From NCBI RefSeq assembly GCF_000025705.1, contig NC_013959.1:1231063-1295062 (forward strand): DNA of 64,000 nt, in the 5' to 3' direction. A program made the translations under genes and the position numbers. This document shows positions 1 to 64,000 of this stretch, piece after piece. This DNA is from Sideroxydans lithotrophicus ES-1. Lineage in GTDB: Bacteria > Pseudomonadota > Gammaproteobacteria > Burkholderiales > Gallionellaceae. The stretch's first letter is position 1. Every line of letters starts with the position of its first letter. Under the pieces are notes generated by a model. It ran no database searches, was not told the DNA's origin, and worked only from the letters and a program-made list of their open reading frames with translations.

Positions 1-1
1 G

Positions 2-745
2 AGGAACCGGGCAACCCATACCGGCCGCGCCTGGCGGCTATTGCTTGCCGGGATAGCGATCGTCGTGGTGGTGCTGGGGTTGCGCTCGCTCGTCGCGATG
101 TCCGGGCAGTTCATCCTGGCCCAGCCCGAGACCGGGGGTGTTCCCAATTGGGTCCAGGTCCTTTCTTTCGTGGCGGTGATGGCGTCATCGCTGCTCGGCT
201 CGATCGGTTTCTTGCTGATGGTCAAGGAACGCACGGATCGGGAGGTTCTGCATCTGGCGATGACGGACAGCCTCACCGGAGTGCCCAACCGGCGCGCCTT
301 GATGGACTATGCCGAACGCGCGATGGCGCAACGCGGTGGCAGATCCGTGGCGCTGCTGATGATCGACGCGGACCACTTCAAGCGCATCAACGATACCTAC
401 GGACACCCGGTCGGAGACGAGGTATTGCGCCAGCTTACTCGTCTATTGCAGCAACGCTTGCGCGGCGGCGACTTGCTCGGCCGTTACGGTGGCGAAGAGT
501 TTTGTGTGGTCGCACCGGATGCCGATGCTGAAGGTGCGCTGAAATTGGCCGAATCCCTGCGGGAGAGTGTTGCATCGGCTGTGCTGGACACGGAGCAGGG
601 GAAACTTTCCATTACGGTGAGCATCGGCATCGCACACTCCACGGCCGATGCCGGGCGTGCATTGAAGGATATCCTGGCGGAGGCCGATATTGCGCTCTAC
701 AGCGCCAAGAAAGGCGGACGCAACCAGGTGGTCAGTTTCAGTTGA
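2..745 (+). CDS. Membrane-anchored diguanylate cyclase (GGDEF), 5' end outside window
   Basis: The reading frame is open to base 2 without an in-frame ATG, so the true start lies before the window; the first internal start-type codon is TTG at 41. Counting from that TTG, two hydrophobic helices (about residues 3-20 and 40-61) precede a GGDEF domain (about 72-232). The active-site loop is intact as GGEEF at 150-154, with an RGGD motif (141-144) five residues upstream, the position of the product-inhibition I-site. The expected activity is synthesis of c-di-GMP from two GTP at the inner membrane, with feedback inhibition. The input domain is cut off, so the stimulus cannot be told. It is followed by 188 bases without a gene. 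Confidence 0.9.
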   Translation, partial: RNRATHTGRAWRLLLAGIAIVVVVLGLRSLVAMSGQFILAQPETGGVPNWVQVLSFVAVMASSLLGSIGFLLMVKERTDREVLHLAMTDSLTGVPNRRALMDYAERAMAQRGGRSVALLMIDADHFKRINDTYGHPVGDEVLRQLTRLLQQRLRGGDLLGRYGGEEFCVVAPDADAEGALKLAESLRESVASAVLDTEQGKLSITVSIGIAHSTADAGRALKDILAEADIALYSAKKGGRNQVVSFS

Positions 746-933
746 TCGGTACGGCAAGTTTATGGTCGTGTCTTTGGAAACGATAAGGCACTACGGCGGT
801 CTGCTACTCCGTCGCATGTCCTGACTGGCACGGAATCATGCGTGTTGCTGGTCCTTCGAACATGGCGATATTGTCTGGACATTGAAGCGCATCCTCCATG
901 GATGGGTGATACAGGGAAAGGAACTCGATAGGC

Positions 934-1986
934 ATGCAGGAAATTTTTGACTATTCAATATTCGGGAACACGGTACTCAGATATCTTGAGTCCATCGGGA
1001 TACTTGTCGGTGCTTTGGCCGCCCTCTATCTGTTCAAGAGGTACATAGTCACTCGCCTGGAGAAGTGGGCGGATTCAACAGAGACGACGATCGACGACCT
1101 GCTTGTCCAGTCCGTCGAGAAGTCGCTGATACCGATCCTGTATTTCGGTTCGTTGTATGCCGCGCTGCACACCCTGGCCATTTCGCAAAAATTCGAGCAC
1201 TACATCGATATCGCCGCGATCATCGTGGTCACGCTGCTCGCCGTCAGGTCGATTACCACCGCAGTCACTTTCGGGCTCCATTCCTACTTGAAGGATGCAG
1301 GCGATTCTTCTGGCGGGGAGAAGCAGATCAAGGGAGTGAGCAGCCTGGCGAACTTCCTGATCTGGGCGCTGGCGCTGGTCTTCATTCTGGACAATCTCGG
1401 GGTCAGGATATCGGCTGTCGTGGCCGGTCTCGGCATCGGCGGCGTCGCTGTCGCGCTGGCTGCCCAGGCGGTGCTGGGGGATCTGTTCAGCTACTTCGTC
1501 ATATTCTTCGATAAACCTTTCGTGGTCGGGGATTTCATCGTGGTCGGCGACAAGATGGGGACAGTGGAATACGTCGGCATCAAGACCACCCGGCTGCGCG
1601 CCATTGGCGGCGAACAGCTGGTCTTTTCGAACACCGACCTGACCAATTCGCGCGTGCACAATTTCAAGAAGATGGAAAGGCGGCGGGTGGTGTTCAAACT
1701 TGGTGTGACCTATCAGACGCCGCTCGAAAAACTGAAAGCCATTCCGCAGCAGGTGCGGGAAATCATCGTCGCCCAGGATGGGACGGTCTTCGATCGGGGG
1801 CACTTCGCTTCCTATGGCGCTTCCAGCCTGGATTTCGAGTTCGTCTACTTTGTGTCGGATGCGGATTACGCGAAATACATGGATATCCAGCAGGCGATCA
1901 ACCTGGCGATCTTCGAGGCATTCGAGAAGGAACGGATCGAGTTCGCCTTCCCGACGCAGACTCTGTTCGTGAACAAGGTTGCCTGA
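934..1986 (+). CDS. MscS-family mechanosensitive ion channel
   Basis: This 350-residue protein has about five membrane segments (near 13-34, 64-84, 91-114, 137-157 and 160-190). The last is the Gly/Ala-rich pore helix of the MscS family, containing GIGGVAVALAAQ, followed by the conserved FFDKPFVVGDF stretch that opens the cytoplasmic beta domain. Small-conductance channels of this kind open under membrane tension and release solutes on hypo-osmotic shock. It is longer than E. coli MscS (286 residues) by about two extra N-terminal helices, as in YnaI/YbdG-type members. It stands alone, with the next gene 71 bases downstream. The family call is firm; conductance and ion preference cannot be judged. 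Confidence 0.92.
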   Translation: MQEIFDYSIFGNTVLRYLESIGILVGALAALYLFKRYIVTRLEKWADSTETTIDDLLVQSVEKSLIPILYFGSLYAALHTLAISQKFEHYIDIAAIIVVTLLAVRSITTAVTFGLHSYLKDAGDSSGGEKQIKGVSSLANFLIWALALVFILDNLGVRISAVVAGLGIGGVAVALAAQAVLGDLFSYFVIFFDKPFVVGDFIVVGDKMGTVEYVGIKTTRLRAIGGEQLVFSNTDLTNSRVHNFKKMERRRVVFKLGVTYQTPLEKLKAIPQQVREIIVAQDGTVFDRGHFASYGASSLDFEFVYFVSDADYAKYMDIQQAINLAIFEAFEKERIEFAFPTQTLFVNKVA

Positions 1987-2057
1987 CAGGATTGGTGCCG
2001 TCCAATGCGTGATGATATGAACGACCCCATTTCAATGCAGGTTCCGGAAATGCGGCG

Positions 2058-3020
2058 ATGATCCTGCCGAAGATGATCCGTGCCGGAGTATTCCTGGCAC
2101 TGGCCGCATTCGCGAACCTTGCTGCCGCCGGCAAGGATGCTTGCCCGCCGGTTGCGGTACAGCCGACGCCCGAGATGGTCCAGGCGGCCATGCACAATGC
2201 ACGCGACCACGGTTTCCTGTGGCGCATCAGCAAGGATGGCCATACTTCTTTCCTTTACGGAACCATCCATGTCGCGAAATTCGACTGGATGTTCCCCGGA
2301 CCGAGCGTGATGCAGGCGTTGCGCGCATCGGACACGGTGGCACTTGAGCTGGATATGATGGATGCCGATATCCAGCGACGCATACGCGAGGGAATGTCGG
2401 CGCTGCACAGTTCGGCGTTGCCCGAGCCATTGGTGAAACGCTTGCAGCGGCAGGCCGAACTGGTATGCGTTCCGTACGATACGCTGACCACGCTCACCCC
2501 CGAGTTTCAGATCACCACATTGACCCTGATGGCGGGACGCTGGGAGGGATTGTTCTCCTCGTATGCCATCGATGGCGTGCTGGCAGGGATCGGGCACGGG
2601 GCCAGGAAGCTGGTGGTGTCGCTGGAGACGCCGGAGGCACAGTTGCAGGTGTTGCAGATGCAAAGTCCGCAGGAGACTGTGGCATTCGTCGAGGATGGCC
2701 TGAAAGAACTGGAGGCAGGCGGCACGCAGAAGACATTCAGCCATATCGCCAGGGTATGGGCCGGTTCCGACTATGCCGACCTGTCGCGTTACGATGAGTG
2801 GTGCGATTGTCTCAATACCAGCAGCGAGCGCGAGGAGATGAAAAGACTGCTGGATGAACGCAATCCGAACCTTGCCGCGGGCATCGATACCTTGCACATG
2901 AGCGGCAAACGGGTGTTCGCCGCAGTGGGCAGTTTGCATATGTTTGGGCCATTGGGACTGCCGGCGCTGATGGAAAAACGCGGTTACCGGGTCGAACGCG
3001 TCGAGCTGAGGCCGCTTTGA
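2058..3020 (+). CDS. TraB/GumN family exported protein
   Basis: This 320-residue protein begins with a signal peptide (hydrophobic stretch about 8-24, likely cleavage after LAAA). The mature part carries hallmarks of the TraB/GumN family: SFLYGTIHVAK near the N terminus, an ALELDMMD segment, and near the C terminus GSLHMFGPLGLPALMEKRGY. Members resemble the EreA/TIKI metalloprotease-like fold, with conserved GTxH and GxxH motifs that are both visible here; bacterial functions are mostly unknown. The predicted location is periplasm or cell surface. It is monocistronic by spacing. No substrate can be inferred. Confidence 0.85.
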   Translation: MILPKMIRAGVFLALAAFANLAAAGKDACPPVAVQPTPEMVQAAMHNARDHGFLWRISKDGHTSFLYGTIHVAKFDWMFPGPSVMQALRASDTVALELDMMDADIQRRIREGMSALHSSALPEPLVKRLQRQAELVCVPYDTLTTLTPEFQITTLTLMAGRWEGLFSSYAIDGVLAGIGHGARKLVVSLETPEAQLQVLQMQSPQETVAFVEDGLKELEAGGTQKTFSHIARVWAGSDYADLSRYDEWCDCLNTSSEREEMKRLLDERNPNLAAGIDTLHMSGKRVFAAVGSLHMFGPLGLPALMEKRGYRVERVELRPL

Positions 3021-3084
3021 CATGTGCATGACCGCGGATTCCATCTAGAATCGCATCATCGCAAACCAGGATGAGGACTGAAGA

Positions 3085-3441
3085 ATGAATCTGGCTGAAT
3101 TGTTCCGTCACGAGACCGACCTGCAGGCGCTTCAAGCCGGGCAGACCCTGTTCAACGAGGGCGAAAAAGGCGAGCTGATGTATGTGCTTATCTCTGGCAC
3201 TGCCTCTATCTTCGTTCGCAACAGGCTGGTGGAGACCGCGGAGGCGGGGGCGATGATGGGCGAGATGGCGATGATCGAAGATGCGCCGCGCACGGCGACG
3301 GTGATCGCAAGGACCGATTGCATGCTGTTGCCCATCGGCCAGAAGCGTTTCAATTTTCTTGTGCAGCAGACACCCAACTTCGCCCTGCATGTGATGCGTG
3401 TGATCGCGGATCGCTTGCGCAGGGCGGACGCGTTTCTGTGA
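3085..3441 (+). CDS. Stand-alone cyclic nucleotide-binding domain protein
   Basis: The 118 residues form one cNMP-binding (Crp-type) beta-roll and nothing else: no helix-turn-helix follows. The phosphate-binding cassette is recognisable as GEMAMIEDAPRTATV, with the Glu and Arg that contact the cyclic nucleotide in CRP-like domains. GAGGA lies upstream of the ATG. The stop overlaps the GTG start of the next gene (GTGA), so the two are probably translationally coupled, and this protein may be the nucleotide-responsive partner of that uncharacterised product. Ligand identity (cAMP, cGMP or none) cannot be decided from sequence. Confidence 0.85.
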   Translation: MNLAELFRHETDLQALQAGQTLFNEGEKGELMYVLISGTASIFVRNRLVETAEAGAMMGEMAMIEDAPRTATVIARTDCMLLPIGQKRFNFLVQQTPNFALHVMRVIADRLRRADAFL

Positions 3442-4613
3442 GCGATATGCGATCCGGCCCGCGCGAGATCGTCACGCCTTTCCGGTCCATCCCCCTGGAT
3501 GTGCCGGAGGGGATGAAGCATAACGAGTTCTTCAACAGCACCGAGAACCTGAACGATCTGGCGAACAACAATGGTCTGCTGGCGAATGCCGAGAATCTGT
3601 TGCTGTATCGCAAGGCACTCGGCCATAGCACCGAGTTCGATTGTTCGATCATTTACAACACTTCCAAGACCATCCTCAATCCGCTGGGACGGCCGGTACG
3701 ACGCACTCAGGTGGCGGAGAATGTGAAGCATGTGTGGAACCGGATGAACCAGATCATCATCGATTACATGCTGGAGCAGTATCCCGATCCGGAGCAGGCG
3801 CTGATCCTCGCGGGAGAGGCGAGCCTGGATGCGACCTGGCCGCTGACCTCTCCCGGTGTACCCAGCATCCGCATGTTGCACAACCACTTCGTCGTCTTTC
3901 CCAAGGAGGAGTTGCGCAACGCCAGGCTGGCCGATGCCAACAATCCCAACCTGACCGATGGCGGCCAGCACAGCCTGTTTCAGGCCTATATGCGCGACGT
4001 ATACCGCGAATTCTTCGACAAGGCATTGGATCTGCAGATACTCAGGTCGGCGAGTGAGGCCGATGCGCGCATCGAGTTGACCGGATATCCGCAGGGCCTG
4101 CCGAGCTGGGAGATACAGGGCGGTGCGGATACGCTGAAGAATGTGCATTTCTGGAAAGAGTACGACGAGGTGCTGAAAGGCTTCATCGATTTCTACCGCA
4201 CGTTCTTCTCGCAGGTCTCCACGCATAACGCACCGATGCTGCCGGATGTGTATTTCCCGGAGCAAGTGGAAAGCGTGCTGCTGTTCAACAACGACTTCAT
4301 GAAGACAGCGAAGAAGGTGCGCGACCACTGCATCGTGGATGCGAAGTATGCCAATGCCATCCGCTGGCAACCCGCATTCAAGCAGATCATCTACCGCAAC
4401 GATACGGGCAAGCTGATCGTGACCATCAGCCAGAATTCCATCGGCAATGCGATCACCGAACTGCTCGGGGTGGTGGTGAATCGCACGCCCGATGCCGAAG
4501 CCTACGCCCGGCATGAACCTGCGCTGATCGCCAGATTGCTTGAAGTGCGGCGCCGGCTGATCGAGGCTGATCTGGGCGAAGGCATCGCAACGGCCTACTG
4601 GCCGAAAGGGTAA
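3438..4613 (+). CDS. Uncharacterised 391-residue cytosolic protein coupled to a cNMP-binding domain
   Basis: I do not recognise this protein. The frame is open from 3318, but the GTG at 3438 overlapping the previous stop (GTGA) is the likely start and avoids a long overlap. The product has no signal peptide and no membrane helix. It is rich in Asn, Asp and aromatic residues, with an Asn run near residues 39-41 (ANNNGLLANAENLLLYRKA), a His/Asn cluster MLHNHFVVFPKEEL about a third of the way in, and PYxxGLPSWE-like elements. Coding quality is like the neighbours. The overlap with a cNMP-binding protein suggests nucleotide control, which is inference only. Confidence 0.8.
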   Translation: MSDMRSGPREIVTPFRSIPLDVPEGMKHNEFFNSTENLNDLANNNGLLANAENLLLYRKALGHSTEFDCSIIYNTSKTILNPLGRPVRRTQVAENVKHVWNRMNQIIIDYMLEQYPDPEQALILAGEASLDATWPLTSPGVPSIRMLHNHFVVFPKEELRNARLADANNPNLTDGGQHSLFQAYMRDVYREFFDKALDLQILRSASEADARIELTGYPQGLPSWEIQGGADTLKNVHFWKEYDEVLKGFIDFYRTFFSQVSTHNAPMLPDVYFPEQVESVLLFNNDFMKTAKKVRDHCIVDAKYANAIRWQPAFKQIIYRNDTGKLIVTISQNSIGNAITELLGVVVNRTPDAEAYARHEPALIARLLEVRRRLIEADLGEGIATAYWPKG

Positions 4614-4681
4614 GCGGCTTCCTATATTGCTTGAGTAAAAAAGTAGGATATACTACGAATTCAGCAGATACAGGAAAGATC

Positions 4682-4918
4682 ATGGTAACCCCCGAAAACG
4701 TAAAGACTTATATTCAGCAAGGTTTGGACTGCGCGCACATCAGTGTCGAAGGCGATGGGCGCCACTTCGAGGCGGTGATCGTGAGCCCGGCATTCGAGGG
4801 CAAGGGAATGTTGCAGCAGCATCAGCTCGTCTATCGCGCCTTGGGCGACAAAATGGATGTGATCCATGCCCTGTCGATGAAGACATTTACACCTGAACAA
4901 TGGGCCAAGCAGGCCTGA
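4682..4918 (+). CDS. BolA/IbaG family protein
   Basis: This 78-residue protein matches the BolA fold: an N-terminal helix, then HISVEGDGRHFEAVIVSPAFEGKGMLQQHQLVYRALG-type order (split here: the FEAVIVSPAF strand, the KGMLQQHQLVY helix), then a C-terminal HALSMKTFTPEQW. The pattern is that of YrbA/IbaG rather than BolA itself. The ATG at 4682 is preferred over a TTG at 4631 because AGGAAAG lies just upstream and the family starts here. BolA proteins pair with monothiol glutaredoxins to bind or transfer [2Fe-2S] clusters. The next gene, 16 bases on, is exactly such a glutaredoxin, which supports a shared Fe-S role. Confidence 0.92.
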   Translation: MVTPENVKTYIQQGLDCAHISVEGDGRHFEAVIVSPAFEGKGMLQQHQLVYRALGDKMDVIHALSMKTFTPEQWAKQA

Positions 4919-4934
4919 TATCTTGGAGAAGAAC

Positions 4935-5264
4935 GTGGACGCAAAGACAATCGCACTGGAAAAGATCAAAAAGACCGTTACCGAAAATCCCGTCGTGCTC
5001 TATATGAAGGGTACGCCCCAGTTTCCGCAATGCGGATTTTCCGGGCGCGCGGCACAAGTGCTCAAGGCTTGCGGCGTGGACAAATATGTCTCAGTGAATG
5101 TGCTGGCCGACCAGGAAGCATATGACTACCTGAAGTTCTATGCCGACTTTCCGACCTTTCCCCAGCTCTACATCAAGGGGCAGCTGATCGGCGGATCGGA
5201 CATCATGATCTCGATGTACGAGCAAGGCGAATTGCAGAAACTGCTCGAGACCGCCGCGGTCTGA
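4935..5264 (+). CDS. grxD: Monothiol glutaredoxin, Grx4 type
   Basis: This 109-residue glutaredoxin has the CGFS active site (in PQFPQCGFSGRA) that defines Grx4/GrxD proteins. It also has the TFPQLYIKGQLIGGSD segment with the cis-Pro and the glutathione-binding GG. Such proteins bind a bridging [2Fe-2S] with glutathione and hand it to BolA-type partners or apo-enzymes. GTG at 4935 is taken as the start because GGAG lies about 7 bases upstream; a TTG at 4923 is the alternative. It follows the BolA gene closely, so the two are probably one transcript. Confidence 0.94.
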   Translation: MDAKTIALEKIKKTVTENPVVLYMKGTPQFPQCGFSGRAAQVLKACGVDKYVSVNVLADQEAYDYLKFYADFPTFPQLYIKGQLIGGSDIMISMYEQGELQKLLETAAV

Positions 5265-5273
5265 TGGTTCGCA

Positions 5274-5295
5274 CGGCTGGAGCTACTTCCAGCCG
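5274..5295. terminator. Possible bidirectional terminator between grxD and yaeQ
   Basis: An 8-bp stem (CGGCTGGA pairing with TCCAGCCG, 6-base loop) sits where two convergent genes meet and overlaps the last codons of yaeQ. No strong T run follows on either strand, so its activity as a terminator is uncertain. Confidence 0.35.
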
Positions 5296-5837
5296 GCTGC
5301 CGTTCGCAGCATCACCCGTTCCACCTGCACGCTGGTATCGCCATCGCTCAACCACACCTGCCCATCCTGGATGGTGCATTGCAGGCTCATCGTGCGTTGC
5401 GCCAGCCTGGATAGCGCCAGTGTGTCCGCCGCCGGCAGGTTGACGATGGTGAGGTTCTTCTGCCGTTCGAACTGCGCACTGTTCTGTGCGAACCACATGT
5501 CGGCGACGCGTCCTCCGTAGCAGTACACCACTACCTGGTCCGCGCGTCCGCATGCCTTGCGGATCAGCTTCTCGTCCGGGATGCCGACATCGATCCATAA
5601 CTCGATCGCCCCGGTCAGGTCTTTCCGCCACAGGTCCGCCTCGTCGTCGTTGGTCATGCCCTGGCCGAATTCCAGATGCTCATGCGCATGCAGGGCAAAA
5701 GCCAGCAGTCGCACCATCAAGCGTTCGTCCGTTTCGGACGGGTGTTGTGCCAAGGTGAGCGCGTGATCCTGGTAGTAATGACGTTCCATATCCGCGATCT
5801 GCAGATTGGCTTTGAAGATGGTTGCTTTGATTGCCAT
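5283..5837 (-). CDS. yaeQ: YaeQ family protein
   Basis: This 184-residue protein is close to the 181 residues of E. coli YaeQ. It opens with the family signature MAIKATIFKANLQIADM, and continues with RHYYQDHALTLAQHPSETDE and a C-terminal VWLSDG strand. YaeQ has a PD-(D/E)XK nuclease-like fold, but its biological role is not established. The frame is open upstream to 5936, but the start at 5837 has AGGAAAG five bases before it and matches the family N terminus. It is convergent with grxD and divergent from the MFS gene that follows. Confidence 0.93.
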   Translation of the reverse strand: MAIKATIFKANLQIADMERHYYQDHALTLAQHPSETDERLMVRLLAFALHAHEHLEFGQGMTNDDEADLWRKDLTGAIELWIDVGIPDEKLIRKACGRADQVVVYCYGGRVADMWFAQNSAQFERQKNLTIVNLPAADTLALSRLAQRTMSLQCTIQDGQVWLSDGDTSVQVERVMLRTAAGWK

Positions 5838-5934
5838 GAACTTTCCTGAGCTGAGCCTTGTTATCGTGTTGAGTATTGGGGTGACATGATTCATCATGCG
5901 CCCCCTGAGATTAGCAGTTTTTTCGGTATTCCCC

Positions 5935-7239
5935 ATGTTGAATGATCATCAGGCGAGCCAGCTCGTCCGTTTGCGCTGGACCGCTTTTGCCATCGTCGGC
6001 ATGGCGTATGTGTTGTCGTTCTTCCACCGCTTCGCCCCGGCGGCGATCTCGGCCGACCTGCAGCAATCCTTTCATGCCAGCGCTGTGGAACTGGGCGGAT
6101 TGGCGGCGACCTACTTCTACGTCTATACGGTGATGCAGATCCCGACGGGTGTCCTGGTCGATACGATGGGGCCGCGCCGTGTGGTCGCTATCGGAGGGGC
6201 GATCGCCGGTGCCGGTTCGCTGTTGTTCGGCATGGCCGATACGCTCACGGTTGCGTCGGTCGGGCGTCTGCTGGTTGGACTGGGCGTGTCGGTCACGTTC
6301 ATTTCGATGCTCAAGCTCAATGCCGCCTGGTTCCATGACCGCCATTTCGCAACGATGACTGGCGCGACCATCCTGCTGGGCAACGCAGGATCACTGCTTG
6401 CCGCGGCACCTTTGGCCTGGGTGTTGGGTTATGTTTCCTGGCATACCGCGTTCGAGATCATAGGTCTGTTTTCTCTGGTGCTGGCGCTGTTGGCAGGCTG
6501 GCTGGTACGCAACAATCCCGGCGAAGCCGGCTTGCCCAGCTTGCGCGAGCTGGATGGAAAAACGGCTCATCCGGCGCATGCCGGGCATTGGTATGACGGG
6601 CTGCTGATCGTCCTGAAGAATCGCGCCACCTGGCCCGGAATGTGGGTGAACATGGGATTGGCCGGGACGCTGTTTACGTTTGGCGGATTGTGGGCGGTGC
6701 CATTCTTGCGTGATGTGTACGGTATGGATCGAGTCCAAGCCACCAATCACACTTCTTTGCTGTTGGCAGGATTTGCCATTGGCGCATTCTTCATCGGGAC
6801 GCTCTCCGACCGCATCGGGCGACGCAAGCCGGTGATGATGACCGGGGCATTGGCATATTGTCTGTGCTGGTTGCCGTTGTTGCTTGGCATGTCACTGAAC
6901 GGCTTTGTCGGTTACGGATTGTTTTTTGTGATGGGATTGTGTGCGCCGAGCTTCACCTTGAGCTGGTCGTGTTCCAAGGAGGTGAATCCGCCTGCATTAT
7001 CCGGCATGGCAACCAGCGTGGTAAACGTCGGGGGGTTCCTGGGCACTGCAATCCTGCAACCGCTGGTGGGTTGGGCCATAGACCGTTCTCATGCTGGCAT
7101 GACTGAGGGACCGCTGGGCCTGGGAGATTATCGCGCCGGTATTGCCATCATGCTTGCGTTCGCAACGATGGGGTTGATCGCCACATTGTTCATACGCGAG
7201 ACCTATTGCCGGAATGTGGATCAGGCAAGAAGCGAATGA
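5935..7239 (+). CDS. Major facilitator superfamily transporter
   Basis: The 434 residues contain about 12 hydrophobic helices arranged in two halves. The loop after TM2 carries the MFS signature as GVLVDTMGPRRVV, and its counterpart in the second half is GTLSDRIGRRKPV. The substrate cannot be assigned; the TM1 region (FFHRFAPAAISADL) resembles the sugar/organic-anion branch of the family. The start is uncertain: ATG at 5935 is given, with ATG at 5896 possible, and neither has a good ribosome-binding site. It is divergent from yaeQ across about 100 bases. Confidence 0.88.
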   Translation: MLNDHQASQLVRLRWTAFAIVGMAYVLSFFHRFAPAAISADLQQSFHASAVELGGLAATYFYVYTVMQIPTGVLVDTMGPRRVVAIGGAIAGAGSLLFGMADTLTVASVGRLLVGLGVSVTFISMLKLNAAWFHDRHFATMTGATILLGNAGSLLAAAPLAWVLGYVSWHTAFEIIGLFSLVLALLAGWLVRNNPGEAGLPSLRELDGKTAHPAHAGHWYDGLLIVLKNRATWPGMWVNMGLAGTLFTFGGLWAVPFLRDVYGMDRVQATNHTSLLLAGFAIGAFFIGTLSDRIGRRKPVMMTGALAYCLCWLPLLLGMSLNGFVGYGLFFVMGLCAPSFTLSWSCSKEVNPPALSGMATSVVNVGGFLGTAILQPLVGWAIDRSHAGMTEGPLGLGDYRAGIAIMLAFATMGLIATLFIRETYCRNVDQARSE

Positions 7240-7387
7240 TCCTGAGAAAGTGACAGAGTCTGGCGTCACGGCAATGCTCCCCGGAAGTGGCGTTATTGCA
7301 ACTGGTTGTCTTATAAAGATAATCAATTATTCGCGGTATTGCTGAAAGGGCAGGATGCCCCCCATTCTTACTACCCCATCAGAATAG

Positions 7388-7416
7388 TTGCCTAAAATAC
7401 TCGGGTATAGTTAAAT
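7388..7416 (+). promoter_or_regulatory. Candidate sigma-70 promoter for the tusE-like gene
   Basis: TTGCCT, 17 bases, then TTAAAT, ending 33 bases before the ATG at 7450. The match to TTGACA-N17-TATAAT is moderate, and it is the only such pair noticed in the 210-base gap after the MFS gene, which otherwise shows nothing. Confidence 0.4.
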
Positions 7417-7449
7417 ATAGCCTGCTTACACAACTGAAAGGTGATTAAC

Positions 7450-7743
7450 ATGCAGATTCCGAAACGCGATGGTGATGGATATCTTGTCGATATGAGTGAT
7501 TGGACGGAAGAAATCGGCCGTGCAATGGCTGCAGAAGACGGCTATGAATTGAATGAGAAAAAATGGCAACAGATCATGAAGGCGCGCGAATATTTCGAGG
7601 AATTCGCCTCGGTGCCGCCAATACGCAAGTTCGCCAAATTCATCGAAGAAGACCAGAAGGATGTGTTCGATCTGTGGATGACCGGGCCGATGAAGCCGAT
7701 CACCAAGTACGGCGGCATGCCCAAGCCGACCGGCTGCGTCTGA
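7450..7743 (+). CDS. tusE: TusE/DsrC/DsvC family sulfur-carrier protein
   Basis: This 97-residue protein has the TusE/DsrC architecture and ends in the family C-terminal arm GGMPKPTGCV. The penultimate Cys96 is the persulfide-carrying residue. The second Cys that true DsrC proteins carry about 11 residues earlier is absent (the region reads KPITKYGG), which fits TusE, the acceptor in the TusBCD-TusE-MnmA relay for tRNA 2-thiouridine, or a DsrC-like carrier. ATG at 7450 is preferred to GTG at 7441 because AAAGGTG is well placed before it. No tusBCD or dsr genes are in the window. Its stop overlaps the probable start of the next gene. Confidence 0.9.
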   Translation: MQIPKRDGDGYLVDMSDWTEEIGRAMAAEDGYELNEKKWQQIMKAREYFEEFASVPPIRKFAKFIEEDQKDVFDLWMTGPMKPITKYGGMPKPTGCV

Positions 7744-8519
7744 ACGGACGGGCACGCAACTTCCTCCTCTTTGTGGCGCTGGTCTCCTGCATACTGCGCG
7801 GGATCAGTGCATATGCCGCTGCTGACGAGATCCAGGTATATACCGAAGAACTCAACGCACCAGGCCAGTTTGGGCTGGAGCAACATCTTAACTATTCTAT
7901 CAGGGGTACGCAGGTTCCAGATTATCCGGGACAGACGCCCCCGCACCATGTTCTACAGCTCACGCCCGAATTTTCTTATGGTCTTACCAGGAATCTGGAA
8001 GCGGGGTTGTATGTTCCATTTGCAATCACTCCCGCAGGCGATACGTTCCTCAACGGCCTGCGCGTACGTCTGAAATATATTGCACCACGGCAAAACGATG
8101 AGGACATGTTCTATGGTTTGAACGTGGAGGTAGGTCGCAACTCCTTGCGGACGTCGGACAGTATCTCGACGATGGAGCTGAGGCCGATCATCGGCTATCG
8201 AGATGCGAAATGGCTGGTGAGTTTCAATCCGATCCTGAATCTGGGACTGGCTGCCAATGTGAGTCATCAGCCGCAGTTCGAGCCTGGATTGAAACTGACG
8301 CATTCCGTAAGCGAGGGCCTGCGTGGCGGCTTCGAATATTATGGGGCGTACGGTGCGTTGAACCATCCCTTGCCCAGCAACCAGCGTTCGCATTCGTTGT
8401 ACGTCGTGGCCGATATGGCGAAGGGCGGATACGATGTGAATTTCGGCATCGGGCGGGGTTTCGTGAATGCCGCGGATACCTGGGTGATGAAAGCGATCAT
8501 CGGTTTGCCGCTCGAGTGA
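7740..8519 (+). CDS. Predicted exported, beta-rich (outer-membrane-like) protein
   Basis: The frame gives about 259 residues. A signal peptide (NGRARNFLLFVALVSC..., Ala-rich end before ADEIQVY) is followed by alternating-polarity strands, glycines and aromatic ends such as LTPEFSYGLTRNLEAGLYVPF, typical of small outer-membrane barrels or the phenol-degradation MetA-like transporters. No ATG fits: CTG at 7740 overlaps the tusE stop (CTGA) and yields a complete signal peptide, GTG at 7773 would cut off its charged start, and GTG at 7674 would lie deep in tusE. I give the CTG with low confidence. Function unknown; coupling to tusE is inferred from the overlap. Confidence 0.65.
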   Translation: MNGRARNFLLFVALVSCILRGISAYAAADEIQVYTEELNAPGQFGLEQHLNYSIRGTQVPDYPGQTPPHHVLQLTPEFSYGLTRNLEAGLYVPFAITPAGDTFLNGLRVRLKYIAPRQNDEDMFYGLNVEVGRNSLRTSDSISTMELRPIIGYRDAKWLVSFNPILNLGLAANVSHQPQFEPGLKLTHSVSEGLRGGFEYYGAYGALNHPLPSNQRSHSLYVVADMAKGGYDVNFGIGRGFVNAADTWVMKAIIGLPLE

Positions 8520-8522
8520 TCC

Positions 8523-9248
8523 TCAGCCGGTCAGTCCATCGGACAATAGCGCCAATTCTGCTTCTCCCAGATAGCACCATTCCCCTTCGGCCAATCCCAG
8601 AGCCTCCAGTCTGAGTTTGCCGATCTCGGTGCGGCGCAATGCCGTACAGTGATTACCCGCAGCAGCCAGCATGCGCTTCACCTGATGGTATTTGCCTTGT
8701 TCCAGCACGATCTTCAACTGGCATGTATCGAGCATATTGCAGACCACTGCAGCGAGCGGTGCAGGTTCGTCATGCAGCTTCACGCCAGACATCAACTGCC
8801 TGACGAGTTGCGGTGTCACCGGATCGTGCGTGGTAGCGACATAGACCTTGGGGATATGCCGCTTGGGCGAGGATTGCGCATGGATGAACGCACCGTCATC
8901 CGACATCAGCAGCAGGCCGGTAGTGTCGTGGTCGAGCCGACCGACCGGCTGCACGTCGCGCAGCGCGAATTGTTCCGGCAGCAATGAAAGCACACCGGGA
9001 TGATGGCTGGGTTTGCGCGAGCATTCGTAATCGGCGGGCTTGTTCAGAGCGATGTAGACATGCTCGCGAAATCTCCACGACTCGCCATACACGCTGAACT
9101 CGAGATTGTCGGTCTCGAACGCGTGACGGTAATCGGTGATGGAGTCGCCGGCGACGAGGACTTCGCCGTCTTCTATGAGCTCGCGGCACCACTTGCGCGT
9201 GCCAAAGCCCTGCGATTGCAGGATGCGGTCGAGCGGGAGCTTGCTCAT
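8523..9248 (-). CDS. rsuA: 16S rRNA pseudouridine synthase RsuA-type
   Basis: The 241 residues comprise an N-terminal S4-like RNA-binding domain (about 4-45) and an RsuA/RluB-class catalytic domain. The catalytic loop reads GRLDHDTTGLLL, with the nucleophilic Asp106. The C-terminal EQGKYHQVKRMLAAAGNHC matches the family K-x-R/Q-VKRM motif. RsuA isomerises U516 of 16S rRNA; the closely related RluE modifies 23S rRNA, and sequence alone favours but does not prove RsuA. It is convergent with the beta-rich protein gene (3-base gap) and 12 bases upstream of the nitroreductase stop, in the same direction. Confidence 0.87.
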   Translation of the reverse strand: MSKLPLDRILQSQGFGTRKWCRELIEDGEVLVAGDSITDYRHAFETDNLEFSVYGESWRFREHVYIALNKPADYECSRKPSHHPGVLSLLPEQFALRDVQPVGRLDHDTTGLLLMSDDGAFIHAQSSPKRHIPKVYVATTHDPVTPQLVRQLMSGVKLHDEPAPLAAVVCNMLDTCQLKIVLEQGKYHQVKRMLAAAGNHCTALRRTEIGKLRLEALGLAEGEWCYLGEAELALLSDGLTG

Positions 9249-9260
9249 GATCCTTGCTGG

Positions 9261-9857
9261 TCAGGCGATGCTGCAGGCTTCGGCAAACTCGAAGCGCACA
9301 TTGCGCGGATAGACGCCTTTCGGGTCGCCGTAGCCGAGGTTGCAGATGAAATTGGATTTCACATTCGTTCCGGCAAAGAACAGTTGATCTACTGCCGCGT
9401 TGTCGAAGCCGGACATCGGGCCGCAATCGAGTCCCAGCGCGCGGGCAGCAAGAATGAGATAGGCGCCCTGCAGTGTGCCGTTGCGGAAGGCGGTGGTGTC
9501 GGCAAGCGTGGCGTTGTTCGCGAACATGTCGCGTGCGCCGGGGATGGGCGGGAACAATTTGGGCAGGTTCTCGTAGAAGTGCATGTCGTGGCCGATGATG
9601 GCGGTGACGGGGGCTGCCATGGTCTTGGCGCGGTTGCCTTCCATCAAGGCCGGCATGAGCTTCTCCTTCGCCGCCCTGGATTTGACGAACACGATGCGTG
9701 CCGGGCTGCAGTTCATCGACGTGGGAGCCATGCGCAAGGTGTCGTAGAGGCGATGCAGCAGCTCATCGGCAACCGGCTTGTCTTGCCAGGCGTTGTGGGT
9801 GTGGGCGTCGAGAAAAAGCTGGTCTAAAGCAGATTGGGTCAACGGTGTGCCTGGCAT
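9261..9857 (-). CDS. RutE-type nitroreductase family protein (malonic semialdehyde reductase-like)
   Basis: This 198-residue protein has the nitroreductase fold and closely follows the RutE/HadB subgroup (196 residues in E. coli): TLRMAPTSMNCSPARIVFVKS binds FMN phosphate, and ARALGLDCGPMSGFD and NLGYGD follow. RutE reduces malonic semialdehyde to 3-hydroxypropionate in pyrimidine breakdown, but no rut genes are present here, so its substrate is open. The start at 9857 is marked by AGGAGT four bases upstream; the open frame to 9938 is ignored. It probably shares a transcript with rsuA. Confidence 0.85.
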   Translation of the reverse strand: MPGTPLTQSALDQLFLDAHTHNAWQDKPVADELLHRLYDTLRMAPTSMNCSPARIVFVKSRAAKEKLMPALMEGNRAKTMAAPVTAIIGHDMHFYENLPKLFPPIPGARDMFANNATLADTTAFRNGTLQGAYLILAARALGLDCGPMSGFDNAAVDQLFFAGTNVKSNFICNLGYGDPKGVYPRNVRFEFAEACSIA

Positions 9858-9921
9858 GAATAACTCCTGTGGAAGATTGATCGGGGCTAATGCGGTTAGT
9901 CTAAATGAAAATGAGCCATCG

Positions 9922-11166
9922 TTACTTGGGGGCGACATCCGGCAGGTTGGCGTGCTGGTCGTGCATCACGATGCGCGCGACGAACCAGATCGCGATCAGA
10001 TTTGCCGCCACCGCCACAAAGCCGACCAGTTGGTAGTGGATGATCTTGCCAGTGTTGTCCTGCGCAATTATGAAGCCGCCCAGCGTGGTGGCCAAGCCCA
10101 TCGCGAGAGATTGCATGGTGGCATTGAGCGACATGAAGGTACCGCGCAGCTTGGGTTGTGCCGCGGAGGTGACGATGGCCATTGCTGGAATGAAGCGACC
10201 GGAGACCAGGACGAAGAAAGGGGTTGTGGCAAGCAACCACAACCACAGCGGCGCGGCGCCGAGATTCGTCACCACCAGCAGCGGAAACATCGCCGCAACG
10301 GCGATCATGCGGTACACCTTGACCTTGCCGCGCAGGTCGGCCCAGCGCCCGATGAGGCGCGCAGTGAAGAAGGTCGCAGCTCCACCGCAAAGATAAACAA
10401 AGGGAATGTCCTGTTGCGAGATGCCGACGTTGTTTACCGCATACACCGTGATGTACGGTATCACCGTAAAGCCGGAGAAGATGAGCAATGCCGAATACAA
10501 CAGCGCGCGCAGATGGTTGACGTCGCGCACGACGGCGAACATCGCCGCGAACGGGTGCGCCTGTTTCTCGTTGCTGATGTGATGGCGCAATTCGGGCAGG
10601 AAGCGGGCTCCGACGATGATGAACAGCGTCACCAGCAGGGCGATGAAGACAAACGGTGCACGCCACTGCAGGTGGTTGGCCAGCCATAGCGAGAGTGGTA
10701 CGCCGGCAACCGTGGAGAGCGAGAACGCCGTCGACACGATGCTGCTGGCCCTGGCGCGGCGGGCGAACGGGATTGTGTCGCCTATCATGGTCTGCACCAG
10801 CGCACCCATCACGCCGCCGAACATGCCGGCCAAACCACGTGCGACCAGCAGGGAGATGAACGAGGGGGCGACGGCGCAGGCCAGTGTCGCGAGACCGAAC
10901 AAGGCAAAGATCCCTAGCAGCAGGCGCTTGCGCTCGAACCGGTCGATGAAGGTTGCGCCGAGCAGGCCGGAGATGGCGGCGCTGAAACTGTAGGAGGCGA
11001 CCAGCAGGCCGAACTCGTGAGTGCCGATGCCGAATTCGCGCATCAGGATCGGGCCGAGCGGCATCATGATCATGAAGTCGAGGACGTGGCTGAACTGGAT
11101 GCCGGCGAGGGTAAGCAGGAAGAATTTTTCGCGTTGCGCGGTGAGTGGGGTGTGCATTGCGTGCAT
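9922..11166 (-). CDS. Major facilitator superfamily transporter (drug/H+ antiporter-like)
   Basis: The 414 residues form about 12 membrane helices. Motif features include SGLLGATFIDRFERKRLL after TM2, GVMGALVQTMIGDTIPFARR around TM4, and GRWADLRGKVKV between the halves. This arrangement is common in DHA1-type exporters, but the substrate is unknown. The starts possible are ATG 11166 or ATG 11157; the frame is open to 11283, overlapping the divergent amidotransferase gene, so the longer form is unlikely. The 74-base gap to the divergent gene must carry both promoters. Confidence 0.87.
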   Translation of the reverse strand: MHAMHTPLTAQREKFFLLTLAGIQFSHVLDFMIMMPLGPILMREFGIGTHEFGLLVASYSFSAAISGLLGATFIDRFERKRLLLGIFALFGLATLACAVAPSFISLLVARGLAGMFGGVMGALVQTMIGDTIPFARRARASSIVSTAFSLSTVAGVPLSLWLANHLQWRAPFVFIALLVTLFIIVGARFLPELRHHISNEKQAHPFAAMFAVVRDVNHLRALLYSALLIFSGFTVIPYITVYAVNNVGISQQDIPFVYLCGGAATFFTARLIGRWADLRGKVKVYRMIAVAAMFPLLVVTNLGAAPLWLWLLATTPFFVLVSGRFIPAMAIVTSAAQPKLRGTFMSLNATMQSLAMGLATTLGGFIIAQDNTGKIIHYQLVGFVAVAANLIAIWFVARIVMHDQHANLPDVAPK

Positions 11167-11240
11167 TTTATCAGGTCGCCTGCGAGCAAACCCGGCGGCA
11201 GTAGGAGATAATCCGCTATCCGAATCGACTGGAGTTTTAC

Positions 11241-13031
11241 ATGTGCGGTATCTGCGGTGAGTTGCGCTTCGATCAATCGGCACCCGATATGGATGCGCTG
11301 AAACGCATGACGGCGAAGCTGGCGCGGCGCGGACCGGATCACGAAGGGTTCTTCAACGGCGACGTGATCGCGTTCGGCCACCGTCGCCTGTCCATCATCG
11401 ACTTGTCCAACCATTCCGACCAGCCCATGGTGGACCAGGACTTGCAACTGGCTCTCGTCTTCAACGGCACCATCTATAACTATCAGGAACTGCGTGCCGA
11501 GCTGGTGGAGATGGGCTATGACTTCTTCTCCCACGGCGACACCGAAGTGATCCTTAAGGCCTACCACGCCTGGGGCGAAAAATGCGTGCAGCGTTTCTAC
11601 GGCATGTTCGCGTTCGCCCTGTGGGATATGCGCGACAAATCGCTGTTCCTGGCGCGCGACCGCTTCGGCATCAAGCCTTTGTACTACTCGCTGGACGGCG
11701 CGCGTTTGCGCTTTGCCTCCATGTTGCAAGCCCTGCTCGCGGCAGGCGGGGTGGACAAGAGCCTGGACCCCGTGGCATTGCATCACCATTTCACCCTGCA
11801 CAGCGTGGTGCCTGCACCGCGCACCCTGCTGAAAGGCGTGAAGAAACTGCCGCCTGCACACACCATGACCTTCACCGCGTCCGGCGAGGTGAAGCTGCAA
11901 CGCTACTGGTCGCTGGTGGCGACACGCCCGGAGGTCGAACTGTCCGAACAGGACTGGCTCGCAGCTACACGCACCGTGCTGACGCGCGCCGTGGAGCGGC
12001 ACCGGCTGGCTTCCGATGTGCCGGTGGGCGTGCTGCTTTCCGGCGGGCTGGATTCCAGCCTGTTGGTCGGGCTACTGGCCGATCACGTGGATGACCTGAA
12101 CACCTTCTCCATCGGTTTCGAGGAGGTGGCGGGCGAACTGGCCGACGAGTTCGAGTATTCTGACCTGATGGCGAAGCATTTCAACACACGCCACCACAAG
12201 TTCGCGATCCCCAACAGCGAGGTGCTGAAGACGCTGCCGGATGCCATCGCGCAGATGTCGGAGCCGATGCCGAGCTACGACGTGACTGCGTTTTACCTGC
12301 TGGGGCAAAAAGTGTCGGAGGAGGTTAAGGTGGTGCTGGCCGGGCAGGGCGCGGACGAAGTGTTCGGCGGCTACTTCTGGTATCCGCGCATGGATGCGGC
12401 GAACGGCTCGCCGCTGGCGCGCTTCTCGCAGCATTATTTTGATCGCGATCACGGCGAATATCTGGCGATGATGACGGAGGCCTATGCCGTGCCGGACGTG
12501 ACTTCTGAATGGGTGGATCATGAACTGTCGCTGCCGCATGCGGACGAATTCCTCGACGAAGTGTTCCGCCTGGACGTGACTGCGCTGATGGTGGACGACC
12601 CGGTCAAGCGCGTGGACAACATGACCATGGCCTGGGGGCTGGAAGCGCGCGTGCCTTTTCTCGATCACGAACTGGTGGAGCTGGCTGCGCACATGCCGCC
12701 CTCGCTCAAGCTCAAGGAAGGCGGCAAGTTCCCGCTCAAGGCCATCGCGCGCGGCGTGATCCCGGATGCGGTGATCGACCGGCCCAAGGGCTATTTCCCG
12801 GTGCCCGCACTCAAATACGTGCGCGGCGAATTCCTGGAGAAGATGCGCGAGCTGTTGAATTCCGAAGCCTGCATCAAGCGTGGCCTGTACCGGCGCGACT
12901 ATGTGGAAAAACTGCTGGCCGATCCCGAGGCGTATCTCACGCGCATCCAGGGCAGCAAGCTGTGGCATCTCGCCTTGCTGGAGTGGTGGCTGCAAATTAA
13001 CGTTGACGGCGTTTCATCCGCACCCGCATAA
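11241..13031 (+). CDS. Asparagine synthase-like amidotransferase, N-acetylglutaminylglutamine amidotransferase type
   Basis: The 596-residue protein has an N-terminal class II glutaminase with nucleophile Cys2 (MCGICGE) and an asparagine-synthetase ATP-pyrophosphatase domain with the SGGLDSS loop at 267-273. Several stretches resemble the amidotransferase that makes the osmolyte NAGGN: MCGICGELRFD, the SHGDTEVILKAYHAWG run, GQGADEVFGGYFWYPRM, and MTMAWGLEARVPFLDHELVE. NAGGN loci usually include a GNAT/ATP-grasp synthetase and a peptidase; neither is nearby, so a plain AsnB role or a distant partner gene remains possible. TGGAG lies before the ATG. A clear terminator follows at 13163. Confidence 0.85.
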   Translation: MCGICGELRFDQSAPDMDALKRMTAKLARRGPDHEGFFNGDVIAFGHRRLSIIDLSNHSDQPMVDQDLQLALVFNGTIYNYQELRAELVEMGYDFFSHGDTEVILKAYHAWGEKCVQRFYGMFAFALWDMRDKSLFLARDRFGIKPLYYSLDGARLRFASMLQALLAAGGVDKSLDPVALHHHFTLHSVVPAPRTLLKGVKKLPPAHTMTFTASGEVKLQRYWSLVATRPEVELSEQDWLAATRTVLTRAVERHRLASDVPVGVLLSGGLDSSLLVGLLADHVDDLNTFSIGFEEVAGELADEFEYSDLMAKHFNTRHHKFAIPNSEVLKTLPDAIAQMSEPMPSYDVTAFYLLGQKVSEEVKVVLAGQGADEVFGGYFWYPRMDAANGSPLARFSQHYFDRDHGEYLAMMTEAYAVPDVTSEWVDHELSLPHADEFLDEVFRLDVTALMVDDPVKRVDNMTMAWGLEARVPFLDHELVELAAHMPPSLKLKEGGKFPLKAIARGVIPDAVIDRPKGYFPVPALKYVRGEFLEKMRELLNSEACIKRGLYRRDYVEKLLADPEAYLTRIQGSKLWHLALLEWWLQINVDGVSSAPA

Positions 13032-13162
13032 TCCTGCCCATGAACTCCATGCATTCCATTCGTCACGTCCGAGCCGTCCCATGCGCATTCCTGCGCAAGG
13101 CGTGGCATCGCACACAGGGTGGTCTGGAGAGTTAGCGTTCAATTTTTGCAGCAGTTACTTTC

Positions 13163-13200
13163 AAAAAGGCCACAGATGAACTCTGTGGCCTTTTTGTTTT
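13163..13200 (+). terminator. Rho-independent terminator
   Basis: A 13-bp perfect stem (AAAAAGGCCACAG pairing with CTGTGGCCTTTTT, loop about 7 bases) is followed by TTTTTGTTTT. It lies 130 bases after the amidotransferase stop and ahead of the EamA gene, separating the two transcripts. Confidence 0.9.
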
Positions 13201-13261
13201 TGGCTGTTCCATGTCAAGGCTCGGTGGAATGGCGGTTGTTAGTGGAGCCGAGGAGGGAATC

Positions 13262-14149
13262 ATGTCGCTTCCAGCAGCATTCGTCACGGTCATACTGATC
13301 TGGTCCACCACGCCGCTCGCCATCAAGTGGAGCGCATTGGGTGTCGGTTTCAGCTTCGCGGTATTTTCGCGTATGGCCATCGGCGTGATGCTGAGCGCAC
13401 TTCTGCTGGCAGCGTTCCGTGTGCGTGTGCCGCTGCACCGCAAGGCATTGCTGGCCTACATGGCCGGCGGGTTGAGCATGTTCGCCACGATGGCGCTCAC
13501 CTATTGGTCGTCCCAGTTCGTCAGTTCCGGCATGATCGCGGTGTTGTTCGGCTTGTCGCCGCTGGTCACCAGCCTGGGCGCGATGATGTGGTTGAAAGAA
13601 GAGGCGCTCACCCCAAGCAAACTGGCCGGGATGGTCATGGGTGTGCTTGGCCTGTTCCTGGTGTTTCGTGGAGGGCTTGGGTTGGGAGCAGGCTCAATGA
13701 CCGGTCTGATCGCCCTGTTCCTGGCGGTAGTGTCGCAATCTCTGGGTCTGGTTTGGCTCAAGCGTATCGGCGACGACAGTCCGCCGTTGGCGATGACACT
13801 GGGAATACTGGTGGTGGCATTGCCGCTGTTCTTTGCCGCGTGGTGGTTGCTCGATGGACATGTGCCTGCCGCAGTGCCGGAGCGCGCCGTAGCGGCGACG
13901 CTATATCTCGGTACTTTCGGGTCGGTGCTGGGATTCGCGCTGTACTACTACCTCATCAAGCATATGGAGGCTGGACATATTGCGCTGATCACGCTGATCA
14001 CGCCTGTGATGGCATTGCTGCTGGGGCACGGACTGAATAACGAAGCCGTGTTGCCGCAGGTCTGGTTGGGCACGGCGAGTATCGTATCCGGGCTATGTTT
14101 GCACCGCTGGGGCGAACAGTGGATGAAGATTATGGCAAGGCAGGAATGA
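13262..14149 (+). CDS. EamA/DMT family transporter
   Basis: This 295-residue protein has about ten hydrophobic helices in two EamA repeats (near 5-135 and 150-280), with the usual ends LIWSTTPLAIKWS, VLFGLSPLVTSL and LYLGTFGSVLGFALYYYLIK. Drug/metabolite transporters of this group export amino acids or other small metabolites, and the substrate is unknown. The ATG at 13262 is preceded by GAGGAGGG, which decides it over upstream in-frame codons at 13211. It begins just after a strong terminator, so it is a separate transcription unit. Confidence 0.9.
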   Translation: MSLPAAFVTVILIWSTTPLAIKWSALGVGFSFAVFSRMAIGVMLSALLLAAFRVRVPLHRKALLAYMAGGLSMFATMALTYWSSQFVSSGMIAVLFGLSPLVTSLGAMMWLKEEALTPSKLAGMVMGVLGLFLVFRGGLGLGAGSMTGLIALFLAVVSQSLGLVWLKRIGDDSPPLAMTLGILVVALPLFFAAWWLLDGHVPAAVPERAVAATLYLGTFGSVLGFALYYYLIKHMEAGHIALITLITPVMALLLGHGLNNEAVLPQVWLGTASIVSGLCLHRWGEQWMKIMARQE

Positions 14150-14158
14150 CCGGAGGTG

Positions 14159-14184
14159 CTCTGGCATCCTTGTGGATGCCAGAG
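14159..14184. terminator. Hairpin between convergent EamA and chemoreceptor genes
   Basis: A perfect 11-bp stem (CTCTGGCATCC with GGATGCCAGAG, loop TTGT) fills the 38-base gap between two convergent genes. T-tracts are weak, but the position suggests a shared bidirectional terminator. Confidence 0.55.
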
Positions 14185-14187
14185 TGC

Positions 14188-15834
14188 TCAACCTGCCACC
14201 TGGACCGTTCTGAATCTGTTTATGGTGTTTCTCATTGCCGAAGCGAGTTCCTGCAATGAATTGGCCGATTTTGCAGCTTCGCTGGCGACGATTTTGTGCT
14301 CTTCGGTCATGCGTGCTATCTGCTCGACATTGCGTGCGATATCCTCGCTGGCAACCAGTTGCTCCCTTACCGATGCTTCTATTTCATTCATGCCATTGGC
14401 GGCTTGAGTAGCAGAATCGGATGTCTCACTCAGGCTGGACAGTACGTTATCCAGACAGGCATTGCTGGTTTGCAAGGCTAGCAGGCCTTTGCGAATGGCG
14501 TTATCCGCTGCGACAGACTGTTGGGACAGCTCTTTGGTGATGCTGTCGATCTTGTCGGCAGACTGGGCCGATTGCTCCGCGAGCTTGCGAACTTCATCGG
14601 CGACAACTGCGAACCCGCGTCCTTGCTCGCCGGCCCGTGCTGCCTCGATGGCTGCGTTCAAGGCAAGCAGGTTTGTTTGATCGGCCAGTCCCTTGACTTG
14701 ATTGGTCATGGCTGTGATTGCCTTTACGCTGGTCACGAAATTTTCAATGGAAACAGCAATGTTGGTGACGACTTGTTCAATTGAGGAGATTTCATTTTTC
14801 AGCGAAACCATGCTTTGACTTCCATTTTTTGCATGTTTCAGATTGTGCTCGGAAACCTTCTTTACTTCCCCGGCATTGCTGGCGACCGAAGAGATGCTGA
14901 CCGCCATTTGTTGCATGGCGGCGGCAGTGGAAGAAGTTGCCTCGTGCTGGCTATGAGAGCTTGCTGAGGCCTGAACTGCCGCATTGGAAAGTTGCAATGC
15001 GGCTTCTGCTACCTGGGTGCTCGAGTGATTGATCTCGGCAATGATCTTTCCAAGATCCAGGCGCAGCTGTTCGACGTGATCAGCTATCTTGCCCATTTCA
15101 TCGTTTGTGGACTTGTTTACCGGAATCGAGAAGTCCCCCTTGGCAATGTGGGAGATGCCTACTACCAGCTGATTCGCAGGCGCGATGATGCCCTCATGTA
15201 CCATCCAGAAAAAAGCCGCTGTGGTGATCGCAATGACCAAAGCGATGATGGATAAACTGATATAGATCCCTTGATGGCCTTGAGCAATGACTTTTTCGGT
15301 CACTTGCAGTCTGAGCGTGTTTAGTTCGTCGGATGCACTCGTCAGTAATTCGGTCGGTGCGCGATCCATGCCCTTCACGGCCATGTCGCCGATTTTGCTG
15401 TCGTACCCGCTATCCTTGAAAGCTTGCAATCCCTTGCGATAGTCCGCCCCCATGGTTCGATGTGATTTCAGGAATTGTTCGACCAAGTCCCTGGCTTTAC
15501 CATCCGTTATGCGTGCCTGCAATGCCTGGCCGTTTTCCTGGACTTTGCGTTCCTGGCTTTCAAAATTCCCCCAGTATTTATCCAGGGCCGATCGGTCGCT
15601 GCCGCGCAGCAGTACGTCTTTCCACTCCTGTACCTGTTTCTTGAAATCGGTCTGCATGACCAGGATGGACCGTTCGTCAGCTGTGCTTTTCAAAACGTCC
15701 TGTTCGAAATAACGCAGGCTGTTCCATGAAAGCCACAGTCCGAAGAGTGCGGCCGAGAGCAGTAACGCTGTTCCAGTTCCGGCGATCAAGAGAAGTTTCA
15801 GACGTATGCTGGGTATCCGTGCGATCAGGTTCAT
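14188..15834 (-). CDS. Methyl-accepting chemotaxis protein
   Basis: The 548 residues give an N-terminal membrane helix (about 12-34), a periplasmic helical-bundle region of about 155 residues with [16 protein letters not shown] and QRQ-like repeats typical of 4HB receptors, a second helix (about 193-215), a HAMP linker, and a cytoplasmic signalling coiled coil. The conserved hairpin tip is present as [20 protein letters not shown]. It would relay a periplasmic stimulus to CheA/CheW, but no che genes are in the window. GAGGAG lies five bases before the ATG. It is the last gene of a likely three-gene minus-strand operon with a small membrane protein and a PilZ-like protein. Confidence 0.93.
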
Positions 15835-15901
15835 ATTTTCTCCTCGGGTGGCTGCATGTGATACAAACTTGCTGACGAACAGGGCGTGCTGGCGGAAGAA
15901 C

Positions 15902-16087
15902 TCAATGAAGAGAAATCGCCAGATAACCGAACAAATGGGAAATGGAGAATGCGGCAAGCCAGCCGGACGCATGTATGGCCGCCGACGCGGGGTTCTCTCC
16001 GGCGTGCAGACACATTGCAAAGGCGCCGAAGCCATACACGAGCATCAGTCCTAATCCTAAAGTGACGATGGAGATTGCAAAGCTCAT
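15902..16087 (-). CDS. Small two-helix membrane protein, unknown function
   Basis: The 61-residue product has two hydrophobic segments (about 4-26 and 41-58) joined by a short loop with [10 protein letters not shown]. It matches nothing I recognise. An excellent AGGAGG stands a few bases before the ATG, which argues that it is a real gene. It sits 67 bases upstream of the chemoreceptor start and 34 bases after the PilZ-like gene, all on the minus strand, so it probably works with one of them at the membrane. Confidence 0.65.
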
Positions 16088-16121
16088 GGCGCCTCCTGTT
16101 TTGAGTGTCCCGCTGCGTACA

Positions 16122-16520
16122 CTATTGCTGCCAGGAAAGATTGGATGTAAGGGAAAATGTTCGTGTGCCGAAGCGTTGGTGCAGATTCCGGTCCAATTCT
16201 TTTAGCCCGTCTTCTTCGAAATGCAGGAATTCGATTTCTGTCAGGAACTTTCCTTCCTTTACGACTGTGGCGATACTGTTTCCGATGATCTTGATGATTT
16301 TTTGCGGAGCTCCGTTCAACAAGGAAGGGATCATCAATTGCATGGCGACTTTTTTGTGTTGGCAGATGTGATGCTCGCTGAGTATGCGCACTCCGTGTAT
16401 CGAAATCTCGTGTGCAATGCCCCTATGGATGTTGATTCGCTCGTTCTGTTTCCTGCAGTCGCACAGAAAACGCATTCCCCAGTTCGTCGGATAATGTAGA
16501 TGAGTCGGTTTTTCTTCCAT
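16122..16520 (-). CDS. PilZ-like domain protein (putative c-di-GMP effector)
   Basis: The 132-residue protein has a PilZ-like order: an Arg-rich start (CDCRKQNERINIHRG), then HEISIHGVRI at the place of the (D/N)xSxxG motif, then beta strands ending in FLTEIEFLHFEEDG. The canonical RxxxR is not exact (RKQNER) and Glu replaces Asp/Asn, so c-di-GMP binding may be weak or lost. A GGAAGGA site seven bases upstream supports the ATG at 16520 over the longer frame to 16619. It leads the operon with the small membrane protein and the chemoreceptor. Confidence 0.6.
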   Translation of the reverse strand: MEEKPTHLHYPTNWGMRFLCDCRKQNERINIHRGIAHEISIHGVRILSEHHICQHKKVAMQLMIPSLLNGAPQKIIKIIGNSIATVVKEGKFLTEIEFLHFEEDGLKELDRNLHQRFGTRTFSLTSNLSWQQ

Positions 16521-16669
16521 TTGCGCGTCCTTCCAATGGTCGATATCGCTGCCCGGCGATGAAGTATCCACTCTTGAAATGTGGTTGCAATATGCCAAAT
16601 GGACTAGCCTGAGCTGCAAAAGGCATAGATAGCGACATATGCCTTCGCTGTTTTGAGGGGCGTGGGCGG

Positions 16670-16675
16670 TATAAT
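16670..16675 (+). promoter_or_regulatory. Perfect -10 box upstream of the PsiF-repeat gene
   Basis: TATAAT lies 61 bases before the ATG at 16737. No convincing -35 hexamer stands at 16-18 bases, so activity may depend on an activator or on an extended element. The gap 16521-16736 shows nothing else. Confidence 0.35.
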
Positions 16676-16736
16676 TACCGAGGTGGTGATCCTGTTTGCC
16701 ATCGAAAATTCAAACAATTCCTGGAGAGTGTGAAAC

Positions 16737-17015
16737 ATGCGTAATCTGATCGTTGCCGCTATTGCTTCGTTGTTCATCGCCAATCTGTCTTTTGCTGCCG
16801 ATTCCAGCTGCGAAGCCAAAGCCGTCGGCAAAAGCGGCAAGCCTCTGACCGGTGCCGCCAAGTCTGCATTCATGAAGAAGTGCGAGAAGGATGCAGCTCC
16901 GGCTGCGGCGAATTCGTGCGAAGCCAAGGCTGTTGACAAGAACGGCAAGCCCCTGGCTGGTGCCGCCAAGTCTGCATTCATGAAAAAGTGTGAAAAAGAC
17001 GTTGCAGCGAAATAA
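16737..17015 (+). CDS. PsiF repeat protein, periplasmic
   Basis: This 92-residue protein has a signal peptide (1-20, ending FAA) followed by two nearly identical repeats of about 28 residues. Each runs CEAKAV-x-K-x-GKPL-x-GAAKSAF and ends MKKCEKD, the PsiF (phosphate-starvation-inducible) pattern with a Cys at each end of the repeat. Function is unknown even in E. coli, where PsiF is induced by phosphate limitation. Coding density is high and GGAGAG precedes the ATG. A terminator-like hairpin follows 21 bases after the stop. Confidence 0.85.
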   Translation: MRNLIVAAIASLFIANLSFAADSSCEAKAVGKSGKPLTGAAKSAFMKKCEKDAAPAAANSCEAKAVDKNGKPLAGAAKSAFMKKCEKDVAAK

Positions 17016-17036
17016 CCATCTGTGACCTGGCAGCAA

Positions 17037-17066
17037 GATTCCGGCGGGTTTGCACCCGCCGGAATC
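17037..17066 (+). terminator. Perfect hairpin after the PsiF gene
   Basis: A 13-bp perfect stem (GATTCCGGCGGGT with ACCCGCCGGAATC, loop TTGC) followed by ATTTC. The T-run is short, but the stem is very stable. Its place, before the ATG at 17085, argues against starting mnmC at the upstream GTG (17022). Confidence 0.65.
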
Positions 17067-17084
17067 ATTTCAGGGATTGATTCG

Positions 17085-18920
17085 ATGCTGGACTGGAAAG
17101 ACGGACAGCCATTTTCCAATCGCTTTGGCGATGTGTACTTCTCCACCGATTCCGGCCAGGAAGAGACGCGGCACGTCTTTTTGCAGGGCAATCGCCTGGC
17201 TGAGCGTTACGCGGCGTTGTCGGAGGGGGAGAGCATCTGCATCGGCGAGACGGGCTTTGGCACCGGGCTGAATTTTCTTTGTGCATGGCAGCTGTTCGAG
17301 CAGGTAGCGCCGCAGGGCGCGAGCCTGGATTTCTTCAGCATCGAGAAATTTCCATTAAACAATGACGAACTTCGTGGAGCATTGGCGCTGTGGCCGGAAT
17401 TGCACATGCAAGCCGAGGCGCTACTGGCTTGCTGGCATCGTCGTGTGCCGGGCTGGAACCGCTGGAGTATTGCCGGTGGTCGGGTGCGATTGACTCTGGC
17501 GATTTGCGATGTGGCACACGCCTTGCCGGAACTTCTTGCCGGCTGTGCAGATGCCTGGTTCCTTGACGGTTTCTCGCCGGCGAAGAATCCCGATATGTGG
17601 AGCGAGACGGTACTGGCGAATATCGCCCGTGCCTCGCACGAGGGAACGACCCTGGCAAGCTACACCAGTGCGGGTTGGGTGCGGCGCGGTTTGTTGCAGG
17701 CCGGATTCGCGGTGGATAGGGTGGCAGGTTTCGGGCGCAAGCGCGAGATGATAAGAGGGCAATTGAATGCTGCCGCAGTTTCCAGGCCAAGAGGAAAGAC
17801 GCCGCGTACAGCTCTCGTCATCGGCGGTGGCATCGCGGGTTGTGCTGCTGCGCACGCCTTGGCTCAGCGCGACATCGACGTCATATTGATCGAGCGTGCC
17901 CCGCAACTTGCTGCCGCCGCTTCCGGTAATCCGCGCGGCATATTGCATGCGCGCTTCGGTGCCAGCGATAATCCCTTGCACCGTTTCGTGCTGGCAGCAT
18001 ACGGCCATGCCTTGGCACTGCTGGATGAGGTCGTGCCGGTGGATGGTGCAATGCGTGCTGAGTGCGGCCTACTGCAATTGGCGGCGACCGATGCCGAAGC
18101 AAAACGCATCGGCAGATTCTCAGCACAGGAATGGCCTGCGCATGTGTTGCAAACGGTGGATGCGGCCCGGGCAACTGAATTGGCTGGAATGACAATGTTG
18201 CATGGCGGCCTGTGGTTCCCCGCGGGCGGCTGGGTGGTGCCGCCGCAAGTCTGCGCACGCCTGACTGATCATCCGCGCATCACGCAGCGTCTTGCTTGCG
18301 AAGTCACTTCCCTGGAGCGAACCGGCTCCGGTTGGTGCGCCAGCGGCGAGGGATTTGTCATTGAAGCTGAGCAGATGGTGGTGTGTTGTGGACATCTGGC
18401 GAAGAATTTGAGCCAGTTCAAGGCTTTTGCGCTGCAAGCCGTGCGCGGCCAGATCAGCGAGATTCCTGCAACGGCAGCAAGCGAAAAGTTGAAATCTGTT
18501 CTGTGTGCCGAAGGGTACTGTGCACCGGCAGCGGCAGGGCGGCATGTGGTCGGGGCGACCACCACCTTTGACGATGCGGAGGCGGACTTGCGCGATGCGG
18601 ACCATATGGACAACATCTCGAAACTCAAGGTTTTCATGCCGACGCTCTATCAAGCCTTGGGCACCGTTGATGCCGCCCAGTTATCCGGTCGAGCCGGGGT
18701 GCGTTGCTCGACACCGGGTGCGACGCCGCTGGTCGGCGAGGTCGAGTCAGGGTTGTATTGCAGTCTTGCGCATGGCACACGCGGTCTGCTCACCGCCGGC
18801 ATCTCGGGTGAGGTGGTCGCCGCGGCGATGTGCGGGCAACTGCCGCCGTTGCCGCAATCGCTGCTGGAAGCATTGGCACCGTTGCCAAGAACGGGAAATA
18901 AAGGACAATATGCAGCATGA
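17085..18920 (+). CDS. mnmC: Bifunctional tRNA mnm5s2U34 modification enzyme MnmC
   Basis: The 611 residues combine both MnmC activities. The N-terminal SAM-dependent methyltransferase has GETGFGTGLNFLCAW and DAWFLDGFSPAKNPDMWS; it makes mnm5 from nm5 at tRNA wobble U34. The C-terminal FAD-dependent oxidoreductase, starting near ALVIGGGIAGCAAAHALA, removes the carboxymethyl group of cmnm5. ATG at 17085 is chosen because the frame's earlier GTG (17022) lies before a terminator-like hairpin and homologues begin close to DWKDGQP. The stop overlaps the next start (ATGA). The TusE-like protein in this window belongs to the same wobble-uridine pathway. Confidence 0.94.
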   Translation: MLDWKDGQPFSNRFGDVYFSTDSGQEETRHVFLQGNRLAERYAALSEGESICIGETGFGTGLNFLCAWQLFEQVAPQGASLDFFSIEKFPLNNDELRGALALWPELHMQAEALLACWHRRVPGWNRWSIAGGRVRLTLAICDVAHALPELLAGCADAWFLDGFSPAKNPDMWSETVLANIARASHEGTTLASYTSAGWVRRGLLQAGFAVDRVAGFGRKREMIRGQLNAAAVSRPRGKTPRTALVIGGGIAGCAAAHALAQRDIDVILIERAPQLAAAASGNPRGILHARFGASDNPLHRFVLAAYGHALALLDEVVPVDGAMRAECGLLQLAATDAEAKRIGRFSAQEWPAHVLQTVDAARATELAGMTMLHGGLWFPAGGWVVPPQVCARLTDHPRITQRLACEVTSLERTGSGWCASGEGFVIEAEQMVVCCGHLAKNLSQFKAFALQAVRGQISEIPATAASEKLKSVLCAEGYCAPAAAGRHVVGATTTFDDAEADLRDADHMDNISKLKVFMPTLYQALGTVDAAQLSGRAGVRCSTPGATPLVGEVESGLYCSLAHGTRGLLTAGISGEVVAAAMCGQLPPLPQSLLEALAPLPRTGNKGQYAA

Positions 18921-19780
18921 AAAGAATGCCTTCCCCTGAATGTCCCGAAATACGTGCCGGCCAATCCATTGAATTGTTGAAGGAGCTGCACATCCTGACG
19001 CGCGATGGCAAGATGAACCAGGATTCGCGCCGCAAGCTGAAGCAGGTGTACCACCTGTATCAATTCATCGAGCCGCTGCTGCAAGAAGTCCGCAATGAGA
19101 AGGGGGCGCTTACGCTGGTGGATCACGGGGCGGGCAAGTCGTATCTGGGGTTTATTCTGTACGACTTGTTTTTCAAAGCACTGAAAGATGCTTCGCACAT
19201 CTACGGCATCGAGACGCGTGAAGAACTGGTGATGCATTCGCGCGAGCTGGCGCAGCAGCTGGGGTTCGGCGGCATGTCGTTCCTGAACCTGTCGGTGGCG
19301 GAGTCCATCGTGTCGGACAAGTTACCGACCGGAGTGGATGTGGTGACGGCGCTACATGCCTGCGATACGGCGACCGACGACGCCATCAATTTCGCCCTGA
19401 AGAAGCATGCGCAGTTCATTGTGCTGGTGCCGTGTTGCCAGGCCGAGGTGGCGGCGGCATTGCGCAAGAACAAGGGCAGGCAACTGGCAAAGGATGCGCT
19501 CACCGAGCTGTGGCGGCATCCCATTCATACGCGCGAATTCGGCAGCCACCTGACCAATGTGTTGCGCTGCCTGCAATTGGAGGCGCACGGCTACCAGGTG
19601 ACGGTCACTGAGCTGGTAGGATGGGAGCATTCGATGAAGAACGAACTTATCATTGCCAGCTATAAAGATCTGCCGCGCAAGCGGGCGGCTGATCGGCTGA
19701 ATGAAGTGCTCCACAGCGTGGGGCTGGAAGAGATGAAGGGTAGATTTTTTACGGAGCAAGACGATGCAGATCAGCAATGA
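18917..19780 (+). CDS. SAM-dependent methyltransferase, METTL25/RRNAD1-like domain
   Basis: The 287-residue protein carries a class I methyltransferase domain with VDHGAGKSYLGFILY as the SAM-binding motif I. ALHACDTATDDAI and VLVPCCQAEV follow, both characteristic of the Methyltransf_32 group. The substrate is unknown; the group has been linked to RNA or protein targets. It starts within the mnmC stop (ATGA), hinting at RNA modification by association, and its 3' end overlaps the truncated haemoglobin gene by 17 bases. All three are probably co-translated. Confidence 0.86.
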   Translation: MKRMPSPECPEIRAGQSIELLKELHILTRDGKMNQDSRRKLKQVYHLYQFIEPLLQEVRNEKGALTLVDHGAGKSYLGFILYDLFFKALKDASHIYGIETREELVMHSRELAQQLGFGGMSFLNLSVAESIVSDKLPTGVDVVTALHACDTATDDAINFALKKHAQFIVLVPCCQAEVAAALRKNKGRQLAKDALTELWRHPIHTREFGSHLTNVLRCLQLEAHGYQVTVTELVGWEHSMKNELIIASYKDLPRKRAADRLNEVLHSVGLEEMKGRFFTEQDDADQQ

Positions 19781-20168
19781 CAAGCGCTCGCACTACGAGC
19801 GCATCGGTGGCGAAGCAAAGGTGAGGGAGCTGGTACAGCGCTTCTATCATTTGATGGACGAGTTGCCCGAGGCCCATGGTGTGCGCAAGATGCACGGTGC
19901 CAGCCTGAAAGGTTCGGAAGACAAACTGTTCATGTTCCTGTCGGGCTGGATGGGCGGGCCGCAACTGTTCGTGGAGAAGTTCGGCCACCCGGCGCTGCGC
20001 ATGCGTCATATGCCTTTCGCTATCGGGAAAACCGAGCGCGATCAATGGCTGTTGTGCATGGGGCAGGCGCTGGATGAAGTGGTTGAAGAAGAGGCATTGC
20101 GCAATGAGCTCAAGGCGGCCTTCATCAAGGTGGCCGATTTCATGCGCAATCAGTCTGAAGAAGACTGA
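19764..20168 (+). CDS. Group II truncated haemoglobin (TrHbO type)
   Basis: The 134 residues show the group II pattern: YERIGGEAKVRELVQRFY with the B10 Tyr, LFMFLSGWMGGPQLF, and HPALRMRHMPFAIG with the proximal His. ERDQWLLCM supplies the Trp at G8 typical of this group. Such globins bind O2 tightly and are linked to redox, NO or peroxide chemistry. The gene overlaps the preceding methyltransferase by 17 bases and its 3' end overlaps the convergent ylqF by 19 bases. Confidence 0.92.
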   Translation: MQISNDKRSHYERIGGEAKVRELVQRFYHLMDELPEAHGVRKMHGASLKGSEDKLFMFLSGWMGGPQLFVEKFGHPALRMRHMPFAIGKTERDQWLLCMGQALDEVVEEEALRNELKAAFIKVADFMRNQSEED

Positions 20169-21055
20169 TCGTTGTCTGTATCTGCTTTGCCTGGTGTCGT
20201 CGTACGCAACATTTCGGCACGCGTTGCCGGGGTTTCCAGACTGATGCGACCCAGCGCGCCTGTGCGATAGTCCTGCAACAAGGTCATCGCTGCCTTTTCC
20301 AGGTCGAATTCCTTGCCGCGGATGCGGTAGCCGCGTTGTTTGGCGATGGCCTCGATCAATGCGTAACCATCCATGCCTTCCAATGGGAACTTGTAGCGTG
20401 CCAGCAGCAGGTTCGGATAACGTGCCAGCAGCAGGTCGCCCAGGAAGGCGGCGACCTCTTCGTCGATGATGGCATTGCGGCCGATGCTGTGGCTGGCGGC
20501 AAGCATGAGGCCGTCGCTTTCGAATTCGATTTTCGGCCACATCAATCCGGGCGTGTCGATCAGGATAGTGTGGTCGTTGAGGTCGAAGCTCTGCTGGTTC
20601 TTGGTGATGGCGGGCTCGTCGCCTACCGCGACCGCACGGCGCTTGAGCAGGGTGTTCATCAGCGTGGATTTGCCGACGTTGGGGATGCCCATGATCATGA
20701 TGCGCAGCGGCTTCAGCGGTGTGCCGCGATGCGGGGCGAGCGGCAGGCACAGTTTTGGGATCTTCGCGGCATCGCCCGCTTTCTTGCAGGACAGCGCGAC
20801 GGCCTGCACGCCCTCCTGTTCGTTGTAGTGATCCAGCCAGGCCTGTGTCGCCGCCGGATCGGCAAGATCGGTCTTGTTCAGCACCTTGAGGCATGGCCGT
20901 TGGCGATGCAGGCGCAATTCGCGAATCATCGGGTTGCTACCCGCTTCCGGCACGCGTGCATCCAGCACCTCGATGACCACATCGATGCGTGCCATGGTCT
21001 CGGCCGCCTTCTTGCGGGCTGAGGTCATGTGTCCGGGGAACCATTGGATGGCCAT
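20150..21055 (-). CDS. ylqF: Ribosome biogenesis GTPase YlqF/RbgA
   Basis: The 301 residues show a circularly permuted GTPase: the NKTD (G4) motif comes before [10 protein letters not shown] (G1), and DTPGLMWPK (G3) follows. The N terminus MAIQWFPGHMTSARKK is the RbgA signature. RbgA acts late in 50S subunit assembly. The start at 21055 is chosen from this N terminus with AAGGA upstream; the frame remains open to 21130. Its stop lies inside the 3' end of the convergent globin gene. The divergent gene is fumarase. Confidence 0.94.
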   Translation of the reverse strand: MAIQWFPGHMTSARKKAAETMARIDVVIEVLDARVPEAGSNPMIRELRLHRQRPCLKVLNKTDLADPAATQAWLDHYNEQEGVQAVALSCKKAGDAAKIPKLCLPLAPHRGTPLKPLRIMIMGIPNVGKSTLMNTLLKRRAVAVGDEPAITKNQQSFDLNDHTILIDTPGLMWPKIEFESDGLMLAASHSIGRNAIIDEEVAAFLGDLLLARYPNLLLARYKFPLEGMDGYALIEAIAKQRGYRIRGKEFDLEKAAMTLLQDYRTGALGRISLETPATRAEMLRTTTPGKADTDNDQSSSD

Positions 21056-21153
21056 GGGATGAAGTCCTTGAAAACAGGCGCGCATTCTAACTGTTATTTG
21101 ACGCTGACTGTCCCCGCTCCCATAATCCATGCGTAATTACCGGGAGCTCAATC

Positions 21154-22674
21154 ATGGCTATCATCCGCCAACAGGATTTCATCGACAGCATCGCCGACGC
21201 ATTGCAATTCATCTCCTACTATCACCCGCAGGACTATGTGCAGGCCGTCGCTGCAGCCTACCAGCGCGAGGAATCCCCTGCCGCCAAGGATGCGATGGCG
21301 CAGATACTGACCAATTCACGCATGTGCGCGATGGGCAAGCGGCCGATCTGCCAGGATACCGGTATCGTGGTGGCCTTCGTGCGGATCGGGATGGATGTGC
21401 GCTGGGAAGACGCAACCATGAGCGTCACCGAGATGGTGAATGCCGGGGTACGCAAGGCTTACCTGCTGCCGGACAACGTATTGCGCGCTTCGATCGTGAG
21501 CGAACCGGCGGGCAGGCGCAAGAATACCGGCGACAACACGCCGGCCGTGGTGCATTTTGAGGTCGTGCCGGGGGACAGGGTGGATGTGCGCATCGCCGCC
21601 AAAGGGGGTGGCTCCGAGAATAAATCGCGTTTTGCCATGCTCAATCCCGGCGACGATGTGGTGGAATGGGTGGTGAATCAACTGCCGGGCATGGGGGCAG
21701 GCTGGTGTCCGCCGGGACAACTCGGCATCGGCATCGGCGGCACGGCTGAGAAAGCCTTGTTGCTGGCCAAGGAATCGCTGATGGAAGACATCGACATGAC
21801 CGCGCTGAAGGCGCGCGGGGCGAAGAACCGTATCGAGGAATTGCGCATCGAGATCTACGACAAGGTCAACGCGCTGGGCATCGGCGCGCAGGGCCTGGGC
21901 GGGCTGACCACGGTGCTGGACGTGAAGATACTGGATTACCCGACCCATGCGGCCTCCAAGCCCATCGCCATCATCCCGAACTGCGCCGCGACAAGGCATG
22001 TCCATTTCGAGCTGGATGGCCACGGGGTGGCAAGCTTCACGCCGCCGAACATCGCCGACTATCCCGATGTGCATTGGCATCCGGCGGCGGATGCGCGGCG
22101 CGTGAATCTGGATACGGTGACGCGGGCCGACATCGCGCAATGGAAACCCGGCGACACCTTGCTGCTTTCCGGCAAGCTGCTCACCGGCCGCGATGCAGCC
22201 CACAAGCGCATGGTGGAGATGCTGGCCAAAGGCGAGAAACTGCCGGTCGATTTCAACGGTCGTTTCATCTACTACGTCGGCCCGGTCGACCCGGTACGCG
22301 ACGAAGTGGTCGGCCCTGCTGGACCAACAACAGCCACGCGCATGGACAAGTTCACCGAGACCATGCTGGCGCAAACCGGACTCATCGGCATGGTGGGCAA
22401 GGCCGAGCGCGGCAAGACCGGCCTTGAGGCGATCAAGAAACACGGAGCCGTGTATCTCATCGCGATCGGCGGAGCGGCCTATCTGGTGGCGCAGGCGATC
22501 AAGGCGGCTAAGGTGGTTGCGTTTGCCGATCTCGGCATGGAGGCGATCTACGAATTTGTGGTGCAGGATATGCCGGTGACGGTGGCGGTGGATGTGAATG
22601 GGACTTCGGTGCATGAGACGGGGCCGAAGGAGTGGCAGGGGAGGATTGCGGGGATTCCAGTGAAGGTGGTGTAA
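21154..22674 (+). CDS. fumA: Fumarate hydratase, class I (Fe-S)
   Basis: The 506-residue single chain joins the alpha and beta parts of class I fumarases. GKRPICQDTGIVVAF and AIIPNCAATRHVHFEL carry cluster-ligand Cys residues, and KGGGSENKSRFAML and GLGGLTTVLDVKI are conserved. The beta part begins around PPNIADYPD and includes KRMVEMLAKGEKLP. The enzyme interconverts fumarate and malate in the TCA cycle and is sensitive to oxygen because of its [4Fe-4S] cluster. It stands alone, facing away from ylqF. Confidence 0.95.
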   Translation: MAIIRQQDFIDSIADALQFISYYHPQDYVQAVAAAYQREESPAAKDAMAQILTNSRMCAMGKRPICQDTGIVVAFVRIGMDVRWEDATMSVTEMVNAGVRKAYLLPDNVLRASIVSEPAGRRKNTGDNTPAVVHFEVVPGDRVDVRIAAKGGGSENKSRFAMLNPGDDVVEWVVNQLPGMGAGWCPPGQLGIGIGGTAEKALLLAKESLMEDIDMTALKARGAKNRIEELRIEIYDKVNALGIGAQGLGGLTTVLDVKILDYPTHAASKPIAIIPNCAATRHVHFELDGHGVASFTPPNIADYPDVHWHPAADARRVNLDTVTRADIAQWKPGDTLLLSGKLLTGRDAAHKRMVEMLAKGEKLPVDFNGRFIYYVGPVDPVRDEVVGPAGPTTATRMDKFTETMLAQTGLIGMVGKAERGKTGLEAIKKHGAVYLIAIGGAAYLVAQAIKAAKVVAFADLGMEAIYEFVVQDMPVTVAVDVNGTSVHETGPKEWQGRIAGIPVKVV

Positions 22675-22717
22675 CCTTAGTATCAAGAGGATTGTCATCA
22701 AAAATACGTGAGGTTTT

Positions 22718-22975
22718 ATGAGACTTTTATTGCGCGCTTTTTTGCTTCTTTCGATTGTTGGCCTCATGGCAGGCTGTGATTCGGGCAATGACACCTTCAC
22801 TCTCTATCGCAACAGCGTTATGGACGAAAACATGCGAATTCATGTTGCTTCGTTTAATTCAACTGACGGTGAGGCTTATAACAGGGAGAACTGTCAGCAA
22901 GCGCAGCAGCTTTTTCAAGCTCAACCCGGAGTAAGAACTAAGTTCTGGTGTGAGAAGGGTGTGTTTAGGAAGTGA
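22718..22975 (+). CDS. Small putative lipoprotein, unknown function
   Basis: The 85-residue product begins with a lipoprotein signal (MRLLLRAFLLLSIVGLMAGC); the lipobox is LMAGC with Cys20. The mature part is short, polar and has two more Cys residues (in NRENCQQ and FWCEKG) that could form a disulphide. No known family is evident. It lies 43 bases after fumarase and immediately upstream of a large palindromic element. Confidence 0.65.
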   Translation: MRLLLRAFLLLSIVGLMAGCDSGNDTFTLYRNSVMDENMRIHVASFNSTDGEAYNRENCQQAQQLFQAQPGVRTKFWCEKGVFRK

Positions 22976-23026
22976 GTAAATGTAGCAAGCGTAGGAGGGG
23001 TAGAGCGTAGCGCTACCCAGCGGAAA

Positions 23027-23595
23027 CCGTCGGGGGTAGCCCGACAGCTAGTCACTTTTTCTTGCTTCGCCAAAGAAAAAGTAACCAAAAAGAAGGCGAC
23101 CCCGGTGCGCCGCCCACTTTGTGGGTTCCCTGCGTTGCTCGAACGTCCGGGCCTCCTCATAAACTCGCACGATCCGCTGCGCGGCCACGTGCTCGAACAT
23201 ATTCGTCGGACTACTCCCGGCCGTTCTGCGCTACTCGGCGGCGTACAGGGGACGGTAAGGCAAAGCGGTTTTGTGTGCGCTTTGCGCACACTTCTTGTTT
23301 TTTGGGCGAGGCGGGCATTGCCCGCCTCGCTGGTTTTGGGGTTGGGGTTTTGCAGTTCCATCCCCTGTGCGCCGCCTCGAAAGGCTGTAAACAAGCGGAG
23401 ATTTAGGCGAGCACTGTTCGAGCTCCGCGGTGGGGCACGTTTTGTGTGCCCCGCTAGGGCGAGTTGCGCAGCCCCGCTTGTTTGCAGACTTTCGAGGGAA
23501 CCCACGAAGTGGGCGGCAAACCGGGGGCGACTTCTTTGGGTTACCTTTCTTGGCAAGACAAGAAAGGTAACTAGCTGTCGGGCTACCCCCGACGG
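23027..23595. repeat. Palindromic repeat element with nested inverted repeats
   Basis: About 570 bases bounded by inverted arms of roughly 100 bases (23027-23130 and 23496-23595). The arms share CCGTCGGGGGTAGCCCGACA at the outer ends and CGCCCACTT-x-GTGGGTTCCC at the inner ends. Inside lie a second inverted pair (23236-23255 with 23358-23376), a perfect 11-bp hairpin (23306-23330) and smaller ones. Open frames cross it on both strands, but all are by-products of the GC-rich palindrome. Similar AAGAAGGCG-flanked elements are, from memory, dispersed in betaproteobacterial genomes; copy number here cannot be tested. The gap 22976-23791 holds no gene. Confidence 0.85.
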
Positions 23596-23634
23596 TGTTG
23601 ATTTTAAATTTGAAAACCTGCGGGCTGCGCCCAT

Positions 23635-23659
23635 CCTTCGACAAGCTCAGGACGAACGG
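23635..23659. repeat. Short dispersed-repeat motif
   Basis: The 25-base motif opens CCTTCGACAAGCTCAGGACG and ends in AACGG. The same core, often read on the other strand as CCTGAGCTTGTCGAAGG, is familiar as an interspersed element in many bacterial genomes. Here it lies just outside the palindromic element and about 130 bases before ffs. Confidence 0.5.
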
Positions 23660-23791
23660 TCCGTGTAGCGCTTCTCCCGACCAGCATCGGCGCATGGGGC
23701 ATGCTCCCATGGATTTATCCCCGCTTTTCGACTATCATGGCGTCCTGTTTTCAGGCAGTTTCTGGCCTGCAAAACTCAGATTTTACGAATT

Positions 23792-23887
23792 GGCGGGTCT
23801 CCCCGCATTGCACTTTGGTGAACCTGGTCAGGTCCGGAAGGAAGCAGCCACAGCCAAGCGGTGCAAGTGCCGGGGGTAAGGCTCGCC
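23792..23887 (+). ncRNA. ffs: 4.5S RNA of the signal recognition particle
   Basis: The invariant SRP RNA apical core is present (GGTCAGGTCCGGAAGGAAGC, then AGCC), and the ends pair (GGCGGG at the 5' end with CTCGCC at the 3' end, one G-U). The length of about 96 bases is slightly below that of E. coli (114). It binds Ffh and targets membrane proteins co-translationally. It lies directly upstream of dnaX. Exact ends are estimated from the terminal helix. Confidence 0.92.
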
Positions 23888-23938
23888 TCCTTATTTATCG
23901 AGGGTGTCACACTCGACAGGCAGGAGGGTGTAGGGCGT

Positions 23939-25552
23939 ATGTCAGCGACTTCAGTGCTAGCGCGCAAATGGCGCCCCAGAAACTTCGCCCAATTGGCCGG
24001 GCAGGAACACGTCGTGCAGGCGCTGACCAATGCGCTGACGCAGAACCGCCTGCATCATGCCTATCTCTTCACCGGCACGCGCGGCGTAGGCAAGACCACC
24101 ATCGCGCGCATCTTCGCCAAATCCCTGAACTGCGAGACCGGTGTAACGGCTACACCGTGCGGGGTGTGCGGTGCCTGTACCGAGATCGACAGCGGTCGTT
24201 TCGTCGACCTGATCGAACTGGACGCGGCATCCAACACCCAGGTCGACAACATGCGCGAGCTGCTGGAGAGTGCGCTGTATGCGCCGACCAGCGGGCGTTT
24301 CAAGGTGTACATCATCGACGAAGTGCATATGCTGTCGAAATCGGCCTTCAATGCGATGTTGAAGACGCTGGAAGAGCCGCCGTCGCATGTGAAGTTCATC
24401 CTGGCCACCACCGACCCGCAAAAAATCCCGGTCACCGTACTGTCACGCTGTCTGCAGTTCAACCTCAAGCAACTGCCGCCAGCGTTGATCCTGACCCATC
24501 TGCAATACGTGCTGGGGCAGGAGAACATCCCGTTCGAGATCGGTGCGCTGAATCTGGTGGCGCGTGCCGCGCAAGGCAGCATGCGTGACGCTTTGAGCCT
24601 GTTGGACCAGGCCATCGCCTATTCGTCCGGCAAGGTGGACGAGGCGTTGGTACGTACCATGCTGGGCGCGATTGACCAGGGTTACCTGTTTGACCTGTTG
24701 CAAATGCTGCGCGTCGAGGACGGTGCCGGGCTGTTGCGCATTGCCGACGATATGGCCATGCGCAGCCTGGCATTCGAAGCGGCATTGCAGGATCTGGCAA
24801 CGCTGCTGCACCGCATCGCGCTGGCGCAGACCATTCCAAATGCCATCGCAGAGGATGAGCCGGAGCGTGCGCGCTTGTTTGAACTGGCGCAGCAGTTCAC
24901 TCCCGAAGAGATTCAATTGAATTACCAGATCGCCATCCACGGGCGCAACGAAATCGATCTCGCACCGGACGAATATGCCGGATTCACCATGACGTTGCTG
25001 CGCATGCTGGCCTTTGCTCCGCAAGGTGCAAAGGCGAGTGCCGGCCAGGGTGCGCCGAAACCTGCACCGGTAACAGTGCCCAGGGCAGCGCCAGCTGCGG
25101 CTGAATATGTGGCTGCGGAACCGGTGCCCGCGATGCAGTCAGCGTCTGTGCGGACTGTCGAAAGCGGTACCGATCTGGACTGGAATACCCTGTTGTCGCA
25201 ACTCAATTTGCAAGGTATGGCGCGCGAACTGGCGAAGAATAGTGTGCTGGCGAGCTTTGGCGATAGCCGTGTGGTGCTGAATCTCGCACCGCAACACAAG
25301 CACCTGCAAAGCAATAAAATTGCACAGGAAAAGCTGCAGGCGGCGTTGAGCGACTATTTCGTCAAGCCGATCAAATTGACGGTGGAACTTGGGGCAGAGA
25401 AGAATGCCGCCACCCCTGCCGCCGTCGAGCAGCAAGAAAAGCAGACGCGCCAGCAGCAGGCAGAAGAAGCAATCAGGCAGGATAGCTTCGTGCGCGAAGC
25501 ACAAGTTCACTTGGGTGCGCAGGTGATCGAAAATTCGATCAGGCCCATATAA
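23939..25552 (+). CDS. dnaX: DNA polymerase III subunit tau/gamma
   Basis: The 537 residues start MSATSVLARKWRPRNF and contain a clamp-loader AAA+ module: Walker A GTRGVGKTT, a four-Cys zinc site (CETG ... CGVCGAC), Walker B with DEVH, and the SRC finger. A proline/alanine linker follows around residues 365-420, then a C-terminal domain. The E. coli slippery A AAA AAG was not found at the place where a gamma form would be made; the one six-A run, near codon 161, is inside the conserved AAA+ core. An earlier in-frame GTG (23861) lies inside ffs and is rejected. Confidence 0.96.
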   Translation: MSATSVLARKWRPRNFAQLAGQEHVVQALTNALTQNRLHHAYLFTGTRGVGKTTIARIFAKSLNCETGVTATPCGVCGACTEIDSGRFVDLIELDAASNTQVDNMRELLESALYAPTSGRFKVYIIDEVHMLSKSAFNAMLKTLEEPPSHVKFILATTDPQKIPVTVLSRCLQFNLKQLPPALILTHLQYVLGQENIPFEIGALNLVARAAQGSMRDALSLLDQAIAYSSGKVDEALVRTMLGAIDQGYLFDLLQMLRVEDGAGLLRIADDMAMRSLAFEAALQDLATLLHRIALAQTIPNAIAEDEPERARLFELAQQFTPEEIQLNYQIAIHGRNEIDLAPDEYAGFTMTLLRMLAFAPQGAKASAGQGAPKPAPVTVPRAAPAAAEYVAAEPVPAMQSASVRTVESGTDLDWNTLLSQLNLQGMARELAKNSVLASFGDSRVVLNLAPQHKHLQSNKIAQEKLQAALSDYFVKPIKLTVELGAEKNAATPAAVEQQEKQTRQQQAEEAIRQDSFVREAQVHLGAQVIENSIRPI

Positions 25553-25553
25553 T

Positions 25554-25588
25554 AAATGATGTAAGGAGCATACTCCTTACATCATTTT
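25554..25588 (+). terminator. Perfect 15-bp hairpin after dnaX
   Basis: AAATGATGTAAGGAG pairs perfectly with CTCCTTACATCATTT around a CATA loop, and a further T follows. It begins two bases after the dnaX stop. A long U-run is missing, so it may be a terminator, a processing site or an RNA-stability element rather than a strong stop. Confidence 0.6.
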
Positions 25589-25596
25589 CCTCGCCT

Positions 25597-25683
25597 CCGT
25601 ACCCCTCTGGAGGAACGACTAGCCATTCGACTAAGCCCGCAAGCGGGCAAGTCGCTGGTTATCCCAGAGGGCGAGGGGTACGG
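25597..25683. other. Structured spacer between dnaX and ybaB
   Basis: CCGTACCCCTC (25597-25607) pairs perfectly with GAGGGGTACGG (25673-25683). CCCTCTGG can instead pair with CCAGAGGG (25664-25671), giving two competing stems. Inside, a nested hairpin (CGACT ... GCCCGC-AA-GCGGGC ... AGTCG) is also perfect. The whole folds as one long imperfect hairpin just before the ybaB ribosome-binding site. It may be a regulatory RNA element or a small repeated element. Confidence 0.55.
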
Positions 25684-25727
25684 TAAGTCGCGATGCGGGA
25701 TTTTGAATTTTTTCGGAGGAAGTGGAA

Positions 25728-26051
25728 ATGATGAAGGGTGGATTGGCCGGGCTGATGAAACAGGCGCAGCAGATGCAGGCGAATATGAAGAAGGCGCAGG
25801 ACGAACTGGCCACCGTCGAGGTGGAAGGTCAGTCCGGTTCAGGCATGGTCAAAGTGATCATGACTTGTGCGCATGAGGTACGCCGGGTGAATCTGGACCA
25901 GAGCGTGCTGGACGACAAAGAGATGCTGGAAGACCTGATCGTGGCGGCATTGAACGATGCCAACAAGAAAGCCGCCGAAACTTCGCAGAAGCGCATGAGC
26001 GGCTTCACCGCCGGGATGAACCTGCCGCCGGGCATGAGCTTGCCGTTTTAA
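25728..26051 (+). CDS. ybaB: YbaB/EbfC nucleoid-associated protein
   Basis: The 107-residue protein matches YbaB throughout (109 in E. coli): [17 protein letters not shown], the [13 protein letters not shown] strand, [17 protein letters not shown], and the C-terminal [12 protein letters not shown]. The dimer binds DNA in a clasp-like manner. GGAGGA stands seven bases before the ATG at 25728; GTG at 25722 is too close to it. The next ATG (recR) begins directly after the stop, the usual dnaX-ybaB-recR order. Confidence 0.95.
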
Positions 26052-26651
26052 ATGAATACTCCTTCCAGTCTGGAAGAGCTGATCAAGGCTTTGCGCTGTT
26101 TGCCGGGTGTGGGTCCCAAGTCGGCGCAACGCATGGCTTACCACCTGCTGCAGCGCGACAGGCAAGGTGCCTTGCATCTTGCGCGTTCGCTTGATCAGGC
26201 AGTAAGCAGTGTCAGGCACTGCAGCAAGTGCAATAATTTTTCTGAGGAAGACGTCTGTCCCATGTGCCGTTCGCAGCGACGCGAGACGGACATGCTGTGC
26301 GTGGTAGAAATGCCTGCCGATCTGTTGATGATGGAGCAGGCGCAATGCTACCGCGGAATGTATTTTGTATTGATGGGGCGCCTTTCTCCCCTGGATGGCC
26401 TGGGGGCGAAGGATCTGCCGCTGGAGCGCTTGCTGAAACGTGCACGGGAGCTGTCGTGCGAGGTGATCCTGGCGACGAATTTCACCATCGAAGGCGAGGC
26501 GACGGCACACTATTTGGCAACCTTGCTGCGAGCGCAGGGGCTAAAGGTGTCGCGCATCGCCCGTGGTTTGCCGGTTGGCGGCGAATTGGAGCATGTGGAT
26601 AGCGGCACTTTGGCGCAAGCCGTGCTGGAAAGAAGGACGGTGACAGAATGA
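26052..26651 (+). CDS. recR: Recombination mediator RecR
   Basis: The 199 residues show the RecR order: an N-terminal helix-hairpin-helix ([20 protein letters not shown]), a four-Cys zinc motif (CSKCNNF ... CPMC), and a Toprim domain with [12 protein letters not shown] and the C-terminal [15 protein letters not shown]. With RecO and RecF it loads RecA on gapped DNA; recO also lies in this window at 41331. It directly follows ybaB and overlaps rluB by 4 bases (ATGA). Confidence 0.96.
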
Positions 26652-27490
26652 TCGATCAAGCCGAAACAAGTCAGCCAGGCGAGCGATTGCAAAAGGTGCT
26701 GGCACAGGCGGGTATTGGTTCACGCCGTGAGATGGAAGAGTGGATCAGCGCAGGAAGAGTGACCGTGAACGGTACGGTTGCAACGTTGGGGATGCGGGTT
26801 GCAGAGGGTGACAAGGTGCAAGTGGACGGACGTAATGTACGTCTTCAATTGCAGACCGAGCAAACCATGCCACGCATTCTGCTGTACCACAAGCAGGAAG
26901 GCGAAATAGTCAGCCGCGACGATCCCGGCGAGCGTGCCAGCGTATTCGATGCCTTGCCAAAATTGCGCGGACAGAAATGGATAGCAATCGGACGTTTGGA
27001 CTTCAATACCAGTGGGTTGCTCATCTTCACAACTTCTGGCGAACTGGCGAATCGCCTGATGCACCCCCGTTTCGAGGTGGAGCGCGAATATGCCGTTCGT
27101 GTGCAGGGCCAGATGACGCCGGAGCACATGCGGCAAGTGACCAAAGAGGGCATAGAACTCGATGATGGCGTAGTACGTTTCGAGCAGCTCAGCGATGAAG
27201 GCGGCGAAGGGTTCAACCACTGGTATCGACTGGTGCTGAAGGAAGGCCGTAATCGCGTGGTGCGCCGCACTTTCGAGGCATTGGGCTTGCCGGTTAGCCG
27301 CCTGATGCGAGTGCGCTTCGGTATCATCGGTCTTCCGCCCCGTATCAAACGCGGCATGATGGCCGAATTGGGCGATAACGAGGTGAGATCGATACTCGAG
27401 TGGGTGGGTTTGCCGGTGGGAGTTGCCAGACAGGTGGTTGACGATGGCCGGCGCAACAAGTTGCAGCGTGCTCGGATACGGAAAAATTAA
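26648..27490 (+). CDS. rluB: 23S rRNA pseudouridine synthase RluB
   Basis: The 280-residue protein has an S4 domain (about 12-70, with [19 protein letters not shown]), then the catalytic domain with [14 protein letters not shown] containing the nucleophilic Asp, and [19 protein letters not shown]. RluB modifies U2605 of 23S rRNA. The C-terminal tail is basic. It is translationally coupled to recR by an ATGA overlap. Confidence 0.93.
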
Positions 27491-27588
27491 AACTGGCGAG
27501 ATTGACGTACTGTCGTTAAAATCCGCGGGGTTAAGTGGCATTCTTAAGTGATAACGGCAACCTGGAAGTGAATAACGAGCGGGAATAA

Positions 27589-28821
27589 ATGGAAGAGCGG
27601 GGCAACAAGACCATCATCTGTAGCGTAGTTTTCTTGGATATCGTCGAATATTCCAAGAAATCCGTTTCAGGGCAGATATCCTTGAAAGAGCGTTTCAACG
27701 CCTTTCTGTCCATTGCTATACGCGATGTGCCTGTCAACGACCGCATTATTCTGGATACGGGCGATGGTGCTGCGATCAGCTTCCTGGGGGACATCAGCGA
27801 TGCCTTGCATGCGGCGCTGAGCATGCGCAGCAGTCTGCTGAGCGAAGGTGTGCGCATGGAACCGCCGTTGCTGGTGCGCATTGGCGTCAACCTTGGTCCG
27901 GTACGCCTGGTCAAAGACATCAACGGCCAGCCGAATATCGTTGGCGATGGAATCAATGTGGCACAGCGTGTGATGGGCTTTGCCGACCCCGGGCAGATTC
28001 TGGTATCGCGTTCATATTATGACGCGGTGTCGCGCTTGTCGCAGGAATATGCGGGCATGTTCCATTACCAGGGTTCTCGCACCGACAAGCATGTGCGAGA
28101 GCATGAAGTTTATGCGATCGGCTATCCGGGTGATTTCACTTCGACGCAGCAGAGTCTGGCCAAACAATCCAGACAGGCTGGAGCGACAGGTTTCGATGCA
28201 GTGCTGTTCCGTCTGGAGAATTACTGGGATGAATTTGTCGCCATCATGGCGCGCTGGGAGCGCGTTGCGATCACTGCGTTCCGCAATGCATCCGGTAAGC
28301 AACGCGCTGCTGCCATCGGCGTGGTTGCTGTGGTACTGGTCACTTTGACAGCACTAACGATCAAGCTGGCGAGCCATTCTGCGCCTCAGCACACGCAAAT
28401 TGCTTCTACAGAGCAGGCTGATCCCGGTAAACCGCCAGTGGCTGCGGCTACCGAGCCCGCGCAAAGCAAAGCTGTCGCTAAGGGAGCCAGGGATGCTGAG
28501 GATGCAGAAAAAGTCTCTCCTAAACCGAACAAGAAGCCCCACTCCGAGAAGAAGGTGCAAGGTGTCAAGGAGAGTTCTCGTGTGAGAACTCTGGCGGAAA
28601 CTATCGGTGCACCGGCAGTGGTAAGCCTTGGAATTCTGCCTTGGGGAGAGGTTTATCTGGATGGTAGAATGCAGGGAGTCAGTCCGCCCTTGCTGGAGTT
28701 GCAGGTTGCTCGGGGCAAGCACGAGATCAAAATTCGGAATACGACATTCCCGGTCTATACCAAAGTCATTACGGTGAAGCCGGGAGAGAGAATAAGAATT
28801 AAGCATACGTTCGCCAATTAA
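27589..28821 (+). CDS. Class III nucleotide cyclase with membrane helix and C-terminal PEGA domain
   Basis: The 410 residues divide into an N-terminal class III cyclase catalytic domain (about 8-180), a membrane helix (about 244-264), a charged linker rich in Lys/Glu/Ala, and a PEGA domain (about 345-409, GEVYLDGRMQGVSPP). The metal-binding Asp residues are visible in FLDIVEYS and DTGDGAA. PEGA domains are usually extracytoplasmic and bind surface structures, giving an inside-out layout. The product could be cAMP or cGMP, not decidable here. It begins a four-gene co-directional run with a TssQ-like lipoprotein, a Ser/Thr kinase and YgfX. Confidence 0.85.
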   Translation: MEERGNKTIICSVVFLDIVEYSKKSVSGQISLKERFNAFLSIAIRDVPVNDRIILDTGDGAAISFLGDISDALHAALSMRSSLLSEGVRMEPPLLVRIGVNLGPVRLVKDINGQPNIVGDGINVAQRVMGFADPGQILVSRSYYDAVSRLSQEYAGMFHYQGSRTDKHVREHEVYAIGYPGDFTSTQQSLAKQSRQAGATGFDAVLFRLENYWDEFVAIMARWERVAITAFRNASGKQRAAAIGVVAVVLVTLTALTIKLASHSAPQHTQIASTEQADPGKPPVAAATEPAQSKAVAKGARDAEDAEKVSPKPNKKPHSEKKVQGVKESSRVRTLAETIGAPAVVSLGILPWGEVYLDGRMQGVSPPLLELQVARGKHEIKIRNTTFPVYTKVITVKPGERIRIKHTFAN

Positions 28822-28858
28822 CAATTGTTGGTGATGGCAAAGAATTAGGAGAGTATGG

Positions 28859-29257
28859 ATGTTGGGTCGCCATAATGTGATATTGGGCGCGATGTTGGTA
28901 TTGCTCCTGAGCGGTTGCCATACCCTGAACACTTGTGACGAGTGCTGGTGGTATAACAGAACTGCCGGACACAAATTGAGCAAGGGCGTAGAGAGTTATG
29001 AGGAAGGCAACTATATTGCCTCGGTAGAAGCTCTGACCAATGTGCTGCAAGCGAAATTGGCCGATAAGGATGACAAGGTGAGTGCATATAAATATCTCGC
29101 GTTCATACATTGCGTTTCCGGGAGAGAGCGGATGTGCTATGAGGCCTTTCACAAGGCATTGCTTCTGAATCCGAAGTTCGAACTGACCCCGGCTGAGGCT
29201 GGTCATCCGGTCTGGGGGCCGGTTTTCCGCAGTGCGAAGGCAAAATTTGGCAAATAA
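28859..29257 (+). CDS. TssQ-like T6SS-associated lipoprotein
   Basis: The 132-residue protein has a lipoprotein signal ending LLLSGC (Cys20), then a TPR-like helical part: SKGVESYEEGNYIASVEAL, KYLAFIHCVSGRERMCYEAF, then the tail ELTPAEAGHPVWGPVFRSAK. These segments match the family annotated as TssQ, a lipoprotein associated with type VI secretion in betaproteobacteria. No T6SS structural genes are in the window. It sits between a cyclase-PEGA gene and a Ser/Thr kinase, 37 and 18 bases away. Role here unknown. Confidence 0.72.
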   Translation: MLGRHNVILGAMLVLLLSGCHTLNTCDECWWYNRTAGHKLSKGVESYEEGNYIASVEALTNVLQAKLADKDDKVSAYKYLAFIHCVSGRERMCYEAFHKALLLNPKFELTPAEAGHPVWGPVFRSAKAKFGK

Positions 29258-29275
29258 CTATTCATCACTGGGCAC

Positions 29276-30493
29276 ATGATCAGTCATTTGGGGCGTTATG
29301 AGGTTGTCGGCGAACTCGGTCAGGGGGCGATGGGGGTCGTTTACAAGGCCACCGATCCGCTGATCGACCGTATCGTCGCCATCAAGACCATCACCTTGAG
29401 TCTTGCGCAGGAAGAGCGCGAGGAATACGAGGGGCGGTTCTACCAGGAAGCCAAAGCGGCCGGTCGACTTAGTCATCCCAATATAGTAACCATCTACGAT
29501 GTCGGACGCAGTGGCGACATCGCATATATCGCGATGGAATTCCTGCAAGGCCGGGAGCTGCGGGACATTCTCAATGACGACAAGCTGTTGCCGGTCGACC
29601 AAGTGCTCGATATCGTGTCGCAAGTTGCCATGGGCCTGGCTTACGCGCACGAACACGGCATCATCCATCGCGACATCAAGCCATCCAATATCATGGTGGG
29701 CCGCGATGGTCATGTGAAGATCACCGACTTCGGTATCGCACGCATGGCCTCTGCCGGTGTCCGCACTCAGACTGGCATGGTGCTTGGCTCGCCCAAATAC
29801 ATGTCTCCCGAGCAGGTGATGGGCAAACTGACCGACCAGCGATCGGACATATTTTCGCTTGGCGTTGTGTTGTATGAGATGCTGACCGGGCAGCCTGCCT
29901 TCATGGGGGAAAACGTCAATGCCATCATGTATCAGACCCTGAATGCGATTCCGCAGCCGCCGAGATCCTTGAATCCGGCTGTCCCGGAAATGCTCAATTT
30001 CATCGTTGCAAAGGCGCTGGCGAAAGATGTGGAGAACCGCTACCAGAATGCCAAAGATTTTGCGAATGACCTGCGTGCCTGCCGCGGTACCATGCCGAGC
30101 ACTGTGCTCTCCGCTGATATCGCAAATGCTCCGAGTGCTTCCTTTGTTTCGGGGACGGCTCCGCAGGAGGGAGAGGTCAGCGAGGAGGCTGATCCTGCGA
30201 TTACAATGAGGCTGTCACCGTCTTTTGATTCCGCCGGGGCGACGATGCGTCTGGCTGCGATGACTGCAAGCAAGGAAGACGTGGAAGAGTTATCCAAGAC
30301 ATTCAAGATGGTGCGTCCCAGCATTGATGAGATAAACCAGGCCGCTCCCCAATCGCCAGTGTTTACGAGGCATACAACAGGCAACGTAACGTATCCGGAA
30401 CATGACGCGCGATCTGCCAAGGGAGGCGGGCTTATCTTGATGGCCATTGTAGCCTTGATCCTGATCGGCCTGATCTCTGCGCTTCTGTTCTAG
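29276..30493 (+). CDS. Membrane-anchored Hanks-type serine/threonine protein kinase
   Basis: The 405-residue protein has a full kinase domain (about 8-265): the Gly loop GELGQGAMGVV, catalytic Lys37 (VAIK), HRDIKPSNIM in the catalytic loop, DFG in ITDFGIARM, and SPEQV for APE. A linker of about 115 residues follows. It ends in a membrane helix (about 383-405) with no extracytoplasmic domain, so it is tail-anchored. TQTGMVLGSPKYMSPEQ gives likely activation-loop phosphorylation sites. Neighbouring cyclase-PEGA and TssQ-like proteins are candidate partners or substrates. Confidence 0.93.
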   Translation: MISHLGRYEVVGELGQGAMGVVYKATDPLIDRIVAIKTITLSLAQEEREEYEGRFYQEAKAAGRLSHPNIVTIYDVGRSGDIAYIAMEFLQGRELRDILNDDKLLPVDQVLDIVSQVAMGLAYAHEHGIIHRDIKPSNIMVGRDGHVKITDFGIARMASAGVRTQTGMVLGSPKYMSPEQVMGKLTDQRSDIFSLGVVLYEMLTGQPAFMGENVNAIMYQTLNAIPQPPRSLNPAVPEMLNFIVAKALAKDVENRYQNAKDFANDLRACRGTMPSTVLSADIANAPSASFVSGTAPQEGEVSEEADPAITMRLSPSFDSAGATMRLAAMTASKEDVEELSKTFKMVRPSIDEINQAAPQSPVFTRHTTGNVTYPEHDARSAKGGGLILMAIVALILIGLISALLF

Positions 30494-30513
30494 CGTCCCA
30501 ATAAGTGCCAGGA

Positions 30514-30954
30514 ATGCAGCGGTCTTTCAAGTTGCGCCCGTCGCGTTCACTCGCTCTGTACTTTTTTATCCTCTGTTCTGCAGCGCTGGTTGCGCTATGG
30601 TTGCTTCCATTGCCGAAGTTGCCATTGATCGGCATGACTGTGTTGGTGCTGTGTTGGGGCGGGTATTGCCTGCTGCTTCATGCGAATCTGCGTATGGAGC
30701 ATTCCTGCATAGCTTTCCGCCTTGAAGATGACGGCAATATAGTGCTGGTTTTACGCAATGGCAGACATGCGCCATGCAGGATATCCCCGGATAGCGTGGT
30801 CACGCCCTATCTGGTCATTCTGAACGTTGTTTTAAATGAGAAAGGTGGCAGGCGCAGCCTGCTGATATTGCGAGACGGGACCGGGCAGGAAAGCTTTCGC
30901 CGCTTGTGTATCGCCTTGAGGTGGGGAGATGCATCGAATCAGGCTGCAACATAG
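30514..30954 (+). CDS. YgfX (CptA-like) membrane protein
   Basis: This 146-residue protein starts [13 protein letters not shown], has two adjacent membrane helices (about 14-52), and a cytoplasmic half with ending LRRWG-like ALRWGD. This matches the YgfX family, whose E. coli member (CptA) is a membrane toxin partnered by SdhE. No sdhE lies nearby, so toxin function should not be assumed. ATG at 30514 is preferred to GTG at 30505 by the family N terminus. Its 3' end overlaps the convergent nadB by 16 bases. Confidence 0.7.
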
Positions 30955-32528
30955 CTCGGTGGTGTCAGCACAGTGGGGTGAGCTTCGGGCAGCATTTGTG
31001 GATAGTCCTTGCTGAAGTGCAAACCGCGGCTTTCGTGCCGGGACAGGGCGCTTTGTACGATTAGGTCGGCAGTTAATACCAGATTGCGCAACTCCAGCAA
31101 GTCGGCACTGACGTGGAAATTGCTGTAATACTCGTTTATTTCCTCGTGCAGCAATTTGATGCGATGTTGTGCGCGCTGCAGGCGTTTGGTCGTGCGCACG
31201 ATACCGACATAGTCCCACATGAATCGACGCAATTCATCCCAGTTATGCGAGATCACCACGGTTTCGTCTGCATCTGTCACACGGCTTACATCCCATTGCG
31301 GTAGTTCGGGGATTGGTCTTGCATGGCTGTCGAGTATGTCCAGCGAAGCGGCTTCGGCGAACACCAGGCATTCCAGAAGCGAGTTGCTTGCCAGGCGGTT
31401 GGCGCCGTGCAATCCGGTGCAGGCGGTTTCACCGATAGCGTAAAGTCCGTTCACATCGGTACGTCCGTGCAGGTCGGTCATAACTCCCCCGCAGGTGAAA
31501 TGAACGGCTGGAACGACCGGTATCGGCTGTTTTGAAATATCGATTCCGAGTGCCAGGCAGCGCGAGTAAATGGTCGGAAAGTGCTCCTGCAAGAATTCGA
31601 CGGGCTGGTGCGAGATATCCAGATAGACGCAATCCAGGCCCCGTTTCTTCATTTCGAAGTCGATGGCGCGGGCTACGATATCGCGCGGTGCCAGCTCTGC
31701 CCGGTCGTCATGCCATGGCATGAAACGTGTACCGTCGGGCAGTTTCAATGTCCCGCCCTCGCCGCGTACCGCTTCGCTGATAAGAAAGGATTTGGCATGT
31801 GGGTGATATAAGCAGGTTGGATGGAACTGGATGAATTCCATATTGGCGACCCGGCAGCCGGCGCGCCAGCCCATTGCGATGCCGTCGCCGGTGGCGGTGT
31901 CCGGATTGGTGGTGTAGAGATAGACTTTTCCTGCGCCGCCAGTGGCAAGTACGGTGTTCTGTGCCGAAATGGTGATTACTTCACCGCTAAGAGTGTTCAG
32001 GGCATAAGTGCCATGGCAGCGATTGTCATCCTGGCGCAATTTTTTTCCGGTAATGAGATCAATGGCGATGAAGCGTTCCAGCAGGGTGATGTTCGGGTGG
32101 GCGCGTACCTTCGCGGCGATGGTCTCCTGTACTGCCTGCCCGGTAGCATCGGCAGCATGGATGATGCGACGATGGCTATGACCGCCTTCGCGAGTGAGAT
32201 GGTAACCATTGTTTGAATCGGCATCGCGGGTGAATGGCACCCCCAGCGATATCAGCCAGTCGATGGCTGCCGCACCATGTTCAACTACGAAGCGAGTGGT
32301 TCTTGCGTCACACAGTCCAGCCCCGGCGACAAGAGTGTCCTGGATATGATCCTTTAGCGAGTCGTCGGGGGAAAGTACCGCGGCAATGCCGCCCTGAGCC
32401 CATGCACTGGCACCTTCCAGAAGCGATTTTTTGGTTATAACGGCGACTTTTTGTCTGTCTGCCAGCTTGAGTGCCAAAGACAGGCCAGCCAGTCCGCTAC
32501 CGATGATGAGTGTATCGAAACGCAGCAC
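30939..32528 (-). CDS. nadB: L-aspartate oxidase
   Basis: The 529-residue flavoprotein has the FAD-binding start [19 protein letters not shown], then [18 protein letters not shown] near the active site, [11 protein letters not shown], and [25 protein letters not shown] in the second FAD region. NadB oxidises L-aspartate to iminoaspartate, the first step of de novo NAD synthesis. The start is GTG at 32528. It is divergent from rpoE across 192 bases, a common betaproteobacterial arrangement, and convergent with ygfX. Confidence 0.96.
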
Positions 32529-32598
32529 GCAACTATTCCAGTCAGGTTATTTTCTTGGCGAACTATAGCAAACTTGTGAGGGTATCAAACCGGCGTTG

Positions 32599-32626
32599 TG
32601 AACTTATTTCTGCCCTGGATGTCAAT
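32599..32626 (+). promoter_or_regulatory. Candidate sigma-E promoter for rpoE
   Basis: TGAACTT, 16 bases, then TCAAT, close to the sigma-E consensus GGAACTT-N16-TCnnA. It lies 94 bases before the rpoE ATG, in the nadB-rpoE gap. RpoE operons are usually autoregulated, so this is a reasonable place for it, but the -10 match is only partial. Confidence 0.4.
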
Positions 32627-32644
32627 GTCGTGACATTGGCAAAG

Positions 32645-32674
32645 CTGACGTTTGAGCATCCGTCCGGTTATACT
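32645..32674 (+). promoter_or_regulatory. Candidate sigma-70 promoter for rpoE
   Basis: CTGACG, 18 bases, then TATACT, ending 46 bases before the rpoE ATG and just upstream of a perfect 8-bp hairpin. A housekeeping promoter beside a sigma-E promoter would give basal expression. Confidence 0.35.
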
Positions 32675-32677
32675 ATC

Positions 32678-32697
32678 GAACCGCTTGGGAGCGGTTC
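32678..32697 (+). other. Short perfect hairpin in the rpoE leader
   Basis: GAACCGCT pairs with AGCGGTTC around TGGG. It sits 23 bases before the rpoE start with no T-run, so it is not a normal terminator; it may affect leader RNA stability. Confidence 0.35.
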
Positions 32698-32720
32698 AAA
32701 TCAATAAGCCGGGAAACGGA

Positions 32721-33320
32721 ATGGGTGACAGGGAGGTCGATCAACAACTGGTGGAACGGGCGCAACGCGGCGACAAGCACGCGTTCGAGTTGTTGGTGGC
32801 AAAATATCAGCGTCGACTGGGCCGTCTGATTTCGCGTTTTGTGCGAAATTCAGCTGAGGCAGAGGATGTCACGCAAGATGCGTTCATCAAGGCATATCGC
32901 GCCTTACCTGCGTTTCGGGGGGATAGTGCGTTTTACACTTGGTTGTACCGGATTGGCATCAATACCGCAAAAAACCACTTGGTGGCGCAAGGTCGCAGAG
33001 CGCCCACCAGTACGCCGTTCGATGCGGATGAGGCGGAAGATTTCGAGGATGCAGCGCTGTTGCATGAAGTGGCGACGCCCGAGAATGAACTGATGAGCAA
33101 GCAAGTTGTGGAAGTAGTGAACTCCTCATTGCAGGAATTGCCTGATGATTTGCGCACGGCATTGACCTTGCGTGAGATTGAGGGGTTGAGCTATGAAGAG
33201 ATTGCAGCGGTGATGGATTGCCCGATTGGCACCGTCAGATCGAGGATATTCAGGGCACGCGAGGCGATAGCAACCAATTTGCGTCCATTGTTAGGTACGA
33301 GTGAAGATAAAAGGTGGTAA
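32721..33320 (+). CDS. rpoE: RNA polymerase sigma-E factor
   Basis: The 199-residue ECF sigma factor starts GDREVDQQLVERAQRGDK, carries region 2 (AEDVTQDAFIKAYRALP, FYTWLYRIGINTAKNHL) and region 4 (LREIEGLSYEEIAAVMDCP, GTVRSRIFRARE). It directs the envelope-stress response. An in-frame ATG at 32652 would add 23 residues not seen in homologues, and so 32721 is used. rseA, rseB, rseC and degP follow in order, two to thirty bases apart or overlapping. Confidence 0.97.
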   Translation: MGDREVDQQLVERAQRGDKHAFELLVAKYQRRLGRLISRFVRNSAEAEDVTQDAFIKAYRALPAFRGDSAFYTWLYRIGINTAKNHLVAQGRRAPTSTPFDADEAEDFEDAALLHEVATPENELMSKQVVEVVNSSLQELPDDLRTALTLREIEGLSYEEIAAVMDCPIGTVRSRIFRAREAIATNLRPLLGTSEDKRW

Positions 33321-33322
33321 AG

Positions 33323-33802
33323 ATGAAACAGGAAATTTCTGCGCTGATGGATGGTGAGATGTTCGAAGACCAGGCGGATGCCTTGTTGGACAAGCTCAAA
33401 CGCCATCCTGAAGTACAACAGGAGTGGGGAAATTATCATCTGATAGGCGACGCCTTGCGACAGCCCGACCACATCTGTAAAAACTTCGGAAAATCTTTCC
33501 ATGAGCGATTGAAGGCCGAGCCAACCGTAATTGCCCCATACAGCCGTACTACACAGCGTGTCCGCAATTTTGCACTTTCTGCCGTTGCATCCGTGATGGC
33601 GCTGGCCTTGGTGGCCTGGCTGTCCCTGCAAGTCGGCAGCGAACCTGCGCCGCAGGTGGCAATGATTCCGCAGGACAATATCTCTGCGATTCGCCCCGCA
33701 TCCGCTCAAGTCGACGATTATCTGATGGCTCATCAGGAATATTCGCCCAGTGCGGACATACACGGTGCTGCCTCTTACATTCGCGCGGTGGCGGGCAGAT
33801 AG
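33323..33802 (+). CDS. rseA: Anti-sigma-E factor RseA
   Basis: The 159 residues have a cytoplasmic RseA N-terminal domain (EISALMDGEMFEDQADALL, EWGNYHLIGDALR), one membrane helix (about 78-100, ALSAVASVMALALVAWLSL) and a short periplasmic part. It holds sigma-E inactive until regulated proteolysis by DegS- and RseP-type proteases. AAAGGTGG precedes the ATG, which starts two bases after rpoE ends. The stop overlaps the next start (TAGTG). Confidence 0.93.
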   Translation: MKQEISALMDGEMFEDQADALLDKLKRHPEVQQEWGNYHLIGDALRQPDHICKNFGKSFHERLKAEPTVIAPYSRTTQRVRNFALSAVASVMALALVAWLSLQVGSEPAPQVAMIPQDNISAIRPASAQVDDYLMAHQEYSPSADIHGAASYIRAVAGR

Positions 33803-34791
33803 TGCGGCGTACGATGCGACAATACAGTTATCTGTTCTTTATGCTGTTGCAGCTGGGTGTTGCGTCGGCATTTGCCGATCCATTGCGTGCAGATGAGTCG
33901 GATTGGCTGAAGACCATGGCGTTTGCGGCGCATCAGACCGATTACAGCGGGGTTTTCGTTTATCAATCGGGCGGACGTGTCGAAATGTCGCGCATTACCC
34001 ATGTCTCCGATTCTGCCGGAGAGCATGAGCGCCTTGAGGGTATAGGTGGAGAGCGGAGAGAGCTTATTCGCGACAATGATCAGGTATGGTTGTACACCGA
34101 TGGACACAAGGTCCGGGTGGAAAAACGCCAAATCAAGCGCTCCTTCCCTGCGTTATTGCCCGAACAGATTTCGCTTCTGAAAGAGAATTATTCAGTCACT
34201 CAGGCTGAGGAAGATGAAGTGGCCGGTTATCATGCCCATGCCGTCGTTTTCCTGCCCAGGGACAATTTGCGTTATGCACGCAAATTGTGGGCGGACAGCG
34301 ACTCGGGTTTGTTGCTTAAAGCAGTGGTGCTGAATGATCGGGGTCTGGTCATTGAACAGTATGCATTCATGCAGTTGAATATAGGCGGCAATATCGATCG
34401 CAAATGGATAGTACAAGACAAGCCTTCAGCTGCAATGGTTCAGGAACTCCATCTATCTCCCTTGCCCAAAGTTGAGCTGCTTGAGGAGCCATGCGGTTGG
34501 CAGGTGGATGCTCTTCCTTCCGGATTCAAGAAGATACTTGAAATGCGTCGTCCGTTCCGGGCAAACAAGGAACATGTCATACAGATGGTGTTCTCCGACG
34601 GCTTGGCGGGCATCTCGGTGTTTATCGAAAAATCCCAGGACGCGTCGTATCTTCATTCCGGATTGTCCGGGCAAGGTGCTGTGCATATCTATAACCGTAT
34701 CGTGGGTGACCATCTGATCACTGTGGTCGGCGAAGTGCCATCAAGGACAGTAATTCAAGTGGGCGATTCAGTTCGCTATGCGGGACAATGA
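33802..34791 (+). CDS. rseB: Sigma-E regulatory protein RseB/MucB
   Basis: The 329-residue periplasmic protein has a signal peptide (cleavage near ASAFA), then the MucB/RseB domain: WLKTMAFAAHQTDYSGVFVYQ, a LolA-like beta-half dome, and the C-terminal AVHIYNRIVGDHLITVVGEVP. RseB binds RseA and senses off-pathway lipopolysaccharide and lipoproteins. Start GTG 33802 is coupled to the rseA stop; ATG 33814 is equally possible and still gives a good signal peptide. Confidence 0.92.
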   Translation: MRRTMRQYSYLFFMLLQLGVASAFADPLRADESDWLKTMAFAAHQTDYSGVFVYQSGGRVEMSRITHVSDSAGEHERLEGIGGERRELIRDNDQVWLYTDGHKVRVEKRQIKRSFPALLPEQISLLKENYSVTQAEEDEVAGYHAHAVVFLPRDNLRYARKLWADSDSGLLLKAVVLNDRGLVIEQYAFMQLNIGGNIDRKWIVQDKPSAAMVQELHLSPLPKVELLEEPCGWQVDALPSGFKKILEMRRPFRANKEHVIQMVFSDGLAGISVFIEKSQDASYLHSGLSGQGAVHIYNRIVGDHLITVVGEVPSRTVIQVGDSVRYAGQ

Positions 34792-34792
34792 C

Positions 34793-35236
34793 ATGCTGGA
34801 AATGCGCGCCATCGTCATTCATGTTCATGGGGATAGTGCCTCGGTAAAGCCCTTGGGTACGGGCGGCTGCGGCCATTGTGACAGCGAAGGCGGTTGCGGC
34901 AGCGGAACTCTGACGAAGTTGTTTTGCAGCAACAAACCTCGTCTTTTCAACGTTAGCAATGCTGCTCGCGCCATGGAGGGTGACGAGGTGGAAGTGACCA
35001 TCCCCGACGGGGCCTTGTTGCGCGGCGCCATGAAGATGTATGTGGTGCCTATGGTTCTGCTTCTGGTTGGTGGTGCGGCGGGATCCGGTTTGGCTACCGC
35101 AACGGTCGGGCATGACGCTTACGCGGTTGTCGGCGCACTCTTCGGTTTGGCGATCGGTTTTATTTATGCAAAATTGTCCCCGGGAATCGGGCAGGCAGTT
35201 GCTTCATCTGTTGTTAGATCGCAGTCTGGTCATTAA
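34793..35236 (+). CDS. rseC: SoxR-reducing system/sigma-E regulator RseC
   Basis: The 147 residues show the RseC/MucC pattern: an N-terminal cytoplasmic part with clustered Cys (GGCGHCDSEGGCGSG, then LFCSN), followed by two membrane helices (about 79-99 and 106-127). E. coli RseC takes part in SoxR reduction and modulates sigma-E. ATG 34793 is taken, after the rseB stop; ATG 34778 in the same frame would overlap it. A member of the rpoE operon. Confidence 0.9.
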   Translation: MLEMRAIVIHVHGDSASVKPLGTGGCGHCDSEGGCGSGTLTKLFCSNKPRLFNVSNAARAMEGDEVEVTIPDGALLRGAMKMYVVPMVLLLVGGAAGSGLATATVGHDAYAVVGALFGLAIGFIYAKLSPGIGQAVASSVVRSQSGH

Positions 35237-35266
35237 TCAACGATCCATCTGGAGGCTGATCATATC

Positions 35267-36664
35267 ATGCTGAAAAAACTGGTTTTTTTTGCATTTTTCG
35301 GGTTGTTCGCCCATTTTGCCGCTGCCAACACCTTGCCCGATTTCACCGTGCTGGTGGAACAGCAGGGAGCGGCAGTGGTGAATGTGAGTACAACGCAAAT
35401 CATCCACAACCCGCAAACATTCCAGGGCATACCCAGCTTGCCTGAGAACGACCCGTTCAACGAGTTCTTCCATCATTTCGCTCCGCAAGCGCCGAGCGAG
35501 CAGGAATCGCAGTCACTCGGCTCGGGCTTCATCATCAGTTCAGACGGCTACATCCTTACCAATGCACATGTTATTGATCACGCAGACAAGATCACGGTCA
35601 GGTTAACTGACAAGCGTGAACTCAAAGCCCGGGTGATCGGCGCCGACAAGCGCACAGATGTGGCATTGCTCAAGATCGATGCGACAGGCTTACCCAAGGT
35701 TACTCTGGGATCACCAGATCAACTCAAGGTGGGCGAATGGGTGGTGGCGATCGGCTCGCCTTTTGGTTTTGATAGTAGTGTCACTGCGGGTATCGTCAGT
35801 GCCAAAGGGCGGTCCTTGCCGCAGGAGAACTATGTTCCCTTCATTCAGACGGATGTGCCGATCAATCCAGGCAATTCCGGCGGCCCGCTGTTCAATATGA
35901 AGGGAGAGGTGGTCGGCATCAATTCCCAGATATACAGCCGTTCCGGCGGATACATGGGGCTGTCGTTCTCCATCCCCATCGACGTTGCGATGGATGTGGT
36001 CAACCAGTTGCGCAGTACCGGCAAGGTGACGCGCGGACGCATCGGCGTGACCATTCAGGAAGTGACGCGCGAACTTGCTGACTCTTTCGGCTTGACTAAG
36101 GCTGGCGGTGCGCTGATATCCAGCGTGGACAAAGGAAGCCCTGCGGAAAAGGCAGGAATTCGTGCCAGTGACGTAATCCTGAAGTTCGATGACAAGGTGG
36201 TGACTTCATCGGCATACCTGCCACGTATCGTTGCCGCGACCAAGCCCGGCAGCAAGGTTAAGGTGCAATTGTGGCGCAAGGGCAGCACGCTGGATGTATC
36301 GCTGGTGGTTGGGGAGATGAGGGATGAGGGTGCTGCTGTACAGCGGGGCGGCAACCGCGGCAGCGCAGAGGGCTCTTCTGAAAGCGAAGCTCGCCTTGGT
36401 TTGGTTGTGAGCGAATTGAATGACCAGCAAAAGGCGGAACTGCAGGTGGCTGGCGGTTTGATTGTGGAAGAACTGAAAGGTCCGGCTGCACGCAGTCAGC
36501 TGCAGCGAGGCGATGTGATTCTCGCTGTCGGCAACATAGAAATACACAGTGTCGATCAGTTCAACGAGGTGCTGAAGAAGGTGCCGCATGGCCGCAACAT
36601 TGCCTTGCTGGTGCGCCGTAGCGATGGCACGGTGTATGTCCCGATCAAGATGGATGATAAGTAA
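35267..36664 (+). CDS. degP: Periplasmic serine endoprotease DegP/MucD
   Basis: The 465-residue protein has a signal peptide (about 1-20), a trypsin-like domain with the catalytic triad His101 (ILTNAHVID), Asp131 (RTDVALL), Ser204 (NPGNSGGPLF), and two PDZ domains (about 255-345 and 370-460). It degrades or refolds misfolded envelope proteins and is a standard sigma-E target. The gene ends the rpoE-rseABC-degP cluster, as in other betaproteobacteria (mucD). Confidence 0.96.
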   Translation: MLKKLVFFAFFGLFAHFAAANTLPDFTVLVEQQGAAVVNVSTTQIIHNPQTFQGIPSLPENDPFNEFFHHFAPQAPSEQESQSLGSGFIISSDGYILTNAHVIDHADKITVRLTDKRELKARVIGADKRTDVALLKIDATGLPKVTLGSPDQLKVGEWVVAIGSPFGFDSSVTAGIVSAKGRSLPQENYVPFIQTDVPINPGNSGGPLFNMKGEVVGINSQIYSRSGGYMGLSFSIPIDVAMDVVNQLRSTGKVTRGRIGVTIQEVTRELADSFGLTKAGGALISSVDKGSPAEKAGIRASDVILKFDDKVVTSSAYLPRIVAATKPGSKVKVQLWRKGSTLDVSLVVGEMRDEGAAVQRGGNRGSAEGSSESEARLGLVVSELNDQQKAELQVAGGLIVEELKGPAARSQLQRGDVILAVGNIEIHSVDQFNEVLKKVPHGRNIALLVRRSDGTVYVPIKMDDK

Positions 36665-36760
36665 GCAAGCCTTTGTCGCTCAGCGTATCCCGTCAAAATC
36701 GGCTAGAATTCGCGCTTTGCGAAATAGCCGCTTTCGACGGGATTTATCATTTTGAGCCAC

Positions 36761-38554
36761 ATGCAGCATATCCGTAACTTCTCCATCATCGCCCACATCG
36801 ACCACGGCAAATCCACTCTGGCGGATCGCATCATCCATTTATGCGGAGGCTTGTCGGACCGCGAGATGGAGGAGCAGGTGCTGGATTCGATGGATATCGA
36901 GCGCGAGCGAGGTATCACCATCAAGGCACAGACCGCGGCATTGAACTACAAGGCGCGAGACGGACAGTTATACAACCTGAATCTCATCGATACGCCGGGG
37001 CACGTGGATTTCTCATATGAAGTCTCCCGTTCGCTCTCTGCCTGCGAAGGCGCGTTGCTGGTTGTGGACGCTTCGCAGGGGGTGGAGGCACAGACCGTCG
37101 CCAATTGCTATACCGCGCTGGATCTGGGTGTCGAGGTGGTGCCGGTATTGAACAAGATCGATCTTCCTTCCGCCAATCCGGAGAATGCGATCGCCGAGAT
37201 CGAGGATGTCATCGGAATCGGTGCGCAAGATGCAGTGCGTTGTTCGGCCAAGACTGGAATGGGCGTGGAAGACGTGCTGGAGGCATTGATCGTCAAGGTG
37301 CCGCCGCCCAAGGGGGATGTCGATGCGCCGTTGCAAGCGCTCATCATCGACTCGTGGTTCGACAACTATGTCGGCGTGGTGATGCTGGTGCGCATTGTCA
37401 ATGGCACGCTGAAGCCGAAGGACAAGATATTGTTCATGGCGACAGGTGCTCAGCACCTGACCGAGCATGTCGGGGTGTTCACGCCGAAATCGCAGGATCG
37501 CGATTCCCTATCGGCTGGGCAGGTCGGTTTTGTGATCGCCGGTATCAAGGAGTTGAAGGATGCCAAGGTCGGCGATACGGTCACCTTGGTGTCCAGGCCG
37601 GCCGCCAGCGCACTGCCGGGTTTCAAGGAAATACAGCCGCAGGTGTTCGCCGGACTGTTCCCGGTGGAGTCCAACCAGTATGAAGCGCTGCGCGATTCGC
37701 TGGAAAAATTGAAGCTCAACGATGCAGCGCTGCAATATGAGCCGGAAGTCTCGCAGGCGCTCGGTTTCGGCTTCCGCTGCGGCTTCCTCGGCTTGTTGCA
37801 CATGGAAATCGTGCAGGAAAGGCTGGAGCGCGAGTTCGACATGGATCTGATCACCACCGCTCCCACGGTGATCTACGAAGTGGTGCAGCGCGACGGCACC
37901 GTGCTGATGGTAGACAATCCGTCCAAACTGCCGGACCTGTCCAAAGTGGAAGAAATCCGCGAGCCCATCGTCAACGTCAATCTTTACATGCCGCAGGAAT
38001 ATGTCGGTTCGGTTATCACGCTATGTACACAAAAGCGCGGCGTGCAGATCGACATGACCTATCACGGCAAGCAAGTGCTGCTGAAATACGAGATGCCGAT
38101 GGGCGAGATCGTGCTGGATTTCTTCGACAAGCTGAAATCGGTGTCGCGCGGCTATGCTTCGATGGATTACGAGTTCAAGGAATATCGTCCCGCCGATGTG
38201 GTGAAGGTAGATATGCTGATCAACGGCGAGAAGGTGGACGCGCTATCCATCATCGTGCATCGCGCCAACAGCCAATATCGCGGGCGCGAAGTGGCGGCGA
38301 AGATGCGCGAACTGATCCCGCGCCAGATGTTCGACGTGGCGATCCAGGCAGCCATCGGGGCCAACATCATCTCGCGCGAGAACGTGAAAGCCTTGCGCAA
38401 GAATGTGCTGGCCAAATGTTATGGCGGTGACATTTCCCGCAAGAAAAAGCTGCTGGAAAAACAGAAAGCAGGCAAGAAGCGCATGAAGCAGGTCGGCAGC
38501 GTAGAGATTCCGCAGGAGGCATTTCTCGCCATCCTGCGTGTAGACGATAAATAA
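36761..38554 (+). CDS. lepA: Elongation factor 4 (LepA)
   Basis: The 597 residues include the GTPase P-loop [22 protein letters not shown] (G3), NKIDLPSA (G4), and the LepA C-terminal domain with [18 protein letters not shown]. LepA/EF4 back-translocates or rescues stalled ribosomes and affects 30S biogenesis. ATG at 36761 matches the family start ([14 protein letters not shown]); the TTG at 36752 would add three residues. lepB follows 17 bases later. Confidence 0.97.
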
Positions 38555-38571
38555 CCAGAACTGGAAGAAGA

Positions 38572-39375
38572 ATGACTTTTGCCTTGATCTTGATCTTGTT
38601 GATATTGCTAACTGGCGTGATCTGGTTGATGGATCGTTTTTTGCTGCGTGCAAAACGTCCTGCAGGGGTAAATGAACCATGGTGGGTGGAATACGCTAAG
38701 AGTTTCTTCCCGGTGATTCTGATCGTCTTCTTGTTGCGCTCATTCCTGGTTGAGCCGTTCAAGATACCGTCCGGCTCGATGATCCCAACTCTGCATGTGG
38801 GCGATTTTATTCTGGTCAACCGTTTTACCTATGGCCTGCGCATTCCCATCATCAACAAAAAAATAGTCGATATCAACCAGCCACAGCGCGGCGATGTGAT
38901 GGTCTTCCAGTATCCGGAAGACCCGTCGGTGGATTATATTAAGCGTGTGGTGGGGGTGCCGGGAGACCAGCTGGTCTATCGCGACAAGAAACTCTGGATC
39001 AATGGCGAGCTGCAAGTGCAACAGCGCGATGGCGACTACAATTATGTGGAGAGCGAATTGCGCTTTGTGCACACCGAGCGATATAAAGAGAACCTGGGGG
39101 GCAAGACCCATGCGATTCTGCTCAATCCGGATATGCCTTTGGTGCATCTGGGCAACGTGGCGGAATTTCCGCTGCATGAGCAGTGCAGTTACAGCGATAT
39201 GGAGGTACGTTGTACTGTTCCGCCTGGACACTACTTCATGATGGGCGACAATCGCGACAACAGTCGCGACAGTCGCTATTGGGGGTTTGTGCCTGACGAT
39301 ATGATCGTCGGCAAGGCATTTTTGATCTGGATGAATTTCAACGAACTGGGTCGTGTGGGTCTATCGATCAAGTAG
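38572..39375 (+). CDS. lepB: Signal peptidase I
   Basis: The 267-residue protein has two N-terminal membrane helices (about 2-20 and 44-60). The catalytic Ser69 is in IPSGSMIPTL and Lys124 in VDYIKRVVG; the conserved MGDNRDNSRDSRYWGFVP box follows at about 223-240. It removes Sec and Tat signal peptides at the periplasmic face. It lies between lepA and a DUF4845 gene, the standard order in this lineage. Confidence 0.97.
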   Translation: MTFALILILLILLTGVIWLMDRFLLRAKRPAGVNEPWWVEYAKSFFPVILIVFLLRSFLVEPFKIPSGSMIPTLHVGDFILVNRFTYGLRIPIINKKIVDINQPQRGDVMVFQYPEDPSVDYIKRVVGVPGDQLVYRDKKLWINGELQVQQRDGDYNYVESELRFVHTERYKENLGGKTHAILLNPDMPLVHLGNVAEFPLHEQCSYSDMEVRCTVPPGHYFMMGDNRDNSRDSRYWGFVPDDMIVGKAFLIWMNFNELGRVGLSIK

Positions 39376-39401
39376 CCAGGGGACTTGTGAAAGGAGTGGA
39401 G

Positions 39402-39767
39402 ATGAAAGCAACAATGTTCAAGCAGCGTGGTCTGGGCTTTTTCGGTATGGTTCTGGTTGCGGCTGGAATAATCTTTGTGGCGATACTGGGTATGAAGCTG
39501 GTCCCGCCTTATATCCATAGTGCCCAAATCGCCCAGATATTTCGAACGATGGCCAGCGATCCGTCGATGCAGGATGCTTCGATCAAGGAAATCAAAGCCT
39601 CGTATGACAAGCGTGCAAACATCGATTACATCACCGATATAACCTCTGATGACATCGATATCATCAAGGCCGGTGGACGATTGAGCATCAGCGCCAGCTA
39701 TTCGGTCAAGATTCCGCTGGCAGGCAACATTACCCTGCTGCTCGAATTCAACCCCAGCAGTTCATGA
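39402..39767 (+). CDS. DUF4845 family membrane protein
   Basis: The 121 residues have one N-terminal membrane helix (about 9-31, GFFGMVLVAAGIIFVAILG), then a short periplasmic domain with KLVPPYIHSAQI and a strand-rich C-terminus. It corresponds to DUF4845, regularly found between lepB and rnc in betaproteobacteria; function unknown. ATG 39402 has AAGGAG five bases upstream; GTG 39387 in the same frame lies too early. Confidence 0.85.
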   Translation: MKATMFKQRGLGFFGMVLVAAGIIFVAILGMKLVPPYIHSAQIAQIFRTMASDPSMQDASIKEIKASYDKRANIDYITDITSDDIDIIKAGGRLSISASYSVKIPLAGNITLLLEFNPSSS

Positions 39768-39773
39768 TTTTTC

Positions 39774-40448
39774 ATGAAGCACGCGGCACTGTGTAAGCGA
39801 CTGGGCTACCAGTTTTTGCAGCCACAATTGCTGCAGCGTGCGTTGACCCATCGCAGTTACTCGGCCGCACATAACGAGCGGCTGGAGTTTCTCGGCGATA
39901 GCGTGCTGAATTGCGCCATTGCCAAATATCTATATGATACTTATCCAGACTTGCCGGAAGGCGATCTGTCACGTCTGAGATCCAATCTGGTCAATCAACA
40001 GACTTTGGCTATTTTGGCGCAGCAACTGAATTTGGGCGAACAACTATTGCTGGGCGAGGGCGAACGCAAAAGTGCGGGATTCCGCCGTCCTTCAATTTTG
40101 GCTGATGCACTGGAGGCCTTGTTTGGAGCGGTGTTGCTGGATGCTGGTTTCATGGCTGCAGAAAAGGTGGTGTTGGGCTTATATGTCCCCTTCATCGTGC
40201 AGACCGACCTGAAGACGCTGGGCAAAGATGCCAAGACCTTGTTGCAGGAGCATCTGCAAAGCCGAAAACTGGCCCTGCCTCAATATCATGTGGCCGAAAT
40301 CAAGGGTGAAGCGCATGCGCAAACATTCGTCGTCACCTGCGAGATCGCCCAACTTGGTCTGGTCAGCCAGGGAGAAGGAACCAGCCGCCGCATCGCCGAG
40401 CAAATCGCCGCAGAACGCGCCTATCAACAAATCAAAGAAACTCAATGA
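39774..40448 (+). CDS. rnc: Ribonuclease III
   Basis: The 224-residue protein has the RNase III signature [13 protein letters not shown] with the catalytic acidic residues, then [17 protein letters not shown], and a C-terminal double-stranded RNA-binding domain (about 151-222, [18 protein letters not shown]). It processes rRNA precursors and some mRNAs. It begins 6 bases after the DUF4845 stop and overlaps era by 4 bases (ATGA). Confidence 0.97.
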
Positions 40449-41338
40449 CTGAATCTCAAGTTTTCCATAGCGGCTTCATTGCCATCGTAGGACGTCCCAA
40501 TGTCGGCAAGTCGACTTTGCTCAATCATCTGATCGGGCAAAAGATCAGCATTACTTCTCGTAAGGCACAGACTACCCGCCATCGCATCACCGGCATCCTC
40601 ACTGAGGCTGACACCCAGTTCGTTTTTGTCGACACGCCCGGTTTCCAGACGCAGCATACCAATGCCCTGAATCGCGGCATGAACCGTGTGGTGACCAACA
40701 GTTTGCGCGAGGTGAACGTAGTGTTGTTTGTGCTGGAGGCTCGCCAATTCGATGAGCGAGACCAGCAGGTGATGGGGCTGTTGCCGCAAGATCGCCCGGT
40801 CATACTGGTCATCAACAAGGCAGACCTGCTTGCCGACAAATCCGAACTGTTGCCCTTTATTGAAAAAATCTCGGCTTTGCGCCATTTCGCCGCGATCGTT
40901 CCGGTCAGTGCACGGCAGGGAAAACAGCTCGATACATTGCTGGAAGCCATACGCCCCTACATCCCGGAGGGCGAACACCTGTATGCCGAAGATGAGATCA
41001 CCGACCGTAACGAGCGTTTCCTTGCCGCAGAGTTGCTGCGCGAAAAAGTGTTCCGCTTCACCGGCGAGGAGCTGCCTTACTCGGTCAGCGTGGTGATCGA
41101 ACAATTCAAGCTGGAGGGCAAGCTGCGCCGAATCCACGCCGCCATTCTGGTCGACAAGGAGGCGCACAAGGCCATGCTTATCGGCAGCAAGGGAGAAAAG
41201 CTCAAAGAGATCGCAACCCAGGCGCGCCTGGATATGGAGAAACTGTTCGACGGCAAGGTGTTTCTCGAAGTGTTCGTCAAGGTCCGCAGCGGCTGGGCGG
41301 ATAGCGCCCATATGCTGAAGACGCTGGGGTATGAGTAA
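40445..41338 (+). CDS. era: GTPase Era
   Basis: The 297 residues contain the GTPase motifs [15 protein letters not shown] and NKAD, and a C-terminal KH domain with [20 protein letters not shown]. Era binds 16S rRNA near its 3' end and aids 30S maturation. It is coupled to rnc upstream (ATGA) and overlaps recO by 8 bases. Confidence 0.97.
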
Positions 41339-42062
41339 CGCGGCATCCAAACAACGCATTCAGGACGAACCGGCCTTCGTACTGCACAGCTATCCATTCC
41401 GCGAGACCAGCCTGATACTGGAGGTGTTCAGCCGTCGGCACGGACGTGTCGCGCTGGTGGCGCGCGGGGCGCGGCGTCCCAGGTCGGCGTTGCGCGGCCT
41501 GTTGATGGGCTTCCAGCCTTTGCAGATGAGCTGGTTCGGCAAACACGAATTGCGTACCTTGCATAGCGCCGAATGGCAGGGCGGGCAGCCACAGCTGCAA
41601 GGAACAGCGCTGCTGTGCGGTTTCTATCTGAACGAGTTATTGCTCAACCTGATGGCGCGAGACGATCCGCATGAGAGCCTGTTCGACTATTATCTGCAAA
41701 CGTTGCAGCGTCTGGCGCAGGAAGACGATCATGCATTCACGCTGCGCTGCTTCGAAAAGCACATGCTGCAAGAACTGGGATATGCGCTGCTTCTGGAGAA
41801 TGAAGCTGACAGCGGCAGCCCCATTGTGCCGACGCGGAATTACCGCTATATACTTGAGCGCGGTGCGATAGCGGAAATGGCGGATTCTTCGCAAGGAATG
41901 CCAGTATCGGGCAAGACGTTGCTGGATATGGCTGCGGACGATTATCGCGATGCCAACAGTGCGCGCCAGAGCAAACAATTGATGCGCATGCTGCTGGATC
42001 ACCATCTTGCCGGGAAACCGTTGCACACACGCGAACTGATGAGGGACTTGCAAAAACTATGA
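41331..42062 (+). CDS. recO: DNA repair protein RecO
   Basis: The 243-residue protein has the RecO N-terminal OB-fold ([35 protein letters not shown]) and a helical C-terminal domain with [12 protein letters not shown]. It anneals DNA and loads RecA with RecR, which is also encoded here. No zinc-site Cys cluster is seen. It overlaps era upstream by 8 bases and pdxJ downstream by 4. Confidence 0.94.
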
Positions 42063-42775
42063 TCAAACTTGGACTCAACATCGACCACGTTGCCACTTTG
42101 CGTCAAGCGCGCGGCTCGCGCTATCCGAATCTGATGCGTGCTGCGCTGATCTGCGAAGAGGCGGGTGCGGATGCCATCACCATCCACCTGCGCGAGGATC
42201 GCCGCCACATTCAGGATGCCGACGTGGATATCCTGCGCGGCATGTTGCAGACGCGCATGAACCTCGAATGTGCGGTTACCGACGAGATGATCGCCAATGC
42301 GCTGCGTGTGAAACCTCATGACATCTGCCTTGTGCCGGAGAAGCGCGAGGAATTGACCACCGAAGGCGGACTGGATGTGGTCAAGCATTTCGATGCTGTG
42401 CAGCGTGCTACGCAGCGTTGCACCGAAGCCGGCATACGGGTTTCGCTGTTTGTCGATGCCGACGATAAACAACTGGATGCGGCAAAGAAAGCGGGAGCTC
42501 CCGTGATAGAGATCCACACCGGAAAATATGGCGATGCCGATAGCGTGCCGGCACGCGAACAGGAGCTGGCGAGAATCCAGCGAGCCGCTGTGTATGCGCA
42601 TTCCCTGGGATTGCAGGTGAATGCCGGGCACGGGTTGAACTATCACAATGTCCGTCCCATCGTGGCGATTCCGCATATTGCCGAGTTGAATATCGGTCAC
42701 GCCATCATCTCCGAAGCGGTCTTCATCGGGCTGGATCAGGCGGTGAAAAACATGAAGGCCTTGCTGGCAGCATGA
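42059..42775 (+). CDS. pdxJ: Pyridoxine 5'-phosphate synthase
   Basis: The 238-residue TIM-barrel protein has the family start [16 protein letters not shown], then [31 protein letters not shown] and [12 protein letters not shown]. PdxJ condenses 1-deoxy-D-xylulose 5-phosphate with 3-amino-2-oxopropyl phosphate in vitamin B6 synthesis. It sits in the classic recO-pdxJ-acpS order with 4-base overlaps on each side. Confidence 0.97.
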
Positions 42776-43155
42776 TCTTCGGTATCGGCACGGATATCGT
42801 CAATGTGGCGCGCATCGAGGCGGCTTGCAATCGACATGGCGAAGCGTTCGCAGCCCGGATTTTGAGCGAAGACGAACTGGCCGAATATGCCTCGCAAGTC
42901 CATCCGGCAAGATTCCTGAGCAAACGTTTTGCTGCCAAAGAGGCATTTGCCAAGGCGACCGGGCATGGGTTGCGCCATCCGGTAAGCCTGAAGCGAATCA
43001 CGGTTACCCATGACGAACTGGGCAAACCGATGTTTCAGTTCGATGATGAATTGGCGGCTTATTTGCTACAGATGGGTGTTGCACGGCATCACCTGAGCAT
43101 CAGCGACGAACGTGACAGTGCAGTGGCATTTGTGATCCTGGAAGGGGAAGATTGA
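42772..43155 (+). CDS. acpS: Holo-[acyl-carrier-protein] synthase
   Basis: The 127 residues show the AcpS motifs [16 protein letters not shown] and [17 protein letters not shown]; the Asp and Glu are metal ligands. The enzyme transfers 4'-phosphopantetheine from CoA to acyl carrier protein. It overlaps pdxJ by 4 bases, and its TGA shares a base with the nagZ ATG. Confidence 0.96.
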
Positions 43156-44204
43156 TGGGTAATGGGCCTGTGATGCTGGATATTCTCGGTAAGACGCTTA
43201 CTGCAGAAGACGAGAGGCGCTTGCTCCATCCGCTGGTCGGTGGTGTCATCCTGTTTGCTCGTAACTACGAATCTCCCAGCCAGCTTGCCGAGTTGACGGC
43301 CAGCATCCATGCACTGCGCACGCCGCCGCTGCTTATTGCGGTGGATCACGAAGGCGGCAGGGTGCAGCGTTTCCGCGAAGGTTTTACACGCATCCCGCCG
43401 ATGCGCGAGTTGGGCAAGGTTTGGGACGATCATCCCAAACGCGCCAGGCATCTGGCGCAGCAAGCAGGTTTTGTGCTGGCTTCCGAACTGCGAGCCTGCG
43501 GCGTGGACTTCAGTTTTACTCCTGTGCTGGATGTGGATTATGGCGCAAGCGGAGTGATCGGCGACCGCGCATTCCATTCTGACCCTCAAGCCATCGCCGA
43601 GCTGGCACACAGTTTACTGCTGGGACTCAGGCAGGGGGGCATGCCAACGGTGGGCAAACATTTCCCTGGTCATGGATTCGTCAAGGCGGATTCGCATTTG
43701 GAGATACCGGTGGACGACCGCAGTTATACCGACATCGAATTGTGTGACCTCATTCCATTCCGCCAGATGGTGAACTACGGTCTCACTGCCGTGATGCCAG
43801 CCCATGTCATTTATCCCAAGGTCGATTCGCGTCCTGCTGGTTTCTCCAGCGTGTGGCTGAAAAATGTCCTGCGGGGTGAAATGGGCTTTGAAGGATGCAT
43901 CTTCAGCGACGACTTGAGCATGGAAGGAGCTACGGTGGCCGGTGGGATCGTCCAGCGTGCGGAAGCGGCATTGAATGCTGGGGCAGACATGGTGCTGGTA
44001 TGCAACAAACCTGAGTCCGCCGATGAATTATTGGCAGGACTGAAGTGGGACATGCCGGCACAAAGCAAAGCGCGTCTTGCACAGATGCACGGGCGTCCGC
44101 ACTCGCGGACACTGGTGCAGCTGCATGAAGATGCCGATTTCATCAAAGCACTGCATGAAGTGGCCGGCATCGGCATGCGCGAAGGTGAACTGCCCTTGGT
44201 ATAG
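43155..44204 (+). CDS. nagZ: Beta-N-acetylhexosaminidase NagZ
   Basis: The 349-residue family-3 glycosidase contains [20 protein letters not shown] and the catalytic loop [20 protein letters not shown], with the general-acid His in the DSH segment, and the nucleophilic Asp in [11 protein letters not shown]. NagZ cleaves GlcNAc from anhydro-muropeptides during cell-wall recycling. ATG 43155 follows GAAGGGGAAG; TTG 43152 also fits. It ends the era-recO-pdxJ-acpS-nagZ block. Confidence 0.95.
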
Positions 44205-44306
44205 CACAGGTTTTTTTCTGATATCGAGAATGAAATTGCGGCTTCTCGAACAGGATTCTTGGAGCTATCATGCGAGCCATCTTGGCCTGGGTATGAGGAG
44301 AGCAGA

Positions 44307-45209
44307 ATGCAACAAGTGTCTCGCATGCATCATCCGTTGGAGAAAGAATTTACGCATTTGACAGTGCGCTTCGATTCTGAGAGGGGCGTGTTGTGGACCC
44401 TTCTGGATCCAAAAAACGTCCCATGTTTTAACCTTGAGCTGTTAGGACAACTGCGGTCTCATCACGATGAAATCGAGACTCAAGGGAGTCGCATGCCGGA
44501 TGTTGCTCAGGGACATGAGATTCGTTATTCTGTACTTGCTTCACTTACACCAGGAGTCTTTAATTTGGGCGGGCAGCTTGCCCTGTTCAGGGAATTGATT
44601 CGCAGCAGGAATAGGGATGCTTTGTTGCATTACGCAACAAAATGCATAGATGTGATTTATCAGCGGGTGCATCATTTTGGCTTACCGCTGGCTACAATCA
44701 CATTATTGCAGGGCGATGCCTTGGGGGGCGGATTTGAAGCTGCATTGACCAGCGACATCATCATTGCTGAACGGAGTAGTCAAATGGGTTTCCCGGAGAT
44801 TCTGTTCAACCTGTTTCCGGGGATGGGTGCATACAGTCTGGTCGCCAGAAAGGTGAATCCAAAATTCGCAGAAAAGATGATCTTGAGCGGCAAGATCTAC
44901 AGTGCCGAAGAGTTGCATGAAGCTGGATTGATAGACATCTTGGTGGAAGACGGTAAGGGAGTGGAGGCGGTTAACGATTATGTAAAAAAACAGGAACGCC
45001 GTTCAAACGGTTTTCTTGCCGTCCAGAAGGCACGCCATCGTTTTAATCCCGTAACTCAGCAAGAGTTGATGGATATAACAACCGTATGGGTCGATGCGGC
45101 ATTGAAGTTAAATGAGAAAGACCTGAAGGTGATGGATCGTTTTGTGCGTTCCCAGGAAAAGCTCTTCCTGCAGCCACAGGTCCTGCCATCAATGTCTACT
45201 GCTGCATGA
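44307..45209 (+). CDS. rpfF: DSF-family signal synthase RpfF (crotonase fold)
   Basis: The 300 residues show an RpfF-type crotonase: VPCFNLELLGQL, GVFNLGGQLALF, QGDALGGGFEAAL, QMGFPEILFNLFPGMGAYSLVARK and LMDITTVWV. The two catalytic Glu residues known from RpfF/Bcam0581 are conserved as Glu144 and Glu164. Such enzymes make cis-2-unsaturated fatty acid signals from acyl-ACP by dehydration and thioester cleavage. GAGGAG six bases before ATG 44307 fixes the start, while the frame is open from 44259. It is convergent with rpfC (4-base gap), as in Xanthomonas. The exact chain length of the signal cannot be read. Confidence 0.9.
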   Translation: MQQVSRMHHPLEKEFTHLTVRFDSERGVLWTLLDPKNVPCFNLELLGQLRSHHDEIETQGSRMPDVAQGHEIRYSVLASLTPGVFNLGGQLALFRELIRSRNRDALLHYATKCIDVIYQRVHHFGLPLATITLLQGDALGGGFEAALTSDIIIAERSSQMGFPEILFNLFPGMGAYSLVARKVNPKFAEKMILSGKIYSAEELHEAGLIDILVEDGKGVEAVNDYVKKQERRSNGFLAVQKARHRFNPVTQQELMDITTVWVDAALKLNEKDLKVMDRFVRSQEKLFLQPQVLPSMSTAA

Positions 45210-45213
45210 TCTT

Positions 45214-47727
45214 TCACACTGTGGCTTGATGAGCACCATTCAGATAATGCAATAGTGCGGCTCGTGTTTCCGGGAAGTTCTGCAGGGCCTCATCCAGCAA
45301 TCCCTTGGCCGAAGACCCCAGTTCGGCGTTGCTGATGGCCAATATCTGGGTGCAAATGGCAAACAATGCCTCTGCCCCAACGTTTCCGGAGCTGCCCTTC
45401 AAAATATGAGCCAGTTCCTTGAATGTGGAGTACTCGCGTTTGGACAGGGCAAGGCGCATCGCCTCAAGCAATTTTTCCGTTTCCAGCAGGAAGCCGTAGA
45501 GCACGGTTTGCAGGAAGTCATCCTGATCGCCTCCAAGCAACGCCAGATGGTGCAGCGTATCTTCATTGATCAATCCAGCCGAGAATTGCTCCAGGGAGTG
45601 AAATAGCTCCGGGGCATCGGTCTTGGCGGGGGTCAGCGTCAACCGTGCTACGGTGTCGAGCAGGGTCAATGCATCGACGGGCTTGGTCAGATAGGCATTG
45701 ATGTGGGCTCGTTCGCATTCCAGTTTTGCTTCCAGTGTGGCATTTGCTGTCAGGATGATCACTGGTGTGTCCAAGGGGCGCCTGGAAAGAGCGCGATGAA
45801 CCTTGACGACCTCGAGACCACCCATCTGCGGCATGTTCATATCAAGGATCAGCAGGTCATAGGTGTTCTCTTCCAGCTTGTCCAGGGCCTGTTCACCGTT
45901 TTCCACCATATCGACTTTGTGGTTGCCGTGCTTCAGTATCTTCTCGATGATCTGCTGACTGGTACCGTTGTCTTCGGCAACAAGGATGCGAACCCCGCGC
46001 TTCCCGGCGGTGCTGCGCTCATAGTGTTCCTTGAACGAGATGACACCCTCCGATGGGCGCGGTGCCATGATTCCGTGCAGTGCGTTGAACAACAATGTCT
46101 TGTCGAGCGGTGTGCGCAACAGGCAGGAATAGCCTGCATCCAGATATTCCTTTTCGCTGTGGTTGTGCAGGTCAGGGTTGATCAATATTGGCGAGACTTG
46201 TTTCAGTCCGCGCAATTCCTGGATGTTTGCAGCGAAGTCCTTGGCGGTCATGCCGATATTTTGCGGAAAGCATAGTATGGCCAGGTTGGCAGGCCGTTCA
46301 ATGTTCTTGTCGATCAGGAAAGTGAAGAAATGCGTCAGTGAAGCGGCATGTTCGCAGCGGATACCCCAGCCGGCGGTATAGTCGGTCACGGCGTGCTGCT
46401 CCTCGCGCGGCAAACCGATGGTCAGTACAAAAAGTTGTTCCAGCGTTGGTTTGGATTCGACGAGTACAGCGGCCGATTGTTTGAAGAAGGGAATCTCGAA
46501 CCAGAAAATACTGCCGATCCCTTGTTCGCTTTGCACCCCCATCTTGCCGCCCATCAACTCCACCAGTTGCTTGGAGATCGTCGTGCCCAATCCTGTCCCG
46601 CCGTAGATGCGTGTGATGTTCTGGTCGGCCTGGGTGAAACTCTCGAATATCCTGCCCTGAGCTTGGGGCGAGATGCCGATGCCCGTATCGATCACCTCGA
46701 AACGAAGCAGGGTCTGGAGATCGCCTTGTTGCAAAGTTGCGATCCTGAGTTCGACACTGCCCTTGCTGGTGAATTTGATCGCGTTCCCCACCAGGTTGAT
46801 GAGTACCTGCTGCAGATGCAGTGGATCGCCTTGCAGCATGAAGCAAGTCTCAGGCGTGAATCGAACGGACAGGCTGATCCCTTTCTTTTCGACCTGGGGC
46901 AGGAACATTTCAAGCGTGCTGTTGACCAGTTTGTGCAGATCGAAATCCGTCTTTTCGGAAACCAGTTTTCCGCTTTCGATCTTGGAAAGGTCCAGGATGT
47001 TATCGATCAATTTCAGCAGGAGATGCGCCGATTTCTTCAGCGTGGCAACCAGGTCTTTTTGTTCATCATCCAGGCGTGTGCCCAGCAACAGGTCTCCCGC
47101 GCCAATCACCCCATTGAGAGGGGTGCGCATTTCGTGGCTCATATTGGACAGGAAATCACTTTTTGCCTTGCTGGCTCGTCTAGCTTCTTCCAATGCCTGA
47201 TTAACTTGGTTGCGCAGCTTAAGTATGTATGGGGGAATCAAAATCAGAGTGAGCATCAATCCGATGGACAGACGGGGATTGGATATCCAATAGTCATTCA
47301 GAAATATGACAAGAGTGAATCCGAGAATGCTGGTTACATAAGAAGTAATGAGTGACCAGGCGCCGAATCGAATGCCATTTCCTACGATTACCCAAAGGTA
47401 AATCCCAAAAAATATCGGTCCAGTCTCCTGGGAAATAAGGATCACATACGTTGTGGCCCCCAGGTCGCAGATCATGGTCAGGAATACTCTGCGTTTTGAG
47501 ACATTCGGCTTGAACAAAACATATGCGGCAAGCAATATGGAAAATACCAAGTAGCTGCTGGCAAAAATCAATTGGCGCCTGGAAATTATTTCAGGATTGC
47601 CAAGCATTATTTCGACGAATAAATAAGTCAGTATCAAGGTTGTAAAGGCGATTCTCAGCAGAACCTGTTCATGCTCGCCATTTTTCATGCGCAACTGACG
47701 AATAAAGTGCTGGAATTTTGCCTTCAT
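45214..47727 (-). CDS. rpfC: Hybrid sensor kinase RpfC (DSF sensor)
   Basis: The 837-residue protein has about five membrane helices (21-170), with the RpfC/RpfH-like WVIVGNGIRFGAW. The kinase core follows: phospho-acceptor His198 (SHEMRTPLNGV), the N box VLINLVGNAIKFT, and the GTGLGTTIS G box. After this come a receiver domain with Asp629 (DLLILDMNMPQMGG) and a C-terminal Hpt domain with His774 (AHILKGSSGN). This is the full RpfC layout. The start at 47727 gives an ATGA overlap with rpfG and has AGG seven bases before it; ATG 47733 is the alternative. It faces rpfF and shares an operon with rpfG. Confidence 0.92.
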   Translation of the reverse strand: MKAKFQHFIRQLRMKNGEHEQVLLRIAFTTLILTYLFVEIMLGNPEIISRRQLIFASSYLVFSILLAAYVLFKPNVSKRRVFLTMICDLGATTYVILISQETGPIFFGIYLWVIVGNGIRFGAWSLITSYVTSILGFTLVIFLNDYWISNPRLSIGLMLTLILIPPYILKLRNQVNQALEEARRASKAKSDFLSNMSHEMRTPLNGVIGAGDLLLGTRLDDEQKDLVATLKKSAHLLLKLIDNILDLSKIESGKLVSEKTDFDLHKLVNSTLEMFLPQVEKKGISLSVRFTPETCFMLQGDPLHLQQVLINLVGNAIKFTSKGSVELRIATLQQGDLQTLLRFEVIDTGIGISPQAQGRIFESFTQADQNITRIYGGTGLGTTISKQLVELMGGKMGVQSEQGIGSIFWFEIPFFKQSAAVLVESKPTLEQLFVLTIGLPREEQHAVTDYTAGWGIRCEHAASLTHFFTFLIDKNIERPANLAILCFPQNIGMTAKDFAANIQELRGLKQVSPILINPDLHNHSEKEYLDAGYSCLLRTPLDKTLLFNALHGIMAPRPSEGVISFKEHYERSTAGKRGVRILVAEDNGTSQQIIEKILKHGNHKVDMVENGEQALDKLEENTYDLLILDMNMPQMGGLEVVKVHRALSRRPLDTPVIILTANATLEAKLECERAHINAYLTKPVDALTLLDTVARLTLTPAKTDAPELFHSLEQFSAGLINEDTLHHLALLGGDQDDFLQTVLYGFLLETEKLLEAMRLALSKREYSTFKELAHILKGSSGNVGAEALFAICTQILAISNAELGSSAKGLLDEALQNFPETRAALLHYLNGAHQATV

Positions 47728-48836
47728 TGCCATACCTGAACTTTCTGCGATGGAGTCGTATCCTGCAACTGCTGCTGGATCAGGCTGATCTTGCTGAATT
47801 GCAGCATGAAAGCTTCGACGCATCCCGGATCGAAGTGGGAGCCCTTGTTCGCATAGATGAACTCGACAGCATCCTGGTTTGACCAGGCTTTTTTATAGGG
47901 GCGCTCGGAAGTCAGCGCATCAAAGACGTCGGCCACTGCAACGATGCGAGCATCAAGGGGGATGGCCTTGCCCTTCAGTCCGTTGGGATAGCCGCTGCCA
48001 TCGTAGCGCTCATGGTGCGATAGCGCGATCTCGGCACCAAGGCTGATATATTTCGAGTGGCTGCTCTTGAGGATATGATAACCGATCGAGGAGTGCGTCT
48101 TCATGATCGAGAATTCCTCGTGATTGAGCTTTCCTGGTTTTAGCAGGATGTTGTCCGGGATGCCGATCTTGCCGATATCGTGCATGGGGGCAGCCATCTC
48201 TATCAGGCTGCATCGATTCTCGTCCAGCCCCATGCCCTCGGCGATCAGGCGCGAGAACTTGGCCATCCGCAACACATGATTGCCGGTGTCGGAATCGCGG
48301 TATTCGCCTGCTTTCGCCAGCCGGAACAACGTCTCCTGTTCGCGTTCGAGTATCCGCCGCGTCGCCTCGGTGACTGCCTTCTCCAGCTGTTCTGAACGAT
48401 ACAGGACTTCTTTGTGGTGCAGTTGCAACGCAAGCAGATTGCGGCAGCGTATCTGGCATTCGTAATGGTTGAAAGGCTTGGTAAGGAATTCGGAAACCCC
48501 CAAATCCAGTGCCTTATGGCGTATATCGTTGTCATTCGATACCGTGACCATAATGATGGGAACATGTTCCAGATGTGGTACACGCCGGATCGTTTTGACG
48601 ACATCCAGCCCGGACATCTCGTCCATCAGGTGATCCACGAGGATCAGATCCGGATGGTTCAATCTCAGCCAGTCGATCGCCCCCAGTGGGGAGGCGAATG
48701 CCTGAACAAATACCTCCTTCTGCAAGCTGCGAACGATCTTGTCCAGAATGATCCTGCTGGTGAATTCATCGTCAATGATCGCGATGGTCGGAAGGGATGC
48801 GGTGTTGTCGTTTTGTCCGATGATTTCGAATGGCAT
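47724..48836 (-). CDS. rpfG: Response regulator with HD-GYP domain, RpfG type
   Basis: The 370 residues comprise a receiver domain (16-135, phospho-acceptor Asp68 in LILVDHLM) and an HD-GYP c-di-GMP phosphodiesterase (about 165-355). The latter has HDIGKIGIPD with His219-Asp220, HHERYDGSGYP with the GYP at 282-284, and DARIVAVADVFDALTSERPYKKAW. Phosphorelay from RpfC Hpt would activate c-di-GMP breakdown. It precedes rpfC with a 4-base overlap on the minus strand and is divergent from zipA. Confidence 0.93.
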   Translation of the reverse strand: MPFEIIGQNDNTASLPTIAIIDDEFTSRIILDKIVRSLQKEVFVQAFASPLGAIDWLRLNHPDLILVDHLMDEMSGLDVVKTIRRVPHLEHVPIIMVTVSNDNDIRHKALDLGVSEFLTKPFNHYECQIRCRNLLALQLHHKEVLYRSEQLEKAVTEATRRILEREQETLFRLAKAGEYRDSDTGNHVLRMAKFSRLIAEGMGLDENRCSLIEMAAPMHDIGKIGIPDNILLKPGKLNHEEFSIMKTHSSIGYHILKSSHSKYISLGAEIALSHHERYDGSGYPNGLKGKAIPLDARIVAVADVFDALTSERPYKKAWSNQDAVEFIYANKGSHFDPGCVEAFMLQFSKISLIQQQLQDTTPSQKVQVWQ

Positions 48837-49108
48837 GTGTTCGTTCCTTTATTAGCGGATACTGCGACACTTGGCCCGTCTTTGTGCGGGATTTTTGGTG
48901 GGATTTGGCTTGGAGACATTGCCCCGCCGGGTCGAGCGGATGTAAGTAGAGCCTGCTCTGCTTTCTTCGTCAACTGTCTGCACGGCAGAATGGTCGGCCT
49001 CAGGGTTGACGACAAGCAGCTGCAAAACTTCAAGGCCTGCCATTCTAAGCAAGGATTTGAGATAATTCACGCGTATTTCCTACATGGCGTTCGTCCCGGT
49101 ATTCAAAC
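48837..49108. other. Divergent rpfG/zipA intergenic region
   Basis: This 272-base region must carry promoters for rpfG (minus) and zipA (plus). I see no clear sigma-70 pair, no hairpin with T-run and no convincing small gene. The frames that cross it are extensions of shadows from rpfG. Confidence 0.5.
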
Positions 49109-53131
<4,023 letters not shown>

Positions 53132-53132
<1 letters not shown>

Positions 53133-53680
53133 TGCTCAGCAATCAGCAAGCACGCATCATTTTGCAGGATGCGGAGCTGATTCATTCGGCAGACGAGGTG
53201 CAGGCAGCCGTGCGGCGCGTGGCCGACGCGATCAATCTGGAGCTGGCAGACCAGCACCCGCTGGTGCTGTCGGTGATGGGGGGCGCTGTGGTATTCACAG
53301 GACAGCTATTGCCGATGCTCGATTTCCCGCTGGACTTCGATTACCTGCATGTCTCGCGCTACGGGAACGAGAAACAGGGCGGCGAATTGCACTGGAAAGT
53401 CGCGCCGCGCGAAAATGTGCGCGGGAAGGTCGTGCTGGTGGTGGACGACATCCTGGATGAAGGCGAGACTTTGCACGCGATCAGGCAGCGCGTGATGGAA
53501 CTGGGAGCAAGCAGGTTCTACAGCGCGGTTTTCGCCGACAAGGCGAACGGCAAGAACAAGCCCATCCATGCGGATTTTGTCGGCATGGAACTGCCGGACC
53601 GATTCGTATTCGGATACGGGATGGACATTCATGGTGCGTGGCGCAATCTGCCGGCGATTTATGCAGTAAAGGAAAACTGA
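53132..53680 (+). CDS. hpt: Hypoxanthine-guanine phosphoribosyltransferase
   Basis: The 182-residue protein has the PRPP-binding loop VVLVVDDILDEGETL and the HGPRT features VLSVMGGAVVFTGQL and DFDYLHVSRYG. It salvages hypoxanthine and guanine to IMP and GMP. The galU stop TGA shares its last base with ATG 53132; GTG 53129 is an alternative. The next gene, a thioinosine phosphorylase releasing hypoxanthine, fits the same salvage path. Confidence 0.9.
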
Positions 53681-53681
53681 A

Positions 53682-54428
53682 ATGTTAGCGATCATCGGCG
53701 GTACGGGTTTTGCACAATTGACTAACCTCAAGATCACCCATCGGCAAGTGCTGCGCACGCCTTACGGCGAGCCGTCCGGGCCGATGACCTTCGGTACCAT
53801 CAATCAGCACGAGGTGATGTTCCTGGCGCGCCACGGCTACGGCCATACCATTCCGCCGCACGAGGTGAACTATCGCGCCAATCTCTGGTCATTGCGCGAC
53901 CAGGGAGCAACGCGCGTCATCGCGGTGACCTCGGTCGGCGGCATCCGCGCAGATCTGGTTCCTGGTACTTTGGTGGTGCCGGATCAGATCATCGATTACA
54001 CGTATGGCCGCAATTTCACCTATTTCGACGGCAAGGATAAATCGGTCACGCATATCGACTTCACGCGGCCGTATAACGAGAAGGTCCGCCAGCAGATAAT
54101 CGCCGCAGTGAAACTCGCGGGCGAGGCATGTGTGGATGGCGGCGTGCATGCTGTCACACAGGGCCCGAGACTGGAGACGGCAGCCGAGATCAACCGCCTC
54201 GAGCGCGACGGTGCAGACATGGTCGGTATGACCGGCATGCCGGAAGCCTCGCTGGCAAAGGAACTGGGGCTGGCCTATGCCACCATTGCGGTGGTGGTCA
54301 ATCAAGCCGCCGGGCGTGGCGGCAGTCGCGATGGCGTTCCCCTGGAAACGATCGGGACGGTGATGGGTCCTGCGATGGAGCGTGTGCGGAACATCCTGGA
54401 ATGTGCGGTAGGGCAAGATGGCGACTAG
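53682..54428 (+). CDS. S-methyl-5'-thioinosine phosphorylase
   Basis: The 248-residue protein belongs to the MTAP/PNP-2 family: [35 protein letters not shown] split as [33 protein letters not shown] and [15 protein letters not shown]. The length and the MTGMPEA active-site segment fit the thioinosine-specific (MTIP) subgroup rather than MTAP, though this needs structure-level checking. It would release hypoxanthine and 5-methylthioribose-1-phosphate, feeding the upstream hpt product. It overlaps def by 11 bases. Confidence 0.85.
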
Positions 54429-54951
54429 GGAAGTACTGCGTATGGGCGATGTGCGCCTGCTGCGCAAGGCAGGCGAGGTGCGCCTGTTCGATACGCCGGA
54501 GTTGCATGCATTGCTGAAAGACATGCGCGAAACGATGCTGGCCATGGATGGTGTCGGGCTGGCAGCGCCGCAGATCGGTGTCGATCTGCGCGTTGTCATC
54601 TTCGAGGTGAATCAGAATCCGCGCTATCCCGATGCCGAAACGGTGCCCCAGACCGTGCTCATCAACCCGGTGCTCACGCCGCTATCCGATGTCATGGAGG
54701 AGGGCTGGGAAGGATGCCTGAGCGTACCGGGCATGCGTGGTCTGGTGCCGCGCTACACCCATCTGCGCTACCAGGGGCGCGACGAATACGGTGCGCTGAT
54801 CGATCGCACCGTGAGCGGTTTCCACGCGCGCGTGGTCCAGCACGAATGCGACCATCTCGACGGCATCCTCTACCCGATGCGCATCCGCGACATGAAGAAC
54901 TTCGGCTTCAGCGATGTGCTGTTCCCTGACGCCGAGGTGCAAGACGAATAG
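54418..54951 (+). CDS. def: Peptide deformylase
   Basis: The 177-residue metallohydrolase has all three deformylase motifs: [19 protein letters not shown] with the metal-ligand Cys, and QHECDHLDG with the HExxH motif. It removes the N-formyl group from nascent proteins. The lack of a neighbouring fmt gene suggests this is a second deformylase copy rather than the fmt-linked one. It overlaps the upstream gene by 11 bases. Confidence 0.95.
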
Positions 54952-54952
54952 C

Positions 54953-55963
54953 ATGGCCGTACACCACGAATCCAGAGTGATCCGCAATCTCCTGATCGCC
55001 CTGTTGGCGCTGGTGTCGGTGTTCGCCATCGGCACCATGGGCTATCGCCTGCTTGGCGGGCCGCAGTATTCGTGGCTCGATTGCTTCTACATGACCTTCA
55101 TCACGATCTCCACCATTGGTTATCACGAGGTCGTCGATGTTACACCGCACGAATACGGCCGTCTGTTCACGGTGTTTATCGGTATCGCGGGTATCGGTGT
55201 GCTGGGTTATGTGCTTTCCACAGTGACAGCGTTCATGCTGGAGAGCGATCTCAATGTCCTACGGCGGAGAAAGAAGATGCAAAACAGGATCGCGCAATTG
55301 AAGAATCATTACATCGTGTGCGGTGTCGGATTGGTCGGCAGCAATGTCGCGCATGACCTGGAAATGACCGGGCGTCCGTCTGTCATCATCGACAGCGACA
55401 TCAATAACATCCATCATTATCTGGAAACTCATCCGTTGCAGTTGTATGTGCATGGCGATGCGACCGATAACGATGTGTTGCTTGCGGCCGGAATTAAGCA
55501 TGCAAAGGGCGTTTTTGCCGTGGCGCACGACGACAGTTCCAATCTGGTCATCAGCCTGAGCTCCAAACAGCTCAATCCGAATCTGCGCGTGGTCGCGCGG
55601 TGCCATGCGCTGAAGAACGCCGAGAAGACACGGCGCGCTGGAGCGGACGCGGTCATCTCGCCGGATTTCAGCGGCGGATTGCGCATCGTTTCGGCGATGG
55701 TGCGACCGAACGTGATGAACTTTCTCGATGAGATGCTGAAATCGGACAGCAAACTGCGCATGGAAGAAGTCGTCATTCCGGATAGCCTGGCCGGCAAACC
55801 CTTGAGTGTTTTGTATCACAGCAACAAGGATTGCCTGGTGCTGGCGCTTCAGCGCAATGACGCATGGCAGTTCAATCCCCAGGCCCATCACCAGCTACAG
55901 GATAAAGATGTACTGATGGTGATATGTCCACACCAGAAGGACGCAATCGCCTGGAACAGCTGA
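54953..55963 (+). CDS. Two-helix potassium channel with RCK (TrkA) domains
   Basis: The 336-residue protein has two membrane helices (about 12-33 and 68-95) flanking a pore loop whose filter reads TISTIGYHE (Thr54 to Glu59), then an RCK_N domain starting at HYIVCGVGLVGSNVA and an RCK_C-like end (about 255-336). MthK-like channels are gated by ligands bound at the RCK ring. The filter carries Tyr-His-Glu where most have Tyr-Gly-Asp/Glu; the Gly of TIGY remains. ATG 54953 lies one base after the def stop, so the genes are co-transcribed. Confidence 0.9.
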   Translation: MAVHHESRVIRNLLIALLALVSVFAIGTMGYRLLGGPQYSWLDCFYMTFITISTIGYHEVVDVTPHEYGRLFTVFIGIAGIGVLGYVLSTVTAFMLESDLNVLRRRKKMQNRIAQLKNHYIVCGVGLVGSNVAHDLEMTGRPSVIIDSDINNIHHYLETHPLQLYVHGDATDNDVLLAAGIKHAKGVFAVAHDDSSNLVISLSSKQLNPNLRVVARCHALKNAEKTRRAGADAVISPDFSGGLRIVSAMVRPNVMNFLDEMLKSDSKLRMEEVVIPDSLAGKPLSVLYHSNKDCLVLALQRNDAWQFNPQAHHQLQDKDVLMVICPHQKDAIAWNS

Positions 55964-56152
55964 TGCAGGGCATCGACTGATCGCTGTCGCTGGGATGGAT
56001 GCGGGAGTCGTTGCGGCCATTCTGTTCCCGGTCATTCTGACCAGATAATGATCGGGTGGAGCAAACAGCAGCACTCCGCCAATTCCTGACTTGTGTCAAA
56101 CACTTGCGCTCGTGATAAAGTTCGGCTACTCAATGCCGTGGTTGGGGGCTCC

Positions 56153-57955
56153 GTGGAACGTACTTTGTTGCTGGTTGACGATGAGGTCGATGTTGGCGCC
56201 GCCCTGGAGCGCCTGCTCAGGCACGACGGCTACAGGATCCTGCGTGCGACCAGCGCTCTGGAAGGCCTGGAATTGCTGGAACAACACAAGGTGGGTGTGA
56301 TCATTTCGGATCAACGCATGCCCGGCATGTCCGGCGTGGAGTTCCTGACCCGGGTATATGAGCTGTATCCAGACACCATCCGGATCGTCCTGAGCGGTTC
56401 CGCCGATTTCGATTCGGTGACTGGTGCCATCAATCGCGGGGCTATATACAAATTCTTCACCAAGCCATGGGACAACGAAGCTTTGCGCGTCGATGTGATG
56501 GAGGCGTTCTGGCGTCATGAATTGGCTCAGGAGAAAGAACGCCTGTTGCAGGAGATCCAGAGTGCAAATGTGCTGTTGTCGCAGCTCAACCTGGAACTGG
56601 CGTCGGCAATGGAGCACAAGGACAGCCAGATCAAGCGTATCGCACATTACGATTCATTGACGGCGCTGCCCAATCGCCTGCTTTTCCTCGATCGTCTCGA
56701 CCAGGAGGTCGCCCGGGCGAACCGGGATGACCAGATGGTTGCCGTGCTGTCGCTCGACCTGGACCGGTTCAAGAAGGTCAACGAGTCATTCGGGCATCCT
56801 GTCGGGGATCAGTTGCTGCAAACGGTGGCCAAAAAGTTGAGCAGCCAGATACGTGCATGCGATACCGTGGCGCGCATCGCCGACGACGAATTTGCCATCG
56901 TATTGACTGGCGTGAAAGCTACGCATGCCGCCGGTGAAGTGGCACAGAAGATCCTGGATTCGTTCGCACACAGCCCCATATCGATAAGCGACAGTGAAGT
57001 TTTCATCACTTTGAGCATAGGCATCAGCATATACCCGGTAGACGGAGTGAATACGACAGCTCTGCTCAAAAGTGCGGACACGGCGTTACACCAGGCAAAA
57101 AGAGAAGGGCGCAACAACTTCCAGTACTACACCGTTCAGATGAACGCCACTTCATGGCAACGTTTGAAGCTGGAGACTGAACTGCGCCAGGCACTGGCGC
57201 GCAACGAGTTCGAGCTCCATTACCAGCCCAAGGTGGACATGGATTGCAACAAGATCGTCGGCATGGAAGCCCTGTTGCGTTGGCAAAGTGCAGAGCGGGG
57301 TCTTGTCACTCCAGCCGAGTTCATTCCGTTGCTGGAAGAGACGGGCCTGATTCTCCCGGTGGGAGAGTGGGTGTTGCGTGAAGCGTGCAAGCAGGCACGA
57401 GCCTGGCAGGATGCCGGCATCCCCGATGTGCACATCGCGGTCAACCTGTCTTCGCTGCAATTCAGGCAGCCTGATTTTGCCGGTTCTGTCCTGAAGATCA
57501 TGCAGGAGCATGGTCTGGACCCGGCAATGAATGGGATCGAGCTGGAACTGACCGAAAGTCTGTTGCTGGATAATGTGGCAAGAACGATCGATACGCTGAA
57601 TACCCTGCATGAAGCAGGTATCCGGTTTTCCATCGACGATTTTGGCACCGGTTATTCCAGCCTCAGCTATCTGAAACGTTTCCCGATAAGCAGTCTCAAG
57701 ATCGACCAGTCGTTCGTGCAAGACCTGTCCAGCAACCGGGACGACGAATCGATCGTGTCTGCCATCATCGCATTGGGGCGCAGCCTCGGTTTGAGTGTGA
57801 TCGCCGAAGGAGTGGAAACCGCAGAGCAATCGGCGCAATTGCGCCGGATGGGATGCGACGGAATGCAGGGTTACTTGTTCAGCCGTCCGGTACCCGTTGC
57901 CGAGATGACCTATCTGCTGCAAAACAGCGCGAATCTTTTTCCAGCGGGGGCCTGA
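56153..57955 (+). CDS. REC-GGDEF-EAL response regulator, probable c-di-GMP phosphodiesterase
   Basis: The 600 residues contain a receiver domain (1-120, Asp53 in IISDQRMPGM), a GGDEF domain (about 165-325) and an EAL domain (about 337-590). The GGDEF site is degenerate, ADDEF at 243-247, but the I-site RACD (234-237) is kept. The EAL domain has EALLR (370-374), NLSSLQF, ELTES, IDDFGTGYSS, LKIDQSF and AEGVET, so it looks active. GTG 56153 after GGGGG is chosen since the next gene starts with the same VERTLLLVDDE; a GTG at 56093 is rejected. It begins a five-gene signalling cluster. Confidence 0.9.
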   Translation: MERTLLLVDDEVDVGAALERLLRHDGYRILRATSALEGLELLEQHKVGVIISDQRMPGMSGVEFLTRVYELYPDTIRIVLSGSADFDSVTGAINRGAIYKFFTKPWDNEALRVDVMEAFWRHELAQEKERLLQEIQSANVLLSQLNLELASAMEHKDSQIKRIAHYDSLTALPNRLLFLDRLDQEVARANRDDQMVAVLSLDLDRFKKVNESFGHPVGDQLLQTVAKKLSSQIRACDTVARIADDEFAIVLTGVKATHAAGEVAQKILDSFAHSPISISDSEVFITLSIGISIYPVDGVNTTALLKSADTALHQAKREGRNNFQYYTVQMNATSWQRLKLETELRQALARNEFELHYQPKVDMDCNKIVGMEALLRWQSAERGLVTPAEFIPLLEETGLILPVGEWVLREACKQARAWQDAGIPDVHIAVNLSSLQFRQPDFAGSVLKIMQEHGLDPAMNGIELELTESLLLDNVARTIDTLNTLHEAGIRFSIDDFGTGYSSLSYLKRFPISSLKIDQSFVQDLSSNRDDESIVSAIIALGRSLGLSVIAEGVETAEQSAQLRRMGCDGMQGYLFSRPVPVAEMTYLLQNSANLFPAGA

Positions 57956-58770
57956 TGGAGCGCACGCTGCTGCTGGTTGATGACGAAGAGAACATCACTT
58001 CCGCGCTTGTGCGGTTGCTGCGGCGGGACGGATATTGCATCCTGCGGGCTAACAGCGGCGATGCCGGGCTGGAATTGCTGCGCCAGAACGAGGTCGGCGT
58101 GATCATTTCCGACCAGCGCATGCCCGGTATGACTGGTGTTGAGTTTCTGGGCAAGGTGCGCGACCTGTATCCGGATACGGTGCGTATCGTCCTGAGCGGT
58201 TACACCGAACTCAATTCGGTGACCGACGCCATCAATCGCGGCGCGATATACAAATTCTTCACCAAGCCATGGGAGGACGACCTGCTGCGGGCCAACGTGG
58301 AAGAGGCATTCCAGCGCTACGAGATGAAGATGGAGAATGTGCGACTGACTGCCGAACTCCAGAGGGCGAATGAAGAGCTGCTCAGTATCAATCATCAGCT
58401 AGAGCAGCGTGTCGAGGAAAAGACGCGCGAAGTGATGCGTAACCTGAGCATCCTCCAGGTGTCGCAGGAGGTGCTGGAGCATCTGCCGGTGGCGGTAATC
58501 GGCATCGGTGACGACGGCATGATCGCAATCGCCAACATGAGTGCGCACCGGATATTTACAGACGTCGGCAACAAGGCCATGGTGGGCGAAGCGGCAACCG
58601 AAGTTCTCCCGGCCGAATTGCTTGCTTGTGCCTTGGTCGGTGAATGTCGCAAGCAACAAGGCAGCTTTCCGCACGGCCCTGATGGCAAGCACGCGAATTA
58701 CTGGTGTTGCCCGATGGGCGAGATATCGCATTCGAGGGGAGTGGTTATCGTCATCGATGTCGAACCATAG
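57955..58770 (+). CDS. Response regulator with coiled coil and PAS-like C-terminus
   Basis: The 271-residue protein has a receiver (1-120, Asp53) that is strikingly similar to the one in the preceding gene. A coiled coil of about 50 residues (LTAELQRANEELLSINHQLE) follows, then a small PAS-like domain (about 165-265, VAVIGIGDDGMIAIANMSAHRI). No enzymatic or DNA-binding output is visible, so it may work as a phosphate sink, adaptor or dimer partner. Its start overlaps the previous stop (TGATG). A tandem duplication of the receiver is likely. Confidence 0.82.
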   Translation: MERTLLLVDDEENITSALVRLLRRDGYCILRANSGDAGLELLRQNEVGVIISDQRMPGMTGVEFLGKVRDLYPDTVRIVLSGYTELNSVTDAINRGAIYKFFTKPWEDDLLRANVEEAFQRYEMKMENVRLTAELQRANEELLSINHQLEQRVEEKTREVMRNLSILQVSQEVLEHLPVAVIGIGDDGMIAIANMSAHRIFTDVGNKAMVGEAATEVLPAELLACALVGECRKQQGSFPHGPDGKHANYWCCPMGEISHSRGVVIVIDVEP

Positions 58771-58835
58771 AACGGACCGGTTCGATATTTGCCGGAGTTA
58801 TTGACCGAGGATAAAAGTGCAACCTGGCGCCATTT

Positions 58836-59657
58836 ATGGATAAGAGCGTAATCCTGGACAAACTGCATCAGCTACCCGCCATGCCGCTGGTGGTGAGGGA
58901 GGTGATGGACAGCTTCAGAAATGCCAATGTGGGCAGCGCCATCATGGGGCACAAGATTGCGCTCGACCAAGGGTTGAGCGCAAAAGTGCTGCGAGTGGCC
59001 AATTCCTCGTTTTATGGATTGGAGCGAGAAGTCGGATCAATACAGGATGCGGTGATGGTGCTGGGATTCGATACCGTTCGCTCGCTGGTGGTTTCGGCGG
59101 GTTTCACGCGCGCTTTTCCGCCATCCAAAGACACCTTGTTCGATCGCCATGCTTACTGGATGCGCGGCATTCGGGTAGCGACTTACACTGAGGCGCTGGC
59201 CCAATGCCTTGGAGGAGGAAGACAGCTGTCATTTACCGCCGGACTGTTCCATGATGTCGGCCAGCTCGTGCTGAGCATCTGCATCCCGGAAGCTTTCGCC
59301 GACATATTGGCGCAGCAGAAATCTTCCGGGACGGATCTGCTCGAGATAGAGCATGCTGTGCTGGGTTTTGATCATGCCGAGATCGGCGCTGACATGGCCA
59401 GGCGCTGGAACTTCCCGGCGGCGATCGAACATGGCATCCATTATTGGCGCACGCCGGAAAAGGAGCACTTCGAGCCGATCACAGCCATGGTGCACGTGGC
59501 TGTGCAGATGGAGAGCGGTCTGAGTGGGGATGCCTTGATGGGTAGCCTGCCTGAAGAGTTGATCGAACGCCTGCAGATGAGTTGGCAACGCATCGAGGCA
59601 TGTATGCCTGAGCCGGAGCAGTTGGAAGCTGTGGTCGATTTGATGCTGGAAACATAG
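58836..59657 (+). CDS. HDOD domain protein
   Basis: The 273 residues form an HDOD domain (LHQLPAMPLVVREVM, LSAKVLRVANSSFYGL, FTAGLFHDVGQLVLS, GFDHAEIGADMARRWNFP). HDOD domains resemble the HD fold but often lack a complete metal site; HD-like residues remain here in FHDVGQ. They occur in signalling and stress contexts as binding modules. No other domain is visible. Its position between a REC-PAS and a REC-HD-GYP gene suggests a signalling scaffold. Confidence 0.88.
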   Translation: MDKSVILDKLHQLPAMPLVVREVMDSFRNANVGSAIMGHKIALDQGLSAKVLRVANSSFYGLEREVGSIQDAVMVLGFDTVRSLVVSAGFTRAFPPSKDTLFDRHAYWMRGIRVATYTEALAQCLGGGRQLSFTAGLFHDVGQLVLSICIPEAFADILAQQKSSGTDLLEIEHAVLGFDHAEIGADMARRWNFPAAIEHGIHYWRTPEKEHFEPITAMVHVAVQMESGLSGDALMGSLPEELIERLQMSWQRIEACMPEPEQLEAVVDLMLET

Positions 59658-59714
59658 ATCAGCAGCCCTGCGATTATCTTTTTGTTATGTGCCAATTTTA
59701 AGATGGAAATCCTG

Positions 59715-61046
59715 ATGAGCGACATGCACGAGACAACGTCATCACCGTCCCTGGAAGGAAATACCTCAACCTTGTTGTTCGTCGACGACGAGGCCAATGT
59801 CCTGTCATCGCTGAAGCGCCTGTTCCATCCTTGCGGTTACCGCATATTGACGGCTGCAAGCGGCATGCAGGGCCTGGAGATCATGCAGCGCGAAGCTGTC
59901 GACCTGGTGATCTCGGATATGCGCATGCCGGAGATGAGCGGGGCGCAGTTTCTGGAACAGGTCAACGAACGCTGGCCGGAAACGGTGCGCATCCTGCTGA
60001 CTGGCCATGCGGAATTGACTGCAACCATCGATGCCATCAACAAGGGGCATATCTATCGCTACATAGCCAAACCTTGGGAAGACAACGACCTTGTGTTGTC
60101 CATCCGGCAGGCGTTGCATCAAAAACAACTGGAAAAGACGAATCAGGGCCTGGAAGCGCTGACGCGCAGGCAGAACGAGGAGCTGAAAGAGCTGAACGCC
60201 AACCTCGAAGAGAAGGTCAGGGCGCGCACCGAGGAAGTGCGACAGACCATGGGGTTCCTGGAAGTGGCCAACGAGAAACTCAAGCAGGGCTTCATCACTT
60301 CGATCCGGGTCTTCTCCAACCTGATCGAGATGCGCGAAGGCGCCTTGGCTGGGCACTCGCAACGGGTCGCCGAACTGTCCAGAAAGATCGCCCAGAAGAT
60401 GGGATTGAAGGAGGCGGAGGCCCAGGATGTGTTTCTCGCGGCGTTATTGCACGATGTCGGCAAGATCGGCCTGCCGGACTACCTGCTGGAAAAACCGTTC
60501 GCCAGCCTGAGCAGCGAAGAACGGTTGGAGGTGAGCAAGCATCCAATCAAGGGGCAGGCTGCGCTGATGGCGCTGGAGCAGTTGAATGGCGCGGCCAAGC
60601 TGATACGCAGTCATCATGAGCGTTTCGATGGGCTGGGGTATCCCGACAGGTTGCAAGGACTGGAGATTCCCTTGGGTGCGCGGATCATCGCGCTTGCCAA
60701 CGAATATGATGCGGCGCAGATCGGCATGCTGTTGAGCAAGCGACTGAAGCAGGCCGATGCCCTGCTGTTCATCCAGGAAGGGCGGGGGGTACGCTACGAT
60801 CCGGCGGTGGCGGACGCTTTCATGAGCGTGATGAGGTCGGTCAGCAAGGCAGATACACATGTTGTGGAACTGGCACTTCATCTGGAACAGATCCGGCCCG
60901 GGATGATGCTGTCACGAGATCTGACGACCAGGCAAGGCGATCTGTTGCTGTCCAGGGAGCACGTGCTGGACACTCCCCTGATCGAGCAGATCAGGAGTTT
61001 CGAGTATCTCGGAGAAAAACTGACCATCTATGTCTATGACAAATAG
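59715..61046 (+). CDS. Response regulator with HD-GYP c-di-GMP phosphodiesterase domain
   Basis: The 443 residues contain a receiver domain (about 18-135, Asp68 in LVISDMRMPEMS), a coiled coil (about 135-180) and an HD-GYP domain with HDVGKIGLPD (His246-Asp247) and HHERFDGLGYP (GYP 308-310). All HD-GYP metal residues seem present, so it is probably an active phosphodiesterase. ATG 59715 is taken with GGAA just upstream; ATG 59703 and TTG 59682 are alternatives. The next gene, a hemerythrin kinase, is a plausible phosphodonor. Confidence 0.9.
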   Translation: MSDMHETTSSPSLEGNTSTLLFVDDEANVLSSLKRLFHPCGYRILTAASGMQGLEIMQREAVDLVISDMRMPEMSGAQFLEQVNERWPETVRILLTGHAELTATIDAINKGHIYRYIAKPWEDNDLVLSIRQALHQKQLEKTNQGLEALTRRQNEELKELNANLEEKVRARTEEVRQTMGFLEVANEKLKQGFITSIRVFSNLIEMREGALAGHSQRVAELSRKIAQKMGLKEAEAQDVFLAALLHDVGKIGLPDYLLEKPFASLSSEERLEVSKHPIKGQAALMALEQLNGAAKLIRSHHERFDGLGYPDRLQGLEIPLGARIIALANEYDAAQIGMLLSKRLKQADALLFIQEGRGVRYDPAVADAFMSVMRSVSKADTHVVELALHLEQIRPGMMLSRDLTTRQGDLLLSREHVLDTPLIEQIRSFEYLGEKLTIYVYDK

Positions 61047-61072
61047 CAGAGCGGTTGCATGAAGGAGAGATG

Positions 61073-62608
61073 ATGCTTGCTGCGGCAGCGGAAAAGTTCG
61101 AGACATTCGTCTGGGATGACAAATTCAATACCGGCGTGGAAACGGTGGATGAACAGCACCATAAGCTGGTCGACCTGATCAATCAACTGGGGGCAATCAG
61201 CACACATCAATCCGGTACTAACGAGCTGGATGATATCCTGAACGAGCTGGCGAGCTACACAGCGTACCACTTCAGCGTCGAGGAGAAGCTGATGAAGCAG
61301 TCTGGCGTGGACGCCGCCCATCAGGATGCGCATCTCAAGGCACATCAGCATTTCACTGCCCAGGTATTGCTTGCGGCGAAGATATTGATGGATGGTGCAG
61401 ATGTTTCCAGCCAAATGGTTCCCTCTTTGCTGAAATATCTCACCAACTGGCTGGTCCAGCATATTCTCGGTGCAGACAAGCGCATGACGCAGGAGGTGCT
61501 GGCATTGCAGGCTGGCGCCAGCCACGAGGAAGCAACCCGCAAGGCGACGGATTTCATGACCCAAGCATCGAACGTACTGCTGGAGGCACTGAACGAGATG
61601 TATGGCAGGCTGGGCGACAAGACGCTGGAAGTGATTCAGAAGAACCAGGAGCTGGAAAAGGAACATGAAGCCTTGCAAGCGCTGAACGAACAGCTGGAAG
61701 AGCGTGTGAAACAGCGCACTGCATCTCTGGAACAGGCCAACCGCAAATTGATGGCCAGCAACGAGGAACTGAAGCAGCTGAACGAAAGATTCGAATCGAC
61801 CCAGAACCAGTTGCTGCAATCGGAAAAGATGGCCTCCATCGGTCAGCTGGCGGCTGGGGTGGCACATGAGATCAACAATCCCGTCGGATTCGTCAATTCC
61901 AACATGGGCACGCTGGGCAAGTACATCACGAGCATGTTCAGGGTGATCGATGCTTATGCAGCTGCAGAATCCGGAAATGACGGCTCTGCATTAGAAGCGG
62001 TTGCCAGGGTCAAGCAGGAAGTGGATTTTCCCTATCTGGTGGAGGACATTCCGAACCTGTTGCAAGAATCGCAGGATGGATTGGCCAGGGTCAAGCGCAT
62101 CGTGCAGGACCTGAAGGACTTTTCCCATGTCGACGAGTCAAATTGGCAGCATGCGAATATCGAGCATGGCATCGACAGTACCCTCAATGTCGTCAACAAT
62201 GAGCTCAAGTACAAGGCGGAGGTGGTGAAGGAATATGCCGGACTGCCGGATGTGGAATGCATGCCGTCACAGCTCAACCAGGTGTTCATGAATCTGCTGG
62301 TGAACGCGGCCCATGCGATAGACAAGCAAGGCACCATCACCGTTCGCACCGGCATCAAAGGTGATGACGAGATTTGGGTGGAAGTGCAGGACACCGGTAA
62401 AGGCATCGCGCCTGAACATATCAACCGTATCTTCGATCCTTTCTTCACGACCAAGCCGGTAGGCCAGGGCACCGGTCTGGGGTTGTCGCTGTCATATGGG
62501 ATCGTCCAGAAACACCATGGGCGCATTGAAGTGAAAAGCGAGGTGGGCAAGGGGAGCACCTTCAGGGTATGTCTGCCGGTACGCCAGGCTCCTGTGGAAG
62601 AAGCTTGA
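61073..62608 (+). CDS. Hemerythrin-domain sensor histidine kinase
   Basis: The 511-residue cytosolic protein fuses an N-terminal hemerythrin (about 12-137) to a histidine kinase through a long coiled coil (190-255). Seven potential diiron ligands are in place: His29, His66, Glu70, His87, His91, His130 and Asp135. The kinase has SIGQLAAGVAHEINNPVGF, the N box QVFMNLLVNAAHAI, and DTGKGI and GTGLGLSLS. There are no membrane helices. It likely senses O2, NO or redox through the diiron site. AAGGAG lies five bases before ATG 61073. It ends the REC cluster. Confidence 0.92.
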   Translation: MLAAAAEKFETFVWDDKFNTGVETVDEQHHKLVDLINQLGAISTHQSGTNELDDILNELASYTAYHFSVEEKLMKQSGVDAAHQDAHLKAHQHFTAQVLLAAKILMDGADVSSQMVPSLLKYLTNWLVQHILGADKRMTQEVLALQAGASHEEATRKATDFMTQASNVLLEALNEMYGRLGDKTLEVIQKNQELEKEHEALQALNEQLEERVKQRTASLEQANRKLMASNEELKQLNERFESTQNQLLQSEKMASIGQLAAGVAHEINNPVGFVNSNMGTLGKYITSMFRVIDAYAAAESGNDGSALEAVARVKQEVDFPYLVEDIPNLLQESQDGLARVKRIVQDLKDFSHVDESNWQHANIEHGIDSTLNVVNNELKYKAEVVKEYAGLPDVECMPSQLNQVFMNLLVNAAHAIDKQGTITVRTGIKGDDEIWVEVQDTGKGIAPEHINRIFDPFFTTKPVGQGTGLGLSLSYGIVQKHHGRIEVKSEVGKGSTFRVCLPVRQAPVEEA

Positions 62609-62680
62609 AAAGCTCAGAGCGGTCAGGCAATCCAGGCTTGGGGTCCTGCAGAGCAGTTCTGAGCGAGGTGCTTTAAGGCT

Positions 62681-63229
62681 TCAGAACCAAATCTCCGGAT
62701 ACCGCCTCGATTCCGGAATGTTGTTAACCAGTAGCGCTACCAGCAGCATGATGAGGGGCCCTAGGGTGGAGGGTATCAGCACATACAAATATCCCAGCTT
62801 GTGGATGCCCTCAGAACCGATCACTGCGATCAGACTGGTGGCGGCACCGGGGGGATGCAACGTTCGGGTGAGATGCATGAGCGCGATCGCAGTGCTTACC
62901 GCCATCGCTTCCGCAAACCAGGGATACTGGTGGAACAGTTTCCAGCAGGTGACACCCACGATCGCTGACAGGATGTGTCCGCCCAGCAGGTTGCGCGGCT
63001 GCGCCAGGGGACTGCGGATAGCGCCGTAGATAAGTACAGCGGTGGCACCAAAGGAACCGATCATCAAGGACAGGTCGGTTCCTTCAAGAAATAGACGATT
63101 GACCCAGGCTACCGCAGCTATACCCAGGAAGCCGCCGATCCAGGACCAAATGATCTCGGAGGTGCTTACTCTTGGCGGCCCGCCGCGCGTGGTGCCGCGC
63201 ATCTTTTGAAAGTATTCGGTGATTTTCAA
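62681..63229 (-). CDS. HPP family membrane protein
   Basis: This 182-residue protein has about five hydrophobic helices and the HPP-family features LMIGSFGATAVLIYGA, PRNLLGGHILSAIVGV and RTLHPPGAATSL. Homologues have been linked to nitrite transport in cyanobacteria and chloroplasts; the role in this organism is open. Its start overlaps the upstream CBS gene by 4 bases (ATGA), so the two proteins probably act as a pair. Confidence 0.9.
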   Translation of the reverse strand: MKITEYFQKMRGTTRGGPPRVSTSEIIWSWIGGFLGIAAVAWVNRLFLEGTDLSLMIGSFGATAVLIYGAIRSPLAQPRNLLGGHILSAIVGVTCWKLFHQYPWFAEAMAVSTAIALMHLTRTLHPPGAATSLIAVIGSEGIHKLGYLYVLIPSTLGPLIMLLVALLVNNIPESRRYPEIWF

Positions 63230-63855
63230 CGCAGATATTCCAGGTTAAATGCGGCAATGAAGTCCTTGCGCAACAGTATGCCAAGCAGGCGGCCGTCGCT
63301 GTCCACGATAGGGGTGCTGCGGCCGTCATGCTGGTGGAAGGCAGTAATGACCTCCCCGAAACCGGCATCTTTGGTCACCGTTATCGCCGGGGAGGTCATC
63401 GCTTCCTTGACGTGCGTCTCATGACAGCGGTGCTGGAATTCGAAGTCGTCATCAAGCATGTCCAGCAGCAACTCCAGGAAGGTATCTACCTTTAGCCGCC
63501 GCAAGAAATCGGTTTCGGTCAGCATGCCTGTGACACAGCCTTTTTCATCCACTACCGGCAGACTCTTCAGGCCGGAACGAACGATGGCTTTGATCGCCTC
63601 GTCGAGATACATGTCGGGAGATAAAGGCTCGATACCTGTGCGCATGAGATTGCAGGCTTTGAACTTGGCGAAGAGACGCGCTAATGCATGCCGATGGGCC
63701 AAGTGGTAGATCGTCCTGAAATCTTCTGTGGTGATGTCGAGGTAGCCTGGGATGTGCTGCATCGCATCCAGAATATCCTCGTCGACCAGTTCGACTTCCG
63801 CAACTTCATTTGTCGAATAGTTATTCTTTGGATCTTCTTTTGAAGTGCTATTCAT
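63226..63855 (-). CDS. CBS-domain protein paired with HPP protein
   Basis: The 209-residue protein carries two CBS domains (about 70-125 and 150-205): MYLDEAIKAIVRSGLKSLPV then GMLTETDFLRRL, and MTSPAITVTKDAGFGEV then GILLRKDFIAAF. An N-terminal acidic stretch precedes them. CBS pairs bind adenosyl nucleotides. In many bacteria HPP and CBS occur as one fused protein; here they are separate and overlap. Start ATG 63855 is given; the open frame to 63888 has no family support. Confidence 0.88.
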   Translation of the reverse strand: MNSTSKEDPKNNYSTNEVAEVELVDEDILDAMQHIPGYLDITTEDFRTIYHLAHRHALARLFAKFKACNLMRTGIEPLSPDMYLDEAIKAIVRSGLKSLPVVDEKGCVTGMLTETDFLRRLKVDTFLELLLDMLDDDFEFQHRCHETHVKEAMTSPAITVTKDAGFGEVITAFHQHDGRSTPIVDSDGRLLGILLRKDFIAAFNLEYLR

Positions 63856-64000
63856 GCTGAGAATCCAACAAGTAAGTTTCAGGGGCACATATTATCAGCT
63901 TGCCCGTTCAACCAGTAACGCTGTTGGCGTAAATACCGGCTATCCAATTCAGACCCTGCTGCAAGAATGGGGAAGGAGGCGCTTTTTTCGTTTGGCGAAA

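Follow-up and report, generated by a model that had tools for sequence, protein, structure and literature searches.

A predicted DSF-to-c-di-GMP module in Sideroxydans lithotrophicus in which the front of RpfF and the head of RpfC may be exchanged as a matched pair

The rpfF/rpfGHC locus of Xanthomonas campestris encodes RpfF, RpfC (head, HK, REC and Hpt domains) and RpfG (REC-HD-GYP), as does the locus examined here, and in both rpfF lies convergent with the operon of rpfC and rpfG (PMC4504480; here and below, cited papers stand for the portions of their text that were available). The same gene set occurs beyond the xanthomonads in Thiobacillus, Methylobacillus, Methylophaga and Leptospirillum (PMC4504480; PMC8357829). 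With rpfF-rpfG-rpfC clusters already on record in the betaproteobacteria Thiobacillus and Methylobacillus (PMC4504480), the bare finding of an rpf module is ordinary. In Leptospirillum the genes of the cluster all point the same way (PMC8357829), unlike the convergent locus described below, and the available portions of these two papers make no mention of allelic types for the clusters of any of the four genera. In Burkholderia, the partner of RpfF is RpfR, a PAS-GGDEF-EAL protein encoded convergently with rpfF (PMC4504480), whereas the partner here is RpfC/RpfG. Sideroxydans lithotrophicus is an iron-oxidising bacterium that carries a predicted module for cell-to-cell signalling by fatty acids.

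Layout of the locus and identity of its parts

The window analysed is a stretch of 64,000 nucleotides from S. lithotrophicus ES-1 (contig NC_013959.1, positions 1,231,063 to 1,295,062). The earlier note on this DNA described an rpfF facing an rpfG-rpfC operon, which is borne out by the coordinates, strands and motifs of all three proteins (Table 1); it was also right about the Xanthomonas-like convergent layout, the family assignment of the parts and the presence of both catalytic glutamates in RpfF (E144 and E164). The stops of rpfF and rpfC face each other with 4 bp between them, the rpfG-rpfC operon spans 48836-45214 on the minus strand, and ATGA contains both the stop of rpfG and the probable start of rpfC. 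The 5' end of rpfC on the minus strand is at 47727 or 47733, with residue numbers counted from 47727; a longer open reading frame starting at 47823, within rpfG, is probably unused because the proteins of relatives align from the 47727 start. Compared with X. campestris, the window lacks rpfH and has no rpfB beside rpfF. The note's statement that rpfB is absent holds for the neighbourhood of rpfF, but a FadD-like acyl-CoA ligase is encoded elsewhere (G000:C1:1889959-1891176), and rpfB may sit away from rpfF, as in Xylella (PMC4504480).

Table 1. Genes, RpfC domains and allelic tracts at the rpf locus (positions in the window)
Feature	Position	Strand	Remark
nagZ	43152..44204	+	left flank of cassette
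rpfF, predicted DSF-type synthase, crotonase fold, 300 aa	44307..45209	+	
Allelic tract 1: front of RpfF, residues ~2-158	44310..44780	+	
rpfC, hybrid sensor kinase, 837 aa from ATG overlapping rpfG stop	45214..47727	-	
RpfC Hpt, H774	45337..45492	-	Pfam
RpfC receiver, D629	45649..45987	-	Pfam
RpfC degenerate receiver (pseudo-REC), between HATPase and REC	46039..46461	-	hhalign, AF2, Foldseek
RpfC HisKA + HATPase, H198	46486..47166	-	Pfam
Allelic tract 2: membrane head of RpfC, residues ~7-184	47176..47709	-	
rpfG, REC + HD-GYP c-di-GMP phosphodiesterase (predicted)	47724..48836	-	
zipA	49109..50161	+	right flank of cassette

RpfF matches ECH_1 above the Pfam cut-off, and its separation from ordinary crotonases was judged by score gaps against profiles and PDB chains. 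Against NCBIfam, NF006452 scores 395.7 bits (cut-off 177), the RpfF model 242.8 bits and the next model 71.5. These 242.8 bits compare with a curated 550 for the narrow RpfF equivalog NF053515, where the window RpfF is not filed; that cut-off is exceeded in one of 369 class genomes, and the model therefore marks a narrow clade. The nearest solved chains are 6dgn, 5fus, 7zq7 and 3m6m (E <= 1e-55), the next crotonase following at 1.8e-14; of these four, 6dgn and 3m6m are named RpfF, while 5fus and 7zq7, named enoyl-CoA hydratase or crotonase family protein, align much as both RpfFs do. The RpfF of the Burkholderia RpfF/RpfR (BDSF) system, represented by 6dgn and 5fus, belongs to the same enzyme family. 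By the score gaps the window protein appears nearer to RpfF than to other crotonases, and it is predicted to be a DSF synthase RpfF in the wide sense. RpfG matches REC and HD_5 above the Pfam cut-offs and carries D68, HD at 219 and GYP at 282.

The convergent synteny that the earlier note proposed to look for in related genomes is present in all 26 family genomes with RpfF, the genome's own included. Class-wide, rpfC is convergent at 48 of 67 RpfF places, 5 of the 67 lying on contigs too short around RpfF. Within the genus, nagZ and zipA flank the module, which forms a cassette of 4.9 kb; in the 15 examined congeners without it there, the gap between the two genes measures 41-225 bp. The earlier note recognised neither this cassette nor the two-tract allelic types described below.

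Domain structure of RpfC

The HisKA, HATPase, REC and Hpt domains that the earlier note assigned to RpfC all score above their Pfam cut-offs, but the note overlooked a further pseudo-receiver domain, and its five N-terminal helices disagree with the AF2 model of the head, which has an N-terminal helix followed by six long helices. No Foldseek match to the membrane head was found at E <= 0.001. Unlike X. campestris (Xcc) RpfC, the window protein has this extra pseudo-receiver and replacements in the sensor, the Xcc positions R15, D17 and S18 being M, N and G (numbering of R15, D17, S18, E19 and Q22 from PMC5391125). E19 and Q22 are kept. Among 75 RpfC heads, a set that includes the duplicates L136 and L137, E19 is retained in 68 and Q22 in 71, and the D17 and S18 positions vary (D in 35/75, S in 27/75).

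The pseudo-receiver covers residues ~423-563. It aligns with the RpfC REC at 97.8% in hhalign, its AF2 model has the strand/helix alternation, and its Foldseek matches are receivers, although searched alone against Pfam and NCBIfam it gave zero matches even at E 10. The phospho-acceptor position is Asp in 30 of 69. The domain is present in 46 of 52 RpfCs of the class draw and missing from both RpfCs of a Xanthomonadaceae-type family in it, and the textbook RpfC layout, which lacks it, is the exception in this draw (6 versus 46). The second-best solved relative of whole RpfC (8e-60) is 6qrj, a 'Hybrid kinase' which we take to be ShkA and whose sequence agrees with the residue numbers in PMC7010744.

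Degenerate receivers between HATPase and REC are also found in the hybrid kinases GacS/BarA, RcsC and ShkA, and such domains have been proposed as ligand sites (PMC7010744). The RpfC pseudo-receiver could, like ShkA Rec1, bind c-di-GMP, so that RpfC would read its own output along with the outside signal. We hold this to be improbable: ShkA and RpfC have the domain order HK, degenerate REC, REC in common, and Foldseek matches the pseudo-receiver to, among others, 6qrl, in which ShkA Rec1 holds c-di-GMP, but the ShkA contact residues R324, Y338 and R344 correspond, in our mapping, to His, Leu and Asp of the window RpfC (PMC7010744 numbering). With these residues missing, c-di-GMP binding on the ShkA pattern is rejected.

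Two allelic types confined to two tracts

The 12 complete copies of the cassette in the genus fall into two allelic types, A in four genomes, including that of the window, and B in eight, including G054 and G066. All 37 columns of RpfF that separate A from B lie in tract 1 (residues ~1-158), 29 within residues 1-80; none falls in the back of the protein, whose own tree is undecided. Likewise, all 61 separating columns of RpfC (residues 1-836 examined) lie in tract 2 (residues ~1-184), with none in the other 652 residues and none in RpfG. The two tracts are on opposite strands, about 2.4 kb apart, and their types agree within the genome in 12 of 12 cases. RpfC residue 16, at the position of Xcc D17, itself differs by type: the A proteins have N, S or K there, and the B sequences displayed have E. 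The S18 equivalent is Gly in both. When the 2035 possible splits of the 12 genomes were ranked by separating columns, the A/B split came first in two regions, RpfF 1-160 with 37 columns (11 for the runner-up) and RpfC 1-185 with 61 (16 for the runner-up); it has 0 columns in RpfF 161-300, RpfC 186-836, RpfG, nagZ, ligA, era and recO, and 2 in zipA.

Sister species of opposite type show the two tracts in their DNA. Over nagZ-zipA, L003 (type A) and L135 (type B) are 77-95% identical outside the tracts, but identity falls to 48% and 62% within the ~400 bp at the start of rpfF and to 72, 60 and 48% in the rpfC head; L002/L009 repeat this two-tract pattern, as do L001/L007 over a noisier background. 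Type A is a single clade in both the RpfF tree and the RpfC head tree (support 100/99 or better), and the same clade is rejected in the flanking genes (p-AU 4e-55), the RpfC core (3e-5), Hpt (2e-6) and RpfG (1e-34). On the flanking-gene tree the types are scattered, with sisters bearing opposite types and at least 3 changes of type; rpoB, a second species marker, was matched in 24 of 34 genus genomes. With no more than 12 complete genomes and three or more switches behind it, the pairing of the tracts has little statistical power taken alone.

Outside the genus, support for the two-tract pattern is thin or contrary. A mirror-tree analysis of 49 class loci with RpfF, RpfC and RpfG (946 of 1176 pairs usable; L136 and L137 left out as duplicates of L009 and L004) gave a partial correlation of -0.00 between the RpfF N-terminus and the RpfC head when all other parts were held, and of 0.22 with just HK, REC and the HD part of RpfG held, below the 0.43 of the RpfF N-terminus with Hpt; special coupling of the two at class range is thereby rejected. 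Among pairs from other genera, L146/L228 drop sharply in the rpfC head and mildly in rpfF, L140/L143 have the rpfF drop with the rpfC head outside the contig, and L145/L227 are without the two-tract pattern. In L138/L142 the RpfC head is conserved at 77-78% and HK at 87-88%, with the RpfF front diverged at 61%. The genus of G270, with only 3 genomes, was too small to repeat the test, and that of G098 has 3 with RpfF among 41 searched.

Matched exchange and its relation to known systems

DSF-type control of c-di-GMP, which the earlier note had suggested, is the best reading of this anatomy, though one that we infer from sequence only. The parts, catalytic motifs, linkage and conservation are read directly, and each reaction is taken from homologues. 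RpfF would convert 3-hydroxyacyl-ACP to a free cis-2-unsaturated fatty acid, to be sensed by the membrane head of RpfC; phosphate would then pass from H198 to D629, H774 and D68 of RpfG, and RpfG, once phosphorylated, would break down c-di-GMP. In S. lithotrophicus 10:0 3OH is among the main fatty acids (PMC3770913), a weak hint that the product may be of the cis-2-decenoic type. The new element is a putative two-piece cartridge in the genus, composed of the front half of RpfF together with the head of RpfC, whose A and B pairs may be exchanged or kept across species, with RpfG and the rest of RpfC (kinase core, pseudo-receiver, receiver and Hpt) following the species. The most likely reason would be that tract 1 sets the signal made, or its release, and tract 2 the signal heard, and that mismatched pairs are therefore purged. 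We consider it probable that the locus is a DSF-to-c-di-GMP module whose RpfF front and RpfC head are exchanged as a matched pair.

The co-variation may instead be due to physical contact of the RpfF front with the RpfC head or the nearby membrane, that is, to co-evolution of an interface rather than of maker and hearer. RpfC controls RpfF by binding, the RpfF-RpfC REC complex has been solved (3m6m), the solved chain nearest to the window RpfC REC is 3m6m_D (RpfC REC bound to RpfF), and Xcc RpfC without its whole input domain largely loses inhibition of DSF synthesis (PMC5391125); the known contact is, however, the REC domain, where there are zero A/B-separating columns, and we regard an interface as an unlikely alternative. 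It is less likely still that no functional matching is involved and that the A and B tracts were imported in one module, the middle of which was later overwritten by local recombination. Such overwriting would be expected to leave the core, Hpt, RpfG and flanks ungrouped by type, as they are, and identity drops at similar places across the sister pairs, but it needs at least three events, each keeping both ends and losing the middle, and mismatched genomes number 0 of 12. Finally, nine of the relatives used (L001-L007, L009 and L010) are metagenome assemblies by their titles, and the types might be assembly chimeras or alignment artefacts in an ordinary Xanthomonas-kind module with species divergence only. 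This is contradicted already, since single-contig genomes bear both types (the window genome A, G054 and G066 B) and four A and eight B genomes repeat the pattern, which leaves this reading scarcely any probability.

Under matched exchange, the DSF signalling of freshwater iron-oxidisers would come in two or more 'dialects', maintained as a polymorphism that predates the species and written in two pieces replaced together; we judge the chances of this to be evenly balanced. If it is true, two stretches, the opening ~150 residues of RpfF and the membrane head of RpfC (~180 residues), would determine for the DSF family what the signal is and how it is recognised, and the dialects would have the entire phosphorelay and the catalytic back of RpfF in common. 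The variable regions of agr and comQXPA are parallel determinants for peptide signals. If the matching holds, DSF dialects would exist in a group for which no DSF work was found in the literature searched. Recognition of DSF by RpfC and choice of product by RpfF so far rest on single-species mutagenesis, as of the N-terminal 22 residues of Xcc RpfC (PMC5391125) and, for recognition in Pseudomonas aeruginosa, helices IV and V of PA1396 (PMC6536496); natural swaps point to two bounded segments, in which sister pairs 77-95% identical elsewhere are about 50-70% identical.

The rpf-1 and rpf-2 variants of Stenotrophomonas maltophilia are the precedent for matched variants: there too RpfF and RpfC come in two forms in fixed association, with the N-termini most different (PMC4517397; PMC5928129). 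As a point of difference, the S. maltophilia RpfC heads are unequal in their number of membrane segments (10 versus 5). A fixed association of variants that differ at the N-termini was likewise found here, in 12 of 12 genomes. In the control genus g181, by comparison, the types differ over all of rpfF and all of rpfC, whereas the Sideroxydans tracts are parted by 652 residues of RpfC with zero type-separating columns.

The rpf locus and the spread of the module

The window encodes RpfF, RpfC and RpfG with their domains and active-site residues present, and the ends of rpfF and rpfC are 4 bp apart. Against the crotonase family PRK08788 (cut-off 177) the RpfF reaches 395.7 bits, and against the RpfF equivalog 242.8 bits, below its cut-off of 550; the next model gives 71.5 bits. 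The best four solved chains, of which two carry the name RpfF, match at E <= 1e-55, and the crotonase that follows them at E 1.8e-14.

Features of the window (G000:C1:1231063-1295062 of the single-contig genome of 3,003,656 bases)
Feature	Window position	Strand	Remark
SRP RNA, small, bacterial (Rfam RF00169)	23792-23890		sole window match above a gathering score
rpfF	44307-45209	+	
rpfC	45214-47727	-	start overlaps rpfG stop as ATGA
rpfG	47724-48836	-	
c-di-GMP-related regulator cluster	56093-61043		
REC-GGDEF-EAL protein	56093-57955		
REC protein	57853-58770		
HDOD protein	58836-59657		
NosR-family REC-HD-GYP	59682-61046		above NCBIfam cut-off

Among 369 genomes drawn from the class, the RpfF model was matched in 67 (E <= 1e-30) and the equivalog cut-off was passed by one; because this sole genome belongs to family f15, that family is labelled Xanthomonadaceae-type. 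A convergent RpfC adjoins RpfF in 48 of the 67 places (own place left out), an RpfC-like kinase stands in another arrangement in nine, none is found beside RpfF despite room in five, and the contig is too short to judge the neighbourhood in the remaining five. The convergent rpfC is itself adjoined by rpfG in 24/48 places, or 23/39 where the contig has room. Within the family, where named relatives include Sideroxydans, Sideroxyarcus and Gallionellaceae records, 26 of 150 genomes carry RpfF, all 26 with a convergent rpfC. Two loci (L073, L074) show a one-direction variant: after rpfF comes a protein with REC-GAF-GGDEF-EAL domains, as scanned in L073, and then an RpfC-like kinase. At another locus, an ORF between rpfG and rpfC (L111:2292-3437, +) joins an RpfC-type membrane head in its N-terminal half to a GGDEF domain; the head is 41% identical over 188 aa to that of the neighbouring RpfC, and the ORF may encode, in the place of rpfH, a diguanylate cyclase that senses DSF.

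By homology, RpfF would act on 3-hydroxyacyl-ACP, the substrate described in parts of PMC4504480, and phosphate would pass from RpfC to RpfG, which would bring c-di-GMP down. The genome holds 15 HD_5 matches in 3.0 Mb (G000:C1), so RpfG has many HD-GYP-type companions, and the effects of DSF on c-di-GMP may be local. In addition to the regulator cluster in the window, two HD_5 matches lie at most 15 kb past its end (G000:C1:1299087 and 1305906). Among the papers searched, none joins Sideroxydans with rpfC or with 'diffusible signal factor'; the sole co-mention of rpfF and Gallionella has Gallionella just in a reference, and the words 'quorum' and 'diffusible' are absent from the main text of the ES-1 genome paper.

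Two types of the module between nagZ and zipA

RpfF occurs in 14 of 34 genomes of the genus, and the full module lies between nagZ and zipA in 12 genomes; G081 and G097 carry RpfF, but elsewhere, and in G107 rpfG adjoins zipA at a contig end. The nagZ-zipA gap measures 4,897-4,923 bp in four module-bearing genomes and 41-225 bp in 15/15 congeners examined from the 22 without a complete module there. In the tree built from eight flanking proteins as species marker, the rpf-less G050 and G042 are placed among rpf-bearing genomes; losses or repeated gains therefore took place.

The 12 complete modules fall into two allelic types, A (the window, L001, L002, L003) and B (L004-L007, L009, L010, L134, L135). 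Identity to the window is 68-71% in A and 33-46% in B over RpfF residues 1-70, 90-91% and 79-82% over residues 71-210, and overlaps over residues 211-300 (A 84-92%, B 86-93%); the RpfC head is 77-80% identical in A and 46-50% in B, and the HK (A 86-89%, B 85-88%) and remaining parts overlap. B heads are as distant from the window as the heads (47-50%) of L008, L138 and L139, which are from other genera, and of L144, a congener with its module at another site. For the sister pair L003 (A) and L135 (B), DNA identity is low over the opening 400 bp of rpfF (48 and 62%), stands at 77-94% across the rpfF back, Hpt, REC, pseudo-receiver and most of the HK, drops to 72, 60 and 48% in the rpfC head, and is up again in rpfG (81-95%). 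The same drops appear in L002/L009 and, on a noisier background (60-92% outside), in L001/L007.

Columns with no residue common to A and B number 37/300 in RpfF, none past residue 158, 61/836 examined in RpfC, none past residue 184, and 0/370 in RpfG. So that the groups would not be picked by eye, the count was run over every bipartition that leaves two or more genomes on each side, 2035 in total: the A/B split ranks first in RpfF 1-160 (37 columns, runner-up 11) and in RpfC 1-185 (61, runner-up 16), and has two columns in zipA and none in RpfF 161-300, RpfC 186-836, RpfG, nagZ, ligA, era or recO.

The flank tree places L003 (A) as sister to L135 (B) (support 100/100) and L002 (A) with L009 (B) (83/78), requires three or more changes of type A, and is 656 log units worse with A forced together (p-AU 4e-55). 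Type A is a single clade in whole RpfF (100/99) and the RpfC head (100/100), a grouping that the data reject for the RpfC core (p 3e-5), for Hpt (2e-6) and for RpfG (1e-34); RpfF from residue 211 on gives p 0.135, no decision either way. Assembly chimeras are unlikely, given that one type A genome, that of the window, and two of type B, G054 and G066, consist of a single contig each. On the simplest account, the two tracts move, or persist as old alleles, jointly, and the remainder follows the species.

A pseudo-receiver in RpfC

Some 150 residues between the HATPase and REC of the window RpfC, with zero matches among Pfam and NCBIfam models, form a pseudo-receiver stretch. A profile built from 69 of these stretches, counting the duplicates L136 and L137, matches RpfC receivers at 97.8% and RpfG receivers at 97.2% probability, with no match to Hpt, HK or membrane head. 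The AlphaFold2 model (pLDDT 75) alternates strands and helices in receiver order, and Foldseek gave 62 matches at E <= 0.001, the best 50 of which are mostly named receivers or response regulators. Aligned with RpfC receivers, the window stretch shows Gly-Leu where the acidic pair would stand, Phe in place of the phospho-acceptor Asp, and Asn and Thr in place of the receiver Thr and Lys, respectively. The acceptor position is Asp in 30/69 and Glu in 9/69 stretches, and an acid (Asp) stands second in the pair in 7/69; degeneracy is therefore plain in the window and a matter of degree elsewhere. Most of the 69 keep an N-A-L-H run (N in 63, A in 57, L in 58 and H in 59). Scored as present at an HK-REC gap of at least 130 aa and absent below 40, the pseudo-receiver is present in 46/52 class-draw RpfCs and 20/20 of the de-duplicated family set, and absent in 6/52, including both f15 members. 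The same domain order, pseudo-receiver then REC, is described in parts of PMC7010744 for GacS/BarA, RcsC and ShkA; a literature search for RpfC with a pseudo-receiver found none, the sole match concerning other kinases by the opening of its abstract.

Reading of type and comparison with other genera

Types A and B both conserve the Xanthomonas campestris pv. campestris (Xcc) sensor residues E19 and Q22, and both carry Gly for S18; at the D17 equivalent (RpfC residue 16), A has N, S or K, and the B sequences shown have E. Since the other 60 of the 61 separating columns lie elsewhere in the head, outside the Xcc sensor residues, the head helices are the likelier readers of type, for which helices IV-V of PA1396 offer a parallel (parts of PMC6536496). 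The head is modelled with six long helices and may therefore depart from the accepted five-helix topology.

Elsewhere in the family, support for the two-tract pattern is thin or contrary: it is partial in L146/L228, seen in rpfF in L140/L143, where the head lies off the contig, and not seen in L145/L227, and L138/L142 run counter to it, with a diverged RpfF front and a conserved head. Class-wide coupling of RpfF and RpfC head was looked for and none was found. Among the matches listed for RpfF/RpfC alleles or coevolution, no title on that subject falls outside general reviews and studies of Xanthomonas, Stenotrophomonas or Pseudomonas.

RpfC length spans 744-928 aa in one genus (L067 and g181 loci L236-L255, stop-to-stop frames), a spread that would fit both single and doubled membrane segments in the head. 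In g181, a genus of family f15 (41 genomes searched), RpfF identity is bimodal, at 90-100% in 10/35 and 50-54% in 25/35; 21 of the 35 loci were examined against one reference, nine of one type and 12 of the other. Between these types the whole of rpfF differs (front 42-44%, back 54-58%), as does the whole of rpfC (head 64-76%, HK 65-72%, REC-Hpt 60-66%), and rpfG is 79-98% identical with no type-separating columns. Because g181 differs across all of rpfF and rpfC, the Gallionellaceae case narrows the co-varying parts to two segments. The g181 pattern itself fits the published rpf variants of S. maltophilia.
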